The translations under genes and the position numbers were made by a program. Below, in pieces: positions 1 to 64,000 of a DNA stretch of 64,000 nt. The stretch lies in IMG/VR virus record IMGVR_UViG_3300018080_000154, positions 1 to 64,000 of that record, one strand, 5' to 3'. This DNA is from a virus. Every line of letters starts with the position of its first letter. Positions within the stretch are counted from its first letter, which is position 1. The notes under the pieces were generated by a model. The model ran no database searches and was not told where the DNA came from. It worked only from the letters and a program-made list of their open reading frames with translations.

Positions 1-1674
1 CGCGTAAGGAAGTTGTGATGGTCCGGTTACCAGTCTATATCTAAGAGTTGACGATGGTGTTTTTCCTGTCCAGTCTAGATATATGTAGGTATCGTTCCAA
101 TTTTCTACAATTTCTCTTGAGTCAAGATTTCTCATCTTATCTGCGGTTACATCCCATTCCTGAAGAACAAGACCAACGACCTCTAATTTATCTCCAAGCG
201 AGTGAGGTACGATCGTCGTTGAAGTGTTTTCATACCACGGTGTTTTAAAACTACGAGTGGCCGTTATTAGTCCATTTGATTGACGTGTAAATCTAAAAAG
301 ACGAACTATAAGTTTATCACCTGCACCAAAACTTATTGAGCTAGAATTGATATGAGTTTCCGTATCATTTGAGTAAAGAATAAGACCACCACTTTCAAGA
401 GGCGTTTCCTTTTCTCCGGCCGGAGCAGAGTCGTCGTAAAACCAAATCTTTATCGTATCTGGTTGACCACCAATGTCGGTATGAGTAATTGTATTGTCGG
501 CAGCGGCGGACGTAATAGAGACGTCCTCCTGTGTCTCGGTGTATGGATAAAATCCACCAAGTTGTGTGTGAATAAAATTTTGTGCGTTGTAGTAACTACT
601 TCCTACCCATGTGTTACCTGTCGACGGTGTGATAAATCCTGATATGAAAATGAAACGTGCTGGATTTAGCTCGTACGTGTCTTTTCTAAGAACAAAATCA
701 GTGGTCTCATAAACTGGAACAACTTTTCTTTTCGTGTCGGTTAAAACAACCGGATCGCCAAGTTGGTCTAAATCAATATATAGACCATAATAACTAGAGT
801 TGTCTGGAGAGGCCACGATTGCAGATAAATCAACCTCTAGGTCTGCAAGACTTCCTTCGTTTGCAGGATTTCCCGTTATTAAAACTCTTAAATCATCTAA
901 CGGTAACATGGATTTTTTGATTATCGCCGTAGCACCACTCATTGACTTAACTCTAAAGGCAACGGCGGCACCATCTCCTCCACCTCCTGCACCACTTCCA
1001 AATCTAAAAATTCTAAAATCAGATCCAACTTTATTTTCAATTATATTGGTCGTCGATCCTGCGGTTTTGTATTTTGCTTCTCCAACGGTTGCGTCGGTAC
1101 ATTCAAGATCAACATATCCAATTGGAATACCTTCTATCTTTGCAAAAAGCTCTCCAGGATTTTTTAAGCTTGAAACATCAGTTGGATGTGAGTCAAAGGT
1201 TGAGTCGACGACGTTGTTTCCAGATTGATAAACAAAAACATGTCGTGCGTATTCACCAACCGTGCAATCAGGAAGTTGAAAGGCCTCACCATCTACGTAA
1301 ACCGTTCCGCCACTTACCGATCCACCTGAGGCGGCTTGATAGTCTATGGTAGTGTCTGGAAACAGGTTTATCAAATCATCAAGAGGTGGACTTGAAAGAC
1401 CGGCACCGTCTCCTTGTTCGACTCGGTTTGTTCCAATGTAAAGAAGTTGATTTGCTGTCGGTGACCCCGCATGAAGTCTAAAAGGAATATTGAGATGTTT
1501 GTTAAGACGACCATGAATTTCTTCAAGATCTGTTCTTTCTGGAACACCCAAAACATCCATTGCAGCGTCGACCACCATTTGATACGCTTGCATTACGTTT
1601 GCAGCCTGAGCCGTAACAAAAAATACGGCGAGGCTACTTAAAATGACTGCTGGAATTAAAAGTTTTTTCTTCAT
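1..1674 (-). CDS. Fibre/tail-tip-type protein with Sec signal peptide (partial)
   Basis: The frame is open from an ATG at 1674 to the window edge, so the C-terminus lies outside; about 558 residues are visible. The first 24 residues form a textbook Sec signal: KKK, a hydrophobic core (LLIPAVILSSLAVFFV), then TAQA followed by A, a type I signal peptidase site. The mature part is Gly/Ser/Thr/Asp-rich and beta-like, with a GAGGGGDG stretch near residue 205, as in fibre and tail-tip proteins. It is the last gene seen in the tail cluster, after other fibre-like genes. A signal peptide is unexpected in a virion protein, which assembles in the cytoplasm. It may instead be an exported protein of infected cells. 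I recognise no named family. Confidence 0.7.
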   Translation of the reverse strand, partial: MKKKLLIPAVILSSLAVFFVTAQAANVMQAYQMVVDAAMDVLGVPERTDLEEIHGRLNKHLNIPFRLHAGSPTANQLLYIGTNRVEQGDGAGLSSPPLDDLINLFPDTTIDYQAASGGSVSGGTVYVDGEAFQLPDCTVGEYARHVFVYQSGNNVVDSTFDSHPTDVSSLKNPGELFAKIEGIPIGYVDLECTDATVGEAKYKTAGSTTNIIENKVGSDFRIFRFGSGAGGGGDGAAVAFRVKSMSGATAIIKKSMLPLDDLRVLITGNPANEGSLADLEVDLSAIVASPDNSSYYGLYIDLDQLGDPVVLTDTKRKVVPVYETTDFVLRKDTYELNPARFIFISGFITPSTGNTWVGSSYYNAQNFIHTQLGGFYPYTETQEDVSITSAAADNTITHTDIGGQPDTIKIWFYDDSAPAGEKETPLESGGLILYSNDTETHINSSSISFGAGDKLIVRLFRFTRQSNGLITATRSFKTPWYENTSTTIVPHSLGDKLEVVGLVLQEWDVTADKMRNLDSREIVENWNDTYIYLDWTGKTPSSTLRYRLVTGPSQLPYA

Positions 1675-1688
1675 TTTTTCCCTCACCG

Positions 1689-2024
1689 TTAAGTAGTCTT
1701 GTACATTCGTACACGTGAATTTTTTCTAACCGCATCGATAAACGTTACGGTCGTAGCCTCTAGATGTTCTTGATAGTTGAAATCTACACCAACGTGTTGA
1801 CCTTTGCCATTTACTTCAATTTTGAGCTCATCGATGAAACCGTTATACTTTTCACCTGATGGTAATGTAAATACCTTATGAGCCGCATCGTAAAGACCAC
1901 CACCATGAGGTGTACCAATATCAGTGTCAACGAGAACAGATTTATCGTATTGACGCAAATCTAAATCATCGTCAATCAATGACGGTATTCCATTTACAAA
2001 TCTCATTACTTTTGCCATAACCAT
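1689..2024 (-). CDS. Hypothetical protein in tail fibre cluster
   Basis: This 111-residue protein has no family I recognise. It starts MVMAKVMRF; a GAGGGG ribosome binding site precedes two in-phase ATGs at 2024 and 2018, so the start could be either. The sequence is acidic and soluble (LIDDDLDLRQYD, FIDELKIEVNGKGQH), without membrane segments. It lies between a fibre-like gene upstream and the signal-peptide protein downstream. A small fibre accessory or tip protein is possible from context alone. Confidence 0.7.
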   Translation of the reverse strand: MVMAKVMRFVNGIPSLIDDDLDLRQYDKSVLVDTDIGTPHGGGLYDAAHKVFTLPSGEKYNGFIDELKIEVNGKGQHVGVDFNYQEHLEATTVTFIDAVRKNSRVRMYKTT

Positions 2025-2035
2025 AATTCCCCTCG

Positions 2036-3523
2036 TTATGCTATATCAACACCAAGAAGACAACCAACACCACATTCAACCGCAAAAGTTGAGTCGGTTA
2101 CCAGTGTTGCTCTTACCTTTTGTTGACCTACAACAAACGATGCATAAGCGTCTCCAACACCTATGCCTAGTTTTGCATCAGTACTAAACGATCCACCTTT
2201 ATTCAAAAATAATGGAAGACCGTCGTCCAGTGCATCAAAGTTTGTATCCGATGCTTTAAGATTTAATGTCTCGGCGTATTTGATAACTTCAACAGGATCA
2301 TCGGCCACTAAAGCAGAGCCAGTTTGAACAACACCAATTCCCCAAAATTTATTTGGAAGATTTTCATGATCGGACGATGCCTTGTAAACCTTGCCGGCAT
2401 CTTCTCCGTTAAGACCATAACGTACAACAAATGTTCTATTCGCTTCAAATGCCTCACCCGCAACACCAGGAAAATTCAGAACAAAATGTTTTTTGTTTTC
2501 AAGTTCATCGTCCACGTATTTTTTATTTGCAATATGATAGTCGTCGGTCGGCGCAGATGAAGGTGTTTTGGTATGATTTACAAGTTCTGGTTCATTCGAT
2601 GTGTTTACCTTTAAAATTTCAACGTCATCGGTATCTAAAGCATTTCTTGCTCTTAATGTTTCATTATTAGCAAGTCTTAGTTTAGATCCATCGACGGCGT
2701 TTGCCACGATGGTAAACGTTCCATCATTTGCCATGCTAAGATCACCACCAGGTGTTTGTTCGGCGGCTTCATTAGAAGCGTTACCAACCCAAATCTTAGC
2801 ATTGCTTAAATCAATTGACTGGACCTTACGAATTTCCCATTCGGGTGTTCCATCGTCGACGTAAAGTAAATCTCTATCCAACGTGTCACAATAAGCAACG
2901 TAGCCTTCTAGAGGAGAAACCTTCACCCAAGATCCTGAAGTGAACTGAACAATATCTCCAGCAGATGCTCCGTCCCAATCAGCGTGAGGCGCTCCGCCTG
3001 TTGTTTGAAGAATGTATCTATCACCTTCAACCTCTGTTGGTGGCGCAACAGTATTGTCGGTGATAAGATTTATCACCTTAGTTCTTCTTGAGTAACCAGT
3101 TTGAAGATTGTTTATCTGTGTTTGAATGTTTGAAGTCACACCGTCAAGATGTGCAATTTCTGCCGCCGTGATATCTGAGTGTGTAGGAATTCCAGCAGCG
3201 TCGGAGATAAGTGCACGACTTGCAGTAATGGGATCAGCCTCAACGATTTTATCTCCAAGACTTCTCATTACTCTATTATTCACCAACGTGGTACTTGAAT
3301 TGGTACCACCGTTTGCAACCGGCAGAACATTGTCAACCTCACTGGTTAAATCAATATTTCCGCTTATTAGTTGTTTGTTGGCGTCAAGACGTGCAGGTTT
3401 GCTTTCCGTTACCGTAGGGTCTGTAACTTTAAAACTTGTGGCTTTAAGTACGTTGCTATCGGCGGTTAAATCTATGCTTTCTGGTAGTCCATCTACCATG
3501 TGGGCAATGACCGAAACTTCCAT
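2036..3523 (-). CDS. Tail fibre-like structural protein
   Basis: The 495-residue product starts MEVSVIAHMVDG. Its N-terminal half has the look of phage fibre shafts: TVTESKPARLDANKQL, GGTNSST near residue 73, and a short segment SNIQTQINNLQTG. A middle part (about 150-240) resembles the DUF2793-like fibre insert ending in DGTPEWE. The C-terminal 150 residues (FVLNFPGVAGEAFEANRTFV onward) resemble the small DUF2190-type beta domain (GKVYKAS, GIGVVQ). A role in the virion as fibre or tail decoration follows from composition and neighbours. Exact position on the particle is unknown. Confidence 0.7.
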   Translation of the reverse strand: MEVSVIAHMVDGLPESIDLTADSNVLKATSFKVTDPTVTESKPARLDANKQLISGNIDLTSEVDNVLPVANGGTNSSTTLVNNRVMRSLGDKIVEADPITASRALISDAAGIPTHSDITAAEIAHLDGVTSNIQTQINNLQTGYSRRTKVINLITDNTVAPPTEVEGDRYILQTTGGAPHADWDGASAGDIVQFTSGSWVKVSPLEGYVAYCDTLDRDLLYVDDGTPEWEIRKVQSIDLSNAKIWVGNASNEAAEQTPGGDLSMANDGTFTIVANAVDGSKLRLANNETLRARNALDTDDVEILKVNTSNEPELVNHTKTPSSAPTDDYHIANKKYVDDELENKKHFVLNFPGVAGEAFEANRTFVVRYGLNGEDAGKVYKASSDHENLPNKFWGIGVVQTGSALVADDPVEVIKYAETLNLKASDTNFDALDDGLPLFLNKGGSFSTDAKLGIGVGDAYASFVVGQQKVRATLVTDSTFAVECGVGCLLGVDIA

Positions 3524-3564
3524 GTTCTATCTCCCATATTGAAAAATAAATTAGTGTCGTGCCG

Positions 3565-3813
3565 TTAACCCTTTTCGGTAATGTCTAGCACAAATTTAAT
3601 GTTAACATTATGTTCAAGCATATCCTCGATAAAGTACTTGTACTTTTTACTGATGTTACTCAGCTCGTCGATAGCCTGTTCCACTTCTTTTCGTTTTTCT
3701 TCGTCGTTGATCACTACTTTATTGTTAAGAAATTCTACCAATTTCTTTGCGCCGCCTTTACTTTTTGCAGTCTTTACTTTTTTCTTAATAATTTTCTTTT
3801 TTGTTTTTGCCAT
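3565..3813 (-). CDS. Small lysine-rich protein
   Basis: This 82-residue protein has an extremely basic N-terminus (AKTKKKIIKKKVKTAKSKGG) followed by a predicted helical acidic/basic region (EEKRKEVEQAIDELSNISKKYKY). The ATG at 3813 overlaps the stop of the 914-residue gene upstream. The basic tail recalls the Lys-rich tails of two other small proteins near the capsid gene (30793-31446). Function is unknown; a nucleic-acid-binding or fibre assembly accessory role is inference only. Confidence 0.7.
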   Translation of the reverse strand: MAKTKKKIIKKKVKTAKSKGGAKKLVEFLNNKVVINDEEKRKEVEQAIDELSNISKKYKYFIEDMLEHNVNIKFVLDITEKG

Positions 3814-6557
3814 TACGCTACCCCAATCGGTGATATTTGAAGAACCAATCTACCTTCATCCCAAATTCCCATGTAAACAATCCAAAGACCACTTCCTGTT
3901 GTTGGCGGTGTGATAGAGTATTTACCAAGATCGTGTAACCAAATGCGTGATCCGTCTAAAGGTAAAGTTCCTTCTACAAAGTTTGATGCCGTGAGAATTC
4001 CTTCCGGCACTGTTCCATGTGTTTGAATAGATCCGTACTCGTTGTTTGGTACGTCTTTAAGTAGAACACCAAAAACACGTGAGTTAAGTTCAGTGTCTCG
4101 GCTTGCTATATGAAACTTACTAAGCTGTTTGCGTACGGCCCATCCTTTGTAAATAGTTTCACCAGATGTTTGAAGAAATTCTCTTGGTGCGGTTGCCGAA
4201 ATTGGAATTGACGCCCCGCCTCCTGTTTGATGAATTACTTCACCAGTGTTTTTGAGCCAAATACCAGACATGCCGGCCGGAAGTGGATTACTTGCCTGTT
4301 CGGTAAAACCAACTCCTTTAGGATCAATGATTCCTGTTACGTCAATGTCTCCAAGAAATCTTGCTATTTTTTCACCAGCAGGTCCAGAGATTTGCCACGG
4401 CGCACCGGCCACTGTTTCAATTGTTCTTCCATTATTGTAAACCGTCTGCATATCAGGTCCGGTTGCAATACTTCCAGCAGCGGCTCCTTCAATTCTTAAT
4501 AACTCAATTTCAACACGGCCGTCTTTTCTAACGGTTCGATCGAATTCAATTTCGGTGCTTGAAATTTTATTAAAATCTACACCCTGTTCTTGATTTACCC
4601 CGTTTAGTCTTACGTTAATATCTCTAACCGATGCGTTATCCGTCCAGTCAAATTGTGTAACCTGAAAAACTGTTTGACCAAGTGGATTGGTTACGTCAAA
4701 GAATTGTATCGTTCTTGCTTTAGAGAAAATAGCACTTGGGTTGGGACTCATTATTGTAATGTCGGCTTCGGAAATATCTTGAATCGTTCCTGACGTTCCA
4801 GTACCATCGTCCTTACATGTTACCATCCAAAGTGGAACACCATCGGCCATGACTGGTTCTTCCGCATCGACGCGGTTGACGTTTTCACCACTTGGTGTTA
4901 TGACTTTTAATTTCCCACTACGTGCAAGTACAACGCCGTAAATAAAGTACGTCCCAGGGGTCGTAGGCGTATACGGAGTGAAATCATCTCCACCACCTGT
5001 AACTACACCTGTTGAAAAGTTGATCGTTCCTCCGGGGTATTTAGACGCAGTATCTTCTACAACCATTGCGTAGGTTTCTCCAGTGGCCAAAGTTACTCGA
5101 CTACTGGATACGTTTACAATTTTATCCGGCGGATTTGATATTGTTGGTCTACAAATATTTCTAAAAAGTGTTCTATCAAAAACTTCATTTAGACTTGCAT
5201 CGACAGGTATCTCGGTTCCGTCACTTGTTTTTGAGTAAACCGGTCTTGATCCTGTGCGAATTTCTTTACTTCTTATCTTACCAGTTCCTTGAGCACCATC
5301 TGCGTCAAAGTGATATTCGTTATCGGCTTCAACAAATCTTATTTTGTCATCGTCCGAGAAGTAGATACTGTTTCCAATAACTACGTCTTCCAGTTGTCGG
5401 GACTCACCTTGCTCAAGTTGAAGACCTCCGCGTACGTTTACCACTCCATCGTTTCGATGAAAAATCCAAACGTTTCTCATATTTGTTAACGACGCCGCAC
5501 TTCGTGGTGCTTTTTGCATCGTAAGTGTTCCTGCAACAAACGGATCTGGAAGTTGTACGTAGGCTACTTCATCATCGGCCAACTCAACATTGCTTGCCGC
5601 GATGGTTACTTCTGTACTGTCACCAAGTGGACGTATCTTTAAATCACCACCCCATGCTACTTTACCAGTAACCGACGGGTCGTGGTTTATTGTTCCGCCG
5701 CCTTCAAGTAAGGTAAGAAGTTGTGCGGCAAGTCCAGATCCTGGCTCCATTGTCAGTGATGGTAGAAATTTTCTATCGGTTTGATCAAAGACAGTTGGAA
5801 TGGCTCCAGTATTTCCGTCAATGATTCCTAGAAAACAAACAGTGTCATCAAGACGAAGATCTGTATTTTTCTTAACGATAGGTCCAAGAAGTGCACATTC
5901 ATACTCATTTTCATCTTCACTTACTAGTCCTATTTGTTGACCAAGCGCAGTGGATGTTGTAATGACGTTATTGGATCCATCCCATGTTACGTCACATGTT
6001 TCAAATGGTGTGGACTCGGTTTGTGGACCAATTGATCCGCCATCTTGACGACGTTTCATCCAGATGGTTACTTTTCTTCCTGCGTTTGAAACACCAGCCT
6101 CAGTTACCGAGTCTACTATAAATGTAATGGTACCATCACCGTTGTCGTTAGCACCGTTTGGTGTTGCTTTAAGTCCCACTATTTCTTTGTAGACACGATA
6201 TTCAATAAGACTGGTTTTTACGTTGCGTTCGGTCTCGTCTGGAATTAGTATTGGTTTTATCCCAACGTAGTAACTTGATCCAGTATTATTTTCAAATGCA
6301 ATGTTGGAGGCCAATGACGGTTCAAGAAAACAATCGACGCCGTCTGAATTCATTCCTTCACATGGCGTTTCAAGAGTAAACGTGTCGGCAAGGGTTGACG
6401 ATATATCTCCGCCCCTGAATATACCGCCGCCCCTGTAAACCCGCTTACCAACATCAAGGGTAAGTTTCTTTAAATAATCCATGAAGAGTTCGGTGATTTC
6501 TTGCTGCGCAAGGAACTTCTTCAAATAAATGATTACGCTTTTGTCGTTAGTTGTCAT
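3813..6557 (-). CDS. Large tail fibre / baseplate-distal structural protein
   Basis: The 914-residue product is the largest in the fibre cluster. The N-terminal 40 residues are helical (LKKFLAQQEITELFMDYLKKL), like a baseplate attachment segment, followed by Gly-rich RGGGIFRGGDIS. The rest is beta-rich with repeated small-domain features (NGANDNGDGTITF; GTYFIYGVVLARSGKLKV; DWTDNASVRDINVRLNG). The C-terminal region (PREFLQTSGETIYKGWAV, IWLHDLGKYSITPP) resembles the DUF2190-like end of its neighbour at 2036-3523. Cys residues near 68 and 77 are unusual for a fibre. It probably forms part of the host-contact apparatus. Confidence 0.75.
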   Translation of the reverse strand: MTTNDKSVIIYLKKFLAQQEITELFMDYLKKLTLDVGKRVYRGGGIFRGGDISSTLADTFTLETPCEGMNSDGVDCFLEPSLASNIAFENNTGSSYYVGIKPILIPDETERNVKTSLIEYRVYKEIVGLKATPNGANDNGDGTITFIVDSVTEAGVSNAGRKVTIWMKRRQDGGSIGPQTESTPFETCDVTWDGSNNVITTSTALGQQIGLVSEDENEYECALLGPIVKKNTDLRLDDTVCFLGIIDGNTGAIPTVFDQTDRKFLPSLTMEPGSGLAAQLLTLLEGGGTINHDPSVTGKVAWGGDLKIRPLGDSTEVTIAASNVELADDEVAYVQLPDPFVAGTLTMQKAPRSAASLTNMRNVWIFHRNDGVVNVRGGLQLEQGESRQLEDVVIGNSIYFSDDDKIRFVEADNEYHFDADGAQGTGKIRSKEIRTGSRPVYSKTSDGTEIPVDASLNEVFDRTLFRNICRPTISNPPDKIVNVSSSRVTLATGETYAMVVEDTASKYPGGTINFSTGVVTGGGDDFTPYTPTTPGTYFIYGVVLARSGKLKVITPSGENVNRVDAEEPVMADGVPLWMVTCKDDGTGTSGTIQDISEADITIMSPNPSAIFSKARTIQFFDVTNPLGQTVFQVTQFDWTDNASVRDINVRLNGVNQEQGVDFNKISSTEIEFDRTVRKDGRVEIELLRIEGAAAGSIATGPDMQTVYNNGRTIETVAGAPWQISGPAGEKIARFLGDIDVTGIIDPKGVGFTEQASNPLPAGMSGIWLKNTGEVIHQTGGGASIPISATAPREFLQTSGETIYKGWAVRKQLSKFHIASRDTELNSRVFGVLLKDVPNNEYGSIQTHGTVPEGILTASNFVEGTLPLDGSRIWLHDLGKYSITPPTTGSGLWIVYMGIWDEGRLVLQISPIGVA

Positions 6558-6614
6558 GTGTTTGGCCTCGTAATAGCAATTCTATCTTCATAGTGGACAT
6601 AAATACATACAATT

Positions 6615-8411
6615 CTAAAGTAAGTTGTTTGGAAGTATTTTTTCTACATCAAGTGGATGTTGAAATACTTCTATCTCGGATACCTTTATTTTGCCACCTA
6701 CGGATGTTTCTAATCCAAACTTCCCTTTGGTAAACGTGGAGTCGTATATCTCCACAATCTTGTTACGATCGTGATAACAAATAATCTTGTCATCGAATAT
6801 TGCAACAGTAAAAAAATACTGGACGCCGGGATACATATCCACATAATGTGGACCAGATAACAGTGTTTGAACACCGTCTACAACTTTGTAAAGACTTACG
6901 GTTCTTGAAACTGTGTCAAATCTATAGACGTAATAATTATTTTCGTCCTGAATGTAGAAACGTTGACCACATTCTCCACTTACTGGAACTATTCCAGCCT
7001 GAAAAACATAGTTCACCCAGTCGATGTCTTCGGCCAATGCAGAATGTTCTCCAGTATTTGACTCAAGAACAAAATAGGTTTCACCGTCCACGTAGGACGA
7101 TCCATTTATTGTATTGAACTGACCTTTGCCGGCACCAAAATTTGTGTAGAAGTCTAAATACAAAACATTCAAACGTTCTGAAGTTATTCGCATAAGATTT
7201 AATATCTGTTTCAGAAGAAGTCGGTTAAGATCACCTCGATCAACAACTCGTACGTCGGAATAAAATTCCGGAAGAAGTTCTTCCTGATACTCGGTGAATG
7301 GAAGTACTGGCACTAAAAGTGAACCACTTGTTATGTTGTACACGTTATTCAATGAAATTCTAAGATTGTCGATGAAGCCTTCAAATCTATTTTCAAAACC
7401 TGTGTCGCAGGTCAATATGTCGGCCTCGTTTGTAAGATCATCAATTGCCGTAATACTTGTTGTTACGTAACCTATTCCATTGAAATACATTCGTGCTACA
7501 TTTGTGGTGCGGTTTACCATCAAAACAAGATGACGTAACGTCCCGTCTTTAAGGTTTGGTATCGTGCTTTCACCAGATGTGTTTTCCGTCCCGTCGGAGA
7601 TTGTCCATTTTATTTTCCCAGAGTTTGCTTTGTATTCTATTGTCACTTCTTTTGTCCCAGATTTTTTCTGAAACAACACCATATCTTTATCCGTGACGGT
7701 TCCAACAAACATCTCGATGGTAAAGTCACCGGAAAAATCATATCGACTAGAATGTTTTATCTTTGCAAACCCACCGTACAACCAAAGACCGTATCGACTT
7801 TCATTTCCTGCTACGGAATGTTGTACGAAATCAACATCACCAGATTTTTCAATCTCATTTCTTACAATACTTCTATCAAGAAAAGATTTTTCTAACGGCC
7901 AAAGACCTACTACGTTATTTGTTGGAATTGTCTCGGCATAGCCCGGTCGACTAATAAACCAAGAGTCTTCACCAAGTTGTTCTTCACCAAAGCTAGCCTC
8001 TCCAACAATGTATCTGAAATCAAACCAATTGAAAACCCTTGAATCGCTACCGGTAAAACTACGAACGATGTTTTTATAACCTACATCAAGTCCCTTTTGT
8101 CCGGTCAATTGCACAAAAAGACTTATCACTCTTCTAAGATCATCCTCGGATAGATCTTTAGTTATCTTATCAAGATTTTTTGTGAGACCTACGATAGGTT
8201 TTAAGTATTCAAGCGCAGCGGCTGGTGTTCTTGATGGTACCCAAAGATCTAAAATGCCATTTATTTTTGGCCAGATTTTTTCTTCCCATATTCGTTGAGG
8301 ACCAAACATGTATCTTTGAAGAAAATTTCCTTGACTTTCATCAGCAACCCGCAATGGTTTATGAATGAACCTAAACATATCATGCGGGAAATTTTCGTTT
8401 AATTTAGCCAT
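6615..8411 (-). CDS. Tail protein I-like baseplate protein with lectin-like domains
   Basis: The N-terminal ~165 residues (FPHDMFRFIHKPLRVADESQ; IWPKINGILDLWVP; LRRVISLFVQLTGQKG) resemble phage tail protein I / P2 gpI, the wedge component that normally follows baseplate J, which it does here. Residues ~170-370 form a concanavalin/LamG-like jelly roll (GLWPLEKSFLDRS, FTIEMFVGT, RHLVLMVNRTTNVARMYFNG, EGFIDNLRISL). A second lectin-like beta-sandwich occupies ~430-590 (KIICYHDRNKIVEIYDSTFTKGKFGLET). The fusion of a wedge module to carbohydrate-binding domains suggests a surface-facing baseplate arm. The gpI assignment is from family knowledge; sugar binding is inference. Confidence 0.75.
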   Translation of the reverse strand: MAKLNENFPHDMFRFIHKPLRVADESQGNFLQRYMFGPQRIWEEKIWPKINGILDLWVPSRTPAAALEYLKPIVGLTKNLDKITKDLSEDDLRRVISLFVQLTGQKGLDVGYKNIVRSFTGSDSRVFNWFDFRYIVGEASFGEEQLGEDSWFISRPGYAETIPTNNVVGLWPLEKSFLDRSIVRNEIEKSGDVDFVQHSVAGNESRYGLWLYGGFAKIKHSSRYDFSGDFTIEMFVGTVTDKDMVLFQKKSGTKEVTIEYKANSGKIKWTISDGTENTSGESTIPNLKDGTLRHLVLMVNRTTNVARMYFNGIGYVTTSITAIDDLTNEADILTCDTGFENRFEGFIDNLRISLNNVYNITSGSLLVPVLPFTEYQEELLPEFYSDVRVVDRGDLNRLLLKQILNLMRITSERLNVLYLDFYTNFGAGKGQFNTINGSSYVDGETYFVLESNTGEHSALAEDIDWVNYVFQAGIVPVSGECGQRFYIQDENNYYVYRFDTVSRTVSLYKVVDGVQTLLSGPHYVDMYPGVQYFFTVAIFDDKIICYHDRNKIVEIYDSTFTKGKFGLETSVGGKIKVSEIEVFQHPLDVEKILPNNLL

Positions 8412-8419
8412 TTATTCTC

Positions 8420-10939
8420 TCATACAATGTTCACGGTTATCGTGCCAGGAAACGGTAGTTCTCTTTCACCTAAAATCGGATCCGTTGCCGGTGTAATCAG
8501 ATTAACGTTCTTAATTGCTTTTGGATCTACGTTTGTAATCTCGGTTATCATAAGACTTCTTGGAACAGTGTCTTGAAAAGTCCAACGATACGTGTAACCG
8601 TCGTCGTATTTTGCCGTCGGTGTCAAAAGGGCAATAAGTGCGTTTTTGATTTCCTCTGGATTTCCTCCAGATACTTCAACTTCAATATCAATTATTTTAC
8701 GATCATAGTTGGTTACGGTAATCTCATGGTTTGAAACTAAAATACCTTCTATTTCTTTTGTCTTGTTACCGTTGAAATAGTCTTCAACATCTTCTCGTTG
8801 TGATAAAGACAATTGATTGCCACCAATACCTACGGCAACAACCTCAAGAGTTTTAACACCGAATGTTTCTTCAAATGCTATTGCACGTTCTATAAGTTGA
8901 CTATTATTTTCGGTCCTGTATTTTGTGGCCAAGAATTCTGCGTCTTCCGGTGATATTGCTCTACCTCTTGTAAGAAGTGTTGCAGGGCCTTCTATTTTTA
9001 GTCGTTCAATATCTTCCGGCGTTGCGCCTTCTTTTATTTTCCAACCAGTTGCCTGACGTGGATTGTAGACTCGGTTTACGAATGCAATACCACTTTTGTT
9101 TACGGTTATTGTTCTTGCACCTACGTTACCGTTTACGTCAGCGCCTATTGAGTAAAACGCCCGTATATTATTTGATCCAACGTTAGGTATTTTTCCTTGA
9201 CTACCACTACCAAAAATCACAACCGCAGTGTCGTCGGATTTAATATCTAGTCGATAGTCTTTACTTATGTTTGTAGAGTTTAGAAAATTGTCTACCTGTG
9301 ACCATTCGGTAAAACCGTCGCCTTCATCTATTTCAAGACGAAGTGTTCCATCAATGATCGGTGAGTTTGTTATCTCAAATTCTTGATTGGGTGACCCGTT
9401 ACTACTTCCAAGAGGATCGTCCGACGTGCTTCTTCCTTGAACAACTTCTACCAAAAGATATTGTTTACCGCTATCGATTAGCAGTCGATCGATGTTTGGA
9501 ATTCCACCAATTCCATTGTACGTATGCGGGTAGGTTGTTTCGGTAAGGCCAAGTATCTCTTTTGTTGCATCGTTTGCACCAGGTTCTTCTAGTTTAACTT
9601 GACTTTGTTGACCAACGGTTTGACTGGAGAGTTTTAATTGTCCACCTTCGTTCGATGCCACGGAGTTAAGACTTGCATCAACACCGGACAAAACAGAATT
9701 GATTTGAGAAATTACACCAGACAACGTATACGTACCAGCAGATGCTCCGTTATCTCCTGTTACGTCTACCACGGTCGAGGCAAACTCGTCTATCTTTATT
9801 TTTATATTGTAATTGGAAGGATCAAGATCTTCAAGTTTTAAATTTGTTCCAACTACATAGGCAGATGTTTTTTGGTATCCAGTAACTCTAAATCTTATCC
9901 AGAAGGCTTCAACACCATTTACTATTGATTTGATCCAATTTTGTGTTTCGTCTTGAGGTAAATCAAATTCAATTTTTCCTTCTTCGGTAAATCCATTTGT
10001 ACCATCAATTACATTTTTAAGTGGATTCCAATTTGATCCAACGGTGTAATCGTCTACGTCGGTACTTACAGACGATTGACCTAGAAGACCAACGGTCTCA
10101 ATAATATTTTTGCCACCAGAATAAATGCTTTCAACTTCTTCATACGCCGACGATGAATTCAGTACAACCTTAACCAATGATCCAGATCTATCTTCGTCTC
10201 CCAAAAGATCTGTCAAATCAAATCTAAGATTAGATCCAAGATTCGTCACTGCGTCTGGTTTTGTGTCGTCCGTGTCACCGTCGTAGTATTCCCAAACACC
10301 ACTTATCCCACTTCCTGGTGTGTTGTATTCAAACTCTACCGTATCAAACATGATAGAATCATGACCTACGTAAAACGCAGTGTTCAAAACCGGCTCCGAG
10401 TTGAACATGTCAACATAAACACCAACCGTACTTAATGCACCAGAATGGTTGGCGCCAAAAACACTGGCCTCGTGTTGATAAACGGCAGTTGGTCTATCGG
10501 TTCTAGAAATTTGATTGTCACCTGTTGCCTGATAAATAATTTGAGGCGTATCATCGGTTTCCTCTGTAGCAAACTGTGTTCCTTCTGGGACGATGTTTAC
10601 CGACGATGTAAAGACCTTTGAAAACTCTAATAAAACTTCAGCAGACGCCGGGAGATTATGCTCAAGCTTAACTGCTATAAGAGCCAACCAGTTACGCATT
10701 GACTCAAGAAGTCTTGCGGTTCCAAACAATGCTTCATTGGCCACGATGTCAAGGTTTACGTTATTGAGATGAGCACTTAAAGCATAAGATTTTAAAAGCT
10801 GGATGTACGGTTCGTGTTGATCTTCATCTGTGATTTCTGGTGCATAAATACGGTTGTACAATATCAACGCACGATATATGTCCGGATAGTAGAATGACGT
10901 GTATTCAAAATCTGGAACTTCAATAATCTGTCCTGCCAT
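8420..10939 (-). CDS. Baseplate J-like wedge protein
   Basis: The 839-residue protein belongs to the baseplate J / Mu gp47 / T4 gp6 family. The N-terminal ~120 residues are helical (YALSAHLNNVNLDIVANEAL, ESMRNWLALIAVKL). These lead into the typical PEGTQFATEETDDTPQIIY segment, and near the C-terminus RAISPEDAEFLATKY and NHEITVTNYDRKIIDIEVEV match the J family. At least one inserted beta domain (about 360-470) makes it longer than P2 gpJ. It directly follows gp25 and precedes the tail protein I-like gene, the standard gp25-J-I order. It should form the wedge ring of the baseplate. Confidence 0.92.
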   Translation of the reverse strand: MAGQIIEVPDFEYTSFYYPDIYRALILYNRIYAPEITDEDQHEPYIQLLKSYALSAHLNNVNLDIVANEALFGTARLLESMRNWLALIAVKLEHNLPASAEVLLEFSKVFTSSVNIVPEGTQFATEETDDTPQIIYQATGDNQISRTDRPTAVYQHEASVFGANHSGALSTVGVYVDMFNSEPVLNTAFYVGHDSIMFDTVEFEYNTPGSGISGVWEYYDGDTDDTKPDAVTNLGSNLRFDLTDLLGDEDRSGSLVKVVLNSSSAYEEVESIYSGGKNIIETVGLLGQSSVSTDVDDYTVGSNWNPLKNVIDGTNGFTEEGKIEFDLPQDETQNWIKSIVNGVEAFWIRFRVTGYQKTSAYVVGTNLKLEDLDPSNYNIKIKIDEFASTVVDVTGDNGASAGTYTLSGVISQINSVLSGVDASLNSVASNEGGQLKLSSQTVGQQSQVKLEEPGANDATKEILGLTETTYPHTYNGIGGIPNIDRLLIDSGKQYLLVEVVQGRSTSDDPLGSSNGSPNQEFEITNSPIIDGTLRLEIDEGDGFTEWSQVDNFLNSTNISKDYRLDIKSDDTAVVIFGSGSQGKIPNVGSNNIRAFYSIGADVNGNVGARTITVNKSGIAFVNRVYNPRQATGWKIKEGATPEDIERLKIEGPATLLTRGRAISPEDAEFLATKYRTENNSQLIERAIAFEETFGVKTLEVVAVGIGGNQLSLSQREDVEDYFNGNKTKEIEGILVSNHEITVTNYDRKIIDIEVEVSGGNPEEIKNALIALLTPTAKYDDGYTYRWTFQDTVPRSLMITEITNVDPKAIKNVNLITPATDPILGERELPFPGTITVNIV

Positions 10940-10942
10940 TTC

Positions 10943-11308
10943 TTACCTCGTAAACTTTGTTCTAAATTCATCTTCTTCATCTGTTTCTGGATCAAAAAAT
11001 CTTACCGTTACATCCAGTTGACCTTCAACGTTTCTTTCAAGAGTGATTGCATTTTCTGGAACTAATACAATCCGACCTTCAAAAAGTGAAACTATATCGT
11101 TGACTATTTGACGTATTTCTCCAGCATGATTTGACGACGCCACTCGATAAATGATTTCTTGATCTATTCCAATATTTTGAAATGGATTTTCATCGTCGTT
11201 TTCACCAAATGCAAGACCTAGAAGTTTTTTAAGCTGAGAACTTCCTTCGACGGTTTTGCTTCCTCCGTCGTTACTTGTTCTTACAGGTATGTCGATTCCC
11301 TTGGTCAT
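10943..11308 (-). CDS. gp25/GpW-like baseplate wedge protein
   Basis: This 121-residue protein matches the gp25-like family (T4 gp25, P2 gpW) in size and pattern: ENPFQNIGIDQEIIYRVASS, then GEIRQIVNDIVSLFEGRIVL, ending in a beta segment (GQLDVTVRFFDPETDEEDEF). These proteins join the inner baseplate wedge to the sheath/tube interface. It sits three bases upstream of baseplate J, and its ATG overlaps the stop of the zinc-ribbon gene upstream. Confidence 0.9.
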   Translation of the reverse strand: MTKGIDIPVRTSNDGGSKTVEGSSQLKKLLGLAFGENDDENPFQNIGIDQEIIYRVASSNHAGEIRQIVNDIVSLFEGRIVLVPENAITLERNVEGQLDVTVRFFDPETDEEDEFRTKFTR

Positions 11309-11463
11309 TTATTTTCCTCTCGGAGTTTTTTGCATTCCTTACAAAGAATTATTTTGCAAGTAGGTTGACCATCTTTTTTTAAAATAATATCATGCTTTTC
11401 AGTTTCAGTAAGGGGTTTCTTACACGAATAGCAATTATATTGTTTAACGAAAAGTTGACCCAT
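11305..11463 (-). CDS. Small zinc-ribbon protein (52 aa)
   Basis: Translation from ATG 11463 gives a 52-residue protein, MGQLFVKQYNCYSC through CKECKKLREENK. It carries two Cys pairs (CYSC, CKEC) and a further Cys between them, so it probably holds one zinc. Its ATG overlaps the preceding stop (TAATG) and its TGA overlaps the ATG of gp25 (ATGA). This tight coupling supports a real gene despite the length. The role is unknown; baseplate clusters of other phages also hold small Cys-rich proteins. Confidence 0.75.
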   Translation of the reverse strand: MGQLFVKQYNCYSCKKPLTETEKHDIILKKDGQPTCKIILCKECKKLREENK

Positions 11464-11948
11464 TATTCTATGCTCACTTTCACGTCTAGACGCACAGGCG
11501 GTGAAAATGCCGGTATTGGCATAAGCGGAAGACTTGGAAGTTTAAAACTTGGTAAACTTGGAAGCACCACCGCAGGAATTGAAGGTAGGCTTAGACTTGG
11601 AAGATCTGGCAAGGCAAAACCATCTCCATCTCCAAAATCAAAACTTGGAAGACTTGGAAGACTTGGAAGTTTGAAACTCGGAAGACTTGGAAGTGCCACA
11701 GCAGGAAGACTCGGTAGACTTAGACTTGGAAGACTCGGAAGACTTGGAAGAGTAAAACCATCTCCATCACCAAAATCAAAGCTTGGAAGTTTTGGAAGAT
11801 CTGGAAGTTTGAAACTTGGTAAACTTGGAAACGCAATCGGTGGAACAAGAGCAAGAAGAAGTGTGGCCGGTACCCGTAACTCGGTTTGGTAAATCAATAC
11901 ATCGTATCGATATGCTTTTATCGTTGTTACTAAAGCCGGTACGCCCAC
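11463..11948 (-). CDS. Pro-Ser-Leu repeat protein of the baseplate cluster
   Basis: The 161-residue product starts at GTG 11948, behind an AGGAG site. A 40-residue non-repetitive N-terminus is followed by residues 41-147 built from LPS triplets. Within these, a longer 46-residue unit recurs: FDFGDGDGF at 57-65 and again at 103-111, with FKLP at 47, 93 and 135. The C-terminus (PVRLDVKVSIE) is again non-repetitive. The regular Pro spacing excludes ordinary helix and suggests an extended polyproline-like rod or a beta spike. Its place between spike/hub genes and gp25 suggests a virion role. I know no characterised homologue. Confidence 0.8.
   Translation of the reverse strand: MGVPALVTTIKAYRYDVLIYQTELRVPATLLLALVPPIAFPSLPSFKLPDLPKLPSFDFGDGDGFTLPSLPSLPSLSLPSLPAVALPSLPSFKLPSLPSLPSFDFGDGDGFALPDLPSLSLPSIPAVVLPSLPSFKLPSLPLMPIPAFSPPVRLDVKVSIE
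11508..11828 (-). repeat. Tandem coding repeat (LPS triplets, 46-codon higher unit)
   Basis: On the plus strand this stretch is built from ACTTGGAAG-type 9-mers repeated almost without interruption. A longer unit of about 138 bases contains the FDFGDGDGF-coding segment twice. The period is a multiple of three, so the repeat expands in frame. Slipped-strand change in copy number would alter protein length without frameshift. Confidence 0.85.
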
Positions 11949-11950
11949 CG

Positions 11951-12526
11951 TTAAATTACTCCTCCAAGATATGATAGTGGATTAGGACCAGCGTCTCCTG
12001 TTTTTGAGTCTAGTCCATCTACCTGGTATTTCAAAGACGCAAACGCTGCCAACAAATAATCTGGCATCTCGGTTGAAGTTCCAGTTGTTGGTGGATATTT
12101 GTCATCGGCCAATGGGATGGCCGTAATATCTGCTAGAAGAGTAGATGTTGCCAACGCTAACGATGCTGGATCTACAACACAAGAATTCACAACGCTAAAG
12201 GTTGTTCCTGGTGTAGGTGGATCGGTTGTTGCAAAACCTGGTGATGCCAACATGACCGAAGCGGCAACGGCAAGGTTAAACGCGTTTGAAATTACTACCG
12301 GTCCATTTCCAGATGGAGTAATTCCTGCTACGTTTGCTGCAAAAACTGCTCTATTAAAAGTAAAGACTGGTGGTACTCCTCCTGCCGGTGGACCAAGAGT
12401 CATCTTACCGTCAACTCGGTCTCCAAGAAAATCTGCAAATTTTTGAGGATACGCAGCGCCGGTTGGATCTGGGATCATGTCGATTTCCCATTTTGTTTTC
12501 CAAATTGTCAGAAGATCAATCGTCAC
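11951..12526 (-). CDS. Putative baseplate/virion protein
   Basis: The 191-residue protein starts at GTG 12526, overlapping the stop of the spike gene by one base. It is rich in Ala, Pro, Thr and Gly (TLGPPAGGVPPVFTFNRAVF; ATTDPPTPGTTFSVVNS). It has no transmembrane segment or catalytic motif that I recognise. It lies between the spike and the PSL repeat protein, so a spike-tip or hub accessory role is plausible but unproven. Confidence 0.7.
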   Translation of the reverse strand: MTIDLLTIWKTKWEIDMIPDPTGAAYPQKFADFLGDRVDGKMTLGPPAGGVPPVFTFNRAVFAANVAGITPSGNGPVVISNAFNLAVAASVMLASPGFATTDPPTPGTTFSVVNSCVVDPASLALATSTLLADITAIPLADDKYPPTTGTSTEMPDYLLAAFASLKYQVDGLDSKTGDAGPNPLSYLGGVI

Positions 12527-13416
12527 TACAAATTACCTCTAAGTTTCACGTAATCAGCAGCAGGACTTGTTGGCGGAGCCAACTCGGCAATCGCGCACGT
12601 ATTTGGTGGAAGAGGCGGACCACTTGGTCCTACGCCTGTTGCATGGATATGGGCGTCGAAAATTGTTTTCAAATTCTCATACAACACCCCACGAAATTCT
12701 GGTTTACCAAGAACAACCGATGCAACCAATGCGGAAAAACTTTTACCGTTAACGTTAACCTCTCCACTTGATATGATACCGATCTTACCATCCTCGGACA
12801 TCGTTATCATTTCCTTACCAGTGCTTCCAACCAAATTAATGTCTTTCGACAATGAAATACTGCTACCGTTTTTAGAAATTACAGACACGGCATTTTCTTC
12901 AGCGTCTAGGTTTATCAGGTTACCATTTGCAAGAATTTTTATCGATCCATTCTTGTCTATTTGAACTAACCCGCCACTTGGATTGTAAATCGTGATCGCG
13001 TCGGTGTTTTTATTGTCATCAAGTAGAATTATTTTTCCCTTACTTGACTGAAGAGCAATACGAGCACCGTCGTCCGAGTCGTCAAATATAAGGTAATGAC
13101 CTGCTTTGGTTCGTATTCCTTTTCTAAAAGGATAGTTGGTTGCAAATTCTTCCGGCATTTCTGTTTCAAGATTTAAAAGAACACAACGCCAACGTGGCTC
13201 TGGTTTTTCTTTTGATGTGTCTATTTCAATTTCAATCCAATCGTCAACGTTAGGCACGTCAAACCACTCGTGAGGAAATATCGGTTCGGCTGGTACTGGA
13301 AATTCTTGGTCTTCCAACAATTGATCACATTGAAAAAACACAGCACCTCGAAGCTGTTCACCAATATCTGGATCAGTGTTTCGTGTTACTTTTGCCTCAT
13401 AAATCTCAAGTGACAT
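12526..13416 (-). CDS. Baseplate central spike (gp5/gpV-like)
   Basis: The chosen ATG at 13416 (MSLEIYEAKVTRN) overlaps the hub stop codon as TAATG; a longer in-frame start is not needed. Residues ~1-110 form the gp5-type OB-fold region (DIGEQLRGAVFFQCDQL, DDWIEIEIDTSK, RWRCVLL). They are followed by the repetitive beta-helix needle (KAGHYLIFDDSDDGARIALQ, GKIILLD, GSIKILANGNLINLD, GSSISLS, GKIGIISSGEVNVNG). The HIHATGVGPSGPPLPP segment near the end is typical of phage spikes. It should form the trimeric membrane-piercing tip. No lysozyme domain is present. Confidence 0.88.
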   Translation of the reverse strand: MSLEIYEAKVTRNTDPDIGEQLRGAVFFQCDQLLEDQEFPVPAEPIFPHEWFDVPNVDDWIEIEIDTSKEKPEPRWRCVLLNLETEMPEEFATNYPFRKGIRTKAGHYLIFDDSDDGARIALQSSKGKIILLDDNKNTDAITIYNPSGGLVQIDKNGSIKILANGNLINLDAEENAVSVISKNGSSISLSKDINLVGSTGKEMITMSEDGKIGIISSGEVNVNGKSFSALVASVVLGKPEFRGVLYENLKTIFDAHIHATGVGPSGPPLPPNTCAIAELAPPTSPAADYVKLRGNL

Positions 13417-14663
13417 TAGTCTACAACCTTTGAACAATCTACACTGCATTCATAAACAGGACTTCCACTTACGTCCATTTTATGCAGTACTTTTGTGAAA
13501 AAATAATTACCAGAAAGACCTTTACCAATTCCTTCAAAACGGTGAACCTGTCTTGATTGTAGAAATTCTGTTCCTACAACCGACGCAGGTCCAGTTACGA
13601 AGTTATCTTTTCTTGCTTGCATCCATTTTTGGATTATTCTTTCGGCGTCCTTTTCATCTCGTACTGGTTCGTTTGCAATGATTTCACGACTTACGCCAAA
13701 AGCTTTAAATTTTATTTGACCAGGATTCCTTACTTCTTTTTTGATTGGTTTGTACTTGTCAGTTCCTTTGAACTGTCGTTCTTCCTTTTCTTTAAAAGAG
13801 TATTCTTTAGATCCTTCATTGTAGGTGAATTTTTTGTTAACGTCGCGGGTTACCGTCTTAACTTTCTTTCCTTCTTTTTTGTTGAACGATGTAACCTCAA
13901 ACTCAAGTTTTTGATCTTTGGTGTTTAGATCTGGATTGAAATCTAATAGAGTATTCCAAAGAAACTTCTCGCTCATGTTGTAGGTGTAAGTGTAGATTGG
14001 TTCTTGCTTTTTATCTGATGGTCTGAAAAACAACACCCACCGTTTTGTTCCAGCAACCTTCATGTAACGAACATAGAAGTCGTACGAATTAAAATCTGCT
14101 ATCTTTTTTAAGAATTCGTAGTCGTTTTTGTTTTTCTCCTGAAAGCGATCGTGTACTCCTTCTGTTTTTCTGATGTATTCAAAAGTAGATGGATCTGATT
14201 TTGCAATGTAGATACCATTTCTTTCACCAATTATTGAAGCAATTTGACTGTCTCTAAAATTTTTGTACGATATACCTTTCTCAGGTTTTGAGTCAATCAT
14301 TCTATGAGAAATATCGTACGCCTCTATTTGAAGACTAGGAAGACCATCACGTGGGAAACTTGGTTTTATCTTGACAACCTCACCGGCGCCAACTGGTGAA
14401 AGTTTAGATCCGTATCCCATTTCAACTTCAATTAAATTGCCTTCGGTGAAAATCTTTTGATCCAGCATCGTCATAATCTGGCTGCCTTCAACAACCATTT
14501 GACTACCAACAGTGAAACTTAATTTATCACACATGTTGGCGTTGTCTTCATATTCGACGGCGCCTATGAATTTTGAAATAGATTTCGGTAATTCGTCGCC
14601 GTTCACCAATAATCTAAAATTAGGTGCGTAAGGGTCTCTTGCTAAATTTATTTCGTTTGCCAA
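13416..14663 (-). CDS. Baseplate hub protein (late control D / gp27-like)
   Basis: The 415-residue protein matches the late control D / VgrG-hub / gp27 family: YEDNANMCDKLSFTVG, GNLIEVEMGYGSKL, LQIEAYDISHRM, DYEFLKKIADFNSYDFYVR, then a C-terminal domain with QARKDNFVTGPASVVG. A Lys/Glu-rich insertion (about 235-310) is longer than in P2 gpD. It is followed immediately by the spike gene, as in most contractile tails. It should form the trimeric hub linking tube and spike. Confidence 0.9.
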   Translation of the reverse strand: MANEINLARDPYAPNFRLLVNGDELPKSISKFIGAVEYEDNANMCDKLSFTVGSQMVVEGSQIMTMLDQKIFTEGNLIEVEMGYGSKLSPVGAGEVVKIKPSFPRDGLPSLQIEAYDISHRMIDSKPEKGISYKNFRDSQIASIIGERNGIYIAKSDPSTFEYIRKTEGVHDRFQEKNKNDYEFLKKIADFNSYDFYVRYMKVAGTKRWVLFFRPSDKKQEPIYTYTYNMSEKFLWNTLLDFNPDLNTKDQKLEFEVTSFNKKEGKKVKTVTRDVNKKFTYNEGSKEYSFKEKEERQFKGTDKYKPIKKEVRNPGQIKFKAFGVSREIIANEPVRDEKDAERIIQKWMQARKDNFVTGPASVVGTEFLQSRQVHRFEGIGKGLSGNYFFTKVLHKMDVSGSPVYECSVDCSKVVD

Positions 14664-14674
14664 CTTGTTCTACC

Positions 14675-15559
14675 CTATACGAATATAGTTTTTGTACCGC
14701 TACGTGACTCGTACATTTCTTTTTTACGAGCGTTGTTCTCGGTCTTGTTTTTCAGCATTACCGACTGTTGTGTAACCTCGGTTCCAAGCGCATCGTCTTT
14801 TGTTATCAACAAAACCTTATCGCCAGGTTTTAAAATTCTCATATCAGGATGTGCACGTCTTAAAATATCTCCACTAAGAGCGTAGCCGTATTCTTTTTGT
14901 GCAATTGTTTCAAAGGTGTCACCTTCTTTAACGACATGTTTTCTTGTAGTTGTTTTAAGACTTCCACCAGGTACGTCTATCTTTCCAATTTTCTCGGCAA
15001 TACCACCAACGGATTGAACAACACCAACTGCGGTTTTAATTTTGGTTGCAAGACTCATCCCTTGGGCTTGAGTGGGAATATCTTCCAAAATGACCAGATT
15101 CATTGAAAACGTTGCACCACGAAGACTACCATCGTGTCTTGGTTCATCGTAAACAATTCCACCAGGACTTTTTACGAAACACTTAAAAGCAATCTCGGTT
15201 CCGTTTGTGAAAATAAATATCGGAGGTCGTCGTAGATCGTCTCGTCTTTTTGAAAACGATTTTAAAAGAACAACCTTATCGTGTATGTTTTGAAAACTAT
15301 ATTGTGCAAAAATACGTGCGGTGAATGTAAAGGTTTCTTCATCGCCGGATCCGAATTGATTTGACGGTCGTTCCGAGTTAACGGAGTTAGTTGTGCTTAT
15401 TCTTTGTCCAGTATTTTCCGTGGCGTTTTGTGCTACAAATTGTCCTACAAACTCTGTTCCAGGTTTATCAAGCATACGAAGACGCCAAACCTGTTTTTGA
15501 GTTGGGAAGCCAAGAAGCTCACTACCGAATTCTTTTATTTCACCAAATAAATCTGCCAT
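14675..15559 (-). CDS. LysM-containing tail/baseplate protein
   Basis: ATG 15559 (MADLFGEIKEFG) is preceded by AGAGG and fits better than the TTG one codon upstream. The N-terminal ~175 residues resemble the tube-baseplate adaptor region of contractile systems (VWRLRMLDKPGTEFVGQF; ETFTFTARIF; PPIFIFTNG; GGIVYDEPRHDG). Residues ~210-255 are a LysM domain (HVVKEGDTFETIAQKEYGYA, HPDMRILKPGDKVLLI). A LysM in this position, between tape measure and hub, is typical of T4 gp53-like and Afp7-like proteins. Confidence 0.88.
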   Translation of the reverse strand: MADLFGEIKEFGSELLGFPTQKQVWRLRMLDKPGTEFVGQFVAQNATENTGQRISTTNSVNSERPSNQFGSGDEETFTFTARIFAQYSFQNIHDKVVLLKSFSKRRDDLRRPPIFIFTNGTEIAFKCFVKSPGGIVYDEPRHDGSLRGATFSMNLVILEDIPTQAQGMSLATKIKTAVGVVQSVGGIAEKIGKIDVPGGSLKTTTRKHVVKEGDTFETIAQKEYGYALSGDILRRAHPDMRILKPGDKVLLITKDDALGTEVTQQSVMLKNKTENNARKKEMYESRSGTKTIFV

Positions 15560-15568
15560 CAATTACCT

Positions 15569-18052
15569 CTACTGTGCAAAGGCACCGTTCTCTATCATTT
15601 TTCTTTTCTCGATAGGTGATACTTGTTTACCGCTACGTTCAGAGTTTTCTATCGATTGTCGTGCTACGGTTGAAGCCAATGTTCTACCATCTACCTTCAG
15701 ATTTACTGTGGTTGAAATATCTCCACGAGACTCACCACCACCATTTATCACCTGTAGACTTCTTTGTGTTGCGCCTACCACGGTAGCCTTAGACTCGATA
15801 GATCTTTTCTGTAGTCTTGCAACATCTTGACTTGCTTTTGACGTTGTTGCAATTGTAGGGATTACGTCAGATTTTGCTCCAGTGTATTTATCGATAGCGT
15901 CGACGCCAGGAATTTTTCCAATGAAACCCTGTAGAGCCGCTGTATCTACACCAGCAAGACTAAGTGCTTTCCTACCAATTGCAGAGTCGGCAACCTTTAG
16001 AATCAAACCCTTCATCATGCTTAAAACACTTCGTATTGGAAACGTTAACGCATCAAAGATGAATGATCCAACTCCTACCATGAAATTCTTCACTATTCCA
16101 AACGCTCCCATTATTGCCTCGGCGGCTATACTAAATGCGTTTGGTATTGTTGTGGTTGCAAAATCTACCAACCAACTGAATCCCGAAGAAAACATGTCAA
16201 CCATTCCCGTAACGAGTTGATTGACAGTCTCCGAGACGCTTGTGAACACTTGTGAAATCATATTTCCCATCCACGTGAACGCTTCACCTGCTGAGGTTTT
16301 TATCCATGTCCATGCTTGAGAAAATGCCTGACCAACTTGTTGTACCACTTCCCATATCTGGTCTCGCCACACGTAAAGTGCTACACCGATTCCTACAATC
16401 GCTGCTACTATTAATGTTATAGGCCAACCTATGGCGGCAATCGCTGTTCCTATGGCAGGAAAAACAACTCCTGCAATTGCCCAGATGGTACTTATAACAC
16501 TCCATATCGTAGACATTACTGTGACCAAAATACTAAATCCTGTTGTTAACAATCCAACAAAACTTACAACGCCACTGATGATTGGAGTAAGAAGTGCAAA
16601 ACCAAGAAGAACGGTGCCAACCAAGGGACCAATAATGGCAATACCTGCAGCAATTTTTGTAACAAGTTTTCCAATTTCTTTTGCAGACATTTCTCCATCA
16701 CTGAATCCTGAGATAAATCCTTTAATACTTACCAAGGCAGAACTTACTGCTTCTTTAACTTCTCCAATTCCCTCGATGAAACCTTGGAGAAATTCTACCA
16801 TTTTTTGTCCGGTTTCTTGTCCCATTGCGTCGTAAAATAATTTGGCACCTTTCGATGCAGGATCTAACGAACCACTTGCAAGTTGAAACGCAACGGCAAG
16901 GTTAGAAATTGTTGACGCAGCCTCTTCAATAGGTTTTCTAAGAAATCCACCTATCACCGAGCCGGTCTCAATAAGAACACCACTCACGGCGCTTGAAAAT
17001 CTTGTGAATGCACCACTTAGGTTATTGAGTCTTTCTTCTGCCTGTCGACGAGCCTCTCCAGTTGAAGCAGCAACACCATCCGATAGTTTCTTTATTGAGT
17101 CAATGCCTTCATTTCTAAGTGCGTTGTATGCTCTAATTCCTCTAAGACCAAAAAGCTCGATGGCCATTGCACTTCTATCGGCCTCGTTAGGTATTGAGTC
17201 CAACGATGCGATAAGATCTTTTGTAATATTTGGCATCGACCTCATCTTACCTTCGGCGTCGGTAAGAGCAATTGAATGTTTTCTCATGAAGTCGGTTGCT
17301 TTTTCAGATGGTTTCAAAATCTTATTGAACATGTTCATAAGAACAGTACCACCAACACTACCTTTAAGACCAGCGTTGGCCAAAGCACCAATCGATGCAA
17401 TAATATCTGGAAGTTGAAAACCAAAACCGGCTAAAGATCCACCACCGTATTTGATTGCCTCACCAAGTTGCTCAATATTCGTGTTTGTTTTAGATTGAAT
17501 GAAAGCCATCTGGTCGGATAGTACGGCAAGATTTTTTGCACGACCTGCTGTTTGATCCATCGCCGGAGCCAAAGCACTCATTGAGTCGGTTGCAATATCA
17601 CTGGCACGACCAAGATCAAGACTACCAGCCGAAGCAAGTTGAAGAACACCTTCTAGTGACTCGGTTTGTTCTTGAGCGTTGAAACCTGCCAAAGCAAGAT
17701 ATTGAAAACCTTCCGCCGCTTGTTTTGCCGTCCATGCCGTCGTTGCACCAAGTCTTTTAGCCTCGGCTCCCATTGCTGCAAATTCTTCTTCCGTAACTCC
17801 TCTTGTCAAAGACTTTACAACACTCATTTGACTTTCAAAATCTGCAAATTTCTTTACCGACACACCAGCAGCAATTCCTAAAGGTAGTGAAGCCATGGCT
17901 GCAGTTTTAAGTCCTGTTGCAACACCAGATGCTTGTGAACTGGCCTTCCCCATTTGAGCCTTTAATTTAGCAAAACCAGCAGAGGTTTTTGCCATTTGCG
18001 TTTGAACACCAGGTGCTCTAAAAACCAAAAGTGCATTAATTGGGAAAGCCAT
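15569..18052 (-). CDS. Tail tape measure protein (TP901 type)
   Basis: The 827-residue protein has the TP901 tape-measure core: an N-terminal coiled region (MAKTSAGFAKLKAQMGKASS), then FESQMSVVKSLTRGVTEEEF, AKRLGATTAWTAKQAAEGFQ and LALAGFNAQE. The middle (about 460-560) contains several hydrophobic segments (IAIIGPLVGTVLLGFALLTP; WPITLIVAAIVGIGVALYVW), as expected for a protein that inserts into the host membrane during ejection. It follows the frameshifted chaperone pair, the invariant order in tailed phages. At roughly 1.5 angstrom per helical residue its length implies a tail near 120 nm, an estimate only. Confidence 0.95.
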   Translation of the reverse strand: MAFPINALLVFRAPGVQTQMAKTSAGFAKLKAQMGKASSQASGVATGLKTAAMASLPLGIAAGVSVKKFADFESQMSVVKSLTRGVTEEEFAAMGAEAKRLGATTAWTAKQAAEGFQYLALAGFNAQEQTESLEGVLQLASAGSLDLGRASDIATDSMSALAPAMDQTAGRAKNLAVLSDQMAFIQSKTNTNIEQLGEAIKYGGGSLAGFGFQLPDIIASIGALANAGLKGSVGGTVLMNMFNKILKPSEKATDFMRKHSIALTDAEGKMRSMPNITKDLIASLDSIPNEADRSAMAIELFGLRGIRAYNALRNEGIDSIKKLSDGVAASTGEARRQAEERLNNLSGAFTRFSSAVSGVLIETGSVIGGFLRKPIEEAASTISNLAVAFQLASGSLDPASKGAKLFYDAMGQETGQKMVEFLQGFIEGIGEVKEAVSSALVSIKGFISGFSDGEMSAKEIGKLVTKIAAGIAIIGPLVGTVLLGFALLTPIISGVVSFVGLLTTGFSILVTVMSTIWSVISTIWAIAGVVFPAIGTAIAAIGWPITLIVAAIVGIGVALYVWRDQIWEVVQQVGQAFSQAWTWIKTSAGEAFTWMGNMISQVFTSVSETVNQLVTGMVDMFSSGFSWLVDFATTTIPNAFSIAAEAIMGAFGIVKNFMVGVGSFIFDALTFPIRSVLSMMKGLILKVADSAIGRKALSLAGVDTAALQGFIGKIPGVDAIDKYTGAKSDVIPTIATTSKASQDVARLQKRSIESKATVVGATQRSLQVINGGGESRGDISTTVNLKVDGRTLASTVARQSIENSERSGKQVSPIEKRKMIENGAFAQ

Positions 18053-18062
18053 CTTTCGTCCT

Positions 18063-18278
18063 TTACTTACCTTTAGTTGCAGATTCTATTGCTTTGTTTT
18101 CTTTTTCGATCTGTTTGCTCAATCTTTCAACCCACCATTGCTGTTCTTGTACTGACATTTCATTTATTTTCTCGAACGTCATTCCGTTTATGTGATACAA
18201 CAATAAAAACTCCTCTTCCCATAAGTCTTCTAGTCGGCGGGGAGAGAAGATTGTCCGAAAAAATGGTCGTAGCTCCAA
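18063..18278 (-). CDS. Tail assembly chaperone, -1 frame extension
   Basis: This 71-codon frame overlaps the preceding gene by 49 bases in its -1 frame. Its only in-frame start is a TTG without a clear ribosome binding site. It is therefore read best as the C-terminal extension made after slippage at TTTTTTC (18263-18257). The expected junction is DHFF followed by RTIFSPRRLEDLWEEEFLLL, then HINGMTFEKINEMSVQEQQW. Aromatic and acidic helices of this kind are typical of the T domain of G-T chaperones, which binds the tape measure and tube proteins. Separate translation from TTG remains possible. Confidence 0.8.
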   Translation of the reverse strand: MELRPFFRTIFSPRRLEDLWEEEFLLLYHINGMTFEKINEMSVQEQQWWVERLSKQIEKENKAIESATKGK

Positions 18279-19039
18279 TTCAAGAATTTGCTATAATCAG
18301 TTCCACAAAACTCACACTTATCTTCAAGTGAAAGACTAGGACCACCATTGTGCTCGCTAATCTTTTGACTTAATTTTTCAATGTCTCTTTTATGTAGATT
18401 CTCAATAATACTTGCAGAGTCGATATGACCTTCGGCGTCGTTCATTCCAATGATAGAATTTCTGAAGATCAGTTCTTTCATCAATCCTTCATTTGCAGCA
18501 ACTTCGTCTTTTGCCGATTCCATTGCATCCCATTTTGTAACACGTATTTTGAGTTTCTCTACAGTTTCTCCACCAAAATCAAATGGCTTGAGCAGGGTGT
18601 AATAATCGTAGCGAGGTTCGGTTTTTTCCTTAACGTGAATGTCCATTGACTCAATGTTAAACGTTCGCTGTTTGTTAAGTCTACCGCACGTAGGGCAATT
18701 TACATCCATTACAACAAACTCACCCATGACTTCGTATCGTAGATACACCCACATATACATCACGTTGGGAAGATCTAGTTGATTTATCGTAAGGATTTTT
18801 TCGTTGGTGTCTTTGGCGTCAAAGTCTTCACCACAAAAACGATTCAACATGAGTTGAAAAACACTGGATACAAACTTACCCATCATACCAGAGCTGGTTT
18901 TCAGCTTGGCAATCTGTTTTTCTTCTTTCATTGTCCAGTTTTTAAATGTGAATTCTTGAGTTTCTCGATCTGGTAGTTCAACGGGTAGGTTGTTTTTTAG
19001 ATCTTTCAGTTCCTTGGCAGTGTTTTCTTTCTTTGTCAT
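18230..19039 (-). CDS. Tail assembly chaperone / T4 gp26-like baseplate family protein
   Basis: The 269-residue product shows the pattern of the T4 gp26 baseplate family (PF12322 as I remember it): an N-terminal EFTFKNWTMKEEKQIAKLKT, then QLDLPNVMYMWVYLRYEVMG. A four-Cys site is split between CPTCG (~116) and CEFCG (~247) and probably binds zinc. It lies between tube and tape measure, the position of the G/GT chaperone. The last codons run through the TTTTTTC heptamer and stop at TAG 18232. Some protein should therefore end at 269 residues and a fraction continue in the -1 frame. Confidence 0.85.
   Translation of the reverse strand: MTKKENTAKELKDLKNNLPVELPDRETQEFTFKNWTMKEEKQIAKLKTSSGMMGKFVSSVFQLMLNRFCGEDFDAKDTNEKILTINQLDLPNVMYMWVYLRYEVMGEFVVMDVNCPTCGRLNKQRTFNIESMDIHVKEKTEPRYDYYTLLKPFDFGGETVEKLKIRVTKWDAMESAKDEVAANEGLMKELIFRNSIIGMNDAEGHIDSASIIENLHKRDIEKLSQKISEHNGGPSLSLEDKCEFCGTDYSKFLNWSYDHFFGQSSLPAD
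18257..18263 (-). promoter_or_regulatory. -1 ribosomal frameshift site TTTTTTC
   Basis: In the zero frame the heptamer reads T TTT TTC (codons CAT TTT TTC GGA), an exact X XXY YYZ slippery site. The zero frame stops eight codons downstream (TAG 18232-18230). The -1 frame stays open for another 60-odd codons to 18063. The site sits in the gene between tube and tape measure, where most tailed phages frameshift. Confidence 0.82.
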
Positions 19040-19084
19040 CTCTAATCTCCCAAATACAACGTTTGTTGAGATTTTATGTTATGT

Positions 19085-19128
19085 GGGTGACCGAACCGAT
19101 TTCAATCCTGCTGCCGGTTCAGCCACCC
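19085..19128 (-). promoter_or_regulatory. 14-bp RNA hairpin between tube and chaperone genes
   Basis: On the minus strand GGGTGGCTGAACCG (from 19128) pairs with CGGTTCGGTCACCC (to 19085) across a 16-base loop. All 14 positions pair in RNA, two as G:U. On the plus strand the same two positions are A:C mismatches, so the stem is complete only in the sense transcript. No U-run follows, so it is not a classical intrinsic terminator. It could be an mRNA processing, stability or attenuation element separating the abundant tube protein from the scarce chaperone. Confidence 0.7.
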
Positions 19129-19150
19129 TATTCCCGATAAGCCATATCTA

Positions 19151-19172
19151 AAGTAATTCTATCAAATTACTT
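19151..19172 (-). promoter_or_regulatory. A/T-rich 8-bp perfect inverted repeat
   Basis: AAGTAATT and AATTACTT flank a six-base loop, 14 bases after the tube stop codon. It lies just upstream of the 14-bp hairpin in the same 146-base intergenic gap, the widest gap in the tail cluster. Weak stability makes an operator or a second small RNA stem equally possible. Confidence 0.5.
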
Positions 19173-19185
19173 CGACACAGTTAAC

Positions 19186-19623
19186 CTACAAAACAACTTT
19201 CGCGGAGAAAGTCCAGACTACAAAACCGGGTTTTCCTTCGTCGCTCATGTCAACGTCAGGGTACTTACGTTTCTTGACCCATAGTTCTGTAAGCGGGATC
19301 ATCTTTGCAACCGCACCAGAAATTGTTCGATAGATCATGGTACCGTTTTTCTTGTAACCAAGAGCAACGTTACCTTTCCCTAGATTGTACCACGTTTCCA
19401 ATGCTGCAAGCTCGGTGGTATGGTGAAGAGGCATCTCGGCTGTGAATTCCACAGGAAGAGTATTCCCTCCACTTGCCATTGTCTTGTCGGGCATTTCAAC
19501 GCCTTCGATTTCTTCTTCAATTCCATCTACTTTCGTAAACGTGATTTGAGGAAGCTCAAGCACTATCAATTCAAACGCATTGACGGGTGCATGATCTGGT
19601 TTTAATACACCTTTGATTCCCAT
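19186..19623 (-). CDS. Tail tube protein
   Basis: The 145-residue protein has the size and beta pattern of myovirus tail tubes: FELIVLELPQITFTKVDGIE, an MPDKTMASGGNTLPVEFTAE segment, and TMIYRTISGAVAKMIPLTEL. It follows the sheath gene and precedes the chaperone pair, the standard order. Stacked hexamers of this protein should form the inner tube. The downstream gap with two hairpins may keep its expression above that of the chaperone. Confidence 0.88.
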   Translation of the reverse strand: MGIKGVLKPDHAPVNAFELIVLELPQITFTKVDGIEEEIEGVEMPDKTMASGGNTLPVEFTAEMPLHHTTELAALETWYNLGKGNVALGYKKNGTMIYRTISGAVAKMIPLTELWVKKRKYPDVDMSDEGKPGFVVWTFSAKVVL

Positions 19624-19653
19624 ATTGATCGTCTCCTATCGTTTAATGTTTTG

Positions 19654-22251
19654 TTACTCAGTTGATTCAAAAATACCAAGTTGTCCAACGGTAACAACAA
19701 GTCTTTCAACGGTGTCCACAACACGGAATCGTAGTGCGGCGTTGAGGTCTCCGGCTGCACGTGTGACCAATGTATTGTTTTCATCGTCGACTTTGAGAAC
19801 GAATGCCTTCTGGAAACTGTCACCTTCAAGAGCACCTTTATTGTACTCTAAAAGGTAATGCGCATTGAAAGCCGTGATGAGTTGTTGTTGCGTACTCGCC
19901 CGTTTCGAGTTGATTGCAAAAACAATCCAATCAAAGTTTTCACGAATGATGTTTTCCTGATGTGAAACATACTCACGTTTATGAGCAAATTTCCAAGCAG
20001 GATCAATCGCCGTGCTTCTATCACCCCAGATAACAAAATTCCCTTTGACTTTCTTGATAACCTGAATTCCTTGAGGATTCAAGAATTCTTCATTGAGTGT
20101 TCTGTTTCCAGTTGTGAGTTTCACGATGGCTGGTAATGTTGCATTGACGTCCGTGCCTGCCTTATGATAACCATCATAATTTTTGGCAATCAAAGCTTCT
20201 CGGCCTAAGATCATTCCAACTGTTGGAACAAGTTTTAGACCTTCACCATTTGGATCATTTACCCATGCCCAGGAATTCATGGTGAATTTTCCAAAATCAT
20301 TTCTACCAACCGAGTCGTTAAGCCATTGTTCGGCTGCAGACTCTGTTGTGATGTTAGATGGGCATTCGTATCTCCATTGGTAGTTTCTTGACTCGGCATA
20401 AAATGCACCAGCTTTTTGAACAGCGGTTGAAGCCACACCAGCTGCACAGAGTTTAACAAGACCAACGTTCTTTCCAAACATGTCGTTGAAAGGAGAATCG
20501 GACGGGTCAAGATGTTTGGTGTAATCGACGTCACCAATTCCTACAACGCCGTCGTATCCACCACCAAGTTCTTGTTTGTATTCAAGAACAAAGTTTTTAG
20601 TGGTGTCGGTAAGCGTTGTAAGATCTACTCCACTTTTCACGTCAATTTGATATGCGTTGTTTCCAACAATCTCATGACGAATTCTTCTGGCGGTTGCGTC
20701 TGGAACAAGAACTTCACCAACAAGAGCATTTGGCTCAAATGGTTGAACAACAACATCAACCGTATCACCAACGTCGAATTCTTTTGATACCATTCTTGAA
20801 GTTTCAAGAAGTTTAAGACCCATTGTGTACTCGTTTGGTTTTACAAATGCAACACCAGCCGTTAAGGTACCAACTGCACCAAGTTGATCATGGACAACAT
20901 CCCATGTTTGAGCAACTCCACCAGAGGTTACAGTGCCGCCCCATGTTGGTTTGTTTGAACCACCAGCCGAAGTCGTTGAAATTCCATTTCCTTCAACACC
21001 GGCAGTGTTTACAAAAATGTCCAACGCAGACGATCCAGATTTCTCAGGATATGTTGAAACAGCTTTCAAATATAGAAACGTCACAGTGTTGTCAACACAT
21101 TCTTCAACGGTTCCACCAATTTGAATTTCGGTTTCTGAATCTGACACGGTTGTTTTGAAAGTGTAAGTTACACCGTCAATCTCAATTGTGTCTCCATCGT
21201 CTGGTATTGCACCGAACGTAAGACCGGAAGTCGCATGTGAACCTTTTACCGCACAAGTCAATGAAAGTTTACCCGGAACAATTTCACTTCCATAGTCTGC
21301 TTCAACCGCTACGGCGGATCCACCATTTGCGGAATTCACAATGGCGTGATGAATTCTTGCCGTAAGTTTTGTTGCAGTGACTTGTTCAATCACTCCAAAG
21401 AAGTTTGAAGGTCTTGCGCTTGCAACATAAGCACCAACATGAACGTCTTCAACTTCAACGTAGTAGTTTGATGTGTCGTCGTTTATAACCGACTCAAAAT
21501 AATTTGGGTCGTCGGGGTCGATGCTCAAGTTTTCCCAGTTCTTGACCAAGACGCCATTGTCATAAACTTCCATTCCGAATTCTGTGTCTGGTTTTTGAAG
21601 ACCATCTTTAATGAGAAATCCAATTCCTTTCTCATTTACAAGTTCTACCTTGTATTTTTTATCGGAAACAAGACCTACGTCATCAACCAATAACGTATCG
21701 GCTGCAAAAGTAAGAACACCAGACTCATCGTTTGAAACAACCTTATAGCTTTTTCCGGGGACGCCATTTAAGGTTACGATCGCGTCTTTAAGTTCATCTT
21801 CTAGCATCGTACGGCCAGTAGACAATGTTATCTGTGTGATTGCAGAGTATTCTCCAACCAACGTCTGTTTTCTACCAGCCCAACGACCGGCGTTTCTTCC
21901 TTTGACCTTCATGACTTCGGTTCGAGGATCTTTTCTTGAGTAAACCGTTGCCTCTGCAATTTTTTCGGTTCCATCAGTGACTCGAACTAAATACTGTCGG
22001 CCAGCCCCTTTACTGAGAGTCCAAAAATCAAACATCGCATCAGGAAGATATGACTCTTTAATGTATGAGCCACAAATTGCCTTGAAGTCTGTTTTGCTCA
22101 GGACCTCAATAAGTTCTCCAATTGGACCACGTTCGAGGACTCCAATTCCTCCGATAACACCTAACGCAGCCTGTTCAATGGTTTTACCACCATCTTCTTC
22201 GATGACGGCAACACCTGCCCCTTGCGTAGGGCCAAATCGTCTTTGCACCAT
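19654..22251 (-). CDS. Contractile tail sheath protein
   Basis: The 865-residue protein has the sheath N-terminus (FGPTQGAGVAVIEEDG, GVLERGPIGELIEVLSKTDF). It also has the conserved C-terminal block (RENFDWIVFAINSKRASTQQ, then ITAFNAHYLLEYNKGAL, and LNAALRFRVVDTVERLVVTV). At 865 residues it is much longer than P2 FI and longer than T4 gp18. The extra length is inserted beta domains around residues 150-560, likely on the outer surface of the tail. Its presence defines the phage as a myovirus. Confidence 0.94.
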   Translation of the reverse strand: MVQRRFGPTQGAGVAVIEEDGGKTIEQAALGVIGGIGVLERGPIGELIEVLSKTDFKAICGSYIKESYLPDAMFDFWTLSKGAGRQYLVRVTDGTEKIAEATVYSRKDPRTEVMKVKGRNAGRWAGRKQTLVGEYSAITQITLSTGRTMLEDELKDAIVTLNGVPGKSYKVVSNDESGVLTFAADTLLVDDVGLVSDKKYKVELVNEKGIGFLIKDGLQKPDTEFGMEVYDNGVLVKNWENLSIDPDDPNYFESVINDDTSNYYVEVEDVHVGAYVASARPSNFFGVIEQVTATKLTARIHHAIVNSANGGSAVAVEADYGSEIVPGKLSLTCAVKGSHATSGLTFGAIPDDGDTIEIDGVTYTFKTTVSDSETEIQIGGTVEECVDNTVTFLYLKAVSTYPEKSGSSALDIFVNTAGVEGNGISTTSAGGSNKPTWGGTVTSGGVAQTWDVVHDQLGAVGTLTAGVAFVKPNEYTMGLKLLETSRMVSKEFDVGDTVDVVVQPFEPNALVGEVLVPDATARRIRHEIVGNNAYQIDVKSGVDLTTLTDTTKNFVLEYKQELGGGYDGVVGIGDVDYTKHLDPSDSPFNDMFGKNVGLVKLCAAGVASTAVQKAGAFYAESRNYQWRYECPSNITTESAAEQWLNDSVGRNDFGKFTMNSWAWVNDPNGEGLKLVPTVGMILGREALIAKNYDGYHKAGTDVNATLPAIVKLTTGNRTLNEEFLNPQGIQVIKKVKGNFVIWGDRSTAIDPAWKFAHKREYVSHQENIIRENFDWIVFAINSKRASTQQQLITAFNAHYLLEYNKGALEGDSFQKAFVLKVDDENNTLVTRAAGDLNAALRFRVVDTVERLVVTVGQLGIFESTE

Positions 22252-22281
22252 GCTTTAACTCCTTTAAGAGAATTGTTAGCA

Positions 22282-23553
22282 TTACTCAGTTGTAGTCTCG
22301 CTGTTCAAACGTAGAACAAGTGGTACGTCTTCCGATTCCTTAAGATAAAAAACAACGTTACTAACCTCAAAAACACCAATCGAACTATTGGTATCATCAA
22401 GATCTGGTTTCTGGTCAAAAAATAATCTTGCCATCGGTTGCACGAAATACTTTTCACCAGTTCCCCATGAAGTAAAGTGAAGTTTTGTTTTAAGGTATCT
22501 TTCAACTTCCTCCGCTAGGTTTTGAAGGTCCACCTGTCTTGTCGTTAGACAAACGTACTCAAATCTGACACTATATTGGGCTGGCGATTCCAATAGAACC
22601 GCAGTTCCCGCTGTTTTATTTTTCACCGAGTCTTGTTCTTGACCGGATCGTTCAATTATTCTGTTGTATTCTATTCTTTCAATAACTACTACAGGAAATT
22701 TTGCAACCTCGTGGTAGTCTTGACTTGTATTCACTGCAACTTCTGGTTCACATTTCATTTTTATATCAACGTCGTGACCGGAAGGCACCTCGGTGGTAAG
22801 TGTTATCGTCCCGTTGTCGTAAGTACCGTCACGTCTTTGTGGTCCACGACTATATGATTGAAGTAAATTGACCTGTCTCAATGGATCTACAGTGATGTCG
22901 TAAACACTTTCACATGTGTCCATGTTGTAACCATCATTTTCTGGTTTGAATTCATTTAAAAGATCTATCTCGGTGGTAGGTTGATCGGTTACAATTCCAA
23001 GTTTAAGAACGTATCGTAAATTTTCTCTGAAATCTTGAACGATGGTATCAAAAATAAGATCATCTTTCCAATTGATGTCGTATCGACCAAGAAGTTTTAT
23101 CTGTTGTACGGTTGGTGTGGTGGTCTCGTTTGATGTTTTGAGTTTTATCTGTAGTTTTATTTTAAAAGTATTGTCACATAATTCAAACTCTTCTAGATGT
23201 TGGTTGATTTCATCCTCAGTGTTCCAATCATTTACACCAGCAATGGCCCAATTTGATCCATTATGAAAATATTTCTCAACGCCATTGTCAAGACGTAAAA
23301 ACCAGTCTGTATTTTCTGGTTTTGTTCCAACAACTTCTACGGCCAACCATTTTCTTACTGCGTGCGGTTCTACTTCATAGGTTGATGCATAAATATCGTC
23401 GTCGGTTGGATACTTACCACCAGTTGCTTTAAGCATCAATGCTGGATGTTCTGTGTCCTCGGTGTTTAGTCTTATTTTGTCAGTGTTGGAAAGAAAAATG
23501 TCGTCTCGTCTTTCATTTTCAAAAACAAAATTGTAGATAAGTCGATTTATCAC
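22282..23553 (-). CDS. Conserved-looking virion protein upstream of sheath
   Basis: This 423-residue protein starts MINRLIYNFVFENER and overlaps the stop of its upstream gene by four bases. It is soluble and mixed alpha/beta, with no motif I recognise. The C-terminal ~140 residues (VVVIERIEYNRIIERSG; LAEEVERYLKTKLHF; GVFEVSNVVFYLKES) resemble tail terminator/connector subunits in size and pattern. It lies between the gp10-like tail completion protein and the sheath, so a neck or tail terminator role is likely. This is inference from order. Confidence 0.72.
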   Translation of the reverse strand: MINRLIYNFVFENERRDDIFLSNTDKIRLNTEDTEHPALMLKATGGKYPTDDDIYASTYEVEPHAVRKWLAVEVVGTKPENTDWFLRLDNGVEKYFHNGSNWAIAGVNDWNTEDEINQHLEEFELCDNTFKIKLQIKLKTSNETTTPTVQQIKLLGRYDINWKDDLIFDTIVQDFRENLRYVLKLGIVTDQPTTEIDLLNEFKPENDGYNMDTCESVYDITVDPLRQVNLLQSYSRGPQRRDGTYDNGTITLTTEVPSGHDVDIKMKCEPEVAVNTSQDYHEVAKFPVVVIERIEYNRIIERSGQEQDSVKNKTAGTAVLLESPAQYSVRFEYVCLTTRQVDLQNLAEEVERYLKTKLHFTSWGTGEKYFVQPMARLFFDQKPDLDDTNSSIGVFEVSNVVFYLKESEDVPLVLRLNSETTTE

Positions 23554-24128
23554 TTAGATGATTTCCTTATGGCACCGTTCACGGCCATCTCCCAGTTCTT
23601 GTTCATTAAAGCCTGAACCGCCGGGTCGTGAAACACAATATTCATGAATGGCCTAGGAGGGATTCTAATCAATCCACTCGAACTTTTGAACTTTATTTTT
23701 GTTCTTTTTCCACCACCACGTTCTTTTGCCTTTGCAAAAAGAAATCTTCTCATTCTTGGCGTCATGGTTATCGTGCCACCATCGTGAAGAAGACGAGCAA
23801 CATTTATCATAGGTCCACCGTGACTGGTTTCACTGTCTGTTAGAAAACCAACACGTGCAGTAAATGGTGTTTTCTGGTTTATCTCGATTGCGTTTATCAT
23901 TTCTTTCGTATCTACCAGAGGCATGTTCTTGCCTTTAAGTAGAATTGTAAGATCTGAGTTTTTGATGAATTTTCTGCTGGCAATTCCTTGTCGAACCAAG
24001 GTTTGAAGAGTAAGAGCATTTTTAAGAGTGGCTTTCCCAATCTCTTTTTGCAGTTGTGGAGAAAAGGTTTTCAAAAATCTAGAAAACCTTATATGACCAG
24101 TTCCCACCAATTTAATTTCACCCGGCAT
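23550..24128 (-). CDS. Tail completion / virion morphogenesis protein (HK97 gp10-like)
   Basis: The 192-residue protein has features of the gp10-like / virion morphogenesis family: an N-terminal helix rich in basic residues (FSRFLKTFSPQLQKEIGKAT) and LVDTKEMINAIEINQ followed by a strand (TARVGFLTDSE). A basic loop (KAKERGGGKRTKIKF) precedes the conserved IPPRPFMNIVFHDPAVQALM end, where the RPF box is typical. It should act at the head-tail interface. Its stop overlaps the next gene by four bases. Confidence 0.82.
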   Translation of the reverse strand: MPGEIKLVGTGHIRFSRFLKTFSPQLQKEIGKATLKNALTLQTLVRQGIASRKFIKNSDLTILLKGKNMPLVDTKEMINAIEINQKTPFTARVGFLTDSETSHGGPMINVARLLHDGGTITMTPRMRRFLFAKAKERGGGKRTKIKFKSSSGLIRIPPRPFMNIVFHDPAVQALMNKNWEMAVNGAIRKSSK

Positions 24129-24518
24129 CTATGGTGTCCTATCACTAAAATAGTAACGTACTAGACCAAACGAGGATCCGCTGGAGCTTTCCGCTCCAAA
24201 CATGTAACGTGTTACATATAGGTCTACCTCTTGGTCGCCCAGTTTCGTTATTTTATCGCCACGTTTTATATTTACACCAAGTGTGTTCATGTCTTTTGTT
24301 CTGACGATTACGTAACCAACAGAGTCTTCGTCTATTCCTTCACGTTTAAGCTCAAAATCTTTCTCGGACAACCACTTTACTTGTGCCTGAATCGTGATTG
24401 TAGATTTTCTTCTTATCCGACCGGAACTTTCTCGTCTAGTGTCTGAATATCTAGTCGAGTCCTTATCGATAGGCTCTATCTCGATCGGTACGGCAAAAAG
24501 TAAGTTTGGTGTAGTCAT
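24129..24518 (-). CDS. Putative head-tail joining protein
   Basis: This 129-residue protein is beta-rich (STITIQAQVKWLSEKDFELK; SVGYVIVRTKDMNTLGVNIK; VDLYVTRYMFGAESS). It sits between the connector and gp10-like genes, where HK97-type phages encode a head closure (stopper) subunit. I see no diagnostic motif, so the assignment rests on size, strand pattern and order. Confidence 0.7.
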   Translation of the reverse strand: MTTPNLLFAVPIEIEPIDKDSTRYSDTRRESSGRIRRKSTITIQAQVKWLSEKDFELKREGIDEDSVGYVIVRTKDMNTLGVNIKRGDKITKLGDQEVDLYVTRYMFGAESSSGSSFGLVRYYFSDRTP

Positions 24519-24520
24519 GT

Positions 24521-25252
24521 TTAGTATCCTGTCAATGCGTTACGAGGAGAATCCATAATCGATCCTCTAATCACCGTCGGTGCTCTATACAATTTTACGA
24601 CATCGTCTACTATTTTTATCCCAATGTCACCAGGTGATTTTGTGATAGAACTAGATCCAGTGTTTGGATCAAAATACTCTATCTCATGCATGTCGGTTTT
24701 CTCACGACGTTTAACAAGAGGCGCACCACCTGTGCCGGATGATATTTGCTCGTCGATTGGATTTTTGATATCATTCACAACCAAAGCAATCACAGCCTTT
24801 TGTATCAAAGACGGTGTCGATCCATCTTCTTCGATAAATCCAAACTTACCTTTAATGGTTGTCATGTAACCACGAAGAAAAGTCCCTCGGCTTACTCCGG
24901 TGTAAATACTTCTATCATTGCCAAACAATTTAATTCGAGGATTTCTTCTATCGTCTGGATATGTTCGGTTATTGAAAACCTGATAGTAGCTAACCGGTAG
25001 GTCGTCGTCCTCTCCATTTATTTTCATATACTCGATCTCGATGATCGGTATTCCAAGATGAAGAAGACTGGAGTTATTACCTTCTACGTTCATGGTGATT
25101 TCGCGTTCGTTAAAGAAATTTCTTGTTCTCATGTCAATGTACGACATGTTTTCTTTAATTATTTTTTCAATCGCTGCGTCAGAAAGTGTACCAACATCGG
25201 TTGAGTCTTTAATGTCTTGAACCGTTACGTATGGTCCTGTATTGTTAGCCAT
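24521..25252 (-). CDS. Head-tail connector (gp6-like adaptor)
   Basis: ATG 25252 (MANNTGPYVTVQDIKDSTDV) overlaps the upstream gene by eight bases and follows a GGTGAG sequence. The N-terminal ~60 residues (LSDAAIEKIIKENMSYIDMR) are helical like gp6/gp15 adaptors. Residues ~60-130 carry an inserted beta segment (PIIEIEYMKINGEDDDLPVS). SLIQKAVIALVVNDIKNP then resembles the later helix of the family. It should bind beneath the portal ring. Confidence 0.8.
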   Translation of the reverse strand: MANNTGPYVTVQDIKDSTDVGTLSDAAIEKIIKENMSYIDMRTRNFFNEREITMNVEGNNSSLLHLGIPIIEIEYMKINGEDDDLPVSYYQVFNNRTYPDDRRNPRIKLFGNDRSIYTGVSRGTFLRGYMTTIKGKFGFIEEDGSTPSLIQKAVIALVVNDIKNPIDEQISSGTGGAPLVKRREKTDMHEIEYFDPNTGSSSITKSPGDIGIKIVDDVVKLYRAPTVIRGSIMDSPRNALTGY

Positions 25253-25883
25253 GTTTCTCACCTCGAATATCTATGATTGTTTCAAATACATTGTCGGCTT
25301 TTGCAATATCGTCTGGAGTTATTGTCATAATTCCAAAACGCTCACGTAAATTTAAAAGACCAGGTGAAGCCGACTCAAGACACCAGTAATACATCTCGGA
25401 GCAATAAACAGCCTTACGTGCTTTCTTATCTTTAAGAGGAGTTGGATTTTTGCTACGTGCAACAAAACTCCAATCGTACGGTGTTTTTCTATCTACAAAT
25501 CCATAAGCTTCGCTTACCATTTCTTTAATTACATCTGGACTCACTTTAGGTCGACGAACCATAACTCTACTCGATCCAACCATAAGTTCCAAAATGTCTC
25601 TATCTTCTACACCTTCTCCTGTTGCATCAATAATAAATTTATCGGCAACCTTCATTGCAGCATGAGTGAATTTTGATCCTTGTAGATATGTAGTAGACTC
25701 AAGAAATGCCCGTATCAAAATACAGTCACCTTCTTTAGTGTCTTCAATTACTTTTCGAAAATCTGCGCCATGTACAAGATATTTTTTTATTCCGATTTTA
25801 TCTATGAAAAAAAGAATAAAACGAAGACGACCATCTTCTTTTAGCCAATTGACAAATCTAATAAAAGCACCTTTAAACATCAA
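25245..25883 (-). CDS. Permuted papain-like (YiiX/NlpC-P60 type) enzyme
   Basis: The 212-residue protein shows the permuted NlpC/P60 arrangement: TKEGDCILIR near residue 50, SKFTHAAMKVADKFIIDAT with the candidate catalytic His (~74), and TPYDWSFV near 134. KAVYCSEMYYWCLES follows, with the candidate nucleophile Cys (~160). YiiX-like enzymes of this fold act as amidases or thioesterases on peptides or lipids. Position inside the head-tail joining genes suggests a virion component or an assembly processing enzyme rather than a lysis enzyme. The substrate cannot be read from the sequence. Confidence 0.75.
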   Translation of the reverse strand: MMFKGAFIRFVNWLKEDGRLRFILFFIDKIGIKKYLVHGADFRKVIEDTKEGDCILIRAFLESTTYLQGSKFTHAAMKVADKFIIDATGEGVEDRDILELMVGSSRVMVRRPKVSPDVIKEMVSEAYGFVDRKTPYDWSFVARSKNPTPLKDKKARKAVYCSEMYYWCLESASPGLLNLRERFGIMTITPDDIAKADNVFETIIDIRGEKHG

Positions 25884-26812
25884 ACGTTTCCTTTACAGAA
25901 AGTAGTCATTTCAATTCCAATCCACGGATCTTCGCTACCGGCTGTTAGTTCAAATCTTATTTTCCAACAATTGTACAACAATTTTCCTACAACATCAGTA
26001 GATTGAAAAATAGCCTGTTGACCATCTTGTTTTCTACCATGTAAACAATTACCAAACGAGTGTAAGTCTATATCTATTGTGTACAGATTATAACCGCCTT
26101 GTTGATCAATGTTTGGCTGAATTACATTCGAAAATTTATCGTAATCAAAAAATCCAGTATTGCCTGCTGCTGGTACTGGCACGCACATTAATACGTCACC
26201 GTTGTTGTTAACAGTTGCGTCAAGATCTAAATCGTGTGTACCTGCACCTTCTCCTACATAAATAATAAGAACGCCACCTGCTATTATGTATTCTCCACCT
26301 TCACGTGGTATCAACCCTTGTGTAGCAGGTGCATAAAGATACGAAGAAACTTTATCTAATCTACTGCAGCCTTCAAATATTGCAGTTGCCCCACATGCAA
26401 ACCAATGACGAAGAAGTTGAAAATCTACAACGTTTTTTTGTTTTGTCAATTCTATTACATCACCGTCACCAAAAGTTCCTGCATCGATGTTGTCACTACG
26501 ACCAACAATGTAAAGACTATAACCTGATAGAATTCTGTTGACTGCAAAAATATCTAAACCGTCGCTAGTTTTTTCAGGTTCCCACGGAAGACCCACAAGA
26601 GCATTCATTTGTTTTAAAGGCTCTGTTGTAAGATCTGTTACACCATCTACACTCACCTTCGTTACGCCATCTAAAATGTCTTTCAATAGATTTACATCAT
26701 TCTTAAAAGAATTACGAAGATGATCTTCTATATGAAAAAAAGCATCTGGTGAAATAGGCCTACCAAAATATGTTTTTGTTTCTTCACTAGTGTTGTGTAT
26801 CCATAGACTCAT
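25880..26812 (-). CDS. Hypothetical virion-region protein (310 aa)
   Basis: It starts MSLWIHNTSEETKTYF and its stop overlaps the papain-like gene. The N-terminal ~80 residues are helical and polar. The remainder is beta-rich with Gly and Asn (GTFGDGDVIELTKQKNVVDF; GEYIIAGGVLIIYVGEG), suggesting a jelly-roll or galectin-like surface domain. It belongs to the run of small structural genes between capsid and tail. No family recognised. Confidence 0.7.
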   Translation of the reverse strand: MSLWIHNTSEETKTYFGRPISPDAFFHIEDHLRNSFKNDVNLLKDILDGVTKVSVDGVTDLTTEPLKQMNALVGLPWEPEKTSDGLDIFAVNRILSGYSLYIVGRSDNIDAGTFGDGDVIELTKQKNVVDFQLLRHWFACGATAIFEGCSRLDKVSSYLYAPATQGLIPREGGEYIIAGGVLIIYVGEGAGTHDLDLDATVNNNGDVLMCVPVPAAGNTGFFDYDKFSNVIQPNIDQQGGYNLYTIDIDLHSFGNCLHGRKQDGQQAIFQSTDVVGKLLYNCWKIRFELTAGSEDPWIGIEMTTFCKGNV

Positions 26813-26821
26813 AATTCAATC

Positions 26822-27343
26822 CTATACATAGTCGTCGTTTACAAAATACAAAATTAGAGAAGCGTCTGAAGCATTTCTTCCAATATCTCTATAAATACAT
26901 CTAATCTCATCTTGGGCTTCAAACAAATCATTTCTGGCTATGACAGCATTTTTTGTATTGTCTCCTGGTGACCACGTATAGATAAGAGTGCCAGAAGTGT
27001 AATTTGATGCCTTTGTGTATCTATAAAAGTCAATTTCCCAATCGGCGTTTGATCTTGAGTTGTCGAAAACTGCTTCCTTCAATCGACTTCTCTTAGGAAC
27101 AATTATTTGTGCATTAGGAAGAAGTTCTGAGTATGTAATTCTCTGACCGTTAGATAAAGTTCCATTATTAAGAAGGGTGAGAGTAAAACGAGCAAGTTTA
27201 CCCGGTGCATTGTTGAAAACAAACTCTATAGCAGATTGAGTCTCGTCCCTATCAATCGTACCGACCTGACCATTTGTATCTGGATTTCTATTTGGTTCAA
27301 ATGGTGTCGATTCTGCAACATTTGTAATGAAAGGATTGGTCAC
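26822..27343 (-). CDS. Hypothetical structural-region protein (173 aa)
   Basis: The soluble product has an N-terminal Pro/Asn-rich segment (STPFEPNRNPDTNGQVGTID) followed by a beta-sandwich-like stretch (KLARFTLTLLNNGTLSNGQR; DWEIDFYRYTKASNY; GTLIYTWSPGDN). It sits between two small structural candidates with one- to nine-base spacing. Decoration or neck fibre are possible roles; none is shown by motif. Confidence 0.68.
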   Translation of the reverse strand: MTNPFITNVAESTPFEPNRNPDTNGQVGTIDRDETQSAIEFVFNNAPGKLARFTLTLLNNGTLSNGQRITYSELLPNAQIIVPKRSRLKEAVFDNSRSNADWEIDFYRYTKASNYTSGTLIYTWSPGDNTKNAVIARNDLFEAQDEIRCIYRDIGRNASDASLILYFVNDDYV

Positions 27344-27712
27344 CTAACTAACCTCCCCTACTGCAATACTTCCAGTACCCGTCGTGACTTTTGCCCATAT
27401 CTTTGTATCTGGTCCAAACGGCAATATTGCTGTTTGTATTTTTCTTAATTGAAATGATTGAGAAGTTTGAGTAAAACCAAACACTACATTATTTGAAAGA
27501 GCCTGTATCATAATAAATTTACGAAGAGCTTTTGATGATGTTCCAACTCTAAGTTCTTTGGCCGTTGCAGTAAGTGGTATAACTGTATCAATACCACCAT
27601 TGTCAAGAATGTCGGAAGACCGTATTTCTTTATTTTCAGAAACTTTAACGAGGTTTCCATTTTCATCTGCTATGAAAACTGTTCCTTGTACAATGGTAAA
27701 CGGTAATCCCAT
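27344..27712 (-). CDS. Small beta-rich virion-region protein (122 aa)
   Basis: The product begins MGLPFTIVQGTVFIADENGN and contains AKELRVGTSSKALRKFIMIQ, then ALSNNVVFGFT. This layout is typical of small beta-barrel decoration proteins that phages carry near capsid genes. The stop codon is directly adjacent to the next start. Function is inferred from context only. Confidence 0.68.
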   Translation of the reverse strand: MGLPFTIVQGTVFIADENGNLVKVSENKEIRSSDILDNGGIDTVIPLTATAKELRVGTSSKALRKFIMIQALSNNVVFGFTQTSQSFQLRKIQTAILPFGPDTKIWAKVTTGTGSIAVGEVS

Positions 27713-28080
27713 TACGTCCTCGAGGTTACGACGTTAACGTCTTTAATTGTTTTATTTGTATTGTATGTAACGACGGCAGTAATTGTTGCTACAACGTTTG
27801 TGCCATCTTTATTGTAAATAGTTTTCACTATCTGTTCAATGAAAGGTAAAGGCGAATACGTAAAATCTACAACCGATCTTACATAATTTTTTAACGCCGA
27901 ATCGTATGTAGTTATGTTGTCAATGAATGGCGTAGATCCAACATAACTTGTCTCGGAAAAACCTTTACCAGTATCTTCTTCTGCAAGGTCGTTTATTATT
28001 CTTTCAAGTTGATCGTCACGAAAAACATTTTGTTCAGCATCTACGTCGTGACTTATTCGATTTGTGTTTTTTTGTGCCAT
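27712..28080 (-). CDS. Small structural-region protein (122 aa)
   Basis: The product begins MAQKNTNRISHDVDAEQNVF. Its second half is a pair of beta segments (VRSVVDFTYSPLPFIEQIVK; TNVVATITAVVTYNTNKTIK). Only ten bases separate its ATG from a GGGGCC-TTCG-GGCCCC hairpin, and no Shine-Dalgarno sequence is evident. Initiation may therefore be inefficient or coupled to unfolding of the hairpin. No family recognised. Confidence 0.68.
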   Translation of the reverse strand: MAQKNTNRISHDVDAEQNVFRDDQLERIINDLAEEDTGKGFSETSYVGSTPFIDNITTYDSALKNYVRSVVDFTYSPLPFIEQIVKTIYNKDGTNVVATITAVVTYNTNKTIKDVNVVTSRT

Positions 28081-28090
28081 TCGTTGGTAA

Positions 28091-28106
28091 GGGGCCCGAA
28101 GGCCCC
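28091..28106 (-). promoter_or_regulatory. GGGGCC-TTCG-GGCCCC hairpin
   Basis: The sense (minus) RNA reads GGGGCC UUCG GGCCCC, a six-pair all-GC stem closed by a UUCG tetraloop, an exceptionally stable form. It lies ten bases after the stop of the 446-residue gene and ten bases before the next ATG. No U-run follows (UUACC), so termination is less likely than 3'-end protection or translational control. Confidence 0.75.
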
Positions 28107-28115
28107 ACCCTTTGT

Positions 28116-29456
28116 TTACCTGTTAACATTTTCCATTGGTCGGCGATATGCTAGTTCGATTTCTTCGTCCTGTTCCAGAGGTTCATTCATTCGGTTGCGT
28201 TCGTCTGGTCTGATATGGAATGAAATCCATTTGTAACCAGTGTTTGCATTGACCAAAGAAGTACCATCGTTCACGTAACGAACCTGCTCGATTTCAGCAT
28301 AGTCACCAGTACCATCATCAAGACCACCAGCAAGACTAGTTGGTCCAAATGGCGTTACAACACCTGAACCGTCTCCACCAAACTTCATCTGAACAATTCT
28401 CTTAGCAACTGAATCGGCATTGATAGCATCACAAATTTCTTTTGCTGTTGCCGAACCGCTGTTGCTATTGACCTGTACGAGATATTGGGTTTGTGCAGAA
28501 ATGATTTCAGTTGAATTGGCTTTAAAGGTTTTTGTAACAGACACAGCCAATCCAGCTGCGTCTACAACTTCGATTTCAACTTCATTTCCCAAAAGACCCA
28601 TCAACATTGAGTCACAAATAAGTTGTGAGTCGCCAGATCCTTGAGAAAGAGTTGCTCGAGTTCCTGCGGTTCCAAGTTTCTTCTTTGTTCCATCGATGTA
28701 GACCTTAGAAGAATATTGTCTGAACAAAAACTCTGTTTCGAAAGCTGTCAATGTACCTTCCGACTCACCGTTGATAACGTTCCCGTCTTCGTTTTCAACT
28801 GGTCGATCAAGTTCATCGATTCTTTCTTGGTTTCTTACAATTGCTTTGTCAACAGTCAAAGCAGTGTTAAGAATAAAAGGATTGGTTGATGCAAGCGCAT
28901 CAATGACTTCGTCCACCACAATGGTAGCACGATTGTTTGAGTCGTCGGCGTTTGGTGAAACCGATACAATTGTAGAATCATCATCTACGATACCTTCGTC
29001 TGCCAAGACATCAACGGTGTCACCGGCTCTCCAAAGACTTGCATCTTCAACTTCAAAGGTAGTTTGACCAGCAGATGGTTTGTTGAGCTGTTGAGCCAAA
29101 ATATTTTGTCTCAAAGTCATTTCCAGTTTACCAGACAAACGACGACGATAAAGTCTATCGATTGCATCTTGCCCGTCATCAATTTCTTGACAACGAATTT
29201 TTGGAGTCCCAGTTGCTGCGGTTGTGTCAACAGCGGCAGACAAAGTGAGAGAAGTTTCTGGATCTATTGCCAGTACACTTAAATTGTTGGCGAGGACACC
29301 AATCACGTTTCCTTCAGAGTCTACATCAATAACATCTACCTTGTCATTGATTTCGAAGTATCCGGTGAAGTCGACGTCTTGAATGTCATCGTTCTTCGGG
29401 TTGAGTACAGTTACACGTGGGATGAACTGTAAACGTTTAATGTTTCCTTGTCCCAT
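28116..29456 (-). CDS. Putative major virion protein (446 aa)
   Basis: The product (MGQGNIKRLQFIPRVTVLNP) is acidic and beta-rich with several inserted small domains (DTVDVLADEGIVDDDSTIVS; EVEIEVVDAAGLAVSVTKTF; TATAKEICDAINADSVAKRI as read with neighbouring residues). It shows no enzyme motif. It is the longest gene between capsid and sheath and is followed by a very stable hairpin, which suggests abundant expression. Candidate roles are a capsid decoration or vertex/neck protein. This is inference. Confidence 0.7.
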   Translation of the reverse strand: MGQGNIKRLQFIPRVTVLNPKNDDIQDVDFTGYFEINDKVDVIDVDSEGNVIGVLANNLSVLAIDPETSLTLSAAVDTTAATGTPKIRCQEIDDGQDAIDRLYRRRLSGKLEMTLRQNILAQQLNKPSAGQTTFEVEDASLWRAGDTVDVLADEGIVDDDSTIVSVSPNADDSNNRATIVVDEVIDALASTNPFILNTALTVDKAIVRNQERIDELDRPVENEDGNVINGESEGTLTAFETEFLFRQYSSKVYIDGTKKKLGTAGTRATLSQGSGDSQLICDSMLMGLLGNEVEIEVVDAAGLAVSVTKTFKANSTEIISAQTQYLVQVNSNSGSATAKEICDAINADSVAKRIVQMKFGGDGSGVVTPFGPTSLAGGLDDGTGDYAEIEQVRYVNDGTSLVNANTGYKWISFHIRPDERNRMNEPLEQDEEIELAYRRPMENVNR

Positions 29457-29467
29457 TCATACCCTCC

Positions 29468-29809
29468 TCAGTATGGACTATCGAGTAGATAGTTGATTGA
29501 AAGTGGTTCGTCCTGAAAAGGTGGTGCGTTAAGTCTGTGAGGTTGTTCGGGATCAAGCCTCAAAAGAAACCCGCGTTGGTCAGGTCGTTCGGTAAAGTCT
29601 CTATCGGGATTGTTAGCCCCACCTATTAATTTTAACCCACTTAGGTGAACTTCCAAACTGCCTGGGACAAATTTTTCGTCGTCTGGTAGTAAGTATTCTA
29701 AATTTACACTATTTTTATCACCAATAGGCTTAACATCTCTTCGAAGCAAGTGTTCTAAAAGATAGTAAGTGTCTTGAGTCAATCTTGAATTGGCGCTTTC
29801 TCCACTCAT
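29468..29809 (-). CDS. Small virion-region protein (113 aa)
   Basis: The product begins MSGESANSRLTQDTYYLLEH and includes LLPDDEKFVPGSLEVHLSGL and a strand-rich C-terminus (LLRLDPEQPHRLNAPPFQDE). The pattern of a strand followed by PGSLEVHLSG resembles the fold of small head-closure or fibre-collar subunits, but the match is only visual. It lies between a tandem paralogous pair and the 446-residue gene. Confidence 0.65.
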   Translation of the reverse strand: MSGESANSRLTQDTYYLLEHLLRRDVKPIGDKNSVNLEYLLPDDEKFVPGSLEVHLSGLKLIGGANNPDRDFTERPDQRGFLLRLDPEQPHRLNAPPFQDEPLSINYLLDSPY

Positions 29810-29812
29810 TTA

Positions 29813-30097
29813 CTAGATCCCGACCCATGCCCAAACTCTAACTTGAGTCGATCTTTTTTCTGGTATGCGAATGTAAACCTCGTCTTGATTTTCTAAGTCA
29901 AGCGATATCGATTTGTCTCGAGGATACAATTTACCGTCTAGATCATGACCGTTAAAGCTGAATTCTACAGTATTTTCTCTACTGTCGTTTACAATAATGA
30001 TATGCCGAGCGTTGAAACCAAACTTAAAATTGGGTACGTTAACCCACTTATCAGAATCGATTGTTTTTTCATCGAAAAAATGGTTACGATCAGACAT
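29813..30097 (-). CDS. Paralogue A of a tandem pair of small beta proteins
   Basis: This 94-residue protein aligns by eye with the next gene upstream: FDEKT, then FKFGFNARHIIIV against VDFGFAANHLKMC. VEFSFNGHDLDGKLYP matches VEFSYNGIDTHGKLLT, EVYIRI matches KVYLKG, and the ends are VRVWAWVG and VRVFAWE. The two genes are three bases apart, so a local duplication is the simplest explanation. Size, beta pattern and position near the capsid suggest decoration or fibre-base subunits. Confidence 0.75.
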   Translation of the reverse strand: MSDRNHFFDEKTIDSDKWVNVPNFKFGFNARHIIIVNDSRENTVEFSFNGHDLDGKLYPRDKSISLDLENQDEVYIRIPEKRSTQVRVWAWVGI

Positions 30098-30100
30098 ATC

Positions 30101-30352
30101 TTATTCCCATGCAAAAACTCTTACGACTGCGCCGGTTCCTTTGAGATACACTTTGTCAACGTTCGCACCGTGAAAATCTACAAGACCATCTGTGGTGAGA
30201 AGTTTACCATGAGTGTCAATACCGTTATAACTGAATTCAACATCAGCAGTTTTGGTACACATTTTCAAATGATTTGCAGCAAATCCAAAATCTACAACAG
30301 TGTCTTTGTAGTTTGCAGTTGCCGTTTTTTCATCAAATATTTTGTTCTGCAT
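30101..30352 (-). CDS. Paralogue B of a tandem pair of small beta proteins
   Basis: This 83-residue protein is the shorter copy of the duplicated pair and shares the FDEKT, GFAANH, VEFSYNGID, GKL and VRVFAWE blocks with its neighbour. The length difference is mainly in the N-terminus and in the loop before the last strand. Divergence between copies is large, so the duplication is not recent. They could form a hetero-oligomer. Confidence 0.75.
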   Translation of the reverse strand: MQNKIFDEKTATANYKDTVVDFGFAANHLKMCTKTADVEFSYNGIDTHGKLLTTDGLVDFHGANVDKVYLKGTGAVVRVFAWE

Positions 30353-30722
30353 TTTTCTTTCCTTTCACCAATGAGCTATGTCGTAAACGACCAATCTTAA
30401 TGACGTCCACTCTACTCATTCGTGGGCGTTTACCAAAATACACTAAAACTGAAATCTGAACATCGTCGACTTGGCAAATAATTCTCTCACCAACGTACTC
30501 GTCATTTTTTCTGTGTTTGATTATTTCTGCAAAGTAAACACGGCGGGAAAATTTTTTGGGAGAGGGAAGGGTGTACAGCTGAGAATTATAAATAATCCCC
30601 ATTCCAGTTATCTGTTGTTGAAAACTGTAGTCCGTACACAACGCATCCCACTTCCCCTTCTGAACCGAGTCGGTCAGATCGAAAGTTAACGTATCACCAT
30701 TTTTTACGTTAACCTTTATCAT
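30333..30722 (-). CDS. Hypothetical protein (about 129 aa)
   Basis: ATG 30722 (MIKVNVKNGDTLTFDLTD) is chosen because AAAAGG lies ten bases upstream; the in-frame TTG at 30764 lacks a site. The N-terminal half begins with a ubiquitin-like strand pair followed by KWDALCTDYSFQQQITGMGI. The C-terminus is basic (KIGRLRHSSLVKGKKNAEQN) and overlaps the next gene by 20 bases. No family recognised. Confidence 0.65.
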   Translation of the reverse strand: MIKVNVKNGDTLTFDLTDSVQKGKWDALCTDYSFQQQITGMGIIYNSQLYTLPSPKKFSRRVYFAEIIKHRKNDEYVGERIICQVDDVQISVLVYFGKRPRMSRVDVIKIGRLRHSSLVKGKKNAEQNI

Positions 30723-30792
30723 GATAGAAAAACCTTTTGTGCATAAATAACATGTATTCGCCAAATAAGAATTTTCAAAAAATTAAAGAAGA

Positions 30793-31128
30793 CTACTTCT
30801 TGTTGTTACCCGACTTGAAAGAAGATCCCATTTTTTTAGAAACGGGTTTCTTTTCATCTGTCTTTGGCTTTTCCTCGGTCTCGGTTTTCACTTCAACCTT
30901 GGGTTTTTTTACTTCCTTAACAACGGCTTTTCTTTCGTCGATAAGTCTGATCATTTTTGCCAATTCAGGTTTCGTTTCTTTAATGTGAAGATACTCGTCT
31001 CTTGAGACAATTTTCATTACCTTCGGCACCAAGTGAACTGAACCTTTGACAGAACGGTTACAACCTTCGGGGAAGTCTTCTAAATACTCAGGCATCTTAC
31101 CTAAATATTGTATCTTGACTTTATCCAT
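30793..31128 (-). CDS. Small protein with disordered Lys/Glu-rich tail
   Basis: The 111-residue product has a short folded N-terminus (MDKVKIQYLGKMPEYLEDFP, then VHLVPKVMKIVS). A C-terminal tail of alternating Lys, Glu, Thr and Pro follows (KAVVKEVKKPKVEVKTETEE onward). The next upstream gene has the same architecture. The pair directly follows the major capsid gene, suggesting head-associated proteins whose basic tails contact packaged DNA. That is inference. Confidence 0.7.
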   Translation of the reverse strand: MDKVKIQYLGKMPEYLEDFPEGCNRSVKGSVHLVPKVMKIVSRDEYLHIKETKPELAKMIRLIDERKAVVKEVKKPKVEVKTETEEKPKTDEKKPVSKKMGSSFKSGNNKK

Positions 31129-31152
31129 TTTAGACTCCCGTCATAAAAGGTT

Positions 31153-31446
31153 TCACTTCTTCTTCTTCGCTGCTTTCACCACCGCTTTCTTGGTCGCCGA
31201 CTTAGCCACGGATTTCTCCGAAGCCTTCGGGGCAGGCTTCTCTTCAGAAGTATCCTCTTTATCAACAGGTTTTGAAGTAGTTTTCTTAGGTGCTTCAACT
31301 TCTACTTTCGTATACGTTAAATCACCTGAAGAGTATTTTGCAACTTCTTCTTCTGTTAGCAATTGAGGTTTACCCTTTTCGAACCTACGATCACGAAGGT
31401 GAACGAACTGTGCATCTCTTGGTTGCACTTTAAACATTGTCGGCAT
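31153..31446 (-). CDS. Small protein with histone-like basic tail
   Basis: The 97-residue product has a 45-residue N-terminal part (MPTMFKVQPRDAQFVHLRDR; LLTEEEVAKYSS). The tail ends AKSATKKAVVKAAKKKK, very like the C-terminal tails of H1-type proteins. It sits 31 bases downstream of the capsid gene. DNA compaction in the head is a reasonable guess but not shown by any motif. Confidence 0.7.
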   Translation of the reverse strand: MPTMFKVQPRDAQFVHLRDRRFEKGKPQLLTEEEVAKYSSGDLTYTKVEVEAPKKTTSKPVDKEDTSEEKPAPKASEKSVAKSATKKAVVKAAKKKK

Positions 31447-31477
31447 ACACTTATCTCCTATTTTTAGTTAGACGGTG

Positions 31478-32686
31478 TTACACCAAACCAATGTTCTTAC
31501 CAAGAACGCATGCGTCTGTTTCTTCGATTTGAACAGCAACACGAGCGGTCATGGCAAATTGGTTTACAGACTTGAAGATGTCGCGATCTCTTTCAATCCG
31601 GATGTCTCGACCGATACCGTAAATCAAGTTGCGGTATTCAGTCAGGATGATTTGAGACTCAGTTTGATACGTTACCTTAACGGTAGCGCCATCACTGATT
31701 CCTCCACCACCTGTACGAGCCAATGTTCCGTTGACAAGATCGACTACGTAGTCTGTTGTGTCAACATAAGGAGCAGTTGGTGTACCAGCCAAATTTGAAG
31801 GAAGAACAAAAACGTTACTGAGTTTCTTGTGTTTGAGTTGAACTGCTGTCGTTCCACTTAATGTAACATGCTCAACTACTGTTGGCTGTTGATCAAGAAG
31901 AGGAACTGGAACAAGTTCGATTCCAAACGGTGTGAGGTTTCGTGTCGTCATAAGAGCAAGGTCGCCTTCGGCGGTTGCACGTGACGCAACGTTGTTACGA
32001 TAGTTTTGTTCCGACTCTGGTGAGCAAAGGAATTTCAACATACCGCGATTTCTTTTGAATTTCTTTGGCATGGCATTGATCATCTTGTTGAAGATCGTTG
32101 GTCCCATGTTTGCTCCAGCAAAATCCACGACGTGAGATGCACCGGCGAGTGTCAACCAACCGTCCTGAAGTGCAAGAAAACCGTCTTTGATATGATTGGT
32201 AGCGTGGCCGCCTTCAATGATATCTGCTTCAACAACCGATTGACCAAGCGTGTTGCCCGAAATGCAAAGCTCTTCCAAGTCATTTACAAATTGGGTCGCC
32301 ATCATCTTAACGATGTGGTCTTCAATTGTCATTTCTTCCAGGTTTTCGATTTCGAATTCATCACTGATTTCGAAAGGTACCATTACCTCTTTGGGGTTCA
32401 TGGAAATTTTCGATGTTGTTACACCGCGTCGAATTCCTGGATCCGTTGCTTCCACTTTAGGAACTGCAACCCTTTTGCCAACCTGAATCTTATCGATATC
32501 AGTTTGACCGCCTTTTAGTCTTGCGACCCTGACTTTTCCTTTCAAGCTTGAAAGATCGACAACGTAATCGATAAATTTGTCAGCCTGCTCTGGATTTAAT
32601 TTTCCATTTGTGGCGATGGCAGAAGTATCGATGATGCCCTTCTCAACGAGTTCTTTCATTTTAGCCAGAAGTTCTGTGTTGTTCAT
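31478..32686 (-). CDS. Major capsid protein (HK97 fold)
   Basis: The 402-residue protein shows the HK97-type capsid layout: an N-terminal helix region (LLAKMKELVEKGIIDTSAIA), ISMNPKEVMVPFEISDEFEI (E-loop/P-domain region), and EDHIVKMMATQFVNDLEELC (spine helix). KMINAMPKKFKRNRGMLKFL leads to the A-domain (NLTPFGIELVPVPLLDQQPT), and the C-terminus is RDRDIFKSVNQFAMTARVAV. Upstream are the scaffold-like gene and the protease, the expected order. A proline/glycine-rich region around 270-320 may be an inserted surface domain. Confidence 0.9.
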   Translation of the reverse strand: MNNTELLAKMKELVEKGIIDTSAIATNGKLNPEQADKFIDYVVDLSSLKGKVRVARLKGGQTDIDKIQVGKRVAVPKVEATDPGIRRGVTTSKISMNPKEVMVPFEISDEFEIENLEEMTIEDHIVKMMATQFVNDLEELCISGNTLGQSVVEADIIEGGHATNHIKDGFLALQDGWLTLAGASHVVDFAGANMGPTIFNKMINAMPKKFKRNRGMLKFLCSPESEQNYRNNVASRATAEGDLALMTTRNLTPFGIELVPVPLLDQQPTVVEHVTLSGTTAVQLKHKKLSNVFVLPSNLAGTPTAPYVDTTDYVVDLVNGTLARTGGGGISDGATVKVTYQTESQIILTEYRNLIYGIGRDIRIERDRDIFKSVNQFAMTARVAVQIEETDACVLGKNIGLV

Positions 32687-32748
32687 GTTTTTCCTCCTTA
32701 AGACATTTGAACTTCACACCAAAAACATTCACATGCAACTGGGCATTT

Positions 32749-33717
32749 TTAGTAGCCGTGGATTACACTGTGAAACAATGACTTTGGTTTTTCTTTTTTC
32801 ACTTCTGTTTCAACAGTATCTTCAACGTCGCCGTCGGATTTACTTGTTGGAGCAGAGGCAGATTTTTCGAGATTTTCAACACGGCCAACGACCGCATCAA
32901 TTTTCTCATCGAGACCTTTGAGAAGTTTTACGACTTCGCTGTCTTCGTCTTTCTTCTCTTCGGTTTTTGCTTCGGTAGCAGTAGTTTCTTTAGAGGGTGT
33001 TTCCTCTGTTTTTACTACTTCTTCACCTTCAACCGGCTTAACTTCTTCAGGAGTTTGTTCGGTTTTGGGATCAGTTACTTCAGCGTCAGCACTTTTGTTT
33101 GTAGTTTTGTCGCTCACGTTGCTTCCTCCCTTTTCTGAGCTAGTATCTTGAGGACTAGCACCTTGAACAAGTTCCGACAAAATACTGATGACGTCTTCTA
33201 ATTTTTTGAGTCTTTCTTTTGAAAGTTTTCTACCAGCCTTTTCAACCGGTGCTTCTTTCGAGATTGGCTCTCCAAATTGTGCAATAACTTTGACAAGACT
33301 TTTTGCAACGTCTTTGATCTGAGTTATCACATCACCAGGAAGTCTTTGCTTGTCAACATTCTCTTCCTCACTGTCGTTGTCGACTGAAACCACTTCCAAC
33401 GCGTCAATAGATTTTGCAATCGACATTAGCGTTTCGGTAGTTTCTCTCACGGCCTTAAGAACACTTTCTTTAACGTCGTGAGATACCTGTTTGATGACAT
33501 CGTCGTCAGCAGGCGCATCGACTACATCACTAGATTCTGTGCTCTTATTGATGTCTTCGACAACATCATCGAAAAGTTCTGCTTCCTTTCGATTCATTTG
33601 CCCACCTTCCTTGCCTTTAAAGAAAATAAAATCTTCTTCATTGGCAGCCTCATCCACAATAGAAACCTCTCGTGGACGAATGTTTGTTAAACGACGCTTT
33701 GCTTTTTTACCTGCCAA
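32749..33717 (-). CDS. Scaffold-like protein upstream of capsid
   Basis: TTG 33717 is chosen because a strong AAAGGAGG lies six bases upstream; the longer frame has no ATG. The protein starts M(L)AGKKAKRRLTNIRPREVS. The phrase PREVSIVDEAANEEDFIFFK is the segment often seen at the end of XkdF-type protease proteins, here placed at the start of a separate protein. The rest is Glu/Lys/Thr-rich and low complexity (about 60-290), with helical ends, typical of assembly scaffolds. It lies between protease and capsid, as scaffolds do. Cleavage by the XkdF protease is predicted from known systems. Confidence 0.8.
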   Translation of the reverse strand: MAGKKAKRRLTNIRPREVSIVDEAANEEDFIFFKGKEGGQMNRKEAELFDDVVEDINKSTESSDVVDAPADDDVIKQVSHDVKESVLKAVRETTETLMSIAKSIDALEVVSVDNDSEEENVDKQRLPGDVITQIKDVAKSLVKVIAQFGEPISKEAPVEKAGRKLSKERLKKLEDVISILSELVQGASPQDTSSEKGGSNVSDKTTNKSADAEVTDPKTEQTPEEVKPVEGEEVVKTEETPSKETTATEAKTEEKKDEDSEVVKLLKGLDEKIDAVVGRVENLEKSASAPTSKSDGDVEDTVETEVKKEKPKSLFHSVIHGY

Positions 33718-33730
33718 AATAATCCTCCTT

Positions 33731-36700
33731 TCATGCAGCAAGTTTTAATAATTTCTTAAGTTCCCTCACGGTCGCAAGTGCGCCAATAGAAAATCCCGTA
33801 AGTTTTTTAAGTTTAACATTTTCCCAAATGGCATCATCAAGAATGCGAACCTTGAATAACCACGTTCCTTTCTTTATTTTTCTTTTTTGACCTTTCATGT
33901 CGACGATTGTCATGTTGGCCGGTGCGGTGTAAGATTGAAGAATTTTCACACGCTTGTTCACAATGAGTTTGTGCATAAGACCAGTGTTTGCAAAATGCTC
34001 CATGAAGAAATCTGCAGCTTTAACCACTGTGTCCTCGTCGTAAGTATCACCATGCGCGTCGGTGTCGTTAGGCTTAAGAACAATACCATAGGCAATACGT
34101 TCTTCTTTTTTCTCGACACCATTTTCATCTAGGACCTTGACGAATTCAATATCCTTTTCTTCAAATTCTTCCTCCGTGTTCTCTGACCTTCGACTTTTGA
34201 ACAACATGTTTTGTTGTTGTATTTGCTCGATGGCATCAACAATGGAAGTGTCTTGAATATTTTTTAGGATAAACAATTCTTTGAAATCAGATCCTGTGAA
34301 ACCGTCAGTCAATGCTGCGTATTCGGCTAAAAGATCTTTCTCAAGATAGTCGAAATAAAGCTTAAGAAATTTTTCTCTCGAGTTGGTTGAAGGTAAACCA
34401 ATCTCATATTTTTTATCAAATCGACTGGTTCGTTTTAAAAGAGCCTTGTCAAGACGCTCGGGATAGTTTGTTGTGGCAATTACCAACGAATTGTCTAGTT
34501 GACTCATACCGTCCAAGAAATTTAGAAAACTACTACGTCGACCAATGCTCGATGCCACAGTGTCGACGTCTTCGAATACTAGAACTTTTGCTTTGTCTCT
34601 AAGTTGCTTATCCAAGAAATCAAACATGTATCCATCTGGTGAATAACTTGAACAATCAATGAGAATCGAGTAACGATCCGACTTCATCTTGCTGATGTAG
34701 TCTTTAATGAATGTAGTTTTTCCATTTCCGGGAGGTCCATACAATAGTATCCCACGTTTATGTGGAATTCCTTGTGATTTGTACCAGCTTCGTTTTGTGA
34801 AAAATGTTTCCGTGTCGATGTTAAGTTTTTTGACGATATCCTCGTCAAATATTGGCTCTACTACGTTACGGTTTTCAATCGGTACCAAAACATACCCGTT
34901 ACGTGTCATTTCAATAGCGTAGTTTCCTGGCGCATAGTTCAGGTACGGATTATTCTGTACTTCCTCACCGTATCCAAGTATCTTTTCAATCTCTTCTTTA
35001 TCATCAAAGAAAATTATTAATTTACCATCAAGGATAAACGCGTCAATTTTCTCACCCTTGACAACAAGATTTACATAACCATGGTATTCAACATCGTCCA
35101 AACCAGTGTACGACGCAGATTCTACCTTGTAATTTTCCTCAAGGTATCTGATAAATCTCTTTTCTGGGTATTCAACGGTTACAAATTTTCTTTCAACGTT
35201 GTTTAGTTTTGCAACCTCCATCAAAAGAGATTGTGTTGTTCCCATTATTGCTTCTTCGGTTCCCCAGTAAACAAGATCCTTATCAAGACGTTTCATATTT
35301 CTAATCTGTTCTTGTGACTCGGAACGAAGCTTTTGATCTTTAGGTCTTACGAAAACAAATGATTTCTCAATCGGTGCATCAGGTGATGCGGTGAGACTGG
35401 AGACTTGAGTACCAGATAAAATAAATCGACCAACGAGGAGCCCTTTTTTGCCTTTAAAGATAAACTCTTTAAAGTTCTTCGCCTGTACGCCGGCTAACCA
35501 CGTGCCCTGTTCTATCGTCGATATTTTAGCAGACTTAAATCTAGTCGCACCGACACCACCCGATGGTACTTCCACTGTACTTTTTTGTGCAACGCTTAAC
35601 CAATTTTTTGATTGCTTTGACTTAAAAGTACATGGTAGTTCTTTGTTAGAACCTATCTCGGCTCTAAGTGCATTCACCGTCCCAATGTCTGAACTTCCAG
35701 AGATGAGTAAACCGGCCAGATAGTCTAGTGAATTCGGTTTTTGTACACTCATTCTAAGATCATAATGTTGCCCCTTACCAACACTATGACTATGAAGAAC
35801 AAACTTCCCCGTCGAACCTTCTTTAATGTTTTCATCAAAAATCATTTCACCAAAAGATGGTCCTTGAGGTGAAGTTGATTTATCTACCGACTTGTTTATC
35901 TCTGGACACAATGTGTCAAAAATTCTTGTGTCGATATTTTCATCATCAATGAATTTGCGGAAAGTATTTCTATCCCAGTTGTCCATCACGCTAAACATGT
36001 CTACAACTGATTTCTTTACTTCGGACGGTAAAGATATTTTTTCAATTTCATCTGTTGTGAACGGTAGAGTTTTCTCAAGTTTTTCAATAACGTCGGCCGA
36101 TACAATACTCAGACCAACTTTGTCTGATGTTTTATTTACAAGAAGTTCTTGTATTTCGATACTGGCGATGTCGCCCTTTTCTAATCTGACGTCAGTCGGA
36201 GAAGTGCTACCAAGAATTACAAAATTAAAACCTTGGTCGGAAGAAATCTTAGAATATTTTTTCACATCCTTTTCATTCACCATCACTCCAACTGAGTACG
36301 TGAATTTTTTATTGCCAGCAAATGTTTTATCAATAACCTTTACGTTTGCTTTACGAACTTTTTTGAATTTTCTTGCCGGTAGGTTTTTGACAAGTAACTC
36401 ATCGGTAAGAACTTTATCGATTACGTTGTCACCAAAATGAAGAACGTATCCTGTAAGATCATGGAAGTCTGTAAAGCTTGTGTCTTCAAACATCTTGTTG
36501 ACTTCAACAATAATCGGTTTGATTTTTTTGTAATCATTTTCCAACACACCGTCAGGGTCTATTTCTTCAAATTCTGGAAGCGTTATCTTGTTCATCTCGG
36601 TTGTAAGAGCTTCCATACCGATTGTAAATCGATCAAGATAACTCAATTTGTTTTCATCTTTCACAAGATTGGCAGACAGGTCAATGAATTCATTAAGAAC

Positions 36701-37168
36701 AGGTATGAAAGTATTGAGTCTTGCTTTTAGTTCGGCAAGTTGTTTTTGATATTTTTCTTTGAGTTTTGAAAGACGGTCAACCTGGTTGTCTGAAAGATGA
36801 GGACTTTCGGTTTCAATCTTATCTTGTATTCTGTCAAAAGAACTTGATGTTGTTGTTACTCCGGTTTCTTCATCAACCTTTACGTCGTCGAATTCCTTAA
36901 AGGTACCAACGATTGCCTTGACGCCAACTGTTATCTGGTGTTCCTTAAGACTTTCTTCAACGAATCGTTCTCGGCTTATTTGTTCGTAGGTGTAATATTT
37001 CCCAATATCATCGAATTTGCCAACGTCGTATCCATTTTTATCTGCCCATTCTGCTGCCTTTTCTGGAACTGTAAAAGTGTCCTTGTCGAACATTAATGAA
37101 TGAGTGTGAAGATCAAATCTTTTCTGAGCGATCACGTCCTTGTTTTTCTTGACAAGTTTCAATCCCAT
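33731..37168 (-). CDS. Multidomain prohead protein: LigD-PE-like, AAA+ ATPase and XkdF-type protease
   Basis: The 1,145-residue protein has at least four parts. Residues ~27-95 (DKDTFTVPEKAAEWADKNGY) resemble the short N-terminal module of some phage head proteins. Residues ~452-612 resemble the LigD 3'-phosphoesterase fold (GKFVLHSHSVGKGQHYDLRM). Residues ~765-985 are an AAA+ ATPase: Walker A GPPGNGKTT (811-819), Walker B VLVFEDVD (862-869), sensor ATTN (898-901) and RTSRFD (913-918). Residues ~1022-1135 match XkdF prohead serine proteases (DTDAHGD at 1035-1041, His 1066, GFSIGA at 1125-1130). It is flanked by MuF and scaffold genes. ATP-driven capsid maturation is an inference. Confidence 0.88.
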   Translation of the reverse strand: MGLKLVKKNKDVIAQKRFDLHTHSLMFDKDTFTVPEKAAEWADKNGYDVGKFDDIGKYYTYEQISRERFVEESLKEHQITVGVKAIVGTFKEFDDVKVDEETGVTTTSSSFDRIQDKIETESPHLSDNQVDRLSKLKEKYQKQLAELKARLNTFIPVLNEFIDLSANLVKDENKLSYLDRFTIGMEALTTEMNKITLPEFEEIDPDGVLENDYKKIKPIIVEVNKMFEDTSFTDFHDLTGYVLHFGDNVIDKVLTDELLVKNLPARKFKKVRKANVKVIDKTFAGNKKFTYSVGVMVNEKDVKKYSKISSDQGFNFVILGSTSPTDVRLEKGDIASIEIQELLVNKTSDKVGLSIVSADVIEKLEKTLPFTTDEIEKISLPSEVKKSVVDMFSVMDNWDRNTFRKFIDDENIDTRIFDTLCPEINKSVDKSTSPQGPSFGEMIFDENIKEGSTGKFVLHSHSVGKGQHYDLRMSVQKPNSLDYLAGLLISGSSDIGTVNALRAEIGSNKELPCTFKSKQSKNWLSVAQKSTVEVPSGGVGATRFKSAKISTIEQGTWLAGVQAKNFKEFIFKGKKGLLVGRFILSGTQVSSLTASPDAPIEKSFVFVRPKDQKLRSESQEQIRNMKRLDKDLVYWGTEEAIMGTTQSLLMEVAKLNNVERKFVTVEYPEKRFIRYLEENYKVESASYTGLDDVEYHGYVNLVVKGEKIDAFILDGKLIIFFDDKEEIEKILGYGEEVQNNPYLNYAPGNYAIEMTRNGYVLVPIENRNVVEPIFDEDIVKKLNIDTETFFTKRSWYKSQGIPHKRGILLYGPPGNGKTTFIKDYISKMKSDRYSILIDCSSYSPDGYMFDFLDKQLRDKAKVLVFEDVDTVASSIGRRSSFLNFLDGMSQLDNSLVIATTNYPERLDKALLKRTSRFDKKYEIGLPSTNSREKFLKLYFDYLEKDLLAEYAALTDGFTGSDFKELFILKNIQDTSIVDAIEQIQQQNMLFKSRRSENTEEEFEEKDIEFVKVLDENGVEKKEERIAYGIVLKPNDTDAHGDTYDEDTVVKAADFFMEHFANTGLMHKLIVNKRVKILQSYTAPANMTIVDMKGQKRKIKKGTWLFKVRILDDAIWENVKLKKLTGFSIGALATVRELKKLLKLAA

Positions 37169-37169
37169 A

Positions 37170-37469
37170 CTATTTCACCTCTTCTGCAATAAAGCCAAGT
37201 TTTGGACCATCGGCAATTATTGTCTTAAAAAAATTCTTGTCGTCTGGTTGTAGTTCAACCTGCTCGGTGTATCTTACAATGCCTTCTTTTGTTTTTTCTG
37301 AACCGCCAGACTGTGTGACGTACGGCTGAGAAAACAAACAATAAAAGAAGTCTGCATTGTATTCTTCATCTTCTTCGTTAGACTGTTCGGCCTCTAAAAA
37401 TATTTTACCATTATTTTGTTCAACTTTGGCCAAAAGAGTACCATCAAAATTTTTCAACGCGTATTTCAA
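37170..37469 (-). CDS. Hypothetical protein between MuF and prohead protease
   Basis: TTG 37469 overlaps the MuF stop as TTGA, with GGAG ten bases upstream; a GTG at 37478 is the alternative start. The ~99-residue product (LKYALKNFDGTLLAKVEQNN) is acidic in the middle (EAEQSNEEDEEYNADFF). It ends PDDKNFFKTIIADGPKLGFI. No motif recognised. Location implies a head assembly accessory. Confidence 0.65.
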   Translation of the reverse strand: MKYALKNFDGTLLAKVEQNNGKIFLEAEQSNEEDEEYNADFFYCLFSQPYVTQSGGSEKTKEGIVRYTEQVELQPDDKNFFKTIIADGPKLGFIAEEVK

Positions 37470-39568
37470 TCCAACCACACTCCAAATAAACGTTCAAGTT
37501 CTGCAAGTTTTTCTGGTGCAACCCGCATTAGTCTTTCTTTATTCTTCCAATAGAACTTCATAACCTCTGCAAAATCTTCGCATGGATCGGTCTCGGCATA
37601 CCAGGTAATGTATCCGAATCGTCTATTACCCCAGACGTGTGCCATTTTTCTATCGACCATGTACCATGGTCCTTGAAGACTCATGATAGTGAAACGACCG
37701 GTTACCTTGGGACCACCGTTTCGTATGTAATGATCAAAGGCATGACCAAGCTCATGGACCAACGTGTCCCAACCTGTACTTCTAAGATTTCTAACAGATA
37801 AAAGTCTATCGTGTGTAAAGTTTTGAGAATAAAAACCTAACACATTTTTATTTCTTCTATAATATTTTTCAGCGTATTTGAACTTACCACCAAGATCTAA
37901 AAGATTTACGGAATCTGACATCATGATTTTTGAAAGACGTTTGTCTAATGCTACCTGCATCATCCAATCTTTAGCACGGCGTATGTTATCACCACTTGAA
38001 TCGTCCAGATAAAGACGTACGTTGTATCTTTTGTTTACGAGTTTTTTGAAATCACTGGCCGACGTGGCTTCATTTATCATCTTTGCAAATGCTTCGGCTT
38101 CTTTTTGTGATGTAAATGGAACGCCACGTGGTAAATCATCATATCTTGTCGGTATTGTTTCATCTGGTTTCGTAGTTGCTCGAGGTTTTCTAGGTTTCTT
38201 TACAGGTTTTGGTCTAGGTACATCGACCGGTTGTACCGGTATTGTTGTGCCGCCTGGTGGTTTTGGAATTGGTGGCGCAACAATTGGTGGTTCAGGTTCA
38301 ACAACAGATCCAAGACGATTTGCTTTTTTCTTAAATATGTGAACCTGAGTGGTTTTAAATTTACCTTCAGATGTAGTGTAACCTACGACGTCGATATTTC
38401 CTTTTGAAGGAACAACGAAACGTTTCGTTACTGTAACTTCTTGATTTTTGAAAAGATATTTTTCACCAATTACAATATCGTCGGCGCTGTCTAGGGCTGC
38501 ATTCATACCTTTCGGTAGAGTTTCATCTGGAATTACTTCAACACCACCAGGACTTGAAGCAACAACCTCCACCGTCGTCTTACATCTAAAATGATATGGT
38601 GGTAAAGCAAGACCAGCGTCGGCCAAAGTCTTGCTTGTTTTGCTGTTCATTTTTTGTCCAGCACCTTTGATACCAAAACTAGAAAGATCTCGTTGCCAAG
38701 GTGCAACTTTCTTCAAAGCGTCTACATCTTTGGCGCCAAGAACAGCCTTCATTTGAGAAACGCCTTGGTCTATTCTAAAAACACGACCATTCATTTGAAT
38801 GCACGTGTCGTTTACTGGAAGTGGGTTGAAAATTCTGTACTCAGTAAATCCAGCATCAACCATTGCCGTCAACGACGAGAAAGTTCTTGCTCTATTCATT
38901 GAAGTACTAGCAAGACCTTTAAAATAACTTGCACTGCTTCCCGTGTAACCAGAAGGAACTATTTTCTGATCAATTACTTTCTTTGAAAGACCAAGACGAC
39001 CAGACAATCTATCTCTAAGCGCCTTGCCAGCATTTGTCATATTCTTGCCTTCTTTATATGTATTGGCAAGAATTTGTGACACCTCTTTCGAAAGATTTCC
39101 TTTGTAGAAAGCATTCGCTGCAATCTTGTTCTGGTCTTTTAATATCTTGATTGTTTTTTTATCAGCATCTGTAAATGCTGGAATGATTTCTACGTTAGAT
39201 TTTTTCTTTGCTTTTTCTATGGGTCGTACCATTTGACGGTTGACAAAATCTGCTTTATTAAGACGATACATCAAAGAAATATCTCGCTCAATATCTTTGT
39301 CAAGCGGCTCGGCAAAGTCAATAAAAAGACTATCGCACAACCTCGCCACAGAGTCGTAGTCATTTTTGGTGGGTTGTTTATCACCCGTGAAGGTTTTAGC
39401 GATCTGTGCGTCAAGTCTAGCGAGGTTCTTCTTCCATTCAACGGCCAACGTACGAGTCAGTGAATTCTCACGTTTCTCGGCGACACGTTCAATGTTTCCC
39501 GTAGCCTTGTAGATGGCAAATTCTAGACCATGTACAAGGTCGGTAAGTTTACTAATCGACTTCGTCAT
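37466..39568 (-). CDS. MuF minor capsid protein with C-terminal HExxH metallopeptidase
   Basis: ATG 39568 (MTKSISKLTDLVHGLEF) follows a GGTG sequence; an in-frame TTG lies 15 bases upstream. The N-terminal ~340 residues are the MuF/SPP1 gp7 head morphogenesis region: helices, then NDTCIQMNGRVFRI and PPYHFRCKTTVEV with their Cys residues. A Pro-rich linker (~423-473) follows. The last ~210 residues carry TLVHELGHAFDHYI (HELGH at about 605-609) and DPCEDFAEVMKFYW with Glu ~664 as likely third zinc ligand. This resembles zincin toxin domains attached to MuF in polymorphic toxin systems. It could be ejected with DNA. Confidence 0.87.
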   Translation of the reverse strand: MTKSISKLTDLVHGLEFAIYKATGNIERVAEKRENSLTRTLAVEWKKNLARLDAQIAKTFTGDKQPTKNDYDSVARLCDSLFIDFAEPLDKDIERDISLMYRLNKADFVNRQMVRPIEKAKKKSNVEIIPAFTDADKKTIKILKDQNKIAANAFYKGNLSKEVSQILANTYKEGKNMTNAGKALRDRLSGRLGLSKKVIDQKIVPSGYTGSSASYFKGLASTSMNRARTFSSLTAMVDAGFTEYRIFNPLPVNDTCIQMNGRVFRIDQGVSQMKAVLGAKDVDALKKVAPWQRDLSSFGIKGAGQKMNSKTSKTLADAGLALPPYHFRCKTTVEVVASSPGGVEVIPDETLPKGMNAALDSADDIVIGEKYLFKNQEVTVTKRFVVPSKGNIDVVGYTTSEGKFKTTQVHIFKKKANRLGSVVEPEPPIVAPPIPKPPGGTTIPVQPVDVPRPKPVKKPRKPRATTKPDETIPTRYDDLPRGVPFTSQKEAEAFAKMINEATSASDFKKLVNKRYNVRLYLDDSSGDNIRRAKDWMMQVALDKRLSKIMMSDSVNLLDLGGKFKYAEKYYRRNKNVLGFYSQNFTHDRLLSVRNLRSTGWDTLVHELGHAFDHYIRNGGPKVTGRFTIMSLQGPWYMVDRKMAHVWGNRRFGYITWYAETDPCEDFAEVMKFYWKNKERLMRVAPEKLAELERLFGVWLD

Positions 39569-41222
39569 CCTTGTCTTCACCAAAAATATTTACGTCTAGA
39601 TATTTTTCAATTACATCGCTAAAGTTTTCGATTCTTTGAATTCGTTTTTCCACCTTATCGGGATTGGGAATTTGTCCTTGATTGGGTGCCTCTCCAGAAG
39701 TGTTCTTAACACGGTCGGCCATTGCAAGACTAAACGGTTCGTCTGGATTGAATGTGATTTTCTTAGGATCGTAGGCCGGTATGTCGATATTTAAAATATC
39801 TCCAATGATCATTCTTGCAACGTTAGGTGTCATGCCGCCAGATTTTTCTGTTCCACCTAGAACTTTCACCAGATCTTCATCATCTGTTACATTTGGAGAG
39901 TTTGATTTGAATTTCCAATATTTGATACCAAGATCTAGTATCAGTCTATTCATTTGGAAGTCAAACATTGCTCTTTCAGGTGAGAAAACCTGTTCATCAG
40001 CAAGACGACGTGAAGACTCTGCCGTTGCTCTAGTATAGTCATCGGCACGACCAACAAAAATTGGAGGAAGACGAAAACATCTTCTAATTTTATCGGCATT
40101 GTTCTTGTCGTATTCTTGAAAAAGCTGGTCATTGTTCTGTGCCTTGGTAAGATCTTCCAACTCAATTTTCATTGGACCATTTGAGTCGTTGTCTTCCGTG
40201 AACGGTTCGGCCTCCAAAATAAGAAACGAACTTCTATTTTTGCTTCTCTTGATATGAGACTCTACAAACTCTTCGATGCGTTCAATTGTCCCATCAGTTA
40301 ACTGGCCATTGTTAACGATAACCGCCATGGCCGGAATATTGTTGTTTTGAAAGGTGACAAAATTTATTTCTTCCGCCACACGACTTCCAAGAACCGAAAA
40401 AAGATTTCCAATGTATCGAGGCACACCATAAGAACTCGAACTGCTAAAAAGACGAAACCTTAAAACCTCCGACGCACGAAATTTTGGATCCAGATTTTCA
40501 TCTGCAATTTTACCAGTTCTAAGATCCATTATTCTTGGATCCCCGTACTCTTTGAACCAGACTTTTTTATTTGCACGAACCTGAACGAAACGAGTATATC
40601 GTTTCTTAAAGATCTTATTTTTTATTTGATAGTCTTTCGTGACGTATGGTATTTCGACGTCGGTTGTTTGTTTGTCCAAATTCGTGAGACGAACCGAATG
40701 ACTTTCCATGTGATACATCGAATGAATGTCTTCGTTAGAGTCACGAAGAATTTCAATGTATCCGTTTCCTGTTGTTTCGATGTCTCGACGGACACGTTTT
40801 CTAAGTTCCGTAAGATCATAATCAGGATTAACGTTATTGAAAACAAGGTCAAGTTTTTCAAATTCTCGTTCAAGTTCGTCCTGTAACTTTTCTCTGTCTT
40901 CTTTTGGTACCCGTGGAACAAATCGTCCACCAAAACCTTCTATGTTTGTAACCATTGCATCAACGCATTGACCAAGTTCCGTTGAGTTTTCAGGCATCTT
41001 GGTAAGCATTAAAAGATCGAACGGTGGACATTTAAGATCCTCAACGTTGCGAAACATGTTTTCTTGTTCTACCTGATTTGACTCGGTAGATTTTTGTATG
41101 TATTTTTCAACTTGGCCCACAGTGATCGCACGTAGCGCTCGACGTTGACCGTCTCTATCATTTATGTTCACGACCTGCTGTGAGTTCGCGGTAGCTTTCC
41201 TACGAGGTTTGTTATCACTCAA
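39552..41222 (-). CDS. Portal protein (PBSX/HK97 type)
   Basis: The 556-residue protein matches PBSX-type portals: CPPFDLLMLTKMPENSTELG and CVDAMVTNIEGFGGRFVP near the N-terminus, RRDIETTGNGYIEILRDSNE, then YGVPRYIGNLFSVLGSRVAE and AMAVIVNNGQLTDGT. Next come the clip/stem region, with FRLPPIFVGRADDYTRATAE, and DVIEKYL near the end. It follows the terminase and precedes MuF, with a 17-base overlap with MuF. It should form the dodecameric DNA channel. Confidence 0.93.
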   Translation of the reverse strand: MSDNKPRRKATANSQQVVNINDRDGQRRALRAITVGQVEKYIQKSTESNQVEQENMFRNVEDLKCPPFDLLMLTKMPENSTELGQCVDAMVTNIEGFGGRFVPRVPKEDREKLQDELEREFEKLDLVFNNVNPDYDLTELRKRVRRDIETTGNGYIEILRDSNEDIHSMYHMESHSVRLTNLDKQTTDVEIPYVTKDYQIKNKIFKKRYTRFVQVRANKKVWFKEYGDPRIMDLRTGKIADENLDPKFRASEVLRFRLFSSSSSYGVPRYIGNLFSVLGSRVAEEINFVTFQNNNIPAMAVIVNNGQLTDGTIERIEEFVESHIKRSKNRSSFLILEAEPFTEDNDSNGPMKIELEDLTKAQNNDQLFQEYDKNNADKIRRCFRLPPIFVGRADDYTRATAESSRRLADEQVFSPERAMFDFQMNRLILDLGIKYWKFKSNSPNVTDDEDLVKVLGGTEKSGGMTPNVARMIIGDILNIDIPAYDPKKITFNPDEPFSLAMADRVKNTSGEAPNQGQIPNPDKVEKRIQRIENFSDVIEKYLDVNIFGEDKDDEVD

Positions 41223-41292
41223 ATTTCACAACCTTTCGAAGCTGTATTAATGATTAGACTGAATTTAATACATTTTTCTGTAATGTTAAACA

Positions 41293-42837
41293 TCAAATTA
41301 AACCTGGCTCTCGGCGACGGCGACGTCGACGTTTCGAGCGGCTGACTTTGTAAGCAAGATTTATTGAGTCGAAAACGTCTAGACTCTCCTTAGACGGAAA
41401 AGTTGCAAGTAAATCTCTAACCCATTCGGTTGTGGTAAGAACATGCCAGCGACCGTCTTCAAAAGATGGTTGAAGTTTCATGGCCTCTGTGATTTTGTCC
41501 TTATCGGTATAGAGAAGTTTAACCCTTACGTCCTCGTCGAGTTCCTTTACTTCCTGTTCTTTAATTGCCTGAAATGCGTTACCTTCGATAGCCACTTTTA
41601 TCGGATCCCAATCGTTATGCTGATTGACGATAATCTCCGTCTGTCGTTTTGCGGTCGGTTTACTTCTTATTGCATCTACAATATAGAAATGCTTTGGTTT
41701 AGTCTGAGTTTCTACTATCGTGGAATGCGCAAAGAAGGCTGACGATTCTGATTTACTTACCTGAAGGTCAACCCCTTGCCAAATACGAATATTTTTTCTT
41801 GGGTAATCGGTCTCGATACTTATCCAATTGGGGTTAAAGTATTCACCGATTTCACGATCGATTTCCATTTGCATCTGAGTGTACCAATGGATTCCAAGCT
41901 CTCGTTTCTTTGCCAAAAGTTCCTTGGTTGGGTAATGACTTGGCCAGTAGGAAAGAGCACCTTCTGGATTGTCTTCCGTTACCAGTTCTTCATGATACGT
42001 TAACGCTGGAACTCGAAGAATGTGTTCTTTGTATTCATGTTTTTTAGACAAACGCCGGTAAATATCGTCCCAATGATAGTATGTACCGATAAACCAAATG
42101 ATCACGTCTTTCTCAACGGCGTTATACAATGTTTTATGTACCCAGGTGTCGGCAAGGTCACGTTGATGTTGTGTTCTAGAATTTTCTTCATCAACAAGGT
42201 CGTCCACAATTATTTTTGTAAAGTGTTTAGACGTAAGACCACCACCGCAACCAATACATGTCACAGTCGACTCGTTAGCTTTGCAGGTTCTTGCCGCTAC
42301 GTTTATCTCACGGGTGTCCCATTTGGCCCCTCTTTGTTGTCCAAATATTGCTACCAAAAACGGGTCTTCAAGATGTGCCTTGATTACTCTAAGAAATGCT
42401 TCGGCCTGTAACTGTGTGTCGGATGTTATAAGAATTCTTTCGTTCGGGTCCTGTAAGATCCAACAAACTATTTGACTATAGTTTAGAATGTGAGTTTTTC
42501 CAGATCCCCTGGGCGCCAGAAGAATTCCACGACGTCGCGGTCCATCGGGATGTCCCGGTCGATTGAAAAACTTCCACATCCTGTCGTGATGGTCTGCAAT
42601 CTCATAACCAAGAACGTAGTTGGCAAGAATGTCGACTCGGTTTTCTTCTAAAACTTTACGACGTATCATTTCTTTAAGCGCCGAGAAGTTTTGTGCGTAC
42701 AATTGCTCGATGTATTTACGGGGGATAAAACCACGACGACGTTGACCATTGTTCTTGACCATTCCTAATACGTCTTCTTCTTCAAGACGGTCGTCTTCAT
42801 AATCCTTAGTCTGTTTTTTCACCTTTAGTTTTATCAT
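41293..42837 (-). CDS. Terminase large subunit
   Basis: The 514-residue protein has an N-terminal packaging ATPase: adenine motif region near 85-100, Walker A APRGSGKT (108-115), and Walker B IIVDDLVDEE (209-218). The C-terminal RNase H-like nuclease shows its acidic residues in GVDLQVSKSESS (first Asp), the KVAIEGNAFQ segment (Glu) and SLDVFDSINLAY (Asp). It powers genome packaging and cuts the concatemer. No intein or intron interrupts it. A 70-base A/T-rich gap without an evident hairpin separates it from the portal. Confidence 0.94.
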   Translation of the reverse strand: MIKLKVKKQTKDYEDDRLEEEDVLGMVKNNGQRRRGFIPRKYIEQLYAQNFSALKEMIRRKVLEENRVDILANYVLGYEIADHHDRMWKFFNRPGHPDGPRRRGILLAPRGSGKTHILNYSQIVCWILQDPNERILITSDTQLQAEAFLRVIKAHLEDPFLVAIFGQQRGAKWDTREINVAARTCKANESTVTCIGCGGGLTSKHFTKIIVDDLVDEENSRTQHQRDLADTWVHKTLYNAVEKDVIIWFIGTYYHWDDIYRRLSKKHEYKEHILRVPALTYHEELVTEDNPEGALSYWPSHYPTKELLAKKRELGIHWYTQMQMEIDREIGEYFNPNWISIETDYPRKNIRIWQGVDLQVSKSESSAFFAHSTIVETQTKPKHFYIVDAIRSKPTAKRQTEIIVNQHNDWDPIKVAIEGNAFQAIKEQEVKELDEDVRVKLLYTDKDKITEAMKLQPSFEDGRWHVLTTTEWVRDLLATFPSKESLDVFDSINLAYKVSRSKRRRRRRREPGLI

Positions 42838-43052
42838 CAGTTAAGAAATTGTCCTTTCGGCGAGGAGGTGTTTTGTAGAAGTTCAATGTCGTGGTCGTTG
42901 TAAATCTTTGTCTCGTCCAAATAAAGTGCGTCATACTTTTCTACCAAGGCAAGTAAGGCGGTGATTGCTTCGTCTTCTTCTAGTGGAACAAAAATCAATG
43001 TCACTTCTTGAAGATCTGGACGACGACGATGTAGACAAAGATACTCTTTCAT
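42837..43052 (-). CDS. Hypothetical 71-aa protein
   Basis: The product begins MKEYLCLHRRRPDLQEVTLI and contains EDEAITALLALVEKYDALYL. It overlaps both neighbours by one to four bases, which supports translation. No transmembrane helix or motif is visible. It lies between a membrane protein and the large terminase. Confidence 0.65.
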   Translation of the reverse strand: MKEYLCLHRRRPDLQEVTLIFVPLEEDEAITALLALVEKYDALYLDETKIYNDHDIELLQNTSSPKGQFLN

Positions 43053-43399
43053 TGTTTTTGATTGTCCTCTAATTGTGACGAGAGGTCGTCCGACGCAGTT
43101 CCAATTGTTGGAGACCCCTCGTCACGTGAGTCGTTTTTTGAAGAACGACCTTGGTACTTCTCGATGGCGTCGACCATTTCTTTCTCAATCTTTCGGACAA
43201 AAGCCGCATGACGCCGATATGTTTTATTTGCATGTGTCTCGGACAATATGATAAACACGCCAAGAATTGGATACATCACAAACAACCAACGTTGTCCTTG
43301 TGTCAATTCATAAATACCAATCAATATGAAAAACACCGTCAGTCCCCACGTCGACCAACCAACGGTTTTAAGGTCTTGTAGTTCTGCTATTTTTCTCAC
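43049..43399 (-). CDS. Two-TM membrane protein (holin-like size)
   Basis: The 116-residue product has a transmembrane segment at about 16-34 (STWGLTVFFILIGIYELTQG) and another at about 37-52 (RWLFVMYPILGVFIILSE). They are separated by a tight turn and followed by a charged ~60-residue cytoplasmic-type tail. Two helices with a short loop and charged tail fit a class II holin or an inner-membrane accessory. No endolysin is adjacent, so holin is only one possibility. Confidence 0.65.
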   Translation of the reverse strand: MRKIAELQDLKTVGWSTWGLTVFFILIGIYELTQGQRWLFVMYPILGVFIILSETHANKTYRRHAAFVRKIEKEMVDAIEKYQGRSSKNDSRDEGSPTIGTASDDLSSQLEDNQKQ

Positions 43400-43410
43400 T
43401 TGGTTTCTCC

Positions 43411-44193
43411 TTATTCGTTTGACACAACTCGTAGAGCTTTTTTGATTTTACCGACCGAGGTAAGTTCTCCGGCGGCTACGCGATTTACAAGATCCTGTTG
43501 ACGTTGAACCAAACTAAGCATTTGATCGTTACTGAGCTCGGCAAGATCTACTTCGCCAATAACTTTTAGTTCTTCTGGTTTTTTCTCCATGAAACCCATT
43601 TCCTGTGCCTTGGCGGCAATGTCGCGCAGGATTTCAAACTTAACTTTAAGGGCATTGGCAAGGGCGTTGGAGTTTGTTCCGGATTTGAATTTCTCGATCA
43701 AGACGTCGAGGTCTTTTATCACCTCCATTTGATTATGTCTGTACTGGACAAACTGTTCTTCGGCGGTGGATTTTCTAAGACTTTCTATTTCTTCCTTATA
43801 TAGGGCTCGTTTGTAGTTGTGGAGTTCGTTTCCGGTAAGATCCAGCTCTAAACAAATCTCCGAGTCCGTGTAGGTATACGCCAACATCTTTTTTATCACA
43901 ATCTTTCTTGCTTTGTGAAGACTTAGCTTCGCCTTCTTGACCAAGGGGGCCTCTACGCGAAGACCACGAGTCAAATTGTCTAGAACATAAATATGCTCGT
44001 CGTCCAACCATCGACCTACACTTTCCGGCACAAAGACCGAGTCGGAAAACGTCTTCGCCATTTTCTGGTCTTTTATCTTTAGACGACGACCGTAAATTGA
44101 TTTTCTAAGCTCTGCAGATCTATTTTTGTTGTCCGTCTTACTTTTACGAGCATCGGTCTTAGGTTTGACCACCAGTCTTTTCTTCTCACCCAT
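43411..44193 (-). CDS. Probable terminase small subunit
   Basis: The 260-residue product starts at ATG 44193 with an AGGAAG site. The N-terminus is strongly basic. Around 100-125 a helix-turn-helix-like stretch (AYTYTDSEICLELDLTGNEL) is followed by long helices (YRHNQMEVIKDLDVLIEKFK; ANALKVKFEILRDIAAKAQE). This is the layout of DNA-recognising small terminases. It is the first gene after the non-coding island and is close to the large subunit. The assignment depends on order and architecture, not on a recognised signature. Confidence 0.72.
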   Translation of the reverse strand: MGEKKRLVVKPKTDARKSKTDNKNRSAELRKSIYGRRLKIKDQKMAKTFSDSVFVPESVGRWLDDEHIYVLDNLTRGLRVEAPLVKKAKLSLHKARKIVIKKMLAYTYTDSEICLELDLTGNELHNYKRALYKEEIESLRKSTAEEQFVQYRHNQMEVIKDLDVLIEKFKSGTNSNALANALKVKFEILRDIAAKAQEMGFMEKKPEELKVIGEVDLAELSNDQMLSLVQRQQDLVNRVAAGELTSVGKIKKALRVVSNE

Positions 44194-44592
44194 GATTTAC
44201 TTCCTACCAATATGACTAAAAGTTGTTCTTGTTACTGGACGGTGTATGTATCTATCCAAACGGTCACGTCTTAACAACGTGGTGCATTTACCTACGTCTT
44301 GTGTGTATTGACTTCTACAGGTTGACGGCATGATTAAGCTTACGGACGACGTGTTTAAGTTTCCCCGTCTTTGGTTCGACTTCTTACGACGTCGACTTGT
44401 TAACAACGAGATCTTCGACTTTTCAGAAAAACGTCTAGACAAAAGTGGGCCTAGGAACGTACCCCCTAGAAAGAGACCGCACAGTTTTTTTGACACCCGG
44501 GGGCCCTTGACAAGATTTTTGCTCCCAACATAAGTCTTGTTGTGTCGTGACCTGTCAAGTGTGTCGATAGGCTTTACTAATGTTATCGGCCA

Positions 44593-44708
44593 AACGGATC
44601 CGTTCAAAAAACCCCCTTGTTTTCCTACCCTTGAAACGGTATAGTCTTCGGCCAAAAAGTATCGGTCAGTGTTGTTCAATAAACACTTGTTTTTTGAACG
44701 GTGTTTAT
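44593..44708. repeat. Nested inverted repeats with competing pairings
   Basis: AACGGATCCGTT (44593-44604) is a perfect palindrome. CCGTTCAAAAAAC (44600-44612) is the exact reverse complement of GTTTTTTGAACGG (44689-44701). The second arm also takes part in two other perfect pairings. ATAAACAC (44679-44686) pairs with GTGTTTAT (44701-44708), and GTTCAA (44674-44679) pairs with TTGAAC (44694-44699). The pairings exclude one another, as in RNA switches or clustered protein sites. Confidence 0.75.
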
Positions 44709-45269
44709 CCTCTACTACCCCTTGCATATCCCCACTATTCTCACACAGGTTCTCCTTTTCTCGAGATTCTTTTCTCCAGATCTTGTCGACGGTCGTTTCG
44801 TATGGATCGACGCGTAGCGCCTCTACCCTGCTTATGACTTTAAAAGACGTCGTAAAAACTAGATCTAGTGTCGAAGCATGTCGGCGTACTTCGTGGCGTC
44901 GTAGGGTCTTAGTTTTGATTTGTGGTTGTTTGCCTATGCCAAATGGTGTGTGATTGATGTGGGGACGTAGTCTGTCGTAGTATAGCGTATGCTTTAGCTG
45001 TGTGTGGTTGTATATGTATTCCTTAGTAGTTGTATCTGTTTTCCTATATGTTTTGGTATGGTTTTTCACTACTGTTTTTCTCATTTATGTTATGGTTTTT
45101 TCCTTTACACGGTAGATTTATCTTAACTTTATTTTCTTTTATTGTACACAGTCTCTTGGCGGTTCGGTTTACGGTGAGGGTTTGGCTCGCCGGTCTTAAG
45201 TCTTTTCTTTACGGCTCGGCTCGGTTTTAGTTTGTGGTTCGCTTAGTTGTAGTTGAAAATCGGATTTCA

Positions 45270-45301
45270 AAAATCTAAAACGTGTCTAGTGTCTAGATTT
45301 T
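45270..45301 (-). terminator. Candidate weak terminator after accessory operon
   Basis: In the minus-strand RNA, AAAAUCUAGA pairs with UUUAGAUUUU (ten pairs, one G:U), and the 3' arm runs on into UUUUUG. It is the first stem-loop with a U-run after the last supported gene of the accessory block. The stem is almost all A:U and so weak. The direct repeat GTGTCTAGTGTCTAG lies in its loop. Confidence 0.35.
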
Positions 45302-45363
45302 GATTTTACGTTTTGTGTTTTATTGACTCCACTTGTATCCTGGTGTGGTTTTTTTATCTATAA

Positions 45364-45513
45364 CTATCTTATTGGTCTCTCACGCCAGACGCGTCGTCCT
45401 TTACTTCCCCAACAATCACATTCTACCTCCGACTCCCAGCAACAATACTCTTGGTCTATTCTTTTACGAGGTTTTTGAATTACTTTTATCACAACGTGTT
45501 CTAGTAGATTCAT
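45364..45513 (-). CDS. Possible small ORF (49 aa)
   Basis: The frame begins MNLLEHVVIKVIQKPRKRID and is Arg/Trp/Cys-containing; GGAG lies eleven bases before its ATG. It overlaps the end of the Trp-rich protein in another frame. The evidence is thin: no homologue recalled, unusual composition, and the end of an operon. It may be spurious. Confidence 0.25.
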   Translation of the reverse strand: MNLLEHVVIKVIQKPRKRIDQEYCCWESEVECDCWGSKGRRVWRERPIR

Positions 45514-45752
45514 TGTCGAGGTGTCTCCACATATGAGGTTGAAGTCTAAAATCAAAGGTCCCAGTTAAAGGACTCGACACAATAAGAAAAGCGTGACCGT
45601 TTGGTCCACGCCACCATTTGACGGATAGATTTTTAGACCATCTCCACCAAATAGCCCAACGCCAGGTTATTGATTTTGGATTATGCCACGAGACCAATAC
45701 ATAACCACTATTCTTGACGTTGGTTTTTTTTAAAAAACATTAGTCCATTCAT
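45464..45752 (-). CDS. Trp-rich small protein, split by an A8 homopolymer frameshift
   Basis: Translation from ATG 45752 (overlapping the upstream TGA) reads MNGLMFFKK and stops after 14 codons (TAG 45710-45708). The +1 frame continues without an ATG as TNVKNSGYVLVSWHNPKSIT, then WRWAIWWRWSKNLSVKWWRG and HAFLIVSSPLTGTFDFRLQP, to 45464. Removing one A from the A8 run at 45724-45731 restores a single ~95-residue protein. The Trp-rich pattern looks like a real small phage protein. A sequencing error, an authentic mutation, slippage on A8 or independent start at TTG 45697 are all possible. Confidence 0.6.
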
Positions 45753-45991
45753 CTTGGTATCTCTTTTTTTATTTTCTTTATCAGTCTTTCATAGGCTCGT
45801 GCAACTCGTGGGTTACCGTACCAATCCAAAGCCAGATCAAGTGCCAACGCTGCAACCTCACAACGGTTAAACGACTTCTCGGATCTACCGTACCAATAGA
45901 TGATCTTTTTAGCATCTTCATCTCCTTCATCTGCTGACTTACCAATTTCTTTTCCGTATTTTTTAAGAAATGGTAGTTCAATGCTACTCAT
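45749..45991 (-). CDS. Hypothetical 80-aa protein
   Basis: The product begins MSSIELPFLKKYGKEIGKSA and is helical throughout (EVAALALDLALDWYGNPRVA), ending with a Lys-rich amphipathic helix (YERLIKKIKKEIPR). The start overlaps the upstream stop by four bases. A Sel1-like repeat resemblance (GDEDAKKIIYWYG) is faint. Function unknown. Confidence 0.68.
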   Translation of the reverse strand: MSSIELPFLKKYGKEIGKSADEGDEDAKKIIYWYGRSEKSFNRCEVAALALDLALDWYGNPRVARAYERLIKKIKKEIPR

Positions 45992-46314
45992 CGAAGTCTC
46001 CTTCTATTACTTTTTTGAAGATGTTCATGTATTGCCTCTAATCCAATTTTAATTGCAAGCTCTGGACCAAATCTAATAACGTTAGATTCTTTACCGTCCT
46101 TTTCTCGTATTACTAGACCGTTTCCCCGAAAAGCTTCACTAAGTCTGCGGTTTCTCCAATCTATAAGAACACGTTCGACTGCAATTCTTCCAACTTCAAG
46201 CAGTTCTTCATTTTTTGAAATTTCAATCAAATCCATTATTGCCCTCAACTCTTGTACAGAGAATGACTCATTATTCTTGAAACCGTGTAAACAGGTATCC
46301 AACAAAAATACCAT
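45988..46314 (-). CDS. Hypothetical 108-aa protein
   Basis: The product begins MVFLLDTCLHGFKNNESFSV and is mainly helical (VQELRAIMDLIEISKNEELL, then IAVERVLIDWRNRRLSEAF), with a basic C-terminus. The ribosome binding site is weak. A 78-base gap precedes it, in which I see only a 39-codon overlapping frame and no hairpin. Function unknown. Confidence 0.65.
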   Translation of the reverse strand: MVFLLDTCLHGFKNNESFSVQELRAIMDLIEISKNEELLEVGRIAVERVLIDWRNRRLSEAFRGNGLVIREKDGKESNVIRFGPELAIKIGLEAIHEHLQKSNRRRLR

Positions 46315-46392
46315 TTCACTACTTTGCTGGTTTGAAAATACTCGGTAAGATGATTTGTTTTCATTCTCTTTCTAATTAGATATTCTTGACTG

Positions 46393-46677
46393 CTAATAAG
46401 CATCAAAGTCTCCGTTTTTTCTCATTTTATCTGTGTTGTTAATTACTCGCCATATCTTTTTTTCAAGACGTTTCATGTGTTTTATTGTTTCCTTGGCAGG
46501 GTCTCCGGTTATTGTTTTGTAGTGCTTGATAAAAAAACTTAGACCATTAATAACGTTGTCGACGTCACCATTGTCTAGATTTATCAAAAGATACGGAGTA
46601 GGGATTTCTCCACCACATGTTGTTGGCTCTTTATCCGACGACTTACAAACACCGCAACTGCATTTCTTTTTTGTCAT
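46393..46677 (-). CDS. Small protein with Cys-rich N-terminus
   Basis: The first 22 residues contain a Cys cluster (MTKKKCSCGVCKSSDKEPTT, then CGG), likely to bind a metal. The remaining ~70 residues are helical and basic (INGLSFFIKHYKTITG; IKHMKRLEKKIWRVINN). It overlaps its upstream gene by four bases. No family recognised. Confidence 0.65.
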   Translation of the reverse strand: MTKKKCSCGVCKSSDKEPTTCGGEIPTPYLLINLDNGDVDNVINGLSFFIKHYKTITGDPAKETIKHMKRLEKKIWRVINNTDKMRKNGDFDAY

Positions 46678-46889
46678 AGGGTCTCCATTTCTGGTCTAAG
46701 AAAATTAATGACAGTTTTTAGCGGTATTTCCACGTCTACGTCAAACGGTTCCACTTCTATCGACAATACATCGGGTTGGTAGGCTTTGTCGGTATACATT
46801 TCTTTTTTGTTGACAGATTTTCCAAGAACCGATAGCGTGACGCTATACACTTCATCGTCAACTCCAATTGTTTTAATTATTTTTCTCAT
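46674..46889 (-). CDS. Hypothetical 71-aa protein
   Basis: ATG 46889 overlaps the preceding TGA as ATGA and begins MRKIIKTIGVDDEVYSVTLS. A TTG three codons upstream is less likely. The sequence alternates strands (VEPFDVDVEIPLKTVINFLR) and is acidic. Function unknown. Confidence 0.65.
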   Translation of the reverse strand: MRKIIKTIGVDDEVYSVTLSVLGKSVNKKEMYTDKAYQPDVLSIEVEPFDVDVEIPLKTVINFLRPEMETL

Positions 46890-47134
46890 ATTTTGCAAAG
46901 CTCCACGAATTGTTTCTTGGTTGTTCTTTCTCTTATTTTCTTTATCTGATTTACACGGTGACGTAGACGCTCGGTAACGTAAACGTTAACTGCCAAGAGG
47001 TCGGTTGTGTTCCAATATTCGTTTACTTCATGTGTTGAGAAATAGATAAGTTCCTCGTCGATCATTAGTCTAAGATATTTTATCCGACCTACCGACTCTA
47101 TTGCTTCTTCACGTCTTTGTTTCTCAGTTTTCAC
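46886..47134 (-). CDS. Hypothetical 82-aa protein
   Basis: The product begins MKTEKQRREEAIESVGRIKY and is a highly charged helical protein (YVTERLRHRVNQIKKIRERT). It lies in a chain of four-base overlaps (46674-47313), so the four genes are probably translated together. Function unknown. Confidence 0.65.
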   Translation of the reverse strand: MKTEKQRREEAIESVGRIKYLRLMIDEELIYFSTHEVNEYWNTTDLLAVNVYVTERLRHRVNQIKKIRERTTKKQFVELCKI

Positions 47135-47313
47135 GAGTAACTCATCTCCATTATGATGGCATCAATTGGTGTGTCTTGGTCGTCGTAGTATTCGCGCCAA
47201 GACTCTCTATCACTTGATATTGGGAAATCCATACCAGAGGCTTCGTCGTAAAGATCTTGTAGCCATTTTTCAAAGGTAGGGTATCTATTTTCAAAACTAT
47301 ATTCTGTGCTCAT
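47131..47313 (-). CDS. Hypothetical 60-aa protein
   Basis: The product begins MSTEYSFENRYPTFEKWLQD and is acidic (SGMDFPISSDRESWREYYDD). Acidic, aromatic phage proteins of this size are sometimes DNA mimics, but nothing here proves that. Its ATG follows TAA of a 15-codon frame in a 73-base gap. Confidence 0.6.
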   Translation of the reverse strand: MSTEYSFENRYPTFEKWLQDLYDEASGMDFPISSDRESWREYYDDQDTPIDAIIMEMSYS

Positions 47314-47386
47314 TATTTATCATCCCAGTAACTATGTATCAAATGAAACTTAAGAATTTTCATTAGCGTTTTATCAGTATCTTTTT

Positions 47387-47728
47387 TTAGTCGTTGTCAA
47401 GTTTCTCTCTCCACATCATTGCGTCTAATTCGCAAACAGGATTTGTTCTTCTATAATTTCCAAGATGACCAACAAGAAGATGACAATTTATCCCGTATTT
47501 CTTATTTTCACACAACGATATTAGATTGTCAGGATTCAGTTCACGATCCGGTGCTAAATGAAAAGGAATTTTATGATGAACTTCTGGATTGTCAGATCCA
47601 CAGATAAAACATTTTGGGTGTTTTTTAAGATGCTCTTTTCTCACCTTACGCCATTGGCTTGATCTACGTGCACCTGGCGGTGCTTTATTCATAATCCTGT
47701 CTTTGATTATGTCGATAATGTTCATCAT
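47387..47728 (-). CDS. HNH endonuclease
   Basis: The 113-residue protein has the HNH layout: CFICGSDNPEVHHKIPFHLA with the first zinc Cys pair and catalytic His-His, NPDNLISLCENKK with Asn and the third Cys, and INCHLLVGH with the final His. The N-terminal SSQWRKVRKEHLKKHPKC is typical of phage HNH proteins encoded near terminases. It could aid packaging-linked cleavage, as HK97 gp74 does, or be a free-standing homing enzyme. It is 3.2 kb upstream of the small terminase. Confidence 0.88.
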   Translation of the reverse strand: MMNIIDIIKDRIMNKAPPGARRSSQWRKVRKEHLKKHPKCFICGSDNPEVHHKIPFHLAPDRELNPDNLISLCENKKYGINCHLLVGHLGNYRRTNPVCELDAMMWREKLDND

Positions 47729-47746
47729 AGCGTCTAGCCTCTTTTC

Positions 47747-48100
47747 TCATGGATCTGTGTTGTTTATTTGATAAGTAAGAACGTTAATAAAATGTTGTGC
47801 AACGTCGGCTGGTGAGCCATTTGAACAAGATTTAGAAATCACACCAATTCCCGTTCCACTTAAAATACAAAGAGCCATAGTCCATTTTGCAAAACCAAGT
47901 TCGTCGCCTTTTGTAGCAAAATATTTTTCCATTTCTTCTGCAACTTTAGATATTTTATCAATGCAAGTGTTTATGTCTTTAGCGTCTTGTAATTGTTCGT
48001 GTGTACTATCGTCTGGTCGTGTGAATGGTAAAACTCTTCCCATTTGATCTGGATTTGACTTTAGAAAATTATTCACAAAATCTTGAATGTCATCTTTCAT
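47747..48100 (-). CDS. Hypothetical 117-aa protein
   Basis: The product begins MKDDIQDFVNNFLKSNPDQM and has long helices (INTCIDKISKVAEEMEKYFA). A moderately hydrophobic stretch (FAKWTMALCILSGTGIGVIS, ~80-99) could be one membrane helix or a buried core. Overlap with the next gene upstream is four bases. Function unknown. Confidence 0.65.
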   Translation of the reverse strand: MKDDIQDFVNNFLKSNPDQMGRVLPFTRPDDSTHEQLQDAKDINTCIDKISKVAEEMEKYFATKGDELGFAKWTMALCILSGTGIGVISKSCSNGSPADVAQHFINVLTYQINNTDP

Positions 48101-48414
48101 AATCTACTCGCTTCCCAACCGGTAACCGATCTATCTATATCGTAATGTGTTCCAAAAAGTTTGTTTGCACAAAATCTAAAATGTGCAGGAAGACTTTTAG
48201 CTAAATAATGAGAAGGTGTGTATTTATTGTAAATACCGTGTTCTTTCATTTGTTCAACTATTTTTATCAAGTCCTCGTTTCCCATTGCGTCCCATTTGCT
48301 CATATTAAGATCAATATCCCACCAAAGTGGTAAATTGTTTTCGGCCCATTGTAGAATTCGTCTTGATCTTTCAAGTTTGGTTACCACCGTTGTTCTGTAT
48401 CTATGTTTACCCAT
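48097..48414 (-). CDS. Hypothetical 105-aa protein
   Basis: The basic N-terminus (MGKHRYRTTVVTKLERSRRI) is followed by LPLWWDIDLNMSKWDAMGNE and helical segments. I do not recognise a family. It belongs to a run of short co-transcribed genes with 1-17 base spacing. Confidence 0.65.
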   Translation of the reverse strand: MGKHRYRTTVVTKLERSRRILQWAENNLPLWWDIDLNMSKWDAMGNEDLIKIVEQMKEHGIYNKYTPSHYLAKSLPAHFRFCANKLFGTHYDIDRSVTGWEASRL

Positions 48415-48415
48415 C

Positions 48416-48688
48416 TTACATGTCCGAAAGACGTTTTTTCAGTATCATCAACTTTTCTTTTGCATCTATAAGAGCTTTTTGTATTCCTTCTATTGCAGTT
48501 GCAACGTCTACGCGTATTTCAAGAGGTTCAACGTGTGTTCTTTTTATCTGTATCGAAAAACTCTTTACCTCTTCCTTTCGAGACTCGGTTGTGTATTCCA
48601 ATGCTCTTTCAAGTCGACTTACTTCTGATTCAGCCTCACCGATTTCTTGCCGTAGTTTGTTTGCACGTTCAAGTGTTTCAATATCCAT
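48416..48688 (-). CDS. Coiled-coil small protein
   Basis: The 90-residue product is almost wholly heptad-like: MDIETLERANKLRQEIGEAE at the start and ALIDAKEKLMILKKRLSDM at the end. A short strand pair lies between (FSIQIKRTHVEPLEIRVDVA). This strand-flanked coiled coil suggests a prefoldin-like or dimeric hairpin protein. Function unknown. Confidence 0.68.
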   Translation of the reverse strand: MDIETLERANKLRQEIGEAESEVSRLERALEYTTESRKEEVKSFSIQIKRTHVEPLEIRVDVATAIEGIQKALIDAKEKLMILKKRLSDM

Positions 48689-48717
48689 GTTTTCTCCTAC
48701 ACCAAGATATTGTACAT

Positions 48718-49146
48718 TTATTTTAACGCAGTATTTTTGATTTTGTCCATTGCGTCTTTGTTTGTTTTATTCAATTGATTTGTCAACATCTTTAACGACG
48801 ATTGAATTTCATCATTGATTTCCAACGCCCCGTGTTCTTCCTGTTTGTACGTAAGTGTTTTAATACGTGACACAGGAATTGCAAGATTTTTTCCAACCAA
48901 CAAAAAACCTGAAATCTGTCGATGTTCTAAAACTTTTTTGATGTTTACTTTGTTGACCTGAACATGTCTTGTTTTGTAGTCATACGCAGCGTATCCCCAG
49001 TCAACCATTTTTATTTTATCACCGTCCATTGTCTCAATCTCTGTGGTGATTTTTCCAACGTTGTATTTCTTACCGGTTGGAATTTCCGATTTCGTTTTTG
49101 ATTTTTGTCTAAAAAATGGGATTTTCATTTTTGATTTCCTATTCAT
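48718..49146 (-). CDS. Hypothetical 142-aa protein
   Basis: ATG 49146 overlaps the upstream stop (ATGAATAG). The N-terminus is basic (MNRKSKMKIPFFRQKSKTKS). The middle is beta-rich (IKMVDWGYAAYDYKTRHVQV; GFLLVGKNLAIPVSRIKTLT) and the C-terminus is helical. The small beta-barrel look resembles SH3 or Sm-like folds only loosely. Confidence 0.65.
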   Translation of the reverse strand: MNRKSKMKIPFFRQKSKTKSEIPTGKKYNVGKITTEIETMDGDKIKMVDWGYAAYDYKTRHVQVNKVNIKKVLEHRQISGFLLVGKNLAIPVSRIKTLTYKQEEHGALEINDEIQSSLKMLTNQLNKTNKDAMDKIKNTALK

Positions 49147-49345
49147 CGTCGTTTATTGTACCAAAATAGCAGTTTTTTGGTAACTGATACGGTTCCGTTA
49201 TCTGAAGGTTTCTAACTCGTAGTTGTTGACCTTTATTCTCAACAATCGATGGACCAGTAAATGATCCTGTTTTTTCTGAACCGTCTTCAAGAATAAAAGT
49301 AATGTGAACAGTTTGACAAGATTTGTTATCTATTTTATCTGTCAT
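49139..49345 (-). CDS. Hypothetical 68-aa protein
   Basis: ATG 49345 (MTDKIDNKSCQTVHITFILE) lies within the 3' end of the MazG-like gene. The product is a small beta-rich protein (DGSEKTGSFTGPSIVENKGQ). No family recognised; overlap with both neighbours supports translation. Confidence 0.62.
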   Translation of the reverse strand: MTDKIDNKSCQTVHITFILEDGSEKTGSFTGPSIVENKGQQLRVRNLQITEPYQLPKNCYFGTINDDE

Positions 49346-49730
49346 AAGCAATGTTTCTCTTTTGTTCTTCTAAAAGTTTTCTTTCCGACTCAAGGTCTCT
49401 TTCATTTGCCTCGGTCTCGGTAAATTTGTCTTTGTATCTAAGTTTTAATTTATTGATGTTTGTCTCCATTATTTGCTCAAGAGACACGTCTAAAGATCTT
49501 GCCGCTAATGCCATATACCACATCACGTCACCAAGTTCTTCGATTAGATTTACACGATCAAGTTTTTGACCATAGAAAAAATTCTTTTTTAGACAATCGA
49601 CAAACTCACCAGTCTCTGTTGCAAGACCAAAACCTGCGTGCATTAAATCTATGTCTACTCTTTTAGCAACAAGTTCTCTATCTATCTCTGCTGTTCTACT
49701 AGAATCAATTACGTATCGTGTGGCGTCCAT
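49335..49730 (-). CDS. MazG-like nucleotide pyrophosphohydrolase
   Basis: ATG 49730 (MDATRYVIDSSRTAEIDREL) is preceded by GGAGA at eleven bases; longer frames overlap the next gene more deeply. The all-alpha NTP-pyrophosphohydrolase motifs are clear: GLATETGEFVDCLKK (ExxE-type) and EELGDVMWYMALAAR (ExxD). NINKLKLRYKDKF near the end is typical of phage MazG proteins. It should hydrolyse (d)NTPs or alarmones, favouring phage replication. Length is normal for the short phage form. Confidence 0.88.
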   Translation of the reverse strand: MDATRYVIDSSRTAEIDRELVAKRVDIDLMHAGFGLATETGEFVDCLKKNFFYGQKLDRVNLIEELGDVMWYMALAARSLDVSLEQIMETNINKLKLRYKDKFTETEANERDLESERKLLEEQKRNIAYDR

Positions 49731-50073
49731 GTTTGTAGTGTCTCCATGCATAATGTTTTCTTGTGTACATGTAATTTTCATCGTATTGGTTGGCATAAGC
49801 CTCTCGTTCGAGTCTAATATTTAGATACGCCTTAACGTGACTCTTTTTACGTATCAGACGATTTAATAGATAGTCGTATGCATATATGAGATAAAAACCG
49901 ACGACAAGTGTCTCCGTATATTGTCGAATGTGTATTTTTTCATGATTTAAAAGAATTTGATCAAAATAATCTAGCTTTACAAAAATAAATGGCCAAATTG
50001 TAATTGCATCGATTGGCATTTTCTTACTAATCAATTTTGGTAACCAATGATTGTACTTTACAATACCGTCCAT
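49705..50073 (-). CDS. HExxH putative metallopeptidase with hydrophobic segment
   Basis: The 122-residue product contains LLNHEKIHIRQYTE (HEKIH, ~43-47) followed by a hydrophobic stretch (TLVVGFYLIYAYDYLLNRLI). A second acidic site, RLEREAYANQY, could give the third zinc ligand. This HExIHxxQ plus later E-A pattern resembles small uncharacterised membrane-associated zincins. The C-terminus is His/Arg-rich (KHYAWRHYKHGRH). Activity is inferred from motif only. Confidence 0.65.
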   Translation of the reverse strand: MDGIVKYNHWLPKLISKKMPIDAITIWPFIFVKLDYFDQILLNHEKIHIRQYTETLVVGFYLIYAYDYLLNRLIRKKSHVKAYLNIRLEREAYANQYDENYMYTRKHYAWRHYKHGRHTIRN

Positions 50074-50850
50074 TTACTCACCACCCTTCTTACACGCACA
50101 ACCACCAGAAAGTTTCTCAATCTTGTTCTTCAACTCTTCTATTTCTAATCCAAGTTCATGAATTTTGTTGTCCCGTATTGATACTCGTTCCCAAAGAATA
50201 AGTTTTACAGATGCAAGTTCCTCGTCAAGATATTCTTTGAAAACTTCTCGTATTTTTGATTTGACTTTACGTATGATCTTCATGTCAACCTCATAAAGCA
50301 CCCTGTCAAGATCAGGGTGCAAGTTTAAGCCAAAATTGGTAGGTTTGAAAAACCATCTAACTTTTTTGATAGCAGGCAAGACGTTAGACTCTTGAACTGG
50401 GTCTGAACAAGAATTGTGAACACATATCTGATTTGCAATAAAATTGTGACAATCTTTTATTTCCAAATCATACACATCAACACATTTATTTATTTCTAGT
50501 ACACCAGTTATTGTTCTAAACTGTCTATGTAATATTTCACCACTTCCAAATGCAAGAACCCTTTGTCCATTGCTCAAATCCATTGCTTTTACATATTCAC
50601 CACCTTCAACCCTTACCATGTGCTCTGGTGTCAAATCCACATAACCACCACTATTTCCACCACCTGACCAATGCAACCTTAATACTTTTTTATTGCCTGT
50701 CCTACCTGACCACACAACTTTTTTAATATCTAATTCTCTGTTTTCATCATAACAAAAAACATCATCACCAGCCTTTACATCCTCAATGGGAACTAAACCA
50801 CGGACAACATCAATCATTGTTCCTTTTGCAAGACACATCCCAATCCACAC
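50074..50850 (-). CDS. Intein-containing small coiled-coil protein
   Basis: Start is GTG 50850 (MWIGM), although ATG 50838, immediately before the intein Cys, is also possible. A 141-residue intein spans residues 6-146. Splicing would join MWIGM to SCSDPVQESNVLPAIKKVRW, giving a ~117-residue protein. This ends in coiled coil (KIHELGLEIEELKNKIEKLS) and a Cys/Lys tail (GGCACKKGGE). The host protein is not recognised. A perfect 8-bp GC-rich hairpin (50298-50320) lies within its C-extein code. Confidence 0.8.
   Translation of the reverse strand: MWIGMCLAKGTMIDVVRGLVPIEDVKAGDDVFCYDENRELDIKKVVWSGRTGNKKVLRLHWSGGGNSGGYVDLTPEHMVRVEGGEYVKAMDLSNGQRVLAFGSGEILHRQFRTITGVLEINKCVDVYDLEIKDCHNFIANQICVHNSCSDPVQESNVLPAIKKVRWFFKPTNFGLNLHPDLDRVLYEVDMKIIRKVKSKIREVFKEYLDEELASVKLILWERVSIRDNKIHELGLEIEELKNKIEKLSGGCACKKGGE
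50413..50835 (-). mobile_element. Mini-intein (Hint domain, no endonuclease)
   Basis: The 141 residues show the splicing motifs in order: block A CLAKGTMIDVVRG with the first Cys; block B YVDLTPEHMVRV with the T-x-x-H; block F CVDVYDLEIKDCHNFIAN; and block G QICVHN followed by Ser. No LAGLIDADG or HNH segment lies between B and F. The element is thus a splicing-only mini-intein, or a bacterial-intein-like domain. Penultimate His, terminal Asn and +1 Ser are all present, so splicing should be possible. Confidence 0.87.
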
Positions 50851-50851
50851 T

Positions 50852-51157
50852 TCATTTCTTACTTGTTATCCAAATGTCATCGTTATCATCTTCATCGAAT
50901 GATAAAACTCTTACCTTTCTTGTTTGTCCAGCAACCTTGACATCAACATTGTCAACTTTACATTCTGACGTGAAATTTTCTGTAAATGCTTCTATTCCTC
51001 GTTCCAAAATTTGTTCGGCTACCCATTCGCGTGCAGCATCTACAGATCCTTCAAAATCTTCCGAGCATGCAAAATCTTTTATTGATATCTCACATTTGAC
51101 AACAACGTCAAGAGGTGTATGATCAATTAATCGAGTTGGTTTTCTGACTATTCCCAT
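50852..51157 (-). CDS. Hypothetical 101-aa protein
   Basis: ATG 51157 (MGIVRKPTRLIDHTPLDVVV) follows GGAGG at seven bases, so the longer frame is unlikely. The protein is acidic (FACSEDFEGSVDAAREWVAE) and ends in a strand region and Asp-rich segment. It lies directly before the intein gene. No family recognised. Confidence 0.66.
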   Translation of the reverse strand: MGIVRKPTRLIDHTPLDVVVKCEISIKDFACSEDFEGSVDAAREWVAEQILERGIEAFTENFTSECKVDNVDVKVAGQTRKVRVLSFDEDDNDDIWITSKK

Positions 51158-51350
51158 TACATGTCCTCCACAAATCATAATAATATTGTCTCGGTCTAGG
51201 TTTTCTTCCAGTCTCTGTATACATGTTGCGTACCGTTGCTATTGAACAACCAACACGGCGTGAAACCTTTTCAAAACTCAAACCGCTATCATATAAGTTT
51301 ACAACGTCGTCGATATCTACATGACGTGTTTTGAAACTTCTTCTTTTCAT
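51123..51350 (-). CDS. Helix-turn-helix protein (resolvase/MerR-like HTH)
   Basis: The 75-residue product has a trihelical HTH: VDIDDVVNLYDSGLSFEKVS, then RRVGCSIATVRNMYTETGRK as turn and recognition helix. The architecture matches homeodomain-like or Hin-type HTH domains without a catalytic part. It is a candidate local transcription regulator. It overlaps both neighbours by a few bases. Confidence 0.78.
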   Translation of the reverse strand: MKRRSFKTRHVDIDDVVNLYDSGLSFEKVSRRVGCSIATVRNMYTETGRKPRPRQYYYDLWRTCNGNSQKTNSIN

Positions 51351-51625
51351 GATCTTTTTATCTCAAAAACATGAAAAACTAAATCACCATGAGACAACTT
51401 AACCGTACCAAGATGTCGTAAAGTTCCATAGTCTTCTATTGGATGGCCCGTTCCAGCAATACGTATTTTGGTTTTTATTTTATCTTCTTTTCTATCTGCT
51501 ACAACAGATGCCCAAAGACATATCTGGTCTCTTTGATTGTCGACGTGAAGTATTTCTGCCGACTCTGGTAAATCAATTTCTTGATAGTCTGCAATCATTA
51601 AAGGGTATTTGAAAATTTTTCTCAT
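51347..51625 (-). CDS. Conserved phage protein (DUF7352-like)
   Basis: The 92-residue product follows the pattern of a small widespread phage family: IFKYPLMIADYQEIDLPESA near the N-terminus, ILHVDNQRDQICLWASVVAD, then IRIAGTGHPI and LVFHVFEI. The conserved LWA and GTG boxes are visible. The family has no known function as far as I recall, so the assignment is by memory of the pattern. Confidence 0.75.
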   Translation of the reverse strand: MRKIFKYPLMIADYQEIDLPESAEILHVDNQRDQICLWASVVADRKEDKIKTKIRIAGTGHPIEDYGTLRHLGTVKLSHGDLVFHVFEIKRS

Positions 51626-51963
51626 TTATTTGACTCCCATTTCTTAAAAATAAGTTCTGCAACATGTATCACCATGTCAACAGCCTCTTCAACGGTTTTC
51701 CACGTATGTATGCTTAAAATACTGTACATATTTTTGAATGCTTCATCCCAAACCATTGACGCTTTACCATCAAGTTTTTCTATTAGAAGATCGAATGCTT
51801 TGTCAGCATACTCTTCAGCCTCTTTGATGTCGACAATAGTTGAAGACGACAGAAATGCAACAATCAAATCTCCGTAATACGTTTCAATTAATTCGTCGAC
51901 TTCAACATTTTCGTTCATTTCTTCCTGATCTTCATTTTCTTTTTTTGTTTCTTCTTTTGACAT
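51622..51963 (-). CDS. Acidic hypothetical protein (113 aa)
   Basis: The N-terminus is strongly acidic (EETKKENEDQEEMNENVEVD), followed by helices (IVDIKEAEEYADKAFDLLIE; VEEAVDMVIHVAELIFKKWE). No family recognised. The acidic leader and helical body recall proteins that bind host factors, but this is speculative. Confidence 0.65.
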   Translation of the reverse strand: MSKEETKKENEDQEEMNENVEVDELIETYYGDLIVAFLSSSTIVDIKEAEEYADKAFDLLIEKLDGKASMVWDEAFKNMYSILSIHTWKTVEEAVDMVIHVAELIFKKWESNK

Positions 51964-51987
51964 AAAGAATCTCCTTAAATGTGAAAA

Positions 51988-52215
51988 TCATGAAAAGCAT
52001 GGTTCAAATCTAGTTTCACGATGAATAATTTCAAAACTAGATGATAGTTGAGTACCGCTTCTCATATATTCAATCTTATTTTTACAGTACGGACAAATTC
52101 GTTCGTACTTTGTTGTAAACATCTGACCTTCACATTTATCACCACCGGGTCCCAAACATTTTCTCCACTTTTTTTCTTCATGTGCAAACACAGATTTCGT
52201 CAGGTACTTACTCAT
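51988..52215 (-). CDS. Zinc-ribbon-like small protein
   Basis: The 75-residue product carries four Cys in two groups (KCLGPGGDKCEGQMF and ICPYCKN), consistent with a single zinc ribbon. A polar C-terminus follows (SSFEIIHRETRFEPCFS). The start overlaps the upstream gene by eight bases. A nucleic-acid-binding role is likely for the fold but unproven. Confidence 0.7.
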   Translation of the reverse strand: MSKYLTKSVFAHEEKKWRKCLGPGGDKCEGQMFTTKYERICPYCKNKIEYMRSGTQLSSSFEIIHRETRFEPCFS

Positions 52216-52435
52216 AAGGTATCTCCTTTGAATGCCGTTTTTCGACCACGTCGTTTAGTATTGTACTGATTGGTCCACATTCTATTAGATATACACTTAG
52301 AGCATCACGTAAATCTTGTTCATCTACTTTCTTGATATTTGCAATATGTTCAACTCTTTCACCAAAGAATTCGTACAGTATTTTATCTATTTTTTCTTTG
52401 TCTATTGTTTTTCCAGAGTTTTCATAAAGTTCCAT
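52208..52435 (-). CDS. Hypothetical 75-aa protein
   Basis: The product (MELYENSGKTIDKEKIDKIL) is helical and acidic (EFFGERVEHIANIKKVDEQD). It sits between the zinc-ribbon protein and the lytic transglycosylase with three- to eight-base spacing. No family recognised. Confidence 0.65.
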   Translation of the reverse strand: MELYENSGKTIDKEKIDKILYEFFGERVEHIANIKKVDEQDLRDALSVYLIECGPISTILNDVVEKRHSKEIPYE

Positions 52436-52438
52436 TTT

Positions 52439-52927
52439 TTAGTCTCCGTACATGTATTCAATTACAAATCCAACGTACGGATGATCTTCCCATTTACCGC
52501 TGTATGGATGTTTTATTGCTTGGCCTATTCCTCTATTGTAGTAGTCTAACGCAAGTCTCCAGTCGTTTTTAGCCCATTCGATACATTGCGCAATGTATTT
52601 TGTCCCGTATTTAATATTTGTAGCAGGTTCTCTAAGTTTACTTAGGCTTCCTCTAAATCCAAGACCGTAAGCCGTTGAGTATTTCACCTGCATCAAACCA
52701 TAACTCCATCCCTTCTTATTTGCATCTATTCCTGCAACGTCTGGTACACCACTAGATTCTTTTGCAATCATTGCCTCAACCAACAATGGATCGACATTGT
52801 ATTGTGCTGAATATCTATCAATGAGTTTTGAATATCTTGATATGTTTTTTAGATACTCAGATCTATCGATGTGGTTTGTTGCCAGCAAAAAGAAAGAAAA
52901 AAATATTATGATTGATTTTCTGTGCAT
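52439..52927 (-). CDS. Exported lytic transglycosylase (SLT domain)
   Basis: The 162-residue product has an N-terminal hydrophobic signal or anchor (KSIIIFFSFFLLATN) and then a compact SLT domain. YSKLIDRYSAQYNVDPLLVE leads to AMIAKESSGVPDVAG with catalytic Glu (~57). GWSYGLMQVKYSTAYGLGF and NIKYGTKYIAQCI follow. It should cleave peptidoglycan glycan strands, during lysis or entry. The signal suggests Sec-dependent export, as in SAR-type or secreted endolysins. No holin is adjacent. Confidence 0.87.
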   Translation of the reverse strand: MHRKSIIIFFSFFLLATNHIDRSEYLKNISRYSKLIDRYSAQYNVDPLLVEAMIAKESSGVPDVAGIDANKKGWSYGLMQVKYSTAYGLGFRGSLSKLREPATNIKYGTKYIAQCIEWAKNDWRLALDYYNRGIGQAIKHPYSGKWEDHPYVGFVIEYMYGD

Positions 52928-53193
52928 ACGGTTTCATCGTCCTTCTTATCTATTATTTCTCTTTTATGTATTTTATTTATCACGGTAGCCTTCATGCTTT
53001 CAAATGATTTCTCGCTCATTATTTTCATCGACAGTGCCTTATCATTACCAGCGATTGTACCATCTAAAGTCTTGCCCTTCTTTATTGTTTTAAGACCCAG
53101 ATTTGACATAACAATGAAAACAGTATCACCCATTGGATAAAACGCTGCCATTGGTGATTTTCTTTTTGGTGGTCCCTTTTTATTTTCAGTCAA
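52906..53193 (-). CDS. Hypothetical 95-aa protein
   Basis: The product begins MTENKKGPPKRKSPMAAFYP and has a short strand (DTVFIVMSNLGLKTIKKGKT) then a polar helix. Its 3' end overlaps the transglycosylase start by 22 bases. No family recognised. Confidence 0.62.
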   Translation of the reverse strand: MTENKKGPPKRKSPMAAFYPMGDTVFIVMSNLGLKTIKKGKTLDGTIAGNDKALSMKIMSEKSFESMKATVINKIHKREIIDKKDDETVCTENQS

Positions 53194-53360
53194 AACGTAA
53201 CTCCCATTCCAATGATTACCGAGTAACTTTTATCTTTATTGCTTTTGCATATCTTTATTTTGATTTCTCTATCACCGCAGTGATTTTTCTTCTTTTTTGT
53301 ATCCTCTTTTGTAAGAAAATACTTACCTATCCTAAATATTACATCGTACTCACTACCCAT
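53190..53360 (-). CDS. Hypothetical 56-aa basic protein
   Basis: ATG 53360 (MGSEYDVIFRIGKYFLTKED) is preceded by GGAG at eight bases and overlaps the deaminase stop. The longer frame to 53480 would lie inside the deaminase gene and is not supported. The product is Lys-rich (TKKKKNHCGDREIKIKICKS). Function unknown. Confidence 0.62.
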   Translation of the reverse strand: MGSEYDVIFRIGKYFLTKEDTKKKKNHCGDREIKIKICKSNKDKSYSVIIGMGVTF

Positions 53361-53817
53361 GATTCGAGCTCCAACTAAATTGTTCAAACTCTGTATTAGA
53401 TTGTTCGATTTGTTTTCGAATAAAATCAAACTCTTTACCAAGTTGATACGGTTCAGAGTAATAGACTTTCTTAATTCCACTGTTCAAAATAACTTTAGTA
53501 CAATCTACGCAAGGTTGAGTCGTACAAAATAAAATAGAGCCTTCACATGAAATTCCAAGACGTGCACATTGAATAATGCAATTCATCTCGGCATGAATAC
53601 AATCAGCCAACTCAAGACGTTGACCGCTTTTAATTTTGAATTGTTCTCTTACACATTTTTTTGGATGTGGTATCCCAGCAGGTACTCCATTGAAACCTGT
53701 CGCGATTATTCTTTTGTCCTTAACAAGAACCGCACCAACAGATCTTGAGCAACATGTACTCATTCTTGCACATTCTTGTGCAACGTTCATAAAAAATTCT
53801 AAATATCTTCTATTCAC
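53353..53817 (-). CDS. dCMP deaminase
   Basis: GTG 53817 (MNRRYLEFFMNVAQECARMS) is chosen since AGAGG lies five bases upstream; the longer frame would run into the tRNA-like element. The zinc-dependent cytidine deaminase motifs are HAEMNCI (zinc His, catalytic Glu) and CTTQPCVDCTK (PCxxC zinc pair). RSVGAVLVKDKRIIATGFNG and CVREQFKIKSGQRLELADCI are typical of the dCMP family. It supplies dUMP for thymidylate synthesis. A thymidylate synthase is not in the window. Confidence 0.92.
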   Translation of the reverse strand: MNRRYLEFFMNVAQECARMSTCCSRSVGAVLVKDKRIIATGFNGVPAGIPHPKKCVREQFKIKSGQRLELADCIHAEMNCIIQCARLGISCEGSILFCTTQPCVDCTKVILNSGIKKVYYSEPYQLGKEFDFIRKQIEQSNTEFEQFSWSSNHG

Positions 53818-53835
53818 TTCAACCTCTGTATTGTT

Positions 53836-53911
53836 TGACCGGGCGTGGAGTCGAACCACTTCACTGTGCCTCTCATTTCATCAAGGTCAGCCCCATCCAA
53901 GAGTCCCGGTC
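53836..53911 (-). tRNA. tRNA-like element (non-canonical D and anticodon arms)
   Basis: The 76-base minus-strand sequence has a perfect 7-bp acceptor (GACCGGG with CCCGGTC, discriminator A) and a standard T loop TTCGACT on a GTGG/CCAC stem. The D region (TTGG-ATGGGG-CTGA) pairs only with wobbles. The best anticodon loop, ATGAAAT (anticodon GAA, Phe), has a mismatched stem. CCA is not encoded. It lies between two genes, just upstream of the deaminase. It may be a degenerate tRNA or a tRNA-like structure. Confidence 0.5.
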
Positions 53912-53919
53912 ATAATATT

Positions 53920-54810
53920 TCATCGCCTCATTCTTTGTTTTATGATTTCATTTTTCAACGAGTTGAAACCCAATCTTCTATATTGTCTCACCAGTTCGTC
54001 TTCATTGTACTCACCCAATACTTTTCTAACTGGTGTTCTTAGATTGTAGAAATTTACAAGTTTATCATTAAGGATTATTCTTTCTTCGTTGTCCTTTATT
54101 GCTTGACCCCAACGAGTTCCCTTTGTCAAATCATTTGTGTCAACGTATGTTATGACACCGTATATGTCATTGTACTCTCGTGCAAGTGATTGAATAAGTT
54201 TTGTAGGAAATCTTGGAATGCCTGGTACGTTATCAGATTTATCTCCTCTGAAGATCTTAAAAAACACTATCTTACTTGGATGGGGTATTCCGTATTCTTT
54301 ACATACGTCGTCGGATTTGAATATTTTTTCCTCTTTGCCTGGTCTCATTACGCAGACATTAGTATCGTCATCTACGAGTTGAAACCAATCACTATCACCT
54401 GTGACCAAAATGAGATGATCATTTTTTGAATAATCTTTCTTGTATCTTTCAGTAATGTAATATGCAACGTCATCGGCTTCATATCCCATTGCACTATATT
54501 GATCTACTCCAAGAAGTTTCAAACAATTTTTAAGAGTTTCTACTTCTTCTAGAAAATCAGGAAACCAATCCGGTTTATCCTCTCTATTTGCCTTGTAAGT
54601 TGGATCAAGCTTTTTTCTTTTTGTAGGCATTTTATCCCAACAAAAAATTACTTTGTAGTCAGGGTAATTTCTCATCATTCTTTTAACGCTACAAATTGTA
54701 CCGTAGATTGCACCAGTACATTTGCCTTCTTTATTTTTAAGATCTTTCATAACGAAACGATTACGATACGCAACATGCATACCATCAAATACAATTAGTC
54801 TCTTACCCAT
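53920..54810 (-). CDS. 5'-3' exonuclease / flap endonuclease
   Basis: The 296-residue protein has the FEN/T5-exonuclease acidic motifs: LIVFDGMHVAYR (first Asp), IFCWDKMPTKRKKLDPTYKA, GYEADDVAYYI, and LVTGDSDWFQLVDDD. The helix-three-turn-helix GDKSDNVPGIPRF follows. T4 RNase H and T5 exonuclease are functional analogues, removing RNA primers or 5' flaps. It lies between the resolvase/recombination genes and the deaminase. All expected catalytic acids are present. Confidence 0.92.
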   Translation of the reverse strand: MGKRLIVFDGMHVAYRNRFVMKDLKNKEGKCTGAIYGTICSVKRMMRNYPDYKVIFCWDKMPTKRKKLDPTYKANREDKPDWFPDFLEEVETLKNCLKLLGVDQYSAMGYEADDVAYYITERYKKDYSKNDHLILVTGDSDWFQLVDDDTNVCVMRPGKEEKIFKSDDVCKEYGIPHPSKIVFFKIFRGDKSDNVPGIPRFPTKLIQSLAREYNDIYGVITYVDTNDLTKGTRWGQAIKDNEERIILNDKLVNFYNLRTPVRKVLGEYNEDELVRQYRRLGFNSLKNEIIKQRMRR

Positions 54811-55037
54811 CGTTCTACACCTTCAAGCATATTTTCAAGGGCATCGACCTGTTTTTGTGATGCCCTTCTATTTTCATTTATCCATGTTGAAATACTTTCT
54901 GCTCGTTCTCTTACTGACTCAATGAATTCTATTCCTTCATCTGGTATTTCTGGTCCAAAAACAGTTGAGTTGCAACAATCAATAACTTGCTTTACTAAAT
55001 CTCTAGCCTGACAAAGTAATTGAAGACGATTTCCCAT
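54795..55037 (-). CDS. Hypothetical 80-aa helical protein
   Basis: The product begins MGNRLQLLCQARDLVKQVID and is mainly helical (IEFIESVRERAESISTWINE; SQKQVDALENMLEGVERWV). It overlaps the exonuclease by 16 bases and the resolvase by 35 bases. Coupled translation with these genes hints at a replication accessory. No family recognised. Confidence 0.62.
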   Translation of the reverse strand: MGNRLQLLCQARDLVKQVIDCCNSTVFGPEIPDEGIEFIESVRERAESISTWINENRRASQKQVDALENMLEGVERWVRD

Positions 55038-55620
55038 TCAATATCTCCTCTACGTCGTTCCAAAGTACTCGACCTATTCCAATAGCATCTGCAATGTCGT
55101 TGTCTTTGTATTCCAAATTAAGGTTATACAATTCATTCACAACCTTAACGGTCATGTACTTTATGTCTTTCTTTACTTTCTTGCCATTCACTATCTCATA
55201 TTCGTAGACTCTCTTTTTTTCTTTTCTAATCTTACCAGTTCTCTTGTTTTTGACCTCACCATCTTTGTACGAATATTTTGGTGCCTTAATACCTAATCGA
55301 CTTCTCCACGTTGCGTTATGATACATCTCAACTTCATTTCCAGTCATGTCGTAAACCAACTCATGAAGTATTCCGTGCATTCTCAAAAGTGCAATGCTTG
55401 TTTTAAAGTTACTAGAAAAATTCAGTTCTTCCATTGCAACATGTTGTACACTATACATCTCAATTGTTTGAACTACAGCCTTTCTAGCACGATGTAGAAA
55501 TTCACCAATGCCTTCTCCCTTTTTTGAAGTAATTTTTACCTTTGACAGTAACGTACCATTTTTCAAAACAGCAAGACCAGTGCTATGATATGAAACGTCT
55601 ACACCCATTACGATAGGCAT
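55003..55620 (-). CDS. RuvC-like Holliday junction resolvase
   Basis: The 205-residue protein shows the RNase H-fold acidic residues of RuvC: VMGVDVSYHSTGLAVLKNG (first Asp), HVAMEELNFSS (Glu), and YKDNDIADAIGIGRVL (paired Asp). A basic insertion around 125-160 (NKRTGKIRKEKKRVYEY) may contact DNA. It probably resolves recombination junctions before packaging, serving like T4 endonuclease VII. It overlaps the SbcC-like gene by 13 bases. Confidence 0.85.
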   Translation of the reverse strand: MPIVMGVDVSYHSTGLAVLKNGTLLSKVKITSKKGEGIGEFLHRARKAVVQTIEMYSVQHVAMEELNFSSNFKTSIALLRMHGILHELVYDMTGNEVEMYHNATWRSRLGIKAPKYSYKDGEVKNKRTGKIRKEKKRVYEYEIVNGKKVKKDIKYMTVKVVNELYNLNLEYKDNDIADAIGIGRVLWNDVEEILNGKSSSITLSG

Positions 55621-57875
55621 CTTATTTTGCTTCCTTCCGATGTTTTTATTATCGATATCTGTTGGTCGATCATTTTTTTAAGTCTATAATCTTGACTTAT
55701 GAGAAATATTTTTTTGAAACCAAAATCCATGTGCAATTCATGTAACAAATCTACAAGAGTTTCTCTACCTTCATCATCCAATGCACTGCAAACCTCATCT
55801 AAGAAAAGCGTCTCCAATTGATGACCACTTCTTTGAAGTAGAAAAACAGCATAACCAATATGTATTGCAAAATCAGCACGATTCTTTTCACCACCACTGT
55901 AAAGAGCATACTTGTAAGTTTTGTTATCAAGCGTCAACATCAAATCCATTGCATCACTTTTAACGTACTCACCATCTGCGTCTTTGTGTTTGAGTGTTTT
56001 TTCTGTTTGAAATTCGATAGACATTCTACCGTTTGACAATTTATCTAGAAAAGAATTCGTGTTGTCTTGTATTTCTGGTATTGCATTTTCAATTAAAACA
56101 TGAGGAATATCTTTTGAAAGAAGATCGATAGAAAAATCTATTACGTTCTTGTCTTCCTCCAAGGAGATTACCTCTTTTTTAAGATCCGAAACCTTAGAAA
56201 ACTGGTCAGATAGGTGGTCCCTAGAGACGTCCAAACCTCGTTTCTGGGCGGCCGAGTCCCCCAATTTGCGTGTTATATCCCCACAGTGCTCCTCTTCCTC
56301 CCTGAGGACGTCTGAGGCGGCCCCATACCTGTCCATTAGGCCGTTAGCGGCAGTAATATGATCGGCCATGTCGGAACGTTTCTGACGACGTTTTTGGATG
56401 TCCTTTTCGTACGCCGTTATTGATTTCAGGTATGAGTCTATTTGGGTTTTAAATTTCTCTATTTGTATTTCACATCTTTGAAGACCATCTTTGTATTCAT
56501 CTCTTTTTTTGATTACCTTTTCAATTGTTTTCTCAACATCTTCTTTTTGTTCTAAATCTTCTTCGCATTCTTCAATTGATTTTTCGATTACTTTTTTCTT
56601 CTTTTCTATTGCGTTATTCTTGGCAACGTATTTTTTTATCTCATCGTCAATTTCTTTTATCCGTTGCTTCTTTCTTTCTTCTGTGCCAAATGGGCAATCA
56701 TCGTGATCACATTTCACTACGGCAACGTTTTCACGATCCTCTCTTAGTCTACTTAGCTGAGCAGTATTTTTAGATATTTGTCCAACTAACTCCATTTTTT
56801 CTTTGTCAAGTTTTCTCATTTTTGAAACATCAACTTCAGGTATCGTAGCCTTAAGTTCTTTGATGTTGCGTACACAATAGTCGTAGTCAATTTTCCTGGT
56901 TGTTTTCTTTTCATTTTCTTTTTTGTATTGTCTACGTGCAAAGTCGAGTTTACCATTTTCATTTTCAATAACAGTCTCGAGGTCTTCTATTTCTTTATCT
57001 ATTGCTTCTATTTTTTCCTCAATGTCAGCATATTTACCAAGTTCGACTTCTAACTCGTTTACTTCCTTTTGTGTCTTCTTTATTTTAGCCTTTGATTTTT
57101 TCAGTTTCGTTTTCAATGATCGGATGGTCATTGTAAGATTTGCAATCTCTTTTTTGGTTGATTTTAATTGTTCCTCAATTTCAGATATTTCACCAACGTC
57201 GTCAAGGACTGCAAACTTGTTTGAAATTTTTTCTTTGACAATCTTTAATCGATCTTTGCACGATTGGGCGTAGTCGTGCCATTTTTGTAAGAAAAGAGCA
57301 ATTTTGAAAAGATCTTCTCTTTCTGTTTTTGACGATCTTGCAAAAGTATTCGTATTGCCTTGTTCACATAAGACACTATTGTGAAACAAATCACAATTGC
57401 AATTAATAGTATCATCAATCCTATGCTGGGTTCGGTTGATTGCAGTTTCACGTTTACCGGTCCTTTTGTTTACTCCGGCTGAAAGCGATAAGTCCTTCCA
57501 CTTTTTTCCAGATTTAATAAATATTTGTAGAGAAGTATTCCCACCAAGCTTCCTGCTTCGTGTCACTCTATACTCATTATTATTCATTTCAAATTGGACC
57601 ATCACCTTACAACGTTCCGCTCTTTTTTCTCCTTCAATAATGTGGATGACGTCATCCTTGACTAACTCTTTGTCGAACACGTTTCTTGTTCTTCCAAAAA
57701 GACTCCACATCAGTGCATCAAAGATGCTGCTCTTCCCTGCTCCATTCGACTCCTTTTCACTTCCAGACTCGTCGTTGATACCTGTAATTAAAATTACACC
57801 AGACATGTCGGTGAAGTCGAAAGTTTCTTGACGATAGCCAAGAAAATTTGTAATTTCAATTTTCGTTACATTCAT
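55608..57875 (-). CDS. SbcC/Rad50-like ATPase (T4 gp46-like)
   Basis: The 755-residue protein has a split ABC ATPase. Walker A, SNGAGKSS, is at ~43-50, preceded by an unusual insertion (INDESGSEKE) between the strand and the P-loop. The long coiled-coil centre has a Cys pair near its apex (KCDHDDCPFG, probable zinc hook). The C-terminus has signature YSGGEKNRAD and Walker B LFLDEVCSALDD. With the SbcD-like partner just upstream it should form an Mre11-Rad50-type nuclease complex, as gp46/47 do in T4 recombination. Confidence 0.92.
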   Translation of the reverse strand: MNVTKIEITNFLGYRQETFDFTDMSGVILITGINDESGSEKESNGAGKSSIFDALMWSLFGRTRNVFDKELVKDDVIHIIEGEKRAERCKVMVQFEMNNNEYRVTRSRKLGGNTSLQIFIKSGKKWKDLSLSAGVNKRTGKRETAINRTQHRIDDTINCNCDLFHNSVLCEQGNTNTFARSSKTEREDLFKIALFLQKWHDYAQSCKDRLKIVKEKISNKFAVLDDVGEISEIEEQLKSTKKEIANLTMTIRSLKTKLKKSKAKIKKTQKEVNELEVELGKYADIEEKIEAIDKEIEDLETVIENENGKLDFARRQYKKENEKKTTRKIDYDYCVRNIKELKATIPEVDVSKMRKLDKEKMELVGQISKNTAQLSRLREDRENVAVVKCDHDDCPFGTEERKKQRIKEIDDEIKKYVAKNNAIEKKKKVIEKSIEECEEDLEQKEDVEKTIEKVIKKRDEYKDGLQRCEIQIEKFKTQIDSYLKSITAYEKDIQKRRQKRSDMADHITAANGLMDRYGAASDVLREEEEHCGDITRKLGDSAAQKRGLDVSRDHLSDQFSKVSDLKKEVISLEEDKNVIDFSIDLLSKDIPHVLIENAIPEIQDNTNSFLDKLSNGRMSIEFQTEKTLKHKDADGEYVKSDAMDLMLTLDNKTYKYALYSGGEKNRADFAIHIGYAVFLLQRSGHQLETLFLDEVCSALDDEGRETLVDLLHELHMDFGFKKIFLISQDYRLKKMIDQQISIIKTSEGSKIRCLS

Positions 57876-59019
57876 TTATAACCTGTTCGCACATTTCATA
57901 GACCCTGTTTTTGAATTCATCATCATGTTTTGACATGCTATCAAGACGAGCAGCAACAATTTGGGTATCTGTAAGTCTATGAGGATTTTTTATTTTTTGA
58001 GTTTTCGTTTTTCGTACCTTATCCCAAATGATTGGAACAAAATGAAACACGCCCTCTGATCTTAGAAAATCATATATCGGTTTTGGTCCGAATCGATTGT
58101 TTACACGTATTTTCAGTTTAACAATCTTGTCCTTAACATGACCTTTCAAATTTTCAAATATGTATTCGTAAAAGTCTTCTGCATCACAGTCTAGTGCATT
58201 GACCTCACAATCCATGAATTCTCTGACTGGAAGTTTCATTTTTTCATACGATACGTCTTTATCTATTTTCACTACGTTACAAAATTTATCGTAGTTTTCT
58301 CCAAAGTCTTTCTTGTAAATGCTACCAGAGTATCCACCACAAATGCCCTCGGACTCAAACATCTCATATTTATGAATGTGACCAAGTGCAACGTAATCAA
58401 ATCTTCTTAGAGGTTTCATTTTAAGTTTGACTTCGTCTACGTATAAACCTTCAAACGTTTTCTCTGTGCTGTAGTGTGAAACCAAAATATTGAAATACCC
58501 ATCTACGAGTTTCATCTCATCAATGGATTCATTTACGTATTTACTTATGTCGTCGTTCGTGTCGTACCGTGCACCGGTTTTTGTGTTGTACTTCATAAAA
58601 TACGGTACACAATGAAATGCAATCTTTTGTTTTTCAAATTTGAAAGTTTCTATTTCAAAATCTGCAATATGAACACGAGGTATTTGTAATTTTTTAAGAT
58701 ACGTAACAGAAGTACTCGTACCAATAGATGAGTCAATGTCATGATTACCTGGTATTATTATGACATCAATTCCTGCATCTACCAATTTTATTATTTGTTC
58801 ACAGAATTTCTCTATCAATATGCTATCGGGATTTCTTTCTTCATTTATGTCTCCTGCAATTATGACAAATCTAACCTTACGTTTTATTGCTTTATTCACA
58901 ATAAACATCAACGTGCGATACACGTCCTCAAATCTTCTATTCAAACCAGTCTTTGGATTTATCCCACCATACGGGTGGTATTTAAGACCAAGATCTGCGG
59001 TGTGAATAATCTCAATCAT
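57856..59019 (-). CDS. SbcD/Mre11-like nuclease (T4 gp47-like)
   Basis: The 387-residue protein has the metallophosphoesterase motifs: IIHTADLGLKYHPYGGI (first metal site), RFVIIAGDINEER, VIIIPGNHDIDSS, NILVSHYS and ALGHIHKYE. The C-terminal ~130 residues match the capping and partner-binding region. It overlaps the SbcC-like gene by 20 bases, ensuring coupled expression. The pair processes double-strand ends for recombination-dependent replication. Confidence 0.92.
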   Translation of the reverse strand: MIEIIHTADLGLKYHPYGGINPKTGLNRRFEDVYRTLMFIVNKAIKRKVRFVIIAGDINEERNPDSILIEKFCEQIIKLVDAGIDVIIIPGNHDIDSSIGTSTSVTYLKKLQIPRVHIADFEIETFKFEKQKIAFHCVPYFMKYNTKTGARYDTNDDISKYVNESIDEMKLVDGYFNILVSHYSTEKTFEGLYVDEVKLKMKPLRRFDYVALGHIHKYEMFESEGICGGYSGSIYKKDFGENYDKFCNVVKIDKDVSYEKMKLPVREFMDCEVNALDCDAEDFYEYIFENLKGHVKDKIVKLKIRVNNRFGPKPIYDFLRSEGVFHFVPIIWDKVRKTKTQKIKNPHRLTDTQIVAARLDSMSKHDDEFKNRVYEMCEQVINECNEN

Positions 59020-59288
59020 GCTTTCTCATTCAATCGTTGTTTGATGTTGTCAAGTTTTGTTTTGTACATATCTGGATTGTCTGCAATCAATGAAATCTCA
59101 CTAACGTATCCACCAAGTATCGTAACAAAACTTTCAAGTTTTTGCTCGGTAAGTTCACCAGTACGTCTTTCGTTAAATATTATTGTGTTTTCCAAAATTG
59201 TCTTAACACAACTACGTTGATGCCGATCATAGATTTCCAATCGATCACATACATTGTTTATCATTTTTTCGAAGGCTTCATCTGGCAT
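59016..59288 (-). CDS. Hypothetical 90-aa helical protein
   Basis: The product begins MPDEAFEKMINNVCDRLEIY and is helical (TGELTEQKLESFVTILGGYV). It overlaps RecA by one base and SbcD by four bases, so it is embedded in the recombination operon. A recombination mediator or nuclease accessory is a contextual guess only. Confidence 0.65.
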   Translation of the reverse strand: MPDEAFEKMINNVCDRLEIYDRHQRSCVKTILENTIIFNERRTGELTEQKLESFVTILGGYVSEISLIADNPDMYKTKLDNIKQRLNEKA

Positions 59289-60370
59289 TAGCTTAATACC
59301 TCTCCATAAACTTCAGCAATTTTTTCACAATTCTCTTCATACATTTTCCTGAAACCTTTGTATCCTGCAAATTTCGGAAAACCCTCAATTTCTTTCCACG
59401 CAGACTTAGGTACTCGTTTTATTAATTTTGCATCATTAAGTTTGTTGTAAATAGGCCAGCATCTATCTATGCCTATGCCAAAAATAATCAAACCCTTTGC
59501 AATCTTAAAAGGTGGTGCTACTTTATTTTTCACAACTTTAGCCTTGAATTCTTTACCAACTATTTCGTCATTTTCTTTGTAAGCAGTAGATGGTCGTATT
59601 TCAATTCGTGTCGATGCATAAAATTTAAGAGCCGAACCACCTGTGGTGTATTCTGGATTACCATACACTACACCAATCTTTGTTCTAATCTGATTTATGA
59701 AAATCACCACACATTTTGTTTTCATTGTTGACATAACAGATACAAGACGTTTTAGACCCTCACTCATTAGTCGTGCATGTGCACCGAGGCCAGCACCAGT
59801 TCCTGATTCTAATTCACCGGTCAACATGGCCTTCGGTGTCATTGCAGCAACACTATCAACTATGACGGCAATGGGTTTAGATGGTTTTTTGTATTCCACC
59901 TCATACTCGTATGCAGATTTTATAATCTTTTCGGTGATATCAAAAACCTGTTCACCATTGTCCGGTTGACTAAGAATAAGTTTCTCAATATCGACACCAA
60001 TATTTTGAGCATAATCTGGATCAAGTGCATGTTCAACATCTTCAAACACAACCTGACCACCAAGCTTTTGAATTTCGGCAGCGACATGTAAAGCAAGTGT
60101 AGTTTTTCCTGAAGCCTCTGGCCCATAAATTTCAATTATTCTACCTGCCGGTAAACCACCAATACCAAGTGCTTCATCTAGTGGTTCATAACCTGTAGAA
60201 CAAAGAGCCGGTACCCTATTACCTTCACCTTTCTTCATGGTCATAATACTTTCACGACCATAATCTTTTCTAACAACAGATACCAAAAAATCTGTGATGT
60301 TCTTTGGCTCTTTTTTATCGTCTGCTTTTTTCTTTACACTTACTTTTTTTGTAGTCTTACGCTTAGCCAT
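59288..60370 (-). CDS. recA-like: RecA recombinase (bacterial type)
   Basis: The 360-residue protein resembles bacterial RecA rather than T4 UvsX. It has YGPEASGKTTLALHVA (Walker A ~83-90), QVVFEDVEHALDPDYAQNIG, VIVDSVAAMTPKAML (Walker B), and the loop region LGAHARLMSEGLKRLVSVMS. CVVIFINQIRTKIGVVYGNP and TTGGSALKFYASTRIEIRPS follow. The N-terminus is a short Lys-rich extension. It should form filaments on ssDNA with the SSB encoded just upstream. The near-bacterial sequence suggests ancient acquisition from a cellular gene. Confidence 0.94.
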   Translation of the reverse strand: MAKRKTTKKVSVKKKADDKKEPKNITDFLVSVVRKDYGRESIMTMKKGEGNRVPALCSTGYEPLDEALGIGGLPAGRIIEIYGPEASGKTTLALHVAAEIQKLGGQVVFEDVEHALDPDYAQNIGVDIEKLILSQPDNGEQVFDITEKIIKSAYEYEVEYKKPSKPIAVIVDSVAAMTPKAMLTGELESGTGAGLGAHARLMSEGLKRLVSVMSTMKTKCVVIFINQIRTKIGVVYGNPEYTTGGSALKFYASTRIEIRPSTAYKENDEIVGKEFKAKVVKNKVAPPFKIAKGLIIFGIGIDRCWPIYNKLNDAKLIKRVPKSAWKEIEGFPKFAGYKGFRKMYEENCEKIAEVYGEVLS

Positions 60371-60377
60371 TTTTCAC

Positions 60378-61484
60378 CTATACGTCTTCGTCTTCGTCTT
60401 CTGCCTCAAACTCTGTTCCACAATGCTCACAGCTTAAGCTATCTATGGAAATCATCTCTCCACATTCTGGGCATTCTGCAGTTTCATCTTCATCTGTTTC
60501 CTCTTCTTCCTCTGGCTCAGGTTCGGGTTCGGTTTCTTTCTTCTTTTTTGTTTTGACTTTGGTTTTTGTTTTAACCTTAGTTTTTGTCCTAGGTTTTGTT
60601 TCAACTTCTTCTTCCTCTTCTACTTCATCTTCTTCAACCTCAGGCTCTGGCTCTTTTTTCTTCTTTGACTTCTTCACCGATACAGAGAATTTTTTCTTAG
60701 GTGCATCTTCTTCATCATCATCTGATTTTCTACTACGTTTTGGTTTTACGTCATCAGATTTTTTCTTCTTATCACCCTTAACACCAACGTTGAGCCATTG
60801 ATCAAGTATTTTTGGGTCAGTGGGTTTTGTAAGTTCGTCAAGGTCATAAAGTTCCATTGTCTTTTCTTCTTTTGTGAGCTTAACTTCCTTATCCTTATAG
60901 CCTCTGTATTCAGTGTCTGTGCCTCTACCAGATTTCTTGATACGAATATCGTACGATTCTTCTTCGTAGTCACCATGTTCGTCAACGACGTCAATAATCT
61001 CGTCAAAAATACCACCACGACCAGATGAAATACCACCTTGAGAAGTAGATTTTGAAAGTATTTTTGTATGTTCATTTTCTTTACACCAGTTATCGTCACG
61101 ATCGATAACATTCATGTATGCAAATTCTCTTGCTTGCCAACTTGCAGGATACTTTTGAGTAGGTGCCGAACGATCACCAACTGCAATTTCAGCCATCTCG
61201 ATTTCTTCTTTTGTGTATTCACCGTCTGAATTCAAAAGCGCGGCAGCCTCAATATGTCGTTTACATACTTTACACTCACCGTTACCTTCTTCATCCTTTA
61301 CACAAATTGAATGAACCGGTGTTCCATCTGCAGCGATAAACCAGTGTTCCCAAACAAATTTCATATCACCAACAATACGAAATCTGTTATTACCTGGTTG
61401 CAACACTTTTTTCTTAAACTCAGGCATCACACTCTGAGCATCATGTTGCTTCTTCTTCTTCATAATCTTGTCAATATTACCCAT
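60378..61484 (-). CDS. Single-stranded DNA-binding protein with Lys/Glu tail and zinc ribbon
   Basis: The 368-residue product has an N-terminal ssDNA-binding region like that of T4-type gp32 relatives: RFRIVGDMKFVWEHWFIAAD, CVKDEEGNGECKVCKRHIEA with a Cys pair, PASWQAREFAYMNVIDRDDN. After residue ~225 comes a ~110-residue low-complexity tract of alternating Lys/Thr/Val and Glu/Pro blocks. A terminal zinc ribbon (CPECGEMIS, CEHCGTEF) precedes an acidic end (EAEDEDEDV). Acidic SSB tails usually recruit partner proteins; the added ribbon is unusual. It lies next to RecA, its expected partner. Confidence 0.85.
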   Translation of the reverse strand: MGNIDKIMKKKKQHDAQSVMPEFKKKVLQPGNNRFRIVGDMKFVWEHWFIAADGTPVHSICVKDEEGNGECKVCKRHIEAAALLNSDGEYTKEEIEMAEIAVGDRSAPTQKYPASWQAREFAYMNVIDRDDNWCKENEHTKILSKSTSQGGISSGRGGIFDEIIDVVDEHGDYEEESYDIRIKKSGRGTDTEYRGYKDKEVKLTKEEKTMELYDLDELTKPTDPKILDQWLNVGVKGDKKKKSDDVKPKRSRKSDDDEEDAPKKKFSVSVKKSKKKKEPEPEVEEDEVEEEEEVETKPRTKTKVKTKTKVKTKKKKETEPEPEPEEEEETDEDETAECPECGEMISIDSLSCEHCGTEFEAEDEDEDV

Positions 61485-61497
61485 AGTGAACTTCTCC

Positions 61498-61707
61498 TTA
61501 TTCGAGTTCGTTATTTATCTCTTCTATTTTTTCAACAATGAAATCTTCAACATACTTGACACAACGCTTTCTTGCTTTATCAAGTGTTTCGTCTTCTTCA
61601 ACATCGGTAGAGTAACTAAAATGCACATCGATTGAACCAAAATCACCATCTGATATTTTTCTACTCATACCGTAATTTATTCTATCTGGTGTTTGTGGCA
61701 TAATCAT
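61498..61707 (-). CDS. Hypothetical 69-aa protein
   Basis: The product (MIMPQTPDRINYGMSRKISD) has a strand pair (FGSIDVHFSYSTDV) and a terminal helix (AWKR-like CVKYVEDFIVEKIEEINNEL). The fold recalls small phage proteins with DUF-type sigma-like repeats found next to SSB genes, but I cannot name one. Its ATG overlaps the upstream TGA. Confidence 0.65.
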   Translation of the reverse strand: MIMPQTPDRINYGMSRKISDGDFGSIDVHFSYSTDVEEDETLDKARKRCVKYVEDFIVEKIEEINNELE

Positions 61708-62273
61708 GCTCCATGTTTGTGACGAATTTTAGAAAGCTCAAGGTCCAATGCAATATGTTTTGAAAGTGATTGTGCAGTATGAACACCAGCCTTCCAAACT
61801 TCAAGCATACCTAGAGCAACTTTACTTTTTGCCTCAAGATCTCGTATCTCTTTTTTGAAACCATCTATTTCTTCTTTGTACTCCTTATAGATTGCAGCAT
61901 CGATTGCTTTTTGTGTTGCTTTCTCTTCCATTGCGTTTGACATTTCATCAAACCATTCTTTCATTTTAAAATCAAATTTCTCTTTCTCTTCATTGTATCT
62001 AGCATCTATCAAACGATATTCCACTATTGCCCAACTGTACAACGAAGGGTAATCGGCAAGAAGTCTTTTCACTTCATGAGGATCAACATGCCCAGTGTCT
62101 TCTTTAATTACCTTTGCAACACTAACGAGACGTTTGTGCATCCCAATTGCAAATGTCTCTAAATCAAGATCATCTAAATTTTTAGAAAAATCTTCAGCAT
62201 CATATTTCTTTACATTAAATGATCTTCCTGAACTTGCAGTTTTGCCTGCTTTCTTTTTAGGCTTTAATGCCAT
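61704..62273 (-). CDS. Hypothetical helical protein (189 aa)
   Basis: The N-terminus is basic and flexible (MALKPKKKAGKTASSGRSFN). The remainder is nearly all helix (FKMKEWFDEMSNAMEEKATQ; EEIDGFKKEIRDLEAKSKVA), with HVDPHEVKRLLADYPSLYSW. It lies between HD hydrolase and SSB. Recombination or replication accessory is plausible by position; no signature is recognised. Confidence 0.68.
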   Translation of the reverse strand: MALKPKKKAGKTASSGRSFNVKKYDAEDFSKNLDDLDLETFAIGMHKRLVSVAKVIKEDTGHVDPHEVKRLLADYPSLYSWAIVEYRLIDARYNEEKEKFDFKMKEWFDEMSNAMEEKATQKAIDAAIYKEYKEEIDGFKKEIRDLEAKSKVALGMLEVWKAGVHTAQSLSKHIALDLELSKIRHKHGA

Positions 62274-62284
62274 ATCTTTCTCCT

Positions 62285-62923
62285 CTATTTTATTTTGCTC
62301 AATACTTTATTAAGCTCTATTTCATCAAGAATTTTTTCATAATAGTAAGTGGCCTGCATATCTGCATTATGGGTGTACAGAACACGTGGATCATATTTTA
62401 TTGCATTCGTCCACGCACGCCGACCTGCATCTGTACCGCACGACTCATCCCACATTCCCTCTGCCCATCTTATTGCTGCACACTCAGTTCGAGACAGATC
62501 AGGAACATATTTTCTTGTCAACGCCAATGAAACTTCAGCGTGAGTTAGAATGTCGTCACGATATTGACCTTCATAAAATTTCATTTGACACCATACGTTG
62601 TCAATTTTTCTATTTCTAAATCCAATTTTGTAAGTGCCGACTTTATTAAGATCATGACCTATTGCAACAATCAACGTGTCGAATGTGTCTGTAGTGAATT
62701 GATCTTTAATTTTGCTAGATCTTATTTGATCTTCAAGTATTTCATTCACGTTTAACATGTGATCGACAAGACCACCAGGGTAATTGTTATGATATCGTTG
62801 AGATGCTGGATCTGTGTAGAAAGAAGTCGTCTCCAACCACCCAATCAAATCATCGTACGACCTATTATTCTTTTTTGCATTGAGCTTTAAAAGACCTAGC
62901 AACTTCCCTTTTTGACTAGACAT
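62285..62923 (-). CDS. HD-domain phosphohydrolase
   Basis: The 212-residue protein has the HD signature: HNNYPGGLVDHMLNVNEIL with metal-binding His residues, AIGHDLNKVG (the HD pair) and ILTHAEVSLAL with a further His. CGTDAGRRAW and YTHNADMQATYYYE complete the site. YhaM-like exoribonucleases and phage dNTP or oligonucleotide phosphohydrolases share this layout. Substrate is unknown. It overlaps the DNA polymerase gene by 28 bases, implying linked roles. Confidence 0.82.
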   Translation of the reverse strand: MSSQKGKLLGLLKLNAKKNNRSYDDLIGWLETTSFYTDPASQRYHNNYPGGLVDHMLNVNEILEDQIRSSKIKDQFTTDTFDTLIVAIGHDLNKVGTYKIGFRNRKIDNVWCQMKFYEGQYRDDILTHAEVSLALTRKYVPDLSRTECAAIRWAEGMWDESCGTDAGRRAWTNAIKYDPRVLYTHNADMQATYYYEKILDEIELNKVLSKIK

Positions 62924-64000
62924 TTTTTCTTCCCCTTCTTTTTAGTAGTTATACAAATGCGTTTCTTAACTTTAAGAGCATCTGGTGATTGTTTCACTTT
63001 AAATGGACTTCTTTTGCCCAACAGAACATCCCTATTTTTCTTTGAAAGAAACCTGTCGTTATTTATTCTTTCTTCTACATATTCTCTTTTCTTTTTAGGG
63101 TCGTTTAACCACTTACGATACATTGTCATTTTCTTTTTTCTTTTTGCTATTGTTTCAAAAAGATACTGATCCCAATCATATTTAGGAAAAACGCATGCAA
63201 GTAGTCTAAGAAGAAGACCATAGATTTTCATATCCCAATAGTATTCTTTACTGTATGTACCATCAAAATCGTCTACGTGAATACCTTGAAGTCTAGGATT
63301 TTTTTCAGTCACAATATACGGGATGTGCATACCAACATAGAATTCTTTTTTTGACTTTATCATATCTTCTGCAACTCTAATGTGCACAGCCTTTTGCTTA
63401 TAGTTTTCTGGCCGACGAGATATTCTTGTCATGATGGTAATGTCTTTTAGATCAAACTTGCCGGTTTCAAAGATATTCATTTCTTTTCGTATGAAGTCTA
63501 TGTAGTGCTTCAAATTATAATCTTCATACAGAATCTGTCTTATCAACTCTATTTGAAGACGTCGACCGTACTCAATGGCATCCCTTTTAATATAGTCAAG
63601 ACCTTTACCGTAAACCTTATCAACCTTTTCTCCATCGATTTCAATTAGTCTACCTGCGTATTGCTTTTTATGAAGTAACAAAATCTTTGAATAAGTTTTT
63701 TCATGTTCCAAAACAATATGTGAAATATCTATATTAAAATCTTTTTTGAGATGTTCTGCATAACCTTCATGAATTTTTTCAAGAACTTTTGACACATCAG
63801 GATTGTCATCCATTTTCACAAAGACAGAGTCAGTGTTGTGAAGTATTGTACCACCACACGCATCAATAAACGTATGATCTTCTTCAACCTCTAAGTCATA
63901 TACGTAACCATCTGTTTTTCTAGTGTGTTCTGATTTATATAAAACTCTTTTTTCTTTCCATCGTTTTATTGCAGCTAGTGATTTCGTATTTGCAGTGTCT
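62896..64000 (-). CDS. Family B DNA polymerase, C-terminal part with intein (partial)
   Basis: The frame is open through the right window edge. From 63834 leftward is the polymerase: TDSVFVKMDD is the rest of motif C (the DTDS active site), followed by the KKQYAG segment (KKxY motif, GRLIEIDGE) and KGLDYIKRDA. These are all standard for family B enzymes. The last 312 residues include the thumb and a very basic C-terminal tail (KKRICITTKKKGKKKCLVKK). The residues before TDS are the end of an intein. It is the replicative polymerase. The N-terminal portion is outside the window. Confidence 0.9.
   Translation of the reverse strand, partial: DTANTKSLAAIKRWKEKRVLYKSEHTRKTDGYVYDLEVEEDHTFIDACGGTILHNTDSVFVKMDDNPDVSKVLEKIHEGYAEHLKKDFNIDISHIVLEHEKTYSKILLLHKKQYAGRLIEIDGEKVDKVYGKGLDYIKRDAIEYGRRLQIELIRQILYEDYNLKHYIDFIRKEMNIFETGKFDLKDITIMTRISRRPENYKQKAVHIRVAEDMIKSKKEFYVGMHIPYIVTEKNPRLQGIHVDDFDGTYSKEYYWDMKIYGLLLRLLACVFPKYDWDQYLFETIAKRKKKMTMYRKWLNDPKKKREYVEERINNDRFLSKKNRDVLLGKRSPFKVKQSPDALKVKKRICITTKKKGKKKCLVKKGSC
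63835..64000 (-). mobile_element. Intein C-terminal region in DNA polymerase motif C (partial)
   Basis: Reading in frame before TDS gives GYVYDLEVEEDHTFIDACGG (block F), then TILHN followed by Thr (block G with penultimate His, terminal Asn and +1 Thr). The insertion point before TDS matches the pol-c site used by many archaeal and viral DNA polymerase inteins. About 55 residues are visible; the N-terminal blocks and any homing endonuclease lie beyond the window. Splicing is expected to regenerate DTDS. Confidence 0.88.

Follow-up and report, generated by a model that had tools for sequence, protein, structure and literature searches.

A three-unit Pro-Ser-Leu repeat protein of the phage spike region and its possible role as a spike cap or collar

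The gene at 11463–11948 of the viral DNA analysed here encodes a protein rich in proline, serine and leucine, and its relatives make up what is apparently an unnamed but real family of baseplate genes that are linked to the spike and keep to a plan of three units, a conclusion that is well supported. By analogy with PAAR tip proteins, to which it would not be homologous, the protein may serve the central spike as a cap or collar, made of one chain with pseudo-three-fold symmetry (probability roughly 0.4).

The repeat gene in its cluster

The window, by which we mean the whole stretch of 64,000 nucleotides that was analysed, comes from an uncultivated virus whose record is 82,953 bases long. 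The repeat gene lies within the following cluster:

14675–15562, minus strand: LysM-containing tail or baseplate protein (weak LysM and baseplate-hub matches)
13416–14663, minus strand: baseplate hub, gpD/gp27-like (phrog_52, E = 2e-10)
12526–13449, minus strand: central spike, gpV/gp5-C-like (weak DUF2345; phrog_24638, E = 7e-5)
11951–12526, minus strand: uncharacterised protein of 191 aa between the spike and repeat genes (42–46% identity to its counterpart at loci L002 and L003)
11463–11948, minus strand: three-unit Pro-Ser-Leu repeat protein of 161 aa, GTG start
11305–11463, minus strand: CxxC...CxxC zinc-ribbon-like ORF of 52 aa, sharing 1 nt with the repeat gene
10943–11308, minus strand: gp25-like wedge protein (named by position alone; no convincing profile match)
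8420–10939, minus strand: baseplate wedge protein, gpJ/gp6-like (phrog_219, E = 1e-14)

An earlier note, made from the letters alone, had placed a repeat ORF among hub, spike and gp25 genes. The ORF itself is confirmed within the baseplate cluster and is operon-linked, with a GGAGG upstream of its GTG, a start 2 nt past the stop codon of the upstream gene, and the 1-nt overlap with the ORF that follows. The hub and spike assignments have profile support, while that of gp25 is by position only. The hub additionally gives a VgrG-related match with an E of 4e-8, which is under that model's cut-off, and the spike has a repeat-rich body, an HxH motif (DAHIHATGVGPSGPPLPPN) and a C-terminal LRGNL. 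For the 191-aa protein no convincing match was found in Pfam, PHROG, NCBIfam or PDB. The small zinc-ribbon-like ORF, which sits between the repeat and gp25-like genes, is absent at that place in L002. On the opposite strand, 11392–11892 (plus strand) is an ORF of RLGRLGSL repeats that is the antisense shadow of the repeat gene and unlikely to be a gene.

The repeat protein is composed of 20% Leu, 19% Pro and 13% Ser and contains no Cys. Its N-terminus is a strand-like segment of about 25 aa (LVTTxK...RVP), and a second strand-like segment, with VSIE as its last residues, forms the C-terminus.

Repeat grammar and the family of relatives

The repeat spans residues 40–147, with the core PSLPSFKLP occurring three times (at residues 41, 87 and 130, spaced by 46 and 43) and the third unit shortened. 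The 46-residue higher unit described in the earlier note is real, as the mean BLOSUM62 score at lag 46 is 1.20, whereas 500 residue shuffles reached at most 0.28 and 500 triplet-block shuffles at most 0.48, but the core is present in three copies where one unit had been described. Similarly, the FDFGDGDGF segment assigned to that unit is found in units 1 and 2 and is missing from unit 3. The reading of the sequence as LPS triplets holds locally, but the spacing between hydrophobic residues is either 2 or 3, in steps of ΦxΦ or Φ-P-x-Φ that average about 2.7 residues rather than 3. The hydrophobic spectrum of the window protein peaks at 134 degrees (power 29.9), a period of about 2.7 residues, while power at 120 degrees is close to nil (0.9). 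A simple helix of three residues per turn is thus an incomplete description. Across the 13 proteins of the family, 91% of hydrophobic-to-hydrophobic steps are of 2 or 3 residues (38% in shuffles, maximum 45%), and 277 of the 281 three-residue steps are hydrophobic-Pro-x-hydrophobic. The residue directly before a Pro is hydrophobic in 91% of cases vs. 39% in shuffles. This pattern suggests an extended strand in which prolines are set at regular places.

Several known repeat folds seem a poor description of such a chain. A left-handed beta-helix or hexapeptide solenoid is not borne out, given the 2.7-residue period, the 91% of Pro after hydrophobic residues and low-confidence models without a strand; the beta-solenoid suggested earlier falls with it, since there is no hexapeptide rule and Pro makes up about a fifth of the residues. 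A collagen-like rod would have Gly at every third residue, which the protein lacks. AlphaFold2 monomer models (11–13 sequences) give a mean pLDDT of 57 for the window protein and 54 for its relative at L031, with no regular structure; models of such low confidence neither favour nor rule against a folded complex. The suggestion that the Asp-Gly loop binds calcium is rejected: GDGDG is present in window units 1 and 2 only, and relatives carry alternating hydrophobic-acid segments (FDFD, IDFEF, LDLDL) or other segments at that position, so that an acidic-glycine loop is conserved neither among relatives nor in each unit.

The family comprises 13 distinct proteins including that of the window (the others being L002, L038, L094, L046, L044, L031, L059, L037, L029, L154, L190 and L191), and every one of them has exactly three units, of a length that varies from 32 to 46 aa across the set. 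Further relatives were obtained by two pattern scans of viral contigs for the repeat and a third for a Pro-Gly form, all blind to gene context, while L002 and L003 were reached through the 191-aa neighbour protein. L003 is near-identical to L002, L011 and L013 are the same contigs met again, and L056 equals L037. As members were chosen by repeat density and by eye, the 13 proteins are no statistical sample; no protein of two or four units was noted in a baseplate cluster, and the scan patterns would have shown one. In 11 of the 13 there is a Cys near each end, one at residues 2–7 and one 3–8 residues before the last, mostly within CPLD or CPLE. The two types without Cys are those of the window and L002, and the Pro-rich L002 protein (152 aa) has ends like those of the window type, with an LVTTxK start and an SIE end. 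His is absent from all 13.

The fixed number of units also bears on how the repeat is maintained. Tandem arrays at the DNA level are poor in the repeat gene (66% matches, 16% indels), which means that the repeat exists at the protein level and is not a clean microsatellite. The 86% DNA identity of the two full window units over 78 nt makes some homogenisation or a recent duplication possible. Within several of the proteins many unit pairs differ solely at synonymous sites; codon pairs between units are 25 identical, 31 synonymous and 15 non-synonymous in L059, and 28 identical, 28 synonymous and 16 changed in L031. With three units kept throughout, unit length varying and units differing at synonymous sites, slippage-driven variation in length is unlikely as a function, and the in-frame expansion by slippage proposed in the earlier note does not stand.

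No convincing match to the repeat family was found in Pfam, NCBIfam or PDB, and PHROGs returned weak low-complexity matches only; the best PDB match is a low-complexity tract shared with red-algal phycobilisome linkers (E about 0.01). A tblastn search of the INPHARED phages with the repeat protein and relatives gave no match, and since the low-complexity filter masks such queries, absence is not implied. Profile scans for the 191-aa neighbour, and for L031 and L059 in bacterial genomes, yielded no further members, and in the literature searched no description of such a repeat protein was found.

Gene context across relatives

The spike-region placement proposed earlier recurs in other contigs, and most of the family lies in baseplate clusters of the contractile type, typically downstream of hub and spike and ahead of gp25 or a LysM protein. 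The order hub, spike, a protein of about 160–190 aa and then the repeat gene is found in the window, L002, L094 and L044, and in L002 this cassette consists of a spike, a 185-aa protein (42% identity in the best segment to the 191-aa window neighbour) and the repeat protein. Hub and spike are directly followed by the repeat gene in L154, L191 and L029, while L031 and L059 have hub and spike upstream with a short unassigned stretch before it. For the spikes of L044 and L154 there is a Phage_base_V match with an E of about 3e-13. In L031, L059, L191 and L029 hub and spike were assigned by eye or weakly, the sole profile support at these four loci being a weak Mu gp45 match of the L191 spike (E = 0.036). 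Downstream, gp25 follows the repeat gene in L094 and L044 (PF04965, E = 5e-16 and 7e-14) and a LysM baseplate protein follows it in L002 and L038. The spikes of L046 and L038 are unseen because their sequences end just upstream, and L190 is the exception, with neighbouring genes that form no clear hub-spike set. This recurrence makes it reasonable to read the gene as part of the spike region and its product as a spike cap.

At loci with the HxH spike pattern, other than L011 and L013, no repeat protein was found in the stretch examined (density at most 8 per 60 residues vs. 10–20 in the family). In Streptomyces phage BRock and three other phage records, all reached through spike or wedge similarity, gp25 comes straight after the spike and the repeat protein is lacking; the repeat gene is therefore an insert that is optional and linked to the spike.

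The spike region holds other features of its own. Directly after the HxH spike, nearly every examined locus (L008–L020, and 11951–12526 in the window) has an Ala/Pro-rich protein of 150–200 aa without a known family. Several of these are mutually homologous (L010, L019 and L012; L094 and L044), and for the 191-aa window protein homology to other spike-adjacent proteins was not detected (hhalign probability 0.3%). In L094 a GIY-YIG homing endonuclease (6673–7227) separates the repeat gene from the gene for the spike-adjacent protein. L085 encodes a 1154-aa protein (2863–6327), by eye a T4-like hub/spike, with an internal LPSLPSLPSLP tract and without three units. In L008, L017 and L020 a protein that appears by eye to be S1-domain-like follows the spike-adjacent gene within the baseplate region.

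Possible roles and comparison with known spike tips

The repeat gene product may be a structural protein of the baseplate centre, a single chain whose three homologous extended (polyproline- or beta-like) units would pack as a pseudo-three-fold body. This body would rest on the three-fold central spike, or encircle it, and close or brace its end. The ends of the chain would meet, locked by the Cys pair in most relatives and by the N-terminal and C-terminal strands in the window type, and the protein would act like a PAAR tip without being one. Three units per chain near a trimeric spike, together with Cys or strand-like segments at the ends, suggest such a body on the spike, and we infer along with it presence in the virion, pseudo-three-fold packing, joined ends and spike binding. 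The invariance of three units in spite of varying unit length favours a pseudo-three-fold chain matched to a trimeric spike, and the fixed plan predicts one copy per spike. A precedent is given by PAAR, which starts with pseudo-trimeric symmetry where it meets the trimeric VgrG prism (PMC10715212). Against a cap, the window spike itself carries HxH, a motif by which the P2, phi92 and R2 pyocin spikes bind iron and close their tips with no cap (PMC10715212; PMC10811340); the repeat protein may thus serve as a collar or staple and not form the point. The shortened third unit in the window and the absence of a predicted fold (pLDDT 54–57) may also count against it. The presumed spikes of L031, L059, L191 and L029 are without HxH in the sequences shown while the repeat protein is present, and there a cap could be needed.

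A Pro-rich chain that is unfolded alone could instead run as an extended staple along grooves of hub, spike and wedge and tie them together, its three units lying at three equivalent hub or spike sites. The Pro, Leu and Ser composition and the lack of a predicted fold for the chain alone are consistent with this, three units would suit three such sites, and similar tracts occur in solved phycobilisome linkers (LRC2 in 6kgx, LPP2 in 7y4l; the low-complexity match above). Some room is left also for the flexible linker named in the earlier note. The Cys at both ends of 11 proteins and, in the window type, the strand-like segments at the termini point to a closed body and not an open strap, and we regard the staple as somewhat unlikely. 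A further alternative, in line with the rod of the earlier note, is a homotrimeric rod of three chains side by side that would lengthen the spike. Spikes are trimeric, the sequence is repetitive, and the strongest lag of the hydrophobic pattern in the window protein is 8 (0.72), which may be set beside the 8-residue repeat VxGxxxxx of the T4 gp5 beta-helix (PMC4576200); the lag-8 signal is weak on the family average (0.17), though, and a rod has no need of a fixed unit number, whereas the family keeps to three units of varying length, all of which makes the rod improbable.

We give a similarly low probability to an assembly helper or chaperone for spike or hub that is missing from the finished particle. 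The gene is small, optional and adjoins the spike gene, and T6SS spike-tip complexes are described as likewise having chaperone genes (PMC11883445), but the family has no match to known chaperone families and the Cys near each end would fit an extracellular structure. It is very improbable that the ORF is a spurious low-complexity frame or a neutral repeat. The sequence is repetitive and has its antisense shadow at 11392–11892 (plus strand), but units of relatives differ mostly at synonymous sites, as in L059 above, termini, context and unit number are conserved, and operon spacing is tight.

The repeat protein might further represent a third way of ending a puncturing spike, a non-PAAR, disulfide- or strand-locked pseudo-three-fold cap whose fold, rich in proline, would be new and which uncultivated phages and phage-like elements would use in several baseplate lineages; this broader claim is tentative and we consider it rather doubtful. 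Tip closure and cargo of a contractile injection machine decide how membranes are pierced, and a distinct family of tips or collars built from three proline-rich units would, if true, be a new structural answer.

Among known systems, the red-algal phycobilisome linkers LRC2 and LPP2 share the local sequence PSLPNLPNLPKLPSLSLP, in contrast to which the three-unit architecture does not extend into the match; with low complexity and an E of about 0.01, no relation is implied. The triple-stranded beta-helix of T4 gp5 shares an eight-residue periodicity that is visible in the window protein, which differs in being without VxG, about one-fifth Pro, and built of three long units per chain.

PAAR tip proteins (PF05488; T4 gp5.4, T6SS PAAR) are likewise small, encoded near the spike and built with three repeats per short chain. 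The repeat genes also lie near a spike except in L190 (upstream sequence is missing in L038 and L046), and all 13 proteins have three repeats in one short chain, of differing sequence. A pseudo-trimeric body, proposed here for the repeat protein, would meet the trimeric spike in both, and most relatives have a Cys at a possible closing point. The family differs in having no PF05488 match and Pro-Ser-Leu units rather than PAAR motifs. A Pfam scan of the window protein and four relatives gave no PAAR match at E up to 1, and no PF05488 match was found in 19 whole records, an absence that is weak evidence since many of them are fragments. PAAR itself binds in a single copy to the spike trimer's blunt end. 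Its zinc site is formed near the vertex by three His and a Cys (PMC8651086); with no His in the family and no Cys in the window protein, there is no such His3-Cys site. Repeat proteins also differ from PAAR in often accompanying spikes that already have HxH. With the self-closing HxH spikes (P2 gpV, phi92, R2 pyocin gpV, Mu gp45 and Milano gp27) the window spike shares its HxH, followed by GPSGPP, and the difference is that the window additionally encodes a separate three-unit repeat protein.
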